Shown here in pieces: positions 1 to 31,576 of a stretch of 31,576 nucleotides of DNA. Source of the stretch: a bacterium (GTDB taxonomy: Bacteria > DRYD01); the NCBI GenBank assembly GCA_030549815.1, contig JAUQQQ010000012.1, positions 16,210 through 47,785 of the forward strand. Reading direction: 5' to 3'. A model generated the notes under the pieces. It did not search any database and had not been told where the DNA came from. It was given only the letters and a program-made list of their open reading frames with translations. The position numbers were made by a program, and so were the translations under genes. Positions within the stretch are counted from its first letter, which is position 1; the number at the start of each line of letters is the position of its first letter.

Positions 1-1
1 T

Positions 2-3000
2 TTTTGTGTTTTTGCAATCAAATACTCTAATCAATTAACAAGTAGAACAAGTAAGAAGAAACAGTTTGAAATTGCTAAAAAATTATTGAGAGATTTGCTT
101 TATGATGCAGGTTTTTTCGTGTTTTTTGATCAAAATGGTAATTTCAGGTTTTCACTCGTTTATTCAAACCCAATAGGAACAAAAAGAGAATACAGTTTTT
201 ACAAAAGGTATACTTATTATGTTGAAAAGGGTAAGCCGTATAGAACTATAAAGAAGGCACTTATTGAGATGAAGACAAATACCCTTGAGGATATAATCTC
301 TGCTTTTTCTACTTTGCCATTAACAAAGGAATTCTACGATGAAATCCAGAGATGGTATGCATGGGCAATCAAAGAAGCTGTATTTCCAGGAGGGAAGATC
401 GAAGAAAATATCATAAGATTGATAACAAGATTAATATTTGTTTGGTTTTTGAAAGAGAGAGGGATTATACCTGAGCAAATTTTTGATCCAAACTTTTTAA
501 AAAACATTGTAAAGGACTTCGGGAGTAAAGATTACTATTATAACGTTATTTTGCAAAATTTATTTTTTGCGACTTTGAATACTTATGCTAAGGATAGGGG
601 GTTCGCTAAAGACGGAGATTTTATTTATCAAAGAACTGATTTTGGGGTTAAAACACTTTTTAGGTATAAAGATAAGATTTTAATTACTGAAGAAGATTTT
701 ATTAAGATTTTTGATGAGGTCCCTTTTGTTAATGGTGGTCTTTTTGAATGCTTAGATGATGATTCCTATTATATAGATGGTTTTAGTAGAAATGAAAATA
801 AAAGAGCTAAACTACCTGATTTCTTATTTTTTTCAAATGAAAAAAAAGAAGATCTTAGTTTTTTTTATAGAGAAAAAAAAGAGGTTAATGTTAGGGGGAT
901 TATTAATATATTAAAGGATTATAATTTTACAGCGGATGAGTCATCTCCTATTGATATAGAGGTTTCGCTTGATCCAGAGTTATTAGGTCATATTTTTGAA
1001 AACCTTTTGGCTTCTTATAACCCTGAAACTCGAACAACTGCTAGGAAAGCTACAGGCTCTTATTATACCCCTAAAGAGATCGTAGATTTTATGGTAGAAG
1101 AATCATTATTTCAATATTTTAAAACTAAGACTTCTATTGATGATAAGAAACTTAGAAATATTATTAGTTATCAGGAGAATGAATTAGATCTTAAGCTTAA
1201 TGAGAATGAGCGTCAGGATTTAATAAGAGCTATAGATAGCTTAAAAGTGATTGATTTAGCGGTGGGTTCTGGGGCATTTCCTATGGGGATCCTTCAAAAA
1301 TTAGTTTATATCCTTAATAAAATAGATCCAGAAAATAAATATTGGTATGAATTACAATATAATAAAGCTATAAATGAACTGGAACAGGTATTAAAAATAT
1401 CAGATCAAGAAGAAAAGATAAACTTATTAAAGGAATTAAATGAGAATTTTGATGATTCTTTTAATTATCCGGATTATTCTAGGAAGTTGTATATAATAGA
1501 GAATTCTATTTATGGGGTTGATATTCAGAATATAGCTATTCAGATAGCTAAGTTGCGTTTCTTTTTGAGTCTTATAATAGATCAAAAAGTAGATAGGAGT
1601 AAAGAGAATTTTGGGATAAAAGCTCTTCCTCATTTAGAAACAAAATTTATTACAGCTAATAGCTTAGTAGCTTTAGAAAAACCGCAATTACTTTTATCAA
1701 CTGAAAAACTTAAGAATCTTAAAAAAGAATTAAAAAGTATTTATAAGAAGTTTTTTAGGATAAAAACTCGTAAAGAGAAATTAAGGTTAAAAGAAAAAAC
1801 CCAAAACATAAAAAATCAAATAAAAGAAGAATTAAATAGGATAGGGTATTCTGATATAACAATACAAAAAATAGCGGATTTTGATATTTTTTCGCAAGTA
1901 AAGGGGAATGATTTTTTTGATAGTGAATGGATGTTTGGGGTAGATGATGGTTTTGATATAGTTATCGGGAATCCTCCGTATATAAGGCAAGAGAAAATTA
2001 AAGAATTTAAACCTATATTAAAGGATCAAGGCTATAAAGTTTTTGATTCAATTGCTGATATTTATGTTTATTTTTACGAAAGGGGATATAAGCTTTTAAA
2101 GGAGGAAGGAGTTCTTTGTTATATCTCAAGTAATAAATGGATGAGAGCTAAGTATGGGAAAAATCTAAGGAGTTTTTTAAAGAAAAATACTTTTTTAATA
2201 ACTTTAGTAGATTTTGGGGGGTATAGGGTTTTTGAGCAAACTGTAGATACCTGTATAGTGTTATTTAAAAAATTGAAAAGTCAGGAATTGTTAGAAGGTT
2301 GGAAATTCAGTTATTGTATAGTTCCTTCTGATTGTGGTGAAATTATAGAGTATATAAGATCTAATTATAGGTTTATGGAGCAGAATAAGCTTTCTGATGA
2401 TGCTTGGACACTTGCTGATGATAAGGAATTGGTTTTAAAAGAAAAGATTGAAAGAGTAGGGAAACCTTTAAAAGATTGGGATGTAAAAATTTATCGTGGA
2501 GTTTTAACGGGTTTTAATGAAGCTTTTATAATAGATACAGAAACAAAAAACAGAATTTTAGAAAACTGTGAAGCAGAAGAAGAAAGAAAAAGAACAGAAG
2601 AAATAATAAAGCCAGTTTTAAGAGGAAGAGATATTGAAAAATGGAGGTATAAATGGGAAGGATTTTGGTTAATTTATTCTTGGCAGGGTATTGATATAGA
2701 TAACTATCCAACTTTAAAAAGCTGGCTTTTACAGTTTAAGAAACCTTTATCGGAAAGAACGGGGGGAGCAATTTGGTCAAAAGATAAAAAACAAATAATA
2801 AAAATACCTTATAAATGGTATGAGCTTCAAGTAGATTATAAAAGCAGCATTAAAGAATTTGAAAAGGAAAAGATTATTTGGCAAGAGATAGTTAGAGAAC
2901 CAAGATTTGCTTATGATAACTCTGGTATATATTGTGAAGCTACAAGCTTTGTAATGACTGGGAAAAATTTAAAATATTTACTTGCTGTATTAAATTCTAA

Positions 3001-3310
3001 AGCTGGTGAGTTTTTCTTTAGAAAATTTTATGCGGGGGGTGGCTTAGGAAATGAAGGGTTTAGATATAAGAAAGCATTTTTAAAAAATTTAATTATTCCT
3101 GATATTACAATAGATAATAAGGAGATAGTTAGAAAAATAGAGGAATTAGTTGATAAGATAATTTTAAGAACCCAAGATATAGATTATGAAATTAATATTC
3201 AAAAACAGAAAGAAGTTAAACTTCTTGAAGATGAAATAAATAAACTTGTTTATAAACTATATAACCTAACAAAAGAAGAAATTGAAATAATTGAGAAAAA
3301 TAATAACTAA
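2..3310 (+). CDS. Type IIG (Eco57I-like) restriction-modification enzyme, 5' end outside window
   Basis: Partial gene. The reading frame is open from base 2, and the residues before the first possible in-frame start (TTG at 86) look like continuous protein, so the true start lies outside the window. It is a combined adenine-N6 DNA methyltransferase and specificity protein. The SAM-binding motif I reads DLAVGSGAF (1253-1279, family consensus DPACGSGAF) and catalytic motif IV reads NPPY (1970-1981). A helical region with WYAWA and FVWFLKERG precedes the methylase core. The C-terminal third (from about 2400) looks like a target-recognition domain, with LRGRDIEKW and a late FVMTGKNLKYLLAVLNS segment. 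Family members carry an N-terminal PD-(D/E)xK nuclease that methylates and cuts with one polypeptide; that region is mostly outside the window, so I cannot say whether the nuclease is intact. It is followed 127 bases later by an XRE-ImmA gene on the same strand. A BREX PglX-type methylase is the main alternative. Confidence 0.85.
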   Translation, partial: FCVFAIKYSNQLTSRTSKKKQFEIAKKLLRDLLYDAGFFVFFDQNGNFRFSLVYSNPIGTKREYSFYKRYTYYVEKGKPYRTIKKALIEMKTNTLEDIISAFSTLPLTKEFYDEIQRWYAWAIKEAVFPGGKIEENIIRLITRLIFVWFLKERGIIPEQIFDPNFLKNIVKDFGSKDYYYNVILQNLFFATLNTYAKDRGFAKDGDFIYQRTDFGVKTLFRYKDKILITEEDFIKIFDEVPFVNGGLFECLDDDSYYIDGFSRNENKRAKLPDFLFFSNEKKEDLSFFYREKKEVNVRGIINILKDYNFTADESSPIDIEVSLDPELLGHIFENLLASYNPETRTTARKATGSYYTPKEIVDFMVEESLFQYFKTKTSIDDKKLRNIISYQENELDLKLNENERQDLIRAIDSLKVIDLAVGSGAFPMGILQKLVYILNKIDPENKYWYELQYNKAINELEQVLKISDQEEKINLLKELNENFDDSFNYPDYSRKLYIIENSIYGVDIQNIAIQIAKLRFFLSLIIDQKVDRSKENFGIKALPHLETKFITANSLVALEKPQLLLSTEKLKNLKKELKSIYKKFFRIKTRKEKLRLKEKTQNIKNQIKEELNRIGYSDITIQKIADFDIFSQVKGNDFFDSEWMFGVDDGFDIVIGNPPYIRQEKIKEFKPILKDQGYKVFDSIADIYVYFYERGYKLLKEEGVLCYISSNKWMRAKYGKNLRSFLKKNTFLITLVDFGGYRVFEQTVDTCIVLFKKLKSQELLEGWKFSYCIVPSDCGEIIEYIRSNYRFMEQNKLSDDAWTLADDKELVLKEKIERVGKPLKDWDVKIYRGVLTGFNEAFIIDTETKNRILENCEAEEERKRTEEIIKPVLRGRDIEKWRYKWEGFWLIYSWQGIDIDNYPTLKSWLLQFKKPLSERTGGAIWSKDKKQIIKIPYKWYELQVDYKSSIKEFEKEKIIWQEIVREPRFAYDNSGIYCEATSFVMTGKNLKYLLAVLNSKAGEFFFRKFYAGGGLGNEGFRYKKAFLKNLIIPDITIDNKEIVRKIEELVDKIILRTQDIDYEINIQKQKEVKLLEDEINKLVYKLYNLTKEEIEIIEKNNN

Positions 3311-3370
3311 TTTCATTAAAATTATTAAAGGATATTAAGAATAATTTGGATAAATAAATAATGAGCAATA

Positions 3371-3429
3371 ATAAATTAAGGAATTATAAATTAAGGAAAA
3401 ACAATAAATTAAGCAATAATAAATTAAGG
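3371..3429 (+). repeat. Four direct copies of ataaattaag in the leader of the XRE-ImmA gene
   Basis: Copies start at 3371, 3386, 3404 and 3419, with spacings of 15, 18 and 15 bases. Three of the four extend to ataaattaagg. The last copy supplies part of the Shine-Dalgarno (aaggag, 3426-3431) for the ATG at 3438. An ATG at 3361 opens a 35-codon frame (3361-3468) through all four copies, giving a repeated NKLR/YKLR/NKLS peptide and overlapping the XRE start in another frame. The spacing could reflect operator half-sites, slippage, or a coding leader; the sequence does not decide. Confidence 0.7.
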
Positions 3430-3437
3430 AGAAAACT

Positions 3438-4550
3438 ATGTCTAAAAAGTCATTTAAAGTTGAGATAAATCCTGAGGTTGTAAAGTATTTGAGAGAAACT
3501 TCAGGATGGAGTATTGAAGAAATAGCTAAAAAACTTAAAATCTCAATAGAAAATTATAAAGAAATAGAAGCGGGTAGGGAATTCCTAACTTTCCAACAAA
3601 TTAAACAGCTTTCTAAACTATTTCAACGACCAACATCGGCTTTTTTCCTTCCCCAACCCCCAAAAGAACTTCCCATTTCTTCTGCGTTTAGAGTATTACC
3701 TAAAACTGAAAAACGAATATCTAAAGAACTACTACTTGCAATAAGAAAAGCACAATATTACCAATCTATTGTAAATGAGATAATTTTAGACTTAAATATT
3801 AGCTTTAATCCTAAAATAGAAAAGACTAAACTTGAAGATAATCCAATACAAGTTGCTATCAAAGAACGTAATGAATCAAGAATTCCTATCGAAAAACAAT
3901 ATAAATTTAAAGATGCTTATGAAGCCTTTAATACTTGGAGAAAATTTATTGAATCAAAAAATATTTTAGTATTTCAATTCAAATTTCCATTAGAAGATGC
4001 AAGAGGCTTTTCATTAATGGATACCTTACCCTATGTGATAGTAATAAACTCGCAAGATAATATCCTTGCCAGAATATTTACCTTATTCCATGAATATGCT
4101 CACTTACTTTTGGGAATAACGGAAATATATAATGATGAAAAAATACAAAACAAAGAAATAGAGGAGTGGTGTAACTCTTTTGCTGCAGAATTTTTGCTTC
4201 CATCGAAAGCCTTTGAAACCGATCCAGATTTGCAAAAAATAATGGAATTAAAAATTTATGACGATGAATTAATTAGCAAAATTTCAAAAACATATAAAGT
4301 AAGTAAAATGCTTGTGATTATTAGGTTAAAAACTTTAGGTATTATAGACGAAAAAACATGTAAAGAAAAATTAGTTGAACTAAAAACTGTATTAAACAAT
4401 AGAAAAGTAAAAAAGGAAAAGTTTGCAAGAAATTTGATTAAAGAGTGTATTAAAGAAAAAGGTAGGGAATTTTTATTTCTTCTCCGGCTTTACAGAAGTT
4501 TTAATGGGGATAAATATATTATTGAAAATTTATATAAAAGTGTTTTTTAA
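3438..4550 (+). CDS. XRE-family regulator fused to ImmA/IrrE (DUF955) metallopeptidase
   Basis: A 370-residue protein with two domains. Residues about 11-65 form an XRE-type helix-turn-helix (GWSIEEIAKKLKIS followed by YKEIEAG). Residues about 170-300 form an ImmA/IrrE zinc peptidase with HEYAH at 218-222 (HExxH) and a downstream EEWCNSFAAEFLLP, where the glutamate is the likely third zinc ligand. Proteins of this class are repressor-proteases or antitoxin-like regulators of mobile elements and toxin genes. The ATG is preceded at 6 bases by GGAG. An eroded DUF4411 toxin-like gene follows within about 80 bases, and XRE-ImmA/DUF4411 pairs are a recurrent toxin-antitoxin-like arrangement. The gene looks intact although its partner is broken. 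A repeat-rich leader precedes it and may be its operator. Confidence 0.88.
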   Translation: MSKKSFKVEINPEVVKYLRETSGWSIEEIAKKLKISIENYKEIEAGREFLTFQQIKQLSKLFQRPTSAFFLPQPPKELPISSAFRVLPKTEKRISKELLLAIRKAQYYQSIVNEIILDLNISFNPKIEKTKLEDNPIQVAIKERNESRIPIEKQYKFKDAYEAFNTWRKFIESKNILVFQFKFPLEDARGFSLMDTLPYVIVINSQDNILARIFTLFHEYAHLLLGITEIYNDEKIQNKEIEEWCNSFAAEFLLPSKAFETDPDLQKIMELKIYDDELISKISKTYKVSKMLVIIRLKTLGIIDEKTCKEKLVELKTVLNNRKVKKEKFARNLIKECIKEKGREFLFLLRLYRSFNGDKYIIENLYKSVF

Positions 4551-4629
4551 CTATTATTAAGATTTTTGTTTTTAATTTTGTTTCCAAAGCTTATATATAT
4601 CAATAAGTTAGAAAATAATGTTTACATAA

Positions 4630-4927
4630 TATATAGAAGCTTTTTGATTAAATTGTCTAAAAAATAACCCAGAAGAATGCTCCTAGTATATTACGAAGTT
4701 AAGAGAGGAAAAGATGAGCTATGTAAATGGGTTGAAAACCATAAAAAAATTTTCAAATCTGAATATAATTAGCGTTAAAAATAAGAGAAGAAAATAAGAT
4801 AAGTGGAGTAGTTATTACTGAGGAAAAAAAAGGAATAGAATGTAGGATTCCTTATGTTTGTAAACAGTATGATATCGAATGTATTAATATTTTGGAGTTC
4901 TTTACTAAGGAGGGTTGGAAATTTTAA
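4630..4927 (+). pseudogene. Frameshifted remnant of DUF4411 PIN-like toxin
   Basis: Three reading frames each carry a recognisable piece of a DUF4411 protein, in the right order. Around 4648-4680 is LNCLKNNPEE, after an in-frame stop. At about 4688-4772 a second frame reads YYEVKRGKDELCKWVE and runs to a stop at 4770-4772. From about 4769 to the stop at 4925-4927 a third frame gives GVVITEEKKG, IPYVCKQYDIECIN and the family-typical ending FFTKEGWKF. About 35 residues expected between the second and third parts are missing, as is the N-terminus with its first catalytic aspartate. This is a decayed gene, not a sequencing slip, because it needs at least two frameshifts plus a deletion. In intact systems the protein is a PIN-like nuclease candidate encoded beside an XRE-ImmA gene, exactly the arrangement here. 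The 5' boundary is uncertain. Confidence 0.75.
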
Positions 4928-5189
4928 TGTGTAGAAAAATAAACGTAGTTAAAAAATTTATAGAAATTCGGAGTTGCTTATCTTACGTGTAGAAATTTAA
5001 GACGACCCTAATCTAACACGTTTGAATAATTTAACTTAAACAGCAAAAACCCAATTTTATAAGGATATTTATATAAGTAATTTTATAGAATTTTAGTTAT
5101 TTTGTATTGTAGATTGGTTTATGTATTGTTTAGTATAGGAGAAGATTATGAATTGAGATGGGTTGTTATAAATTTTAGAGCTTTATAAG
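4928..5189. other. Non-coding spacer between DUF4411 remnant and tRNA-Val(CAC)
   Basis: No open frame of plausible length, no hairpin followed by a T-run and no clear repeat is visible here on either strand. It may be further decayed island DNA. Confidence 0.4.
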
Positions 5190-5262
5190 TGGGCGGAATA
5201 GGGATCGAACCTATGACCTCCTGCTTGTGAAACAGGCGCTCTAACCACTGAGCTATCCGCCC
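5190..5262 (-). tRNA. tRNA-Val (anticodon CAC)
   Basis: The minus strand folds as a full cloverleaf: 7-bp acceptor GGGCGGA/TCCGCCC, D arm GCTC/GAGC, anticodon stem CCTGT/GCAGG with loop TTCACAA, and T arm ATAGG/CCTAT with loop TTCGATC. Anticodon CAC reads GUG (valine). The discriminator A is at 5190 and CCA is not encoded (the next bases read CTT), so the tail must be added by CCA-transferase. The last anticodon-stem pair is a U-G wobble. It differs from tRNA-Val(UAC) at 12054-12129 at only six positions, suggesting one arose from the other. Its 3' end faces the defence patch. Confidence 0.95.
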
Positions 5263-5389
5263 ACCTATTTTATTATTTTTACCAAATTAAAATCAAAACC
5301 TCCTTATTTTAAGAAAAGTTGCGAGAAACATTCTTTTGGAATTAAAGTAGCCATTTCAAGAGAACAAAAAACACTTAACTTTTTTGTTG

Positions 5390-5520
5390 TAGATAAGAAA
5401 AAGCAAGGAGGAAGCACATACAAGACGTTAGCAGTGGGGCAATAACTGTCCGTAAGGATATTGAAGCAGGAAATTTCTGTCGTGAAGCATGAAACCTCTC
5501 GATTAATTAAGGAGAAGGAT
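5390..5520 (+). pseudogene. Possible remnant of IS200/IS605 tnpB 3' end (and overlapping omega-RNA region)
   Basis: The stretch 5400-5505 reads, across a stop at about 5442, like the tail of a TnpB protein: KTLAVGQ, then LSVRILKQE and VVKHETSRL. The KQE/KHE pairs followed by SRL resemble family C-termini. The DNA pattern gtccgtaaggatattgaagc also resembles tnpB 3' ends, where the omega (guide) RNA overlaps the gene. No zinc ribbon, no catalytic part and no left end remain. This is recognition by pattern only and could be chance. Confidence 0.4.
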
Positions 5521-5609
5521 CACATTGTTATAAAAAGAACAGTTAAGATTTAACAAGGCAGGAAAATCAAGTGTAGAATATGATAGAAAAAAAATACAGA
5601 GAATGCTTT

Positions 5610-5642
5610 AAAAAAATAGAAAACTCGCACTTGGCGCTTTTG
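5610..5642 (-). terminator. Possible terminator downstream of truD
   Basis: On the minus strand, about 20 bases past the truD stop, an imperfect hairpin (AAAAGCGC, loop CAAGT, GCGAGTTTT) is followed by a T-rich run, TTTTCTATTTTTTT. The GC core is only 3 bp, with mismatches before the A/T pairs, so it is a weak Rho-independent terminator. It lies where the long minus-strand operon should end. Confidence 0.4.
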
Positions 5643-5661
5643 GTATATCCTTTTGTAAATT

Positions 5662-6684
5662 TCAATCTATTATATAAGGCTTGTACTTAAGTTTTGAATA
5701 ATGGGGATAAGGTATAATATGTTTTATCAAAATGGTTGCAAATGAACCTTTAGGTAAAGTAAAATTCAACTCTATTTTTAACCTTCCTTTGTGGTGTTCA
5801 TCTCCCGAAAATTGAAAACTCATATTATTAAAGAATGCAATAGGATTTCTTTTTTGTGTAAACAGAGATTTTGAAAAATCTCGCTTATTGTCTTCTGGAG
5901 TTGAAAAATCGAGAAATATTTTCTTTAAATCATCTAAACTTAAAGCTTCTAAAGAGGGAATAACGAGAAAATTTTCTTTCTGATAAACTTTTACTGGGAT
6001 GTTATTCGTCTTTTCTAAAACAACTCTTGATAAATTTAGATTGAAAATTAAAGATTTAGCAATTTCTTCTTCTCTTTTCTTTATAAACCTAAAATTTGTA
6101 GAGTATTCTTCTTTATTGTCAGTTATATAATCTTTTATTTTTGTTTTTTCCGAAAACAGGAATTTTTCTATATTCTTTTTTATTTCTTCTTTTGTTAGAG
6201 CAACCGGAAATATATGTTTTTTTAATCTTATTCTCTGAGTATCGTAATAGTTGAAAAAACATGATATTGTTGAAAGTTTTTGAATATTTTTTATGTATAA
6301 CTCTATTTCTTTTTCATCGATATCCCTTAGAGTGATATTAAATTTATTAGCTATTAAATGAACGCTTTTTAGATTTTCTTTTGCAAAACCTATTAATTCA
6401 AGTGATAGATTGCTGTTATTTATTTTTTTGATTTTATCAATTATTTTTTCTACTTTTTGTATCTGAATTGTTACATATTGTGTTGAGATTGAGTATTTGT
6501 CTTTCATTCCTAAAAAGGAAACTTTGGTACCGAATTCTTTGTTTAATATGTCTATTAGTTTAAGTGTAGAAATATTTTTTTTGGTTATTTTTAGCAGTAA
6601 TATATTGCTTTGTAGGGTAAGCAGGTTGTTAATTTCAATGATTTCTTCAACAAGGAAATCATTAGGTAAATACTTGATTTTCAC
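5662..6684 (-). CDS. truD: TruD-family tRNA pseudouridine synthase
   Basis: The 340-residue protein is close to the usual TruD length of about 350. TruD converts uridine 13 of tRNA (in E. coli tRNA-Glu) to pseudouridine in the cytoplasm. The N-terminal FLVEE and the catalytic motif GMKDKYSISTQ (residues 59-69; Asp62 is the expected nucleophile) match the family, as does the C-terminal FTLPKGSFATILIKHI (family LPxGSYAT). The central conserved NYFGxQRFG is altered to NYYDTQRI, and the region after it is hard to align, so this is a divergent member. The GTG start overlaps the pyrG stop by four bases (GTGA), implying translational coupling. It is the last gene of the minus-strand operon. Only substrate position is uncertain. 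Confidence 0.85.
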   Translation of the reverse strand: MKIKYLPNDFLVEEIIEINNLLTLQSNILLLKITKKNISTLKLIDILNKEFGTKVSFLGMKDKYSISTQYVTIQIQKVEKIIDKIKKINNSNLSLELIGFAKENLKSVHLIANKFNITLRDIDEKEIELYIKNIQKLSTISCFFNYYDTQRIRLKKHIFPVALTKEEIKKNIEKFLFSEKTKIKDYITDNKEEYSTNFRFIKKREEEIAKSLIFNLNLSRVVLEKTNNIPVKVYQKENFLVIPSLEALSLDDLKKIFLDFSTPEDNKRDFSKSLFTQKRNPIAFFNNMSFQFSGDEHHKGRLKIELNFTLPKGSFATILIKHIIPYPHYSKLKYKPYIID

Positions 6685-8306
6685 TTGTTTTTTAGGAGTT
6701 CTATAAAATAGTTGAATATGGGGTGGGGGTTGAATATTCTGGAGTTGAATTCAGGATGAAATTGAACTCCCATGAAAAATTTATTAGATTTCAGCTCTAT
6801 GATCTCAACCAAATTTGTTTCTTTATTTACACCACTTATAATTAGTCCGTTTTTTTCTATATTTTTGCTGTATTTTTGAATGATTTCCAGGTTTGCTTCA
6901 TACCTATGCCTATGTCTTTCTTGTATCTCTTCGGTTCTATATATATCAAAAGCGAGGGTATTAGGTTTAATTTTGCATGTGTAATTTCCCAGTCTCATCG
7001 TCCCACCTAAGTTTTTAATGTTTCTTTGGTTTTCAAGTAAATCGATTACGGGTACCTTAGTTTGTGGATCAAATTCTGTAGAATTTGCATCCTTTAAACT
7101 TATTACATTTCTAAAGAATTCAATTAACATTAATTGTAATCCTAAGCAAATTCCTAAAATCGGGATATTATTTTCCCTTGCAAATTTTATAACTTTGATT
7201 TTACCGTCAATTCCTCTACTTCCAAATCCTCCAGGTATTATTATACCGTCGATATTTTGTAATTGAATTTTTTCTACTTTTTCAGAATCTATCAGTTTTA
7301 TATCTAATACTACTTCATTCTTTATTGCTGAGTGTAATAATGCTTCTGTTAAACTTTTGTAGGAATCTTTTAGCTTTGTATATTTTCCAACGATTCCTAT
7401 AACGACCTTTGGGTTTGTATTTTTTTTGGTTTTAACGAGTATATCAACGATTTTTTTCCATCTACTTTCTTGTGGTTTTTTTATATCTATTCTTGCTTTA
7501 AGTTCTTTTGATAGTTTTATCTTTTTAAGGATTAATTTATGAAAATTGTTTTTTAGTAAATAAAAGGGGATAAGATATATGTATTTGAAGTTAGGTATGT
7601 CGATTATGAATTTTTCATCCAGATTAGAGAACAGAGCTACTTTTTTTATTATATCTTTTGGAATTTTAGTCGTTTTATTATTTCTTCTTAAGATCACAAA
7701 ATCGGGTTGTATTCCTATGGATCTTAATTCTTTTACTGAGTGTTGTGTAGGTTTAGTTTTCAATTCTCCTGTATTTTCTATGAATGGTAGGAAGGTTACG
7801 TGTATGAATAAGGTGTTTGGGTTTTCGATTTTCAGTTGTCGTGCTGCTTCTAAAAAAGGTAGGCTTTCTATGTCTCCTACAGTCCCCCCTATTTCCACTA
7901 TACCTATATCGTAGTCTTTTAATTTTTGATATATTTCATTCTTTATTTCTTGTGTTACGTGTGGTATTACTTGTATTGTTTGTCCTAAAAATTCACCTTT
8001 TCTTTCTTTTTCTAAAACTTTTAAATATACTTTCCCGCTGGTTATGTTGTTTTCTTTACTAAAGAGAATGTTAGTAAATCTTTCGTAGTGTCCTATATCT
8101 AAATCGGTTTCTCCGCCATCAAAGGTTACAAAAACTTCACCATGTTCATAAGGGTTCATCGTGCCTGCATCTACGTTTAAATAAGGATCTAATTTTAAGA
8201 CATTTAATTTGAAACCGCTATCTTCTAAGATGGATGCTATAGATGCAGTTATTACACCTTTACCTAAAGAAGATACAACTCCGCCAGTTATGAAAATTAA
8301 ATTCAC
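6681..8306 (-). CDS. pyrG: CTP synthase
   Basis: CTP synthase aminates UTP to CTP using ATP and glutamine, the last step of de novo pyrimidine nucleotide synthesis. At 541 residues it has the normal length. The N-terminal synthetase domain begins FITGGVVSSLGKGVITAS and continues with LDPYLNVDAGTMNPYEHGEV and FDGGETDLDIGHYERF, all hallmark segments. The C-terminal class I glutamine amidotransferase domain carries GGFGSRG, the nucleophile in GICLGLQ, and QFHPEF for the His-Glu pair. The start is GTG at 8304-8306. Only a weak GGTG lies upstream, and the preceding gene ends 19 bases before. It overlaps truD by four bases. Confidence 0.98.
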   Translation of the reverse strand: MNLIFITGGVVSSLGKGVITASIASILEDSGFKLNVLKLDPYLNVDAGTMNPYEHGEVFVTFDGGETDLDIGHYERFTNILFSKENNITSGKVYLKVLEKERKGEFLGQTIQVIPHVTQEIKNEIYQKLKDYDIGIVEIGGTVGDIESLPFLEAARQLKIENPNTLFIHVTFLPFIENTGELKTKPTQHSVKELRSIGIQPDFVILRRNNKTTKIPKDIIKKVALFSNLDEKFIIDIPNFKYIYLIPFYLLKNNFHKLILKKIKLSKELKARIDIKKPQESRWKKIVDILVKTKKNTNPKVVIGIVGKYTKLKDSYKSLTEALLHSAIKNEVVLDIKLIDSEKVEKIQLQNIDGIIIPGGFGSRGIDGKIKVIKFARENNIPILGICLGLQLMLIEFFRNVISLKDANSTEFDPQTKVPVIDLLENQRNIKNLGGTMRLGNYTCKIKPNTLAFDIYRTEEIQERHRHRYEANLEIIQKYSKNIEKNGLIISGVNKETNLVEIIELKSNKFFMGVQFHPEFNSRIFNPHPIFNYFIELLKNK

Positions 8307-8325
8307 AAATTAACACCAATACTTA

Positions 8326-11049
8326 CTATATTTCAATTTCTTGTTCTTGTTCTTTTTCAAATTCTAAGTTATCTATATTTTGTAAGTATTTAATAGCTTC
8401 TTCTTTTGAGAGTTTTCCTGATTTTACTAAGTATCCTATGCTTTCATTAAATGTTTGAGTATCACTTTCTTCAATAGATAGGAGATATTCTTTTATTGCT
8501 CTGTAATCTTCTGATTTTATTAATCCTTTAACTTTGTTATCTACGAAAACTATTTCAAACAAATCCAAAGCTCCTTTTATTACTTTATGAGTTATATAGA
8601 TATTTAGAGTTTTTAAGATATCATCTGATGTATCTTTGTAATCCTTATAAAAGGATATTATATTATCGTAGTCTGCATTAACTATGAAGTTTTTATATGT
8701 TGTGTAATTTAATACGGTTTTTAGGATGTTTTTGTCAATTTGATTTAAAACGATTAAATCATATTCTTCATTAACTACTTTTTTTATGATATTATTAACT
8801 ATTTCTGCATTACCTTTGGTTTCAAACAAATCTATGATGCTTTGTTGTTCTTTATAGAGGAAACTAATTTTTTCTTCAATAATTGCTATTCTCTTTATCT
8901 GTTTATGATTGATGTAATTAATTATAGTTGCTAAAGCTTTGTTTTTTAAATTATTTATCCCTAAGAATAAGACTAATCCTGATAGTCGGTATATTAGTTT
9001 ATCTGGATTGAGTATCGGTAAATTAGAGATGTCTTCTGTAATGTAAGGGATTCTTTTTATCGTTAAAAGATAATCATCGAACATCTTTTGAGTAGTGATG
9101 TAGTACTTTTCTTTTCCTATGGTTTTTATTTTTTCAAAACCATTGTTTAATTCAAAATATTTTAATTCATTATGAGTTAGTAGTTGAGTTATAAAGTTGT
9201 ATACGTCTCCGTTTTTTAAGGTTGTTTTTCCAATTGCTGCAGTAGTTTTCCTGGACTTAAGAATTGGCCTATTTCCGCTTTTAATGAATAGATAATCTGC
9301 ATTTATATCTTCCCTATTCATTAATTCAATGAGTTTATCTAAATTAAAGGGTAAGCTTTCTGTGTATTCTAACTCTGCTTTTTCTTCTTGTGGTTTTATA
9401 AAAATGGAAGTTATTCTTTCTGATACGTTATTAACTAAATTCACAAAATCGTTGTATTTGTTTTCCATAGTATTTATGGATTGTTCTATTGTTTGTAGTT
9501 TTTCTTTTTGTATTCCTACTTCTTGAATTAATTTATCTACTGTTTGATTTATATTTTGTTCTAATGAGGTAATTAAGTTTTTTTGTTTTTCTTCATTTTC
9601 TTTGATTGAATTTATTAAATCCTTGTAAATTTCATCTTTTGAATTTTTTATGATTTCTTGAAGTTTGTTTTCTAATTGGACTATTTTCTGTGTTTGTTCA
9701 AAATCTATCTCATTTTTTAGAGTATCAATGATTTCGATTTTTTCGATTTTATGTTCTATTTCCTGAAATTTTTCTTTTATTTCTGAAAGCACGGTTTCGC
9801 GATAATTACTGATTATTGTATTTATTTTTTCGATTATTAGTTCGTTGATATAATTTTTAAGTGATTCTTGGGTTTGATTAATTTTTTCCTCAATTTCTCC
9901 TAATTTTTGTGTTTGTGCGGCATCTATTTGACTTTGCACATTGAGAACGTATTCGGTTATTTTATTTTCAATGTTTTCAGTTGAATTTTTTAAGATTTCT
10001 TGAAGTTTGTTTTCTAATTGGATTATTTTTTGGGTTTGTTCAAAATCTATCTCGTTTTTTAGATTATCAATAATTTCAATTTTTTCTATCTTATGTTCTA
10101 TTTCATCGAATTTTTGTTTTAATTCTGAAAAGACAGTTTCGCGATAACTATTGATTATTGTATTTATTTTTTCGATTATTAATTCATTTAGATGATTTTT
10201 TACTGATTCGATTATCTTATTTTCGATTTGTTCTCCCAAAGAGGAAGAGATTTTTTGATAAACTGTTTCTTCTGAAGCAGTAGATAAATTTTTCAGTTTA
10301 TCAGCAATTAAATCAATTTTTTCTAAAAATAATTCATTAAGTTTATTATTTATATCATTTTGAATTTGGTTAAAAATTTCGTTTATTTTGTCGATATTTT
10401 CTTGTTTTGATTTATCGATTTTTTCTTCTAATTCTAATAATTTAAGAGTTTGTGCTTCATCTACTTTAGCTTGGTAATTTTCAAAAAATTCGATTATTTT
10501 TTGCTCTATTCTGTTTTCTAATTGGTTTAGTAAGTTTTTTAATTCTCTTTCTTGTTCATTTATATTTTCTTTTATTTTCGATAAATCATTTTTTATTTCA
10601 ATTTGGTTATCAGATAAATTAGAAATTTGAGATACTATATGATCTATTAATGGGAATTTTTCTTTAAATAAAGGATAATCTTTCTTTAATTCTTCAACTA
10701 AATCTAACTTTTTTATGATTTCATCGATGTATTGGCTTAAGCTTTTTAGTTCTTCGAATTTTTGTTCTAACTCTTCTTTGTATTTTTGTATATCTAAGAT
10801 TGTTTTCTCGATTTCACTTAGATTAGTTGAAAGATTATCGATGTTTTTTTGCAATTCAGAAAACTTGATTTGTTGTTCTTCTATGGAGTTTTTTATAGAT
10901 TGGTAATTTAAATTTAATTCGTTTATCTTTTCGAAATTTGGTAAATTAGCTATAGTTTCGATTAATTCATTAACTTTACTTTCTAACTCTTGAATATTTA
11001 TTGAAGCTTCTTGAATTACTTCTTGAGTTTTCTTTTCTTTTTTAGCCAT
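8326..11049 (-). CDS. Long coiled-coil protein with degenerate (catalytically dead) PilT-like ATPase domain
   Basis: This 907-residue protein has two parts. Residues about 10-560 are Glu/Lys/Gln-rich heptad-like coiled coil with internal repeats: a 114-residue unit recurs with its YRETV motif at residues 302 and 416. Residues 566-895 follow the PilT/PilU plan. ADYLFIKSGNRPIL matches the PilT N-terminal SDLHLSAGSPP region, RLSGLVLF leads into the Walker A position, IAIIEEKISFLYK matches TIEDPIEF, EEYDLIVL sits at Walker B, and the tail DLFEIVFVDNKVKGLI ... DTQTFNESI ... GKLSKEEAIKYL matches the PilT C-terminus. Walker A, normally GPTGSGKST, reads GINNLKNKA (residues 697-705), and the Walker B Gly-Glu and the His box TLHT are lost, so ATP hydrolysis is not expected. 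No signal peptide or membrane segment is seen. A strong AAGGAGG lies inside the end of hemE. The function is unknown; it may be a scaffold or a dominant partner of type IV pilus motors. Confidence 0.85.
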   Translation of the reverse strand: MAKKEKKTQEVIQEASINIQELESKVNELIETIANLPNFEKINELNLNYQSIKNSIEEQQIKFSELQKNIDNLSTNLSEIEKTILDIQKYKEELEQKFEELKSLSQYIDEIIKKLDLVEELKKDYPLFKEKFPLIDHIVSQISNLSDNQIEIKNDLSKIKENINEQERELKNLLNQLENRIEQKIIEFFENYQAKVDEAQTLKLLELEEKIDKSKQENIDKINEIFNQIQNDINNKLNELFLEKIDLIADKLKNLSTASEETVYQKISSSLGEQIENKIIESVKNHLNELIIEKINTIINSYRETVFSELKQKFDEIEHKIEKIEIIDNLKNEIDFEQTQKIIQLENKLQEILKNSTENIENKITEYVLNVQSQIDAAQTQKLGEIEEKINQTQESLKNYINELIIEKINTIISNYRETVLSEIKEKFQEIEHKIEKIEIIDTLKNEIDFEQTQKIVQLENKLQEIIKNSKDEIYKDLINSIKENEEKQKNLITSLEQNINQTVDKLIQEVGIQKEKLQTIEQSINTMENKYNDFVNLVNNVSERITSIFIKPQEEKAELEYTESLPFNLDKLIELMNREDINADYLFIKSGNRPILKSRKTTAAIGKTTLKNGDVYNFITQLLTHNELKYFELNNGFEKIKTIGKEKYYITTQKMFDDYLLTIKRIPYITEDISNLPILNPDKLIYRLSGLVLFLGINNLKNKALATIINYINHKQIKRIAIIEEKISFLYKEQQSIIDLFETKGNAEIVNNIIKKVVNEEYDLIVLNQIDKNILKTVLNYTTYKNFIVNADYDNIISFYKDYKDTSDDILKTLNIYITHKVIKGALDLFEIVFVDNKVKGLIKSEDYRAIKEYLLSIEESDTQTFNESIGYLVKSGKLSKEEAIKYLQNIDNLEFEKEQEQEIEI

Positions 11050-11051
11050 AC

Positions 11052-12044
11052 TTAACCTCCTTTGTATTCATTTATTTTTTCTATCAAAAATTGTATATTT
11101 TCAATTTTAGTATTTGGTAGTAATCCATGTCCGACGTTGAAAATATATCTACTTTCATTTTCTTCTATACTTTTGAAAATTCGCAATAAAGAAAGGTTTA
11201 GCATTTTTTGAAATGTATCCCTGCATTGTATTGTTAAAATATGAGGGTCTAAATTGCCTTGAACAAAACCTTCAAAATTATTAAAGTATATATCTAAATC
11301 TTTTTTCCAATCAACTGATAAGCAATCGATGTTGAATTCTTTGATATAATCAATTATGTGGAAAGTGTTTAAGGAGAATAAAATTAAAGGAATTTGAGGA
11401 TATTCTGCTTTAATTTTGTTAAGCAACATTTTATAGTAAGGCAAAATGTAAAATTCAATATCTACAGGGGATAAATCAAAAAGATAAGTATCAAATATTT
11501 GAATTATATCAGCCCCAGCTTCTATTTGTAATCTTGCTATTTTATATAATCCTTCAATTATAAGAAATAAGAAATCTTCATTTGAGTAGATAAAAGTTTT
11601 ATCCAAATTCGAATTTTTAGTTAAATAGTGAATTAAGGTATATATACCTCCGATGAAGCCAATCAGAGGTAATTTTTTTTCTTGAGTTACTATTTTTATT
11701 GCTGTTTTTAAGCTATCCAATATTTCACTATTGCTTTTTATTTTTATTTTCTTTATATCTTCATGTATTTTAACAACTGGGCCTATATTTTCAACTATGT
11801 CGTATTCTATACCTTCTAATAGACTAAAAAAAATAGATATATCTGAAAATATTATTAGAGCATCTAAATCAAAGTGTTTTAAAGGTAATAAAGTGAGGTT
11901 TGCTATTAACTCTGGGTTTTTTAAAATTTCCATGAAAGAATATTTTTCTCTTAGAACTTTGTATTCTGGTAGATATCTACCACTTTGTCTCATTAACCAA
12001 ATAGGAAATGGTTTTTTAGTTGGTATGATTTGTGTTTTAATCAT
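11052..12044 (-). CDS. hemE: Uroporphyrinogen decarboxylase
   Basis: HemE decarboxylates the four acetate side chains of uroporphyrinogen III to give coproporphyrinogen III in heme synthesis. The 330-residue length is slightly short for the family. The diagnostic N-terminal PIWLMRQSGRYLPEY (substrate-binding arginines) is present, as are the FSDI segment, GFIGGIYTLIHYL, QIFDTYLFDLSP, FVQGNLDP and the C-terminal FNVGHGLLPNT. No other heme gene lies in the window. The ATG has no Shine-Dalgarno and lies only 9 bases beyond the CCA end of tRNA-Val(UAC), so tRNA processing would leave a 9-base leader. The downstream coiled-coil gene starts 2 bases after the stop, with its ribosome-binding site in the last hemE codons. 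Confidence 0.95.
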   Translation of the reverse strand: MIKTQIIPTKKPFPIWLMRQSGRYLPEYKVLREKYSFMEILKNPELIANLTLLPLKHFDLDALIIFSDISIFFSLLEGIEYDIVENIGPVVKIHEDIKKIKIKSNSEILDSLKTAIKIVTQEKKLPLIGFIGGIYTLIHYLTKNSNLDKTFIYSNEDFLFLIIEGLYKIARLQIEAGADIIQIFDTYLFDLSPVDIEFYILPYYKMLLNKIKAEYPQIPLILFSLNTFHIIDYIKEFNIDCLSVDWKKDLDIYFNNFEGFVQGNLDPHILTIQCRDTFQKMLNLSLLRIFKSIEENESRYIFNVGHGLLPNTKIENIQFLIEKINEYKGG

Positions 12045-12053
12045 TTTGTTAGG

Positions 12054-12129
12054 TGGTGGGCGGAATAGGAATTGAACCTATGACCTCCTGCTTGTAAGGC
12101 AGGCGCTCTGACCACTGAGCTATCCGCCC
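12054..12129 (-). tRNA. tRNA-Val (anticodon UAC), CCA encoded
   Basis: A complete cloverleaf on the minus strand: acceptor GGGCGGA/TCCGCCC, anticodon stem CCTGC/GCAGG with loop CTTACAA, and T arm ATAGG/CCTAT. Anticodon TAC reads valine GUN codons. The discriminator A and an encoded CCA end at 12054. The 5' end lies 17 bases past the murG stop and the 3' end 9 bases before the hemE ATG, so the tRNA appears to be excised from a protein-coding transcript. It differs from tRNA-Val(CAC) at six positions, and that copy lacks encoded CCA. Confidence 0.96.
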
Positions 12130-12146
12130 CCATATATTTTATTATT

Positions 12147-13223
12147 CTACAAAAAATCCTTCTTGCCTGTTAATTCCATTATTTTCTCAAAAAAAACTTC
12201 AAAATTAAAAAAACTTACCTCATTTAAATATTCTGGCTCCATTTGTATCAATTTTTCTATCTTTTCTAATACTTTCCCAAAATCTATAGGTTCTTCAATG
12301 TAGTCGATAAAATTACTATACTTTTTCACAACTTTTGCATTGATTAATTGATGATTATCAAGAGCATAAGGATAAGGAATAACTATTGCTCTTTTCTTTA
12401 AGTATAAAAGTTCTGACAAAGTTGAACCACCTGCTCTACTTATAACTATTAGACTGTCCTTATACAGGCAAGCCATATTTGTTGAATATTTTAGTATCGT
12501 AAATTCAACATTTTTTAAATCTAAACTAATTTTATCCGCCCCTTGTATATCTTTATTAAATTGTTCTTTTATTTTATAAACCACTTCATCAAATAAATTT
12601 TTACCCGTAATTAAGACGATTTTTTTTATTTTTTTATCCAATAATCCTGCATTTTTTATTAGCTCAATTCCTATATTGTTTATAGTTCTTGATCCTAAAC
12701 TACCTCCAAACAGTAGCAAGGTATTTTCTTCTCCTTTTTCGATATTAATTAATTCTTCTCTTATTGGTGGCAACATTATTATTTTCTTTGTTCTCTTAGG
12801 TATAAAACTAATCGATTCTTGAAACGGTATTATGGTAATATCTGCGAAGTAAGATAATATTCTGGTTGCTCTTCCTGGTAAGACGTTTTGGTCTGTGATT
12901 ATTAAACCTTTTTTTCTAAATTTACCAACTAAGGAAGGAGGGACCGAAAAAATACTTCCAAAACTTACTACCACATCTTTATCTCTAATTATTTCTAATG
13001 TTTGCCTAATACTGTTTATCAGCTTTATAGGAAAATTGAATTCTTTCAAGTAAAGGTCATCTAATAAAAATAATTTATCCTCTTCAATTTTTAGTTTGTT
13101 CTTAATACTTTTAGGTCCAAGAATGGTGCAATTAAAACCCAATTTTTTACAATACGGTAATATCGATAAAGCAGGGTACAAATGACCGCCTGTAGAGCCC
13201 ACAACAAATAACAAATTAACCAC
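12147..13223 (-). CDS. murG: UDP-N-acetylglucosamine--lipid-linked muramoyl-pentapeptide GlcNAc transferase
   Basis: MurG adds GlcNAc to lipid I to make lipid II on the inner face of the cytoplasmic membrane. The 358-residue length is typical of this GT28 enzyme. The N-terminal Gly-rich loop reads VVGSTGGHLYPALSI (family GGTGGHxxPALA). A second Gly-rich loop reads LLLFGGSLGSRTINN, and the UDP-GlcNAc site contains SRAGGSTLSELLYLKKRAIVIPYPYALDNHQ in conserved order. The start is GTG at 13221-13223, chosen because it places the Gly-rich loop at the usual distance from the N-terminus. It overlaps the preceding solenoid gene by 8 bases. No other mur genes are here, so murG is detached from the usual division/cell-wall cluster. 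Confidence 0.95.
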   Translation of the reverse strand: MVNLLFVVGSTGGHLYPALSILPYCKKLGFNCTILGPKSIKNKLKIEEDKLFLLDDLYLKEFNFPIKLINSIRQTLEIIRDKDVVVSFGSIFSVPPSLVGKFRKKGLIITDQNVLPGRATRILSYFADITIIPFQESISFIPKRTKKIIMLPPIREELINIEKGEENTLLLFGGSLGSRTINNIGIELIKNAGLLDKKIKKIVLITGKNLFDEVVYKIKEQFNKDIQGADKISLDLKNVEFTILKYSTNMACLYKDSLIVISRAGGSTLSELLYLKKRAIVIPYPYALDNHQLINAKVVKKYSNFIDYIEEPIDFGKVLEKIEKLIQMEPEYLNEVSFFNFEVFFEKIMELTGKKDFL

Positions 13224-14817
13224 TTTTGATCATCGACAAAATTTCATTCTTAAAATTATCAAGTATTTGTTCATCTATATCTTCTTCTACATCCATATAA
13301 AAGATAAATATACCTAAAAATATACGTTTTAAGTCTTCTAATCTTATCTTTTCTCGTAGTTTATTATAAACGAACCAAATAAAATCTGGATAATTTAATA
13401 TCTTTCCAATATTGTAAAAAACAAAAAGATAATTTTCCAGGACCAAATTAATGCTAATTTGACTGAATAAAGACATTGAGATGTTTAATTCATCTATGTT
13501 TTTGTTTTTTGCCAATAAGCTTTCAACAAAGATTTTGGTTATTTCTAACGATAATTCAAATTGCTTTTTTATAAGTAATGCATTTATTAGATTATCTATA
13601 GCATTGTGATTTAAATAAGTAATATCTTCCCCAAAAGAACGAATGTGCTTTAAAAAATTAGCATCTTTGTCATATATTCTTATCCATTCATCTAAGCTTA
13701 GAGTATTTAATAAAGATATTATTGCATCTTTATGAATTAAATTATAATTGCTAATAAATATATCGATTAAGTTACTAATCTTTTCTGGTGCTTGAAGTAA
13801 TTTATTTATTATTTGTGAGATAATGTTTTCTGTTTTTGTTATTTCTCCTATCTTTCTAATTATATCTTGGTTTTGTGTTTTTTCTACTATCTTTGTCATT
13901 AAACCAATTAGTTCTTCTGTTAATAAAGGTTTTCCGTTTTCTTGTGATTTAGTCAAATCATTGGTTATTTCCAAGAAATTGTAAAAAGCACTTATGAATT
14001 CTTTTTGTTCATTTTCATTTAATTTATCCAAATAATCTGCTATCGAATTGTATATTTTTAACACATTTTTGGGAGATTTATCTACCAAAATGTTAATATT
14101 TTTTAAGTGCGGTATTATTTTATCAATGATTTCTTCTTTATTTAGTATTTTTTCTATAGCTTTGTCTATTATTCCAAGAGTTTCTGCCCATAATTTAGCA
14201 AAATCACTACCCGTGATTAATCCAATGAAAATATTCAGGATATTTTCATACTCTTCTTTGTGTGTATAAATTTCTACCAGATTTTCAACTACCCAGTAAG
14301 CTTTTATATCTTTATGTATAGTTGTAAGTAAGAATTCTGTTTCGATTAATCTATTGTTTTTTTTCAATAACTGGATAATTTCTTTTAAATAAATATCTTT
14401 AAAATCGAAATTTTTTATTTTTTCATAAAAAGATAGAAGTATTTCTGTTAAATCTTTTGAACTTATTTGCAAATTTATAGATTTTTTTACAATCATTTGA
14501 AGTAAATCATAATCTTCTTCTATTTGAATGTATTTTTTTATTAATTCTGGAGTTTTTTCTATAATAATTGAATTAGCGAGAATAAAATTCAGAAAATTAT
14601 ATAGAACTGAAGAGTTTATATTATCATTATTTTCAGAGTATTTTTCAAAAATTGAGGTTATTTTATTAGGGTTATTTTGGCCGTACTTTTGTATGAATAT
14701 AGGAAAGTAAAGCGAGAATTTAGCATCTTTGTTTTGTATAAGCTCTTCTAAAAAAGACTCAAATTTTGATTGCTCTTCAGAAAATATTAAAGAGAATTCT
14801 TTTTGTTCTAAAGACAT
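13216..14817 (-). CDS. Hypothetical all-helical, solenoid-like protein
   Basis: I do not recognise this 533-residue protein. It is rich in Ile, Leu, Lys, Asn and Glu and looks entirely alpha-helical, with many helix-turn-helix hairpins of 30-40 residues suggestive of a HEAT/ARM- or TPR-like solenoid, but no consensus repeat is clear. There is no signal peptide, membrane segment or metal-binding motif, so it is probably a cytoplasmic scaffold or binding protein. Its ATG begins 2 bases after the rpsF stop, and its end overlaps murG by 8 bases, so it is co-translated with rpsF and murG. Its position between rpsF and murG, where other bacteria have ssb and rpsR after rpsF, gives no functional clue. 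Confidence 0.75.
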   Translation of the reverse strand: MSLEQKEFSLIFSEEQSKFESFLEELIQNKDAKFSLYFPIFIQKYGQNNPNKITSIFEKYSENNDNINSSVLYNFLNFILANSIIIEKTPELIKKYIQIEEDYDLLQMIVKKSINLQISSKDLTEILLSFYEKIKNFDFKDIYLKEIIQLLKKNNRLIETEFLLTTIHKDIKAYWVVENLVEIYTHKEEYENILNIFIGLITGSDFAKLWAETLGIIDKAIEKILNKEEIIDKIIPHLKNINILVDKSPKNVLKIYNSIADYLDKLNENEQKEFISAFYNFLEITNDLTKSQENGKPLLTEELIGLMTKIVEKTQNQDIIRKIGEITKTENIISQIINKLLQAPEKISNLIDIFISNYNLIHKDAIISLLNTLSLDEWIRIYDKDANFLKHIRSFGEDITYLNHNAIDNLINALLIKKQFELSLEITKIFVESLLAKNKNIDELNISMSLFSQISINLVLENYLFVFYNIGKILNYPDFIWFVYNKLREKIRLEDLKRIFLGIFIFYMDVEEDIDEQILDNFKNEILSMIKSG

Positions 14818-14819
14818 TA

Positions 14820-15185
14820 TTAATCTTCTTTAGGATCTGTCCTAACAAGTAGAAACCTTATAATTTTTTCATCATTTTTTAAAGTATTCACTAATTTTTC
14901 AGCGTTTTCGGGATAATCCAAGAAATTGAATATAACGTAATATGCGGTGTTTAATTTTTTGATAGGATATGCTAATTCTCTGTCTCCCCAGACATTCTTT
15001 GAAATTAATTCTCCTTCATTTTGAATTAAATTTGAATATTTTTCGATTATCTCCTCTTTTTCTTTTTGAGTAGTATTTGGATGTATAAGTATCATTAGCT
15101 CATAAGACCTTTTCTTTATTATTTGTCTAATCTCTTTCGTTTCATTGTTTTCTTTGTATTTTAGCAGAAGTTTCCCTTTTTTCAT
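14820..15185 (-). CDS. rpsF: 30S ribosomal protein S6 (bS6) with basic N-terminal extension
   Basis: bS6 binds the central domain of 16S rRNA together with S18. The core starts at SYELMILIHPN and shows the family features WGDRELAYPIKK and a terminal IRFLLVRTD. I place the start at the ATG at 15183-15185 because AAGGGGGG lies just upstream; a longer frame to 15236 lacks such a site. Even so, about 27 residues rich in Lys/Arg and Glu (MKKGKLLLKYKENN onward) precede the usual N-terminus, giving 121 residues. The usual partners ssb, rpsR and rplI are absent; the downstream gene is a helical hypothetical. S6 commonly carries C-terminal glutamates; here it ends DPKED. Confidence 0.93.
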   Translation of the reverse strand: MKKGKLLLKYKENNETKEIRQIIKKRSYELMILIHPNTTQKEKEEIIEKYSNLIQNEGELISKNVWGDRELAYPIKKLNTAYYVIFNFLDYPENAEKLVNTLKNDEKIIRFLLVRTDPKED

Positions 15186-15239
15186 AAAACCCCCCTTTTC
15201 TCTTCTTCTTATATTAATAAATTCTAAGAAAAGCATATA

Positions 15240-17798
15240 CTATCCTTCAAAACCATATTTAAAGAGGCTTTGTATGGGTTCGTCTGGAGATGCTATATCT
15301 AACAATTTTAGAGATTTATTCATTATTAAATTGAAAGACAAACCGTCTTCGGGAAATGAAACAATCGACTGTAGAACTGTCCCATAATCACTTAATTTAG
15401 TAAACAATCTTCTGCTAACTACATACGCTCTTTGTTTGTCTGTATGGGGAAGAAGAATCAAGAATATCCTCTTTTCTTTATCAAAAGTTGCAATATCTAC
15501 ACCAAACCTTATGTTTTCTCTTATATCTTTTCCTATTTTTGATGCTAAATTCAAAATGACTTCATTATCATTGGTTTGAAATAATATTAATGGCTTAACT
15601 GTTATTAAGGATAAAGGTAAAGTATACCTTCTTGCCCTTTTTATCTCTTTTTCGACATCTATTAAAAATTCAGTGTATATATAAAGGTTTGTGAAAGTAT
15701 CTATTCGTGGTTCTCGAGAGGAATCGACGTTTTGTTGTTTTGTAGTTTCTGTATTTATTTCTTCTTCTGCTAATACCACTCTGTTTTTACCTGATTTTTT
15801 GGCTTTATATGCAGCTTCATCTGCTTTTTTAAACAATTCTGTTTTACCTTTTGCATCGACTGGATAGCTTGCGACTCCAAAACTTGCGGTAACAACATAA
15901 TTTTCGGGCAAACCACTGTATTTATGAGAACTTATCTGAACCCTAATCCTCTCTGCGATCTTTTGGGCTGACTGCTTGTCTGTTGAGGGAAGCAATATGA
16001 CAAATTCTTCTCCCCCCCATCTCGCTGCTATGTCTATTCCCTCCCTTAAATTACTCCTTATTATTCCAGCAGTTTCTCTTAAGACTTTATCGCCGACCAA
16101 ATGTCCATAGGTATCATTAATCTTTTTGAAATTATCTAAATCACAAATGATTAATGATAAAGGTAAAGAATACCTTTCTGCTCTTTTTAACTCATTTTGT
16201 ATCGTATTTTCAAAAAATCGCCTGTTATATATCCCTGTGGTTTCATCTAAAGTAGCAGTTTCATGAAATAAAAATGAATCTATGTAGGGCAACGTTTTTA
16301 AAACTATATTACTAATCTTTTGATTAATATCAAACATTTTGAAAAAACCTATATCTTTGCTTATCCTTAAAAATATTATCCCTTTTAAATTCTTTTTGTC
16401 TATCAACGGTATTATGTAATTTGTATTTGTTTTTACTAATCTTTCTATCAAACTGGGAAAGGTCTCTTCAAATAGTTGAATTAACCTGGGAGAAAATGAT
16501 TTTATACTTACTAAATCATTAGATAAGAGCTTTTTATTAATCATTTCACGAGGATCTACATTAACTATTATCTTTAAGTTTTTTAATTCTTCAGGGACTT
16601 TACCTTGGTAAGCTACTAAGTAGAGCTGAGAGGTAGATGTATTATGAAGTAAAAAACCACCGTATTCAAAATTGCTTTTTAAAACTTCAGAAATAAAACC
16701 GATTAACACGCTACAAAAATACTGCAGATTATCTATCTCTTCAATAATTTTCTCAATCTTTCTGTTTATTTTATCTATCTCTTTTTGTGTATTGTAGTAA
16801 TACAAGAAAGATAAAGTTATGGTCAATAGGAGAAGGAAAAGAAGAAGGAAAATTATTTTAAAGACTAAATTTTTTGTTTGTTCTTTTATGCTTTGTTCTA
16901 TTCTAAACTTTAACAATTCTTTGGAAGCATCGGATCTTAAAGAATAGGACTTATTTATGTATTCTTTAGCTTTTGATAAATTGTTTCTGGAAAAATTTAT
17001 TTGAGCCAAATAGTAATATCCTTCTGCTTTTATAGAATCGTCTTGGTAACTGAGCAATTTATTACAAATCTCTTCTGCCTTATCTAATTGATTTATTTTT
17101 ATATACAGATCTGCTAAACGGGAATAGTTTATGAATAAATCTGGTTGCAAATTTATTAGTCTTTGCAAAATTTCGAGTGCTTCGCTGTATTTACCTGCTT
17201 TGTAGTAAGCTTGATACAGCTGATATAAGTAGTAGCCAGAGTAAGGTAAAAAATTAACTATTTCTTGGTAATGCCTTATTCCTTCATTATATTCTTTTAA
17301 ATCAACATATAATTGTGCCAAAACCCTTCTTGCTATTACAAAGGTGGGTTTTACCTTTATGCTTTTCTCTAAATAATCTATTGCCTTTCTATTATCCCCT
17401 TTTATAAAGTAAAGATTACCAAGTAGGTATAAAGAAATGTAATTGTTTTCATCTAATTTAACACTATTGAGTAAGGTTTCTTCACACTCTTTGAATTTCC
17501 CATTATTGAAATAACAATATCCCAATAGCATGTAATATTCAGAATTGTTTGCATATTTTTTTTCTTGCTCTTTCAAAATATTTATAGCTTCTTCATATTT
17601 TAAATCTACGATCAAGTCATCGTATATTTTTTTTAAAACATTATCATTTAGTGGTAAATCAACAAATTTAGCTTCGTAAGTCCCTATCATTGGAGGATTT
17701 CCAGCTATAATTGTCTCAAAAGTAAAACCAAAAACTCTTAAATTTACTAAAAAACAAAATAGCAACAAACAAATAAAAAAGTTCTTTAATTTTCTCAT
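15240..17798 (-). CDS. Membrane TPR protein with GAF-like, GGDEF (diguanylate cyclase) and degenerate GGDEF domains
   Basis: 852 residues from the ATG at 17796-17798, which overlaps the preceding stop (ATGA); a longer frame exists but would overlap that gene by 76 bases. Order: signal peptide or anchor at 7-24; about five to seven TPR units at 55-290, probably periplasmic; a transmembrane helix at 312-335; a short coiled linker at 337-358; a GAF-like domain at about 360-510; and a GGDEF domain at 517-680 with GGEEF at 595-599 and the metal-binding CDLDNFKKIND. A second GGDEF-like domain at 698-840 aligns with the first (LPLSLI, ILLPHTDKQRA) but has lost the signature and the metal Asp. The first domain should make cyclic di-GMP from two GTP. 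The product-inhibition RxxD site is not in the normal register (REGID). The likely role is sensing at the envelope through the TPRs; signal unknown. Confidence 0.9.
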   Translation of the reverse strand: MRKLKNFFICLLLFCFLVNLRVFGFTFETIIAGNPPMIGTYEAKFVDLPLNDNVLKKIYDDLIVDLKYEEAINILKEQEKKYANNSEYYMLLGYCYFNNGKFKECEETLLNSVKLDENNYISLYLLGNLYFIKGDNRKAIDYLEKSIKVKPTFVIARRVLAQLYVDLKEYNEGIRHYQEIVNFLPYSGYYLYQLYQAYYKAGKYSEALEILQRLINLQPDLFINYSRLADLYIKINQLDKAEEICNKLLSYQDDSIKAEGYYYLAQINFSRNNLSKAKEYINKSYSLRSDASKELLKFRIEQSIKEQTKNLVFKIIFLLLFLLLLTITLSFLYYYNTQKEIDKINRKIEKIIEEIDNLQYFCSVLIGFISEVLKSNFEYGGFLLHNTSTSQLYLVAYQGKVPEELKNLKIIVNVDPREMINKKLLSNDLVSIKSFSPRLIQLFEETFPSLIERLVKTNTNYIIPLIDKKNLKGIIFLRISKDIGFFKMFDINQKISNIVLKTLPYIDSFLFHETATLDETTGIYNRRFFENTIQNELKRAERYSLPLSLIICDLDNFKKINDTYGHLVGDKVLRETAGIIRSNLREGIDIAARWGGEEFVILLPSTDKQSAQKIAERIRVQISSHKYSGLPENYVVTASFGVASYPVDAKGKTELFKKADEAAYKAKKSGKNRVVLAEEEINTETTKQQNVDSSREPRIDTFTNLYIYTEFLIDVEKEIKRARRYTLPLSLITVKPLILFQTNDNEVILNLASKIGKDIRENIRFGVDIATFDKEKRIFLILLPHTDKQRAYVVSRRLFTKLSDYGTVLQSIVSFPEDGLSFNLIMNKSLKLLDIASPDEPIQSLFKYGFEG

Positions 17799-18385
17799 TC
17801 TATTAGATGTTTTATTATTTCTTGCTCTTCTTGTCTTAACTTTGACATGATTTCGTTTATGTAATCCCAATCTACTTGGTAACTCAAAATTTGGTGAAGC
17901 ACATAAACTTTTAGTATGTAAAAATTATTTGTAAATGGACATAAATCTATTAAGCGATTAACAAGACTAAGCAAAGATATATTTGCATATTCATTGTTTT
18001 TGCTTATTAATTTTTTGTAATATTTGAGAATAGTAAAGATTAATATGAACAAATCATCAGATTTCTTTATTAAAAATGAGATTATTTTATCATCGTTCAT
18101 TAGATTATTAATTAATTCCTGACTTTCGATTAGATCTAAGATTATTTGTGCTTGTTTTATACCTTTTAAATAAGCAAGAGATGCAAAATATTTGGCTCTT
18201 TCGTAATTGTTATTACTGTATTCATAAAAACTTATCAAAAATTCATCTAACCCCTCTTTTTGTTCTTGTAAGAATATGTTTTGTTGAGAGGAAAAAATAA
18301 AATCAACTAAATTATCAAGAAAATCAATATCCGAACTTTCTACGGCCTTCTGAATTGAAACCTTTAATAAATCTACATACTTCAC
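17795..18385 (-). CDS. Hypothetical helical protein
   Basis: A 196-residue, Ile/Leu/Asn-rich, apparently all-helical cytoplasmic protein that I do not recognise. No catalytic motif, signal peptide or clear membrane span is visible. One segment, ANISLLSLVNRLIDL, and the helices around it could form a short repeat solenoid. The start is taken as GTG at 18383-18385; the first internal ATG codon comes only about 95 residues later, and no Shine-Dalgarno is seen. A TATAAT box lies 17 bases upstream of the GTG. Its stop overlaps the start of the TPR-GGDEF gene by four bases, so the two are probably translated together and may act together. Confidence 0.7.
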   Translation of the reverse strand: MKYVDLLKVSIQKAVESSDIDFLDNLVDFIFSSQQNIFLQEQKEGLDEFLISFYEYSNNNYERAKYFASLAYLKGIKQAQIILDLIESQELINNLMNDDKIISFLIKKSDDLFILIFTILKYYKKLISKNNEYANISLLSLVNRLIDLCPFTNNFYILKVYVLHQILSYQVDWDYINEIMSKLRQEEQEIIKHLIE

Positions 18386-18401
18386 TTTTTATATATTTTT
18401 T

Positions 18402-18407
18402 ATTATA
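18402..18407 (-). promoter_or_regulatory. Possible -10 promoter element (TATAAT)
   Basis: A perfect TATAAT on the minus strand lies in the 43-base gap after hldD and before the helical hypothetical gene. No convincing -35 is seen 16-18 bases upstream. In DNA this AT-rich a chance match is quite possible. If used, it would give a leader of only about 10 bases before the GTG. Confidence 0.35.
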
Positions 18408-18428
18408 CTCTATTTTCCCTTTCATTTT

Positions 18429-19349
18429 TTAATATTTTGAGGACAAGTATTCAAGATATTTTTCAATACCTTTCTTTATTGGAGTAAATTCTATTTTTAA
18501 AATTTCCTTTAATTTAGAGTTCTCTGCTTGAGTAAATTCCTGGTATTGATTTTTTAATTCTTCAGGAAATGGTATAAACTCAATCTTACCAAACCCCATC
18601 CTTTCTATCATTATATTTGCTATTTCTACAAAACTAATACTTTTACCCGTACCGCAATTATATATCCCGTCAAAACTGTTTTGCATGAAAAATAAACATA
18701 TTTTAACTATGTCCTCAACGAAAATAAAATCTCTCTTAAAATTTTGACTGCCTTCAAAAAGGTAAACTTTCCCTTCTTTTTTTAATTGATGATAAAATTT
18801 AAAAATAACAGAACTCATTTTACCTTTGTTTTCTTCAAAAGGACCATAAACGTTAAAAAACCTTAATCCCACAACATTCTTTTTTTTGCTCTTTATTACA
18901 TAATTATCTATTAAGAATTTTGAGTAAGCATAGTAATTCAAGGGATCTAATGGAGAATTTTCATCAACTGGCTGATTTTTATTGCCATAAACTGAAGCAG
19001 AAGAAGCATAGATTACTCTTATACCCTTACTTTCTGCTATCTCGATTAAACTCTTTGAAAATAAATAATTGTTTTTAAAAAGATAGTTGAAGTTTCTTTC
19101 TGTTGTATCAGTGCAAGCCCCTAAATGAAAAACACATTTTACATCTTTGCTTAATAAATCTTCCCATTTTACGTCTTCCCTATCTACTAAATCATAAAAT
19201 TTAGCTTTTTTTAACCTTTCTAATTTAACGTCCAAACTTTTGGTATTTTTTATATTTTCAACAATAATTATCTTATCAATTCCTTGGGAATTAAGTTCCC
19301 TTAAAAGATTAAATCCTATAAATCCAAGTGCTCCAGTTATTATTATCAT
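18429..19349 (-). CDS. hldD: ADP-L-glycero-D-manno-heptose 6-epimerase
   Basis: HldD converts ADP-D-glycero-D-manno-heptose to the L-glycero epimer used for the LPS inner core. The 306-residue short-chain dehydrogenase fold has the NAD(P) loop TGALGFIG (5-12), a catalytic SSASVYG segment (116-122) and YxxxK (Tyr140, Lys144). Features that separate HldD from other sugar epimerases are present: FHLGACTDTTE, RFFNVYGPFEENKGKMSSV, LFEGSQNFKRDFIFVEDI, EFIPFPEELKNQYQEFTQA. The ATG overlaps the rny stop (ATGA). Together with lpxD four kilobases upstream it indicates a real LPS with heptose core. Confidence 0.93.
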   Translation of the reverse strand: MIIITGALGFIGFNLLRELNSQGIDKIIIVENIKNTKSLDVKLERLKKAKFYDLVDREDVKWEDLLSKDVKCVFHLGACTDTTERNFNYLFKNNYLFSKSLIEIAESKGIRVIYASSASVYGNKNQPVDENSPLDPLNYYAYSKFLIDNYVIKSKKKNVVGLRFFNVYGPFEENKGKMSSVIFKFYHQLKKEGKVYLFEGSQNFKRDFIFVEDIVKICLFFMQNSFDGIYNCGTGKSISFVEIANIMIERMGFGKIEFIPFPEELKNQYQEFTQAENSKLKEILKIEFTPIKKGIEKYLEYLSSKY

Positions 19350-21106
19350 CTTGCTGTACTATATGCTATTACTTTCCTTATTACTGTAACCCTTATTATT
19401 CCAGGGTATTTCAAATTACTTTCAATTGCTTTTGCTACATCTTTAGCTAAGTTATATACTTCTTGGTCTGTAATAACATCGGGTTTTACGAAAATAATTA
19501 CTTCTTTGCCACCTTGTAGGACAAAGGCTTTTTCTACACCGTTAAAGGAGGTAGCAATTTCCTCTAATTTTTGTAGTCGTTGTATATAAAGTTGGAAAGT
19601 TTCTTTTCTTGCGCCTGGTCGTGAAGCTGAGATAGCATCAGCTATCTGAACAATTAGATCTTCGATTGTTTCCTGTGGTACTTCATTATGATGACTTGCT
19701 ATAGCTCTAACTACGTCTTCTCTTTCTCCATATATTTTTGCTATTTTTGCACCTGCTATTGCATGCGGCTCTCCATTTGAATCATCCAGGACTTTTCCTA
19801 TATCATGTAAAAAAGCAGCTCTTCTACAAACTTCTACATTTGCTCCTATCTCTGCAGCTAACATTGCTGCTATGGATGAAACTTGAATACTATGTTTCAA
19901 TAAGTTTTGTCCGTAGCTTGTCCTGTATTTCATCTTACCAACGAGAAAAACGAGATCAGGGTGTAAATCGAAAACCTTTGCCTGCAAACAAGCATTTTCT
20001 CCTTCTTCTTGAATCCTTATGTTTATTTCTTTTTCTACTTGATCATAAACTTCTTGTATTGCTATGGGATTAATTTTTCCTATCGACAGTAATTTTTCCA
20101 ACGTTAATCTTGCTTTTTCTCTTCTTATTGGATCAAAAGAAGAAACAAAAACAACATCTGAATTATCATCTATTATTAAATCGACCCCTGTTATCTCCTC
20201 AAAAGCTTTTATATTCCTTCCTTCTTTACCTATTATTCTACCTTTGTATTCTTCTGAAGGTAAGACTATGCTGTAAGTTGTGTTTTCAGCTACACTATCT
20301 GAAACTATCCTGCTAAGAGTATTAAGAATTATCCTTTTAGCTTTTTGTTCTGCTTGTTTTAAATATTCTTGTTCTATTTTCATCGCAACCTGGATTAGTT
20401 CAGATTTAACTTGATCCTCCACTTTCTTTAGTAAAATTTCCTTTGCTTCTTCTTGAGTTAAATTCGATATTCTTTGTAATTCTAATTCTATTCTTTCCTT
20501 AGTTTTACTAATTTCTTCTTCTTTTTGTTTAATACTTTGCTCAATTTGTTGTATTTTTTGTTTTTCATCTTCTAATTCTTGTTTTTTTATTTCGAATTCT
20601 CGTTGAATAACGGATATTTGTTTTTCTTTTTCCCAGAGTTCTTGTTTTTGTTTTTGAACATTTTCCCATTCTTTTGAAACATTATCTAATTTTTCAAAAG
20701 CTTTCTTGGTTATCTCATCGGCTTCTTTTTTTGCTTTTTCTAATATTTTAGTTATTTCTTGAGAAATACTTTCTCTTTCTTTATATTTCATTTCTAATTC
20801 GATTTTAATCTTATCCAATTCTGATTTAATTAATTCTGTTTGTTTTGTAATTTTTTCTTTTTCTATTTCTATTTCTTTGATTTGTGATATTAATTTTTCT
20901 TTTTGTTTTTCTAACTCTTGGATTTCATTTTTTATTTTTTCAATTTCTTCTCTTCTATTTTCTTCACTTATTTCTTTATTTTGTTGTTTTGTTTCATATG
21001 AGATCTTTTTTTCCAACATTTTTCCTATAACTACATACACGGCGATAACGGAAACTATAATACTTATTAAAATTATTAATAAAACGAGGCCCAAAGACAT
21101 ATTCAT
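19346..21106 (-). CDS. rny: Ribonuclease Y
   Basis: RNase Y is a membrane-anchored endoribonuclease that starts mRNA decay. The 586-residue protein (slightly longer than the usual ~520) has an N-terminal transmembrane helix (5-27), a long coiled coil (35-255) that includes a repetitive Gln/Lys/Glu stretch, a KH domain with GRIIGKEGRN (289-298), and an HD domain with LHDIGKVLDD (catalytic His434-Asp435) and ASHHNEVP. The C-terminal ISASRPGARKE is also diagnostic. AAAGGAG lies 4 bases upstream of the ATG at 21104-21106; a second ATG two codons later is the alternative start. Its end overlaps hldD by four bases. The longer coiled coil is the only odd feature. Confidence 0.97.
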   Translation of the reverse strand: MNMSLGLVLLIILISIIVSVIAVYVVIGKMLEKKISYETKQQNKEISEENRREEIEKIKNEIQELEKQKEKLISQIKEIEIEKEKITKQTELIKSELDKIKIELEMKYKERESISQEITKILEKAKKEADEITKKAFEKLDNVSKEWENVQKQKQELWEKEKQISVIQREFEIKKQELEDEKQKIQQIEQSIKQKEEEISKTKERIELELQRISNLTQEEAKEILLKKVEDQVKSELIQVAMKIEQEYLKQAEQKAKRIILNTLSRIVSDSVAENTTYSIVLPSEEYKGRIIGKEGRNIKAFEEITGVDLIIDDNSDVVFVSSFDPIRREKARLTLEKLLSIGKINPIAIQEVYDQVEKEINIRIQEEGENACLQAKVFDLHPDLVFLVGKMKYRTSYGQNLLKHSIQVSSIAAMLAAEIGANVEVCRRAAFLHDIGKVLDDSNGEPHAIAGAKIAKIYGEREDVVRAIASHHNEVPQETIEDLIVQIADAISASRPGARKETFQLYIQRLQKLEEIATSFNGVEKAFVLQGGKEVIIFVKPDVITDQEVYNLAKDVAKAIESNLKYPGIIRVTVIRKVIAYSTAR

Positions 21107-21120
21107 TCAACTCCTTTGCC

Positions 21121-22065
21121 TTATTTTTTTGCTAATTCTTTGAAGTATTGGTTAAATGGTCTTGCAGGATTACCTGCATAGATTGTATTGGGTGGGATGT
21201 TTTTTGTTGCCATTGAGGCTCCTGCTAATATCGAATTAGGACCAATTCTTATTCCATCTTTTACTCCTGCCATGGCTGCTATGATGCAATTGTCATATAT
21301 CCTTGCACTCCCAGCAACCCCACTTTTGGATACTATCCTACAATTCTTACCTATCTTAACATTATGCCCTATTTGAACGAAATTATCTATCTTTGTATTT
21401 TCTCCTACATATGTATATCCTATGGTTGCTCTGTCTATGCAGCAACAAGCACCTATCTCTACGTTGTCTTTTATCACAACCCCTCCTTCCTGCGGTATTT
21501 TCTCTATTTTTTCTGTATATCCATATCCATCCGCTCCGATAACTGAATTCGAATGTATTTTAACATTTGCACCTACATAAACGTTGTCATATATTACAAC
21601 ATTAGGATAAATTATCGTATTAGGACCTATAAAAACATTATTTCCAATTACTACTCCCTCATGTATTTTTGCTGAATCACTAATAAATATTTTTTCTTTC
21701 CTAAAGTCTCTCTCTTCTTCTGATAAACAATTAAAAAATAATCGAAAAACATTTTCCTTTTCAATTATCCTAAATTTATCAATACCAAACTTATTATTGA
21801 ACCAGCTAATTAAATCTTTTTCAATTATGAAGATATCTGCGAAAATATCATTTTTTTCTATTAATTCATTATCATCCAAAAATATCCTTTTATTAAAAAC
21901 AAATGAAATTTTTAAAACATTGGAAAAATCTTCGTTGTAATACTTGCTATTTATACCTTCAACTGGAATAACACAAAAATGATCAAAGCTAAATTCTTCA
22001 AAAACCAATGACAAATCATCAAGCAGAATACTATCTCTTAACTTTATTTTCTTTATCTTTAACAT
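21121..22065 (-). CDS. lpxD: UDP-3-O-acylglucosamine N-acyltransferase
   Basis: LpxD transfers the second (N-linked) hydroxyacyl chain to UDP-3-O-acyl-glucosamine in lipid A synthesis. The 314-residue protein has a divergent N-terminal uridine-binding region (1-125) and a left-handed beta-helix of hexapeptide repeats (about 129-290). Diagnostic are GADGYGY (178-183), VEIGACCCIDRATIG and the catalytic histidine in QIGHNVKIG (His234), followed by GKNCRIVSKSGVAGSA and the terminal AGNPAR. The ATG follows the stop of a Skp-like gene by three bases, matching the widespread skp-lpxD order; bamA, fabZ and lpxA are not in the window. The N-terminal part is weakly conserved. Confidence 0.95.
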   Translation of the reverse strand: MLKIKKIKLRDSILLDDLSLVFEEFSFDHFCVIPVEGINSKYYNEDFSNVLKISFVFNKRIFLDDNELIEKNDIFADIFIIEKDLISWFNNKFGIDKFRIIEKENVFRLFFNCLSEEERDFRKEKIFISDSAKIHEGVVIGNNVFIGPNTIIYPNVVIYDNVYVGANVKIHSNSVIGADGYGYTEKIEKIPQEGGVVIKDNVEIGACCCIDRATIGYTYVGENTKIDNFVQIGHNVKIGKNCRIVSKSGVAGSARIYDNCIIAAMAGVKDGIRIGPNSILAGASMATKNIPPNTIYAGNPARPFNQYFKELAKK

Positions 22066-22068
22066 AAA

Positions 22069-23349
22069 TTACTTGCTTTTATTTTTTATCTCTTTTATCT
22101 TTTTTATGCAATCATCAGTTATGTCTATAACTTTATAATTTGTGATATTTTTTGAAAAAACATATTTTAATTTCTTTTCTTGTGCAACTTGTTTTATAAC
22201 GTTAGATATGTTGCTTTCGAATTGATAAATCAGATTATCCTTTTGTTTTTCTAAATCTTGTATTTCTTCATTTAGTTTATTAAATTTATCAAACATTAAT
22301 TTATCGTATTTTTCTGCTAAATTTTTCTTTATTCTCTCAAATTCTTCTTGCAATGTACTCATTTTTTGAGTATATTGATTATATATTTCTTGATTTACCA
22401 TATTGTCTGTGTTTTTTAAGAATGATAAAACAGTTTTGTTGTATTCCTGTTCCAATTTGCTTACAAAATCGTTATACTCTTTTGTAATTTGTATAACTTG
22501 TTGTTTATATTTTGTTTCGTAATCTTGAATCACTTCTTTGGATTTGATCTTATATTCTTCTTCATAAATTTTTTGTATTTCTTCTATTTTTTTGTATACT
22601 TCCTTTTGTGTTTGTTCTACCTTTTCTTTTATTAAATCTTCTTGTTTTTGTTTTATCGTTTGTAATTTTTTCATTATTTCTTCTCTGTCTTTATCGTAAA
22701 TTGAAGTGTTGGAAATTTTTAAGTTAAGGTTAACGATTTCATTTTTGTAAATTTCCTGGATTTGATTTTTATGCTCTTCTATTTCCTTTTTTGATTTTGC
22801 TATTTGTTTATCGATTTCTAATTCCATTTTCTTATAATACCCTTCTTTTATATTTTGTAGGTCTTTGTTCATACTTTTGTATATCTCTTTTTCAATTATC
22901 TTTATTTTTTGTTCAGTTGTGTTTTTCTTTTCTTTTATTTGTTTTTCAACTTGTTTTTTTAAATTTTCTATTTTTGCTTTGATTTCTTTGTTTACATCTT
23001 GTGAATAAATTATTTTTTGTTGAATTTCTTTCTCAAATTCTTCTCTTTTTTTTGATAACTTTTTCATATATATTTCCATTTCTGATATAAACTTTAATTC
23101 CATTGTTTTGTGTAGGTTTTTTAGCTCTTTATTTTTTTGTTCTATTCTATTCTCTATTTCATAAATTTTTTGTTTTACTTCTGGGAATAAAGAAAGGATT
23201 TTTTGAGTATCTACTATTCCTATTTCAATATTACTGGCTAAAGTATTCTTAACAAAGATCAATAGTATAGAAATAAGGAAAAGAAATAAAAGATTATTTG
23301 TGAGGATTTGGTTTATCTTTGTCTTTTTGTTGTTTTTGTAATAATTCAT
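22069..23349 (-). CDS. Oversized OmpH/Skp-like periplasmic protein with very long coiled coil
   Basis: Residues 17-39 form a signal peptide (hydrophobic LLFLFLISILLIFV, then LASN). The mature start IEIGIVDTQKILSLFPEV matches the Skp/OmpH opening (VDxQKV), and the end IKQVAQEKKLKYVFSKN ... VIDITDDCIKKI matches the Skp closing strand (DITDEVI). Between them lies about 330 residues of charged coiled coil, against roughly 80 in ordinary Skp, so the whole is 426 instead of about 160 residues. Skp trimers cradle unfolded outer-membrane proteins between coiled-coil tentacles; here the tentacles would be several times longer. The ATG overlaps the upstream Skp-like lipoprotein by 56 bases, supported by AGGAGG 11 bases upstream. 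lpxD follows by three bases. A role as OMP chaperone or envelope spacer is inferred. Confidence 0.85.
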   Translation of the reverse strand: MNYYKNNKKTKINQILTNNLLFLFLISILLIFVKNTLASNIEIGIVDTQKILSLFPEVKQKIYEIENRIEQKNKELKNLHKTMELKFISEMEIYMKKLSKKREEFEKEIQQKIIYSQDVNKEIKAKIENLKKQVEKQIKEKKNTTEQKIKIIEKEIYKSMNKDLQNIKEGYYKKMELEIDKQIAKSKKEIEEHKNQIQEIYKNEIVNLNLKISNTSIYDKDREEIMKKLQTIKQKQEDLIKEKVEQTQKEVYKKIEEIQKIYEEEYKIKSKEVIQDYETKYKQQVIQITKEYNDFVSKLEQEYNKTVLSFLKNTDNMVNQEIYNQYTQKMSTLQEEFERIKKNLAEKYDKLMFDKFNKLNEEIQDLEKQKDNLIYQFESNISNVIKQVAQEKKLKYVFSKNITNYKVIDITDDCIKKIKEIKNKSK

Positions 23350-23908
23350 CTAAATCGAAACCTCCTAATAAAACATCTTGTTTATCCAAAACAATGTATA
23401 TTTTTTTTTCTTCGTATATTTGTTTTACTATTTCTTGGGGTATATTTTTTTGTTTTGTATATGCTATTATTTGGACATTGTTGTATAGAGGTAAATTATC
23501 GAAATTGCCTTTATCTAAGTTTTCGATGACTTTTTCGGTTAAATCTAATCCTCCGTAAATAAGGACGCTTCTTGAAACAACCAACCCTATTTTTTCTTTA
23601 TTAGCAGTATAATATATAGCTTTCATAACTTTCTCGTTGTATTCTTTCATTATTTTTTCTTTTTTTTCATCAAAATTGTACTTTAAAAAGTATTCCAAAT
23701 TTTGTCCTTTGTTTTCTTTTAGCTTTTGTTCTACATCTTTTTTTAATTCTTCTAATTTTCTTTCTGATTCTTGATAAGTTTTTGAGTTTCTTAGTTTGTA
23801 AAGGTCAACTACTCCTATGAAATCCTGGTTATTTTGATTAATTTCTGTTTTGTTACATCCACTTAAAAAGATAATACAAAAAAGAACTGCTAAAAAAATC
23901 CTCATCAT
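23294..23908 (-). CDS. Skp/OmpH-like lipoprotein
   Basis: A 204-residue protein with a lipoprotein signal peptide: IFLAVLFCIIF then the lipobox LSGC, with the lipidated cysteine at residue 18. The mature part starts with FIGVVDLYKLRNSKTYQESE and a coiled coil, then ANKEKIGLVVSRSVLIYGGLDLTEKVI, the same opening and closing segments as Skp/OmpH. A further 60-residue C-terminal tail ends in a Lys/Asp/Gln-rich stretch. It is probably anchored to a membrane facing the periplasm; the residue after the cysteine is Asn, not the Asp inner-membrane retention signal, which favours outer-membrane sorting if a Lol system is present. No strong ribosome-binding site is seen; an adjacent ATG codon could serve equally. 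It overlaps the next Skp-like gene by 56 bases. Confidence 0.82.
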   Translation of the reverse strand: MMRIFLAVLFCIIFLSGCNKTEINQNNQDFIGVVDLYKLRNSKTYQESERKLEELKKDVEQKLKENKGQNLEYFLKYNFDEKKEKIMKEYNEKVMKAIYYTANKEKIGLVVSRSVLIYGGLDLTEKVIENLDKGNFDNLPLYNNVQIIAYTKQKNIPQEIVKQIYEEKKIYIVLDKQDVLLGGFDLDELLQKQQKDKDKPNPHK

Positions 23909-23918
23909 TTTTATAATT

Positions 23919-24149
23919 CTAAAAATTAATATAATTACCTTTAGTTAAATGAGTAGTAAAGTTAGAAGGACCAAAAAATTCTTCTACTACTTTATGGATT
24001 TCTATAAAAAATTTGTATGGTTTGATGTCAAGGATTCTTGACCAATAGACTTTCCTTTTTTCCCTCATTTTCAATTTGAATTTTTCAAATTTTTCTATAG
24101 ATTCTTTTTTGTCTATATCTTGGAAAAATTTAAAGATTATGTGATAATT
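23919..24149 (-). pseudogene. Coding-like remnant or unstarted small ORF
   Basis: Between the HD phosphohydrolase and the Skp-like lipoprotein, one minus-strand frame is open from just after a TAA (24150-24152) to a TAG (23919-23921). It reads as plausible protein: KFFQDIDKKESIEKF, then KRKVYWSRILDIKPYKFF and HKVVEEFFGPSNFTTHL. The same frame upstream of the TAA (PKQGHKVET) also looks coding. The only ATG (24066-24068) would give 49 residues and has no ribosome-binding site. A degraded gene is the simplest reading; a short real gene with a rare start is possible. I recognise no family. Confidence 0.35.
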
Positions 24150-24183
24150 TTATGTTTCTACTTTATGTCCTTGTTTTGGAAAT

Positions 24184-25404
24184 CTAAGGATGGTATATCC
24201 TTTTTATTCTTATCTTTGGTTGATTAATATTGTAAATGGGATTGTTTTTTATGAAAGAAGAGAAATTTATTATTTCTTTTCCATCAAAAAGAAAAATATT
24301 CCCTTTTTCTTCGTATATGTTTAATTCTTCTGTTATATCAATAATTAGTTCTCCTGTATCTTCTTCTTTTTCAAAATTTTCTTCATACATGTATTCTTGA
24401 CTTACCATTTTCCAAAGATTTCTATTTTTTATTCTTTCTATTAGTTTTTCTATTTCTTTTATTTTTTCCTTGTTTTTGTTTTCTTTAGGGATGTGGTAGT
24501 GCAAATTAAGGATAAAGTCATCAGTTAAAAGAACAAATTTTTCAGGATCCTCTAAGTATTCTCTAAAATCAATGATTTCACTGTAAAGATTTAGTATTTT
24601 TTGAACCATTAAGTCAGCTGCCCTTGCAGTTTTGTGAAAATACAAGTTTTTATAGAGCATGAATCTGCCAAAAAGTGCCGAAAAAATCTCATCAAAAGCC
24701 TTAACATGATAAACTAATTTGTTTTCAATGATATAAGAATTTGATATTATTCGTTCAATATCTCCTTTTGAGAAACCTTTTATGCCTGAAAAATAAGAAT
24801 CTCTCCAAATAAAATCTAACCTGTCTGCTCCCAATGTGCCCTGCACTATACCAAACCGATAAGAATCTTTGTCTTGAAAAACTTTTATAACTTCGTCTAA
24901 CATCTCTATAATTGCTTCGAGGATATTCTTATTTTGAAATTTTAAGTCTTTTATCTCTTGTTCTAAACCCTCTTCTAATCTTTGGTTTTTTCGTTTTTCA
25001 TTTATTTTTTTCTCGATAAAATATGGTAAGAATTTTTTTATAACAACTATCTTAAATTCATCATGTCCATTTGTATAATTGTATTTTTTATACACTGTTT
25101 CATCGAATTGATGACTAAAAGGACCGTGAGAGATATCATGTAATAATGAAGATAATCTCAAAATTCTATACTCTAAATAATCGATTTTATCTTCATTAAG
25201 AAATTTTTGAGCATACATTGAGGCTATATTCATAGATCCTAATGAATGTGAAAACCTGTTATGTGTGCATCCTGGAAAAACAAAATGAGAACCAACTAAC
25301 TGACTAACAAACCTTAACCTTTGAAATAAAGGTGTATCAATAATTAACCACTCTATGGGAAAGATTTTTATTTCACCATGTATGGGATCCCTAATTATTT
25401 TCAT
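24184..25404 (-). CDS. HD-domain phosphohydrolase (COG1078, dNTPase-like)
   Basis: The 406-residue protein matches the HD superfamily enzymes related to dGTP/dNTP triphosphohydrolases. The start RDPIHGEIKI is typical, followed by LFQRLRFVSQLG-like residues 27-38, THNRFSHSLGSM (metal His53), LLHDISHGPFSHQF (HD pair 89-90) and a distal GADRLDFIWRDSYF with the last metal aspartate. SAMHD1 and bacterial relatives cleave dNTPs to deoxynucleoside and triphosphate; exact substrate is not predictable. The ATG follows GAGG by 7 bases and overlaps plsC by 14 bases. The C-terminal 100 residues are poorly conserved, which is usual. A possible remnant gene follows. Confidence 0.88.
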   Translation of the reverse strand: MKIIRDPIHGEIKIFPIEWLIIDTPLFQRLRFVSQLVGSHFVFPGCTHNRFSHSLGSMNIASMYAQKFLNEDKIDYLEYRILRLSSLLHDISHGPFSHQFDETVYKKYNYTNGHDEFKIVVIKKFLPYFIEKKINEKRKNQRLEEGLEQEIKDLKFQNKNILEAIIEMLDEVIKVFQDKDSYRFGIVQGTLGADRLDFIWRDSYFSGIKGFSKGDIERIISNSYIIENKLVYHVKAFDEIFSALFGRFMLYKNLYFHKTARAADLMVQKILNLYSEIIDFREYLEDPEKFVLLTDDFILNLHYHIPKENKNKEKIKEIEKLIERIKNRNLWKMVSQEYMYEENFEKEEDTGELIIDITEELNIYEEKGNIFLFDGKEIINFSSFIKNNPIYNINQPKIRIKRIYHP

Positions 25405-25972
25405 AAACTTTCCTCATTAATAATTTAACTCTTTCTTTCTCTTGGATTTTTTCTAATTCTTCCCATTTTACCAATTCTTTAAATAATACCTTAATTTTAA
25501 ATTTTTTATACCACTGATATGTTCCATCAATGTATGTAATAAGTATGGGACATTTGGATTTTGATAATATTAAATTAATACCTTCCTCTGCTTGACCAAA
25601 TTTTTGAGGATCTTTTACTCTTGTCCCTTCTGGAAATATCCCGACAACCTTGTTTTCTGATAAATATTTTAAAACTGTCTTAAAAGTGGAAGGCTTTGGA
25701 TTTTCTCTATCAACCGGAATTGCATCAAATAATTTAACAAAAAAGAAGGTAAAAGGATTATAAAAAAGCTCTTTCTTTGCTACAAAATGTATTTTCCTCG
25801 GTGAAGATACCATCAAAACAGCAGGATCAAGGTAACTGTGATGATTTGATATTATAATCAAAGGAGTGTTTTGGGGAATTTTGTCTACCCCTTCTATCTC
25901 TAACCTGAAAATTATCTTAAAAATTAACCTTGTTATTAATATAGTAAGATCTTGGATAAAAGCTTTAATCAT
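25391..25972 (-). CDS. plsC: 1-acyl-sn-glycerol-3-phosphate acyltransferase (PlsC family)
   Basis: PlsC acylates lysophosphatidic acid to phosphatidic acid at the cytoplasmic membrane, the second acylation of phospholipid synthesis. The 193-residue protein carries the HX4D catalytic motif NHHSYLDP (His44, Asp49) and the substrate-binding FPEGTR (113-118), with an N-terminal hydrophobic helix (about 10-22) that likely anchors it. The length is at the short end of the family. The ATG shares one base with the glyS stop (TGATG), and the gene's end overlaps the HD gene by 14 bases. Some family members act on other acyl acceptors, so the precise substrate is inferred. Confidence 0.88.
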   Translation of the reverse strand: MIKAFIQDLTILITRLIFKIIFRLEIEGVDKIPQNTPLIIISNHHSYLDPAVLMVSSPRKIHFVAKKELFYNPFTFFFVKLFDAIPVDRENPKPSTFKTVLKYLSENKVVGIFPEGTRVKDPQKFGQAEEGINLILSKSKCPILITYIDGTYQWYKKFKIKVLFKELVKWEELEKIQEKERVKLLMRKVYENN

Positions 25973-28164
25973 CAGGAAACTACGATTTTACTAAAATCCG
26001 CAAAAAGAGAAGTTATCAAAAATGTTTTGTACAACAATAAAACCCTGTTCTGCCTTAAAGTTTTATCATCTACCATTACAAAAACTTTTTCAAAATACTC
26101 TTCTATTAACATTGAAATTTCTTTAACTATTTGAAATGCTTTCTCAGGATTTTCTTTTATCATAATGAAGAATGTTTCTTGATACTTTTGGACTAAATCG
26201 TTTAATTTTAATTCAATTTCTTCTTTTAAAAGTGAAACATTTATTTTTATTTTTTCGATGCTTTCAGGGAATTCTATGAACTCTGTATTATTGTATTCTT
26301 CGTATATGTACGGAAATAGTTCATCTTCGTTATCATGGTGCTTTAAGAAATCATTAATTATGTTTTTAAGTCTTTTGCTTAGTAATACGATATTTTTCAA
26401 TTCTTCTAATGGTTTTTTATTTATAAAGTTAAGAGTATTGTCAGCCATTGAATAATCTTTCCAGAATATATGTAAAACTGCCCTTATTTTATCATAGCTA
26501 AACCCTTCCTCTTTATAAATTTCTTCTACTCTGTTGAAGAAAAACTCTTTTATTTCCCTAATAACTCTGTTTAGACTTATTTTGGGATTAATTTCTATTC
26601 CGTATTTTTTATCGCTTAGTATTGAATAGGAAAATTTAATGACATCTTCAAGATCGATAGATAATTTGAAATTATGCAGAATATTTATTAAAGTTGATAA
26701 TACTCTTCTTAACCCTATTATATCCTTTGATCCTTTTACTACGTTACCAATGGAAATAAATGATACAGCTGTGTCTATTCTATCTGCGATTGCAAGAATA
26801 ATTCCCTCATACCTTGTTGGATATCTGTTATCTTCTGGTGTTTCAGGAAGATAGTGTTCATATATTGCGGATGCGACAGCTTCGTTTTCCCCTTGCTCTA
26901 AAGCCAAGTATTTACCGATTATCCCTTGCAAATTAGGGTATTCAAAAACAATGTTAGTAGTCCTATCCGCTTTTGCTAATGTTGCCGCTTTTAATGAAAA
27001 TTCTAATATAGTTTCTTCTACGTTTAATTTATGGCACAAGTATTCCGTTATTGCTTTTAACCTGATTGTTTTATCATATAAAGTCCCAAGCTCATCGTAA
27101 TATAATATATCCTTCAATTTTGATACTCTCGATGCTAATAAGATTTTTCTATCTTCTCTAAGTAAATGCAATGCATCTTCTAAACGCGCTTCTACTACTT
27201 TTCGATAGTTGTGCCTATTTACTTCCTCATCATTTATTTCTCCTTCCTTAAAAGCAATGAACTTATTAGATAGTGAATCCCCATTCATTAATGGTATAAA
27301 TTTTTGTTGATTCTTTATTATTGTTATTATCAATTCTGTAGGAAGGTTTAAATATTCTTCGTCAAATTCTGACAATATTGCTGTTGGATATTCATACATA
27401 AATACTAACTTTTCTAACAAGTCATGATCCAAGTTAGCTTTCAAATTGGTCTCTATCTCTATTTTTGAAATACTGTCTTTTATCAGATTTTCTCTTATTT
27501 TGTGATCGATTATAACCATTGCTATTCTCAGTTGTTCTATATAACTATCTACTGATTTTATTTTTATTTTTTTAGGATGAAAAATTCTGTGTCCAAATGT
27601 GTAATTGGATGATTTATATACTTTTTCTTCATACTGCAAATAATCGAATTCTATTGCTTCATTATCTAAGATACACAATATCCATCTTATGGGTCTAATA
27701 AATTGGAAATCTTTTGTGAGCCAATACATTGGTTTTTCAAATTTGAAGCTTTTAATTAAATCCAAAACGATATCTTTTAAAATTTCTCTTATGTCTCTGC
27801 TTTCCTGTTCTATTGAAATAAATACATATTCTTTATCTTGGACTTTTTTTATTTCGATATTATCGATAGATGAGTTATTAGCTTTTAAAAATCCGATTAA
27901 TTCTTTTGTGGGGTTACCTGAGGCATCGAACGCTATTGAGACAGGTGGACCCCTTTTTTCTATTACTTCTGCTTGCTGGTATTCACTCGCACTATTTATT
28001 TTAAACGATATTCTTCTTGGAGTTAAATAAAAATCAATACTTTTGTAACATACCCTTTTTTCCTTCAAAATAGAAGGCAGATTAGAATGCAGTTGATCAA
28101 GGATTTCTTTGCATTTAGATGCTGGTAAATCTTCAACCCCTATTTCCACTACTAAATCTTTCAT
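25972..28164 (-). CDS. glyS: Glycyl-tRNA synthetase beta subunit
   Basis: This is the beta subunit of the bacterial alpha2-beta2 glycyl-tRNA synthetase, which binds tRNA-Gly, while alpha (GlyQ) activates glycine. At 730 residues it is slightly longer than the usual ~690. Family features include the start LVVEIGVEDLPA, the TPRRISF segment, RPIRWILCILD, the TFGHRIFHP region, the HD-like core around LAKADRTTNIVFEYPNLQG, and the C-terminal anticodon-binding region with FFEKVFVMVDD (family consensus FFDxVMVM) and LRQNRVLLL. glyQ, normally directly upstream, is absent; metK occupies that place and overlaps by four bases (ATGA). GlyQ must be encoded elsewhere. Confidence 0.95.
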   Translation of the reverse strand: MKDLVVEIGVEDLPASKCKEILDQLHSNLPSILKEKRVCYKSIDFYLTPRRISFKINSASEYQQAEVIEKRGPPVSIAFDASGNPTKELIGFLKANNSSIDNIEIKKVQDKEYVFISIEQESRDIREILKDIVLDLIKSFKFEKPMYWLTKDFQFIRPIRWILCILDNEAIEFDYLQYEEKVYKSSNYTFGHRIFHPKKIKIKSVDSYIEQLRIAMVIIDHKIRENLIKDSISKIEIETNLKANLDHDLLEKLVFMYEYPTAILSEFDEEYLNLPTELIITIIKNQQKFIPLMNGDSLSNKFIAFKEGEINDEEVNRHNYRKVVEARLEDALHLLREDRKILLASRVSKLKDILYYDELGTLYDKTIRLKAITEYLCHKLNVEETILEFSLKAATLAKADRTTNIVFEYPNLQGIIGKYLALEQGENEAVASAIYEHYLPETPEDNRYPTRYEGIILAIADRIDTAVSFISIGNVVKGSKDIIGLRRVLSTLINILHNFKLSIDLEDVIKFSYSILSDKKYGIEINPKISLNRVIREIKEFFFNRVEEIYKEEGFSYDKIRAVLHIFWKDYSMADNTLNFINKKPLEELKNIVLLSKRLKNIINDFLKHHDNEDELFPYIYEEYNNTEFIEFPESIEKIKINVSLLKEEIELKLNDLVQKYQETFFIMIKENPEKAFQIVKEISMLIEEYFEKVFVMVDDKTLRQNRVLLLYKTFLITSLFADFSKIVVS

Positions 28165-29393
28165 ATCCCATCTTTAACTCCAAGTTTATCTTTTATTATT
28201 TCAACAGCATCGAGTTTTTCCCAAGGTAAATCCAAATCTTTCCTGCCAAAATGCCCGTAAGCAGAAAGAGGAGTATATTCTATATCAAATAACCCTAATT
28301 TTTTTATGATACCAGCAGGTGTTAAATCAAAAGTCTCTTGTATTAATTTTGACAAAATAAAATCATCAATCTTACCTGTTCCAAATGTATTAACATACAC
28401 CGATACTGGATTCTTCTCCCCTATAACGTATGCCAATTGAATTTCTACTTTATTAGCTACTTTTGCTGCAACTATGTTCTTTGCTATGTATCTTGCCATA
28501 TATGCTCCAGATCTATCAACTTTAGTGGGATCTTTTCCTGAGAATGAGCCGCCACCATGAGCAAATCCTCCATATGTATCAACGATAACTTTTCTTCCTG
28601 TTAAACCACTATCTGCTCGTGGACCTCCTATCACAAATCTACCCGTCGGATTTACATGAACCTTTGTCTTTGATAAATCAAAAAAATCAGAATTTAAATC
28701 ATTTTCCTCTATAAATTCCCTTATAGTTGGTAGAACAACATATTCTAATACATCTTTCTTTATTTTTTCATTACTAATCCCATCTTTGTGTTGAGTAGAA
28801 ATTACGATATCTTTGATGAATTTGGGTTGAGAATTTTCGTAGTATATTGTTACTTGAGTTTTCCCATCGGGACCCAAGTAATCTATTATTTTATTTTTCC
28901 TTACAAAAGCTAACCTTTGTGCTAATCGGTGAGAGAGAAGAATGGGAGTTGGCATGTATTGATTATTTTCATTTGTAGCGTAGCCAAACATCATCCCCTG
29001 ATCTCCTGCACCTAAATCCTCTTCTTCTTTTTCCTGATCAGCCGGATTATCCACTCCCATTGCTATATCAGGCGATTGTGGATCTATTGATGTTATTACT
29101 GCAATATACTCAGGATCATATCCCCATTCCAAACTATATCCAATATCTTTAATCGCATCTCTTACAACTTTAGGTATATTTACAAACGATTTAGATGTTA
29201 GCTGTCCTACCAATATGCAACCACCTGTAAAAACGATAGTTTCTATTGCTACTCTGGAATATTCCTTTAGTTTTCTATTTGCTTTCCTGTCTTCTTTCAA
29301 GAATGAATCTAATATTGAATCTGATATTCTGTCTGCCACTTTATCGGGATGACCCTCTGTGACTGACTCTGATGTAAAAAAGTAATTCCTCAT
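28161..29393 (-). CDS. metK: S-adenosylmethionine synthetase
   Basis: MetK makes S-adenosylmethionine from methionine and ATP in the cytoplasm. The 410-residue protein is of normal length and has the ATP motif EGHPDKVADRISD (13-25), the signature GAGDQGMMFGYA and the P-loop GGGSFSGKDPTKVDRSGAY. AAAGGAG precedes the ATG at 8 bases. It lies 29 bases downstream of ahcY, so SAM synthesis and removal of its by-product S-adenosylhomocysteine are co-expressed. No SAM riboswitch is visible in the short spacers upstream. Confidence 0.98.
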   Translation of the reverse strand: MRNYFFTSESVTEGHPDKVADRISDSILDSFLKEDRKANRKLKEYSRVAIETIVFTGGCILVGQLTSKSFVNIPKVVRDAIKDIGYSLEWGYDPEYIAVITSIDPQSPDIAMGVDNPADQEKEEEDLGAGDQGMMFGYATNENNQYMPTPILLSHRLAQRLAFVRKNKIIDYLGPDGKTQVTIYYENSQPKFIKDIVISTQHKDGISNEKIKKDVLEYVVLPTIREFIEENDLNSDFFDLSKTKVHVNPTGRFVIGGPRADSGLTGRKVIVDTYGGFAHGGGSFSGKDPTKVDRSGAYMARYIAKNIVAAKVANKVEIQLAYVIGEKNPVSVYVNTFGTGKIDDFILSKLIQETFDLTPAGIIKKLGLFDIEYTPLSAYGHFGRKDLDLPWEKLDAVEIIKDKLGVKDGI

Positions 29394-29422
29394 TTTAGTT
29401 TCTCCTTTCCATTTTTGTTTTT

Positions 29423-30661
29423 CTATGTTCCCAAATTCCAGCTTTCTAAATATTTTTGTTGTTTTTCTGTCAAGTCATCGATTCTAATTTTCATGGACAT
29501 TAATTTATAGAAAGCGACTTTTTTATCTATTTCTATTGGTACTTCGTATACCCCTGGTTTCAATTTTGATTTATTTTTTGTTAAGAATTCTAATGACAGT
29601 GCTTGGTTAGCGAAGCTCATATCCATTACTGTAGCAGGATGTCCTTCTGCTGCAACTAAATTGGCTAACCTCCCTTCTCCGATTAAATAAAAATGTTTCC
29701 CATCATTCATTACATACTCATCTAAATTTTCCCTTACTTTTCTTTTTGATACTTTATTTTTTTCCAAGTATTCTACATTAATTTCGACATTAAAATGCCC
29801 TGCGTTTACTAATATTGCACCATCTTTCATTAATCTAAAATGTTTATCTGTTATAACTTCAATATTTCCGGTAACCGTGATAAATATATCTCCTTCTTTT
29901 GCAGCTTCTTCCATAGTTTTTACTTCGAATCCATCCATTACTGCTTCCAATGCTTTTATGGGATCTACTTCTGTAATGATGACTTTTGCACCCATTCCTT
30001 TTAGTCTTTGTGCTACTCCTTTTCCACACCATCCATAACCTGCAACAACACATATTTTCCCGGCTAACAATATATTTGTAGCTCTTAATATTCCATCTAC
30101 TGTGCTCTGACCTGTTCCATACCTGTTATCAAACATATGTTTAGTTTTGGCATTATTAACCGCGATAACTGGAAAATATAGTTTTCCGTCTTTATGTAAG
30201 CTGTTTAACCTTATTACTCCTGTTGTAGTTTCTTCACAAGCACCTATAACTTTAGACGCTATTGTTTTATTTTCAGTGCATATTGTAGAGATTAGGTCTC
30301 CACCGTCGTCTATTATTAGATCTGGTTGAAAAGATATAACTTTCCTAATGTTTTCATAATATTCTTTAGTTGATTCTCCTTTTTTTGATTCTACCCATAT
30401 TCTTTCATAGTTTCTAAGGTAATCGACGATTTCGTCTTTGGTTGAAAGTGGATTTGAAGCGGTTAAGAATACCTGTGCTCCAGCATCCCTTAAAAGTAGA
30501 ACTAAATTAGCTGTTTCTGAAGTTATGTGTAAGCAGCAACCTATTTTTAAACCTGCAAACGGTTTGTTTTGAACTAAATTTTCTCTTAATATCTTAAGAA
30601 CTGGCATTTCTCTTGCTGCCCAATCAACTAATAACTTGCCCCTTTCTGCTACTTCTGTCAT
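29423..30661 (-). CDS. ahcY: Adenosylhomocysteinase (SAH hydrolase)
   Basis: AhcY reversibly splits S-adenosylhomocysteine into adenosine and homocysteine, relieving product inhibition of methyltransferases. The 412-residue protein shows the substrate segment CCLHITSETANL, the NAD-binding segment VVAGYGWCGKGVAQRLKGMGAKV, NRYGTGQST and the VNAGHFNVEI segment. I chose the ATG at 30659-30661 because GGAGG precedes it by 5 bases; a TTG start four codons earlier would sit within that site. It lacks the C-terminal KPxxYRY tail and the roughly 40-residue insertion of the eukaryote/proteobacterial form, as in the form known from archaea and thermophiles such as Thermotoga. It is the first gene of the minus-strand run, with TATAAT boxes about 30 bases upstream. 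Confidence 0.97.
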   Translation of the reverse strand: MTEVAERGKLLVDWAAREMPVLKILRENLVQNKPFAGLKIGCCLHITSETANLVLLLRDAGAQVFLTASNPLSTKDEIVDYLRNYERIWVESKKGESTKEYYENIRKVISFQPDLIIDDGGDLISTICTENKTIASKVIGACEETTTGVIRLNSLHKDGKLYFPVIAVNNAKTKHMFDNRYGTGQSTVDGILRATNILLAGKICVVAGYGWCGKGVAQRLKGMGAKVIITEVDPIKALEAVMDGFEVKTMEEAAKEGDIFITVTGNIEVITDKHFRLMKDGAILVNAGHFNVEINVEYLEKNKVSKRKVRENLDEYVMNDGKHFYLIGEGRLANLVAAEGHPATVMDMSFANQALSLEFLTKNKSKLKPGVYEVPIEIDKKVAFYKLMSMKIRIDDLTEKQQKYLESWNLGT

Positions 30662-30689
30662 AACTACCTCCAAAAATTACTTCTCATTA

Positions 30690-30703
30690 ATTATAAGATT
30701 ATA
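30690..30703 (-). promoter_or_regulatory. Probable promoter upstream of ahcY (two TATAAT boxes)
   Basis: On the minus strand TATAAT occurs at 30698-30703 and again at 30690-30695, eight bases apart. Either would start transcription about 10-25 bases before the ahcY Shine-Dalgarno/ATG. No good TTGACA-like -35 lies 16-18 bases further up. This is the largest gap between minus-strand genes at the head of the run, so a promoter is expected here. Confidence 0.5.
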
Positions 30704-30740
30704 CCAACTATTATTTTTCCCTTTTTTAGATTAAAAAACC

Positions 30741-30789
30741 TAATCTCGAAAAAATATAAAATATAAAATATAAAATATAATCTCGAAAA
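30741..30789. repeat. AT-rich tandem repeat flanked by 12-bp direct repeats
   Basis: The 12-mer taatctcgaaaa occurs at 30741-30752 and 30778-30789, 37 bases apart. Between the two lie about four tandem units of the 7-mer ataaaat. Just left, agatta (30728-30733) and taatct (30741-30746) form a perfect 6-bp inverted repeat with a 7-base loop. It sits between the end of the beta-propeller gene and the ahcY promoter. It could be an upstream promoter element or a slippage tract; no T-run follows the inverted repeat in the minus direction, so it is not a normal terminator. Confidence 0.65.
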
Positions 30790-30810
30790 CTGGTAATTCC
30801 CTAACCTAAA

Positions 30811-31576
30811 TTACCTTCTTGCACCAGAACCAGAATGATTTAAATTATCGTCGACATTATTGTGAGTATTGTTATTTGGCGTTATATTAAAATATCCTCC
30901 ACCATTACTTTGACTTACACATAGATCCAATACGTCTGTTTGGACTTGCACTTCCTGTATCTGTGGAATTGGAAGTTCTTGTATAGTTATATTATTGACA
31001 CTTACATTTGCTGTTATATCATTTGGGTTATAAGATATGTTTGTAGCTTGGGTATTTCTTGAGGAGTGATGGAATAAGCAGCTTGTAGGTAATTCTCCGT
31101 TTGGACCTAATCTTACTGCATATCCGTAAGCACCCCGATTTATAAGCCTTGCGGCAAATAATCCCCCGTCTGGCATACCAAACATTGTTCTTAAAACTAT
31201 TTGATCATAACCAGTTGTTCCAACAATAACAGACCATATTACGTTTAAATTCTTATCCAATTTTAAAAACTCTACATCTTGACCTTGATTGTTGATGCTA
31301 TTATCTATTGTATAACCAACTACTAAATGAGTTGTTTGTCCGGTTGAATTAAATATGAATGCAGATGAAGAATAAGTATTTGAAACTGTTCCATATTGTT
31401 TAGATATAACATTATTTGTAGCTAAATCTATTTTACTTACGACTAAATTATTATTTACGTTATCAAATAAGTATAAATTTCCATTTTCATCTATTAGGGG
31501 ATTTTGAAAGATACTAGTATCATACGCTTTAACCAGGCTTAAATCGGATGAATTTAAAACTACTACTCTATTGGTT
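30811..31576 (-). CDS. Secreted or surface beta-propeller-like protein, 5' end outside window
   Basis: The minus-strand frame is open from the window edge to a TAA at 30811-30813; 254 residues are visible, with no convincing internal start. The sequence consists of repeating short beta segments such as VVVLNSSDLSLVKAYDT, DENGNLYLFDN, VVSKIDLATNNVISK, TTHLVVGYTID and EFLKLDKNLNVIWS. These resemble blades of SBBP or PQQ-like beta-propellers (an asset label, a 'log of value from source' pattern). The Asn/Ser/Gly/Thr-rich composition suggests export. The C-terminal 30 residues are Asn/Gly-rich and low complexity and end SGSGARR. Function unknown; ligand-binding or adhesion is possible. It may be the gene before ahcY but is separated from it by the promoter-bearing spacer. 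Confidence 0.65.
   Translation of the reverse strand, partial: TNRVVVLNSSDLSLVKAYDTSIFQNPLIDENGNLYLFDNVNNNLVVSKIDLATNNVISKQYGTVSNTYSSSAFIFNSTGQTTHLVVGYTIDNSINNQGQDVEFLKLDKNLNVIWSVIVGTTGYDQIVLRTMFGMPDGGLFAARLINRGAYGYAVRLGPNGELPTSCLFHHSSRNTQATNISYNPNDITANVSVNNITIQELPIPQIQEVQVQTDVLDLCVSQSNGGGYFNITPNNNTHNNVDDNLNHSGSGARR

Follow-up and report, generated by a model that had tools for sequence, protein, structure and literature searches.

Organization of the locus

The window, i.e., the whole stretch of 31,576 nucleotides that was analyzed, carries a gene for a fusion protein in which a very long coiled coil (residues 1 to 550), already recognized in the initial annotation, is joined to a PilT-like domain (Table 1). 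The order of hemE and the fusion gene is kept in the two genera that carry the fusion wherever the contig extends far enough, and the neighbors across the orthologs are hemE plus either pyrG or a thioredoxin gene. No pilus genes lie next to the fusion gene at the examined loci, and no operon link was found. The N-terminal sequence is M[AS]KKEKK in the window protein and in the copies of genomes G004 and G005, and MSKKDKK in the G003 copy, whose break corresponds to a stretch of N in the assembly.

Table 1. The fusion gene of the window, its parts, and its two neighbors
Feature	Position	Strand	Remark
pyrG (CTP synthase)	6681..8306	-	downstream neighbor, Calescibacterium only
Whole gene, coiled-coil/pseudo-PilT fusion protein	8326..11049	-	intact ORF, 907 aa; orthologs in four other genomes
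RecA-like core, catalytically degenerate	8365..9027	-	
His box position	8668..8703	-	Thr, Gly, and His of PilT replaced
Walker B position	8743..8760	-	DLIVL-N; D kept, GE replaced
Asp box position	8863..8877	-	EEKIS in place of EDPIE
Walker A position	8935..8964	-	LGINNLKNKA in place of GxxxxGK[ST]
PilT N-terminal (N2D-like) domain	9028..9351	-	best conserved part between genera
Clade-invariant patch, AA[IL]GK..LKNGD..NF	9193..9252	-	rare in PilT; candidate new binding surface
Extended helical coil, residues 1 to 550	9400..11049	-	almost no Pro/Gly
Internal duplication in coil	9623..10209	-	245-nt copies (9623-9867 and 9965-10209), 86% identical, 342 nt apart
hemE (uroporphyrinogen decarboxylase)	11052..12044	-	upstream neighbor, kept in both genera

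A Fourier scan of the coil gave hydrophobic periods of 3.4 to 3.5 in the N-terminal part and 3.65 to 3.87 in the C-terminal part in all four orthologs analyzed, with whole-coil peaks exceeding those of shuffled controls, which suggests a left-handed heptad coil turning into a right-handed one. The duplicated segment of the coil is present in one copy only in the ortholog of Candidatus Calescibacterium sp. SKYB25. Searches of Pfam and PHROGs returned no useful match, the Pfam BAR_3 match on the coil being weak and below the cut-off, and the single weak match of the coil motif elsewhere in the window's genome (E value of 0.005) was taken as generic coil.

Elsewhere in the window, an Eco57I-type methylase with a TaqI-like specificity domain (86-3310, forward strand) is followed by a helix-turn-helix/M78 peptidase (ImmA/IrrE-like) gene (3438-4550, forward strand), and the pair resembles a restriction-modification locus. 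The next 1.1 kb or so (4551-5661) contains no long ORF and one tRNA gene (5190-5262). A GGDEF domain joined to TPR repeats is encoded at 15240-17870 (reverse strand), with about 180 more residues after the GGDEF domain. Two adjacent OmpH/Skp-like genes lie at 22069-23349 and 23294-23908 (reverse strand), the first with a long additional coil ahead of the OmpH match.

A full-length PilT domain with altered catalytic residues

The C-terminal domain of the fusion protein is a full-length PilT descendant, as the initial annotation had proposed. The NCBIfam model TIGR01420 (PilT/PilU) matches the C-terminal 348 residues with an E value of 2.6e-18 and 66.4 bits, a score that does not reach the curated cut-off of 319.1 bits, and Pfam PF00437 has no match in the window protein. 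PilT sequences of the PDB are matched at 1.3e-7 by phmmer and at 5e-20 by profile, and a profile-profile comparison with 11 intact PilTs covers domain residues 8 to 339 with a probability of 99.9 and an E value of 3.8e-35. The best structural matches of an AlphaFold model (mean pLDDT of 76) are PilT4 and PilU (Z score of 23.7 over 325 to 334 residues), followed by DotB (22.6), PilB (19.5), and GspE (about 18.5); its Foldseek E value is 5e-22. The sequence and profile matches to PilT are far above chance. The rmsd is about 7 Å, which is probably due to the angle between the two domains. The model built with the five orthologs reached a pLDDT of 54.6 and rose to 76 when one PilT relative from IMG/VR was added; because this relative is in the alignment, the model is not independent of the PilT homology and supports the PilT fold without being independent proof of it. 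Identity between the genera is 47 to 50% in the N-terminal domain versus 33 to 35% in the core, and identity of the fusion proteins to intact PilTs is 20 to 28%.

Among 58 positions with conservation of 95% or more across 44 intact PilTs, 18 are kept in the window protein, 20 in each of its two Calescibacterium relatives, and 26 and 27 in the sister-genus copies. At the Walker A position of the window protein the first Gly and the Lys remain, and the loop is one residue shorter and has lost the two inner Gly residues and the Ser/Thr. The motif is erased in the three Calescibacterium proteins and reads GDLGSGKS in the two sister-genus proteins. In all five orthologs, the catalytic Glu of Walker B is replaced by Asn (YDLIVL-N in the window protein), the Asp box has the form EEKI[STN] or SEKIE with DP changed to EK, the Thr, Gly, and His of the His box (TGH...TLH) are replaced, and RFR has become KYY or KYK, without its arginines. 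The Calescibacterium proteins also have deletions after the His box, in the pore-loop region. At the position of the AIRNLIRE motif near the C terminus, the window protein has KVKGLIKS, a partial match, and the sister genus has EIRKAILE.

The replacements that the initial annotation had read from the DNA at Walker A, the Walker B Gly-Glu, and the His-box TLH were all seen. To its question of whether Walker A is degenerate in all homologs, the answer is that it is so in the three Calescibacterium proteins but not in the sister genus, where the motif is intact. Such homologs were to have pointed to a local mutation; however, the catalytic Glu is lost in them too. A sequencing error or local mutation is also excluded by the three Calescibacterium species sharing the Walker A loss. 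As the Glu loss is common to all five proteins and the Walker A loss is restricted to Calescibacterium, the changes appear to have been stepwise, with catalysis going first and the nucleotide pocket later. In the simplest history, catalysis would have been lost before the two genera diverged, and only one of them would then have lost the P-loop. ATP hydrolysis by the fusion protein is highly improbable, judging from these residue losses.

Contacts between PilT packing units involve D32, R81, R195, T221, and H230 in Geobacter numbering (PMC6858323). Located by motif matching rather than by superposed coordinates, the contact residues are mostly replaced in the orthologs, including the Asp of SDL, both RFR arginines, the Arg of LR, TGH, and TLH, which argues against a classical ring assembly. 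At domain positions 41 to 60, 10 of 20 residues are invariant in the fusion clade yet rare in PilT, and this N-terminal patch is likely a contact surface. Together, the replaced contacts and the new patch argue against poisoning of hexamers and for a non-hydrolyzing adaptor or tether.

Distribution, origin, and selection

The fusion protein is kept by a family of hot-spring bacteria. Its orthologs, which place the window's genome in the Calescibacterota, are encoded by Candidatus Calescibacterium sp. SKYB25 (65% identity), by bacterium SKW172 (67%), and by two sister-genus metagenome-assembled genomes (39%). A pattern scan of 84,980 species genomes, by a method that reaches fairly close relatives only, recovered only these four known orthologs; no further coil-PilT protein was found in 346 genomes, and a single-sequence scan of genome contigs gave no match. 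The gene was not found in G001 and G006, an absence that is uninformative because both assemblies are incomplete and lack hemE as well. The fusion proteins are a lineage-restricted family of pseudo-ATPases of the PilT kind.

Genuine pilus motor genes, which the initial annotation had suggested looking for, are present elsewhere in the window's genome (1.59 Mb) as separate intact PilB and PilT genes, together with PilC, PilM, and secretin genes, and each of the five genomes with the fusion gene has intact PilTs and PilM. The window's genome (1.6 Mb) encodes five intact PilT paralogs, each of which forms a separate clade across the family. It also encodes a highly divergent PilT-like protein (L049 8574-9635) that keeps GPKRSGKT and the Glu of the Walker B position and has a tree branch of 5.28.

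A tree of 50 sequences unites the five fusion proteins in one clade (support of 100/100) and places it next to a stand-alone intact PilT of the same genomes; this grouping has support of 88/63, rising to 97/98 with the G006 copy included. Its support was 93 in a second tree from which three of the long branches had been removed. Residues common to the two groups include an LMN.[DE] segment before the first strand. The locus of this nearest intact paralog is not in a pilus operon. The fusion protein descends from a duplicated PilT; because the fusion clade has a long stem branch and an unusual composition, its precise sister group is probable but not certain.

The dN/dS of the dead domain is 0.078 between G002 and G003 and 0.146 between G004 and G005, compared with 0.059 and 0.067 for the intact paralog in the same pairs; synonymous sites are saturated in pairs with the window gene itself. 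The dead domain is therefore under strong, though slightly relaxed, purifying selection, in agreement with the initial annotation.

Proposed role, alternatives, and known systems

A binding or adaptor role without hydrolysis is very probable for the fusion protein, since the full-length fold is kept, the catalytic residues are lost, purifying selection acts on the domain, and a new invariant patch is present. The best explanation overall, offered tentatively, is that a pseudo-ATPase head at the end of a rod docks onto the type IV pilus motor. A cytoplasmic, non-hydrolyzing PilT derivative would sit at the end of a long alpha-helical coil, and the coil would oligomerize into a rod that, fully extended at 0.148 nm per residue, would measure about 80 nm. 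The PilT-like heads would serve as a static module to which a partner docks and by which it is tethered or positioned, probably through the new N-terminal patch; the mostly replaced packing-unit contacts make such a static head the best reading. PilT that lacks ATPase activity remains able to bind PilC and PilU and allows retraction driven by PilU (PMC6821130; PMC6762196). Within the pilus machinery, the platform protein PilC or one of the five intact PilTs would be the favored partner, although the choice of this machinery, drawn from descent and co-occurrence only, is itself made with less than even confidence. Of the earlier suggestion of a scaffold or inhibitory partner of pilus motors, the binding role without hydrolysis stands, but inhibition of hexamers is less likely, with the packing-unit residues mostly gone.

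It is possible, though somewhat doubtful, that the link to pili has disappeared altogether and that the protein is a structural, cytoskeleton-like coiled-coil protein with the PilT fold as its oligomerizing or capping head. The lack of pilus genes near both the fusion gene and its nearest intact paralog fits such a protein, as do the altered packing-unit contacts, the Calescibacterium deletions after the His box, and a coil length that shifts by internal duplication as in structural rods. However, the PilT N-terminal domain and C-terminal tail stay well conserved, and every genome carrying the fusion gene has intact pilus motors. The five intact PilTs of the window's genome and the descent from PilT would suit an inhibitor that mixes into genuine PilT hexamers and stalls them, dead subunits being a common poison of ring ATPases. 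This is nevertheless improbable, as the contact residues through which such subunits would pack are not kept in the orthologs and identity to intact PilTs is so low.

The GDLGSGKS of both sister-genus copies, retained although their catalytic Glu is Asn, raises the alternative of a nucleotide-sensing switch that binds ATP without splitting it, with Calescibacterium having later dropped nucleotide control, for which ArlH offers a parallel. Such a switch is also quite unlikely, since the sister genus, too, has altered RFR arginines and an altered His box, and the window protein has no P-loop. A stem branch this long and so little identity with PilT could be read as decay of a gene without function, which is hardly credible in view of the low dN/dS (0.08 to 0.15), the reading frames intact across two genera, the conserved hemE neighbor and N-terminal start motif, and the assembly gap that accounts for the break in the G003 copy. 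A pseudogene was ruled out by the dN/dS of the dead domain.

Relative to the PilT/PilU retraction ATPases (TIGR01420; 6ok2, 9n32, and 2gsz), the fusion protein has the same two domains with the same order and spacing of landmarks; it differs in the added coil of about 550 residues, the lost catalytic residues, and a score under the family cut-off. The engineered Vibrio cholerae PilT mutants K136A and E204A show that a PilT fold unable to hydrolyze ATP can still bind its partners and support PilU (PMC6821130; PMC6762196), but they are artificial, coil-free point mutants of a working motor whose inter-subunit residues are kept. ArlH, whose Walker B diverges and which has not been shown to hydrolyze ATP, docks beneath the archaellum motor (PMC12024892). 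It resembles the fusion protein in its RecA-type fold and type IV filament setting, a likeness that is a functional analogy only: ArlH is KaiC-like, coil-free, and keeps ATP binding, whereas the fusion protein is PilT-descended according to the tree, profile, and structure matches. It is rather unlikely that the protein is a lineage-specific cytoplasmic scaffold whose pseudo-PilT head, on its rod, docks under type IV pilus motors and links them to a further structure of the cell, which would make it an independently evolved bacterial counterpart of ArlH and the archaellum's cytoplasmic ring.

No description of a naturally dead (degenerate, inactive) PilT was found in the open papers searched. 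The family offers a natural series running from the intact paralog through proteins with the Glu lost and Walker A kept to proteins with both lost, which could separate the ATP-burning role of PilT from its binding role, a separation approached so far by point mutants. It would also be an example of a secretion-ATPase fold that was recruited to form the head of a long rod. PilT is likewise fused to a sizable additional region in PilT-TPR fusions of other phyla and in a tandem PilT, but there the catalytic motifs are intact, the added region comes after the ATPase or is itself a second one, and no long coil stands ahead. Two of these loci (L098 2586-4856 and L099 539-2803) encode an intact-motif PilT with TPR-like repeats, adjoined by outer-membrane-like and surface-like proteins, and the third (L100 610-2820) is one ORF with two complete PilT domains in tandem.
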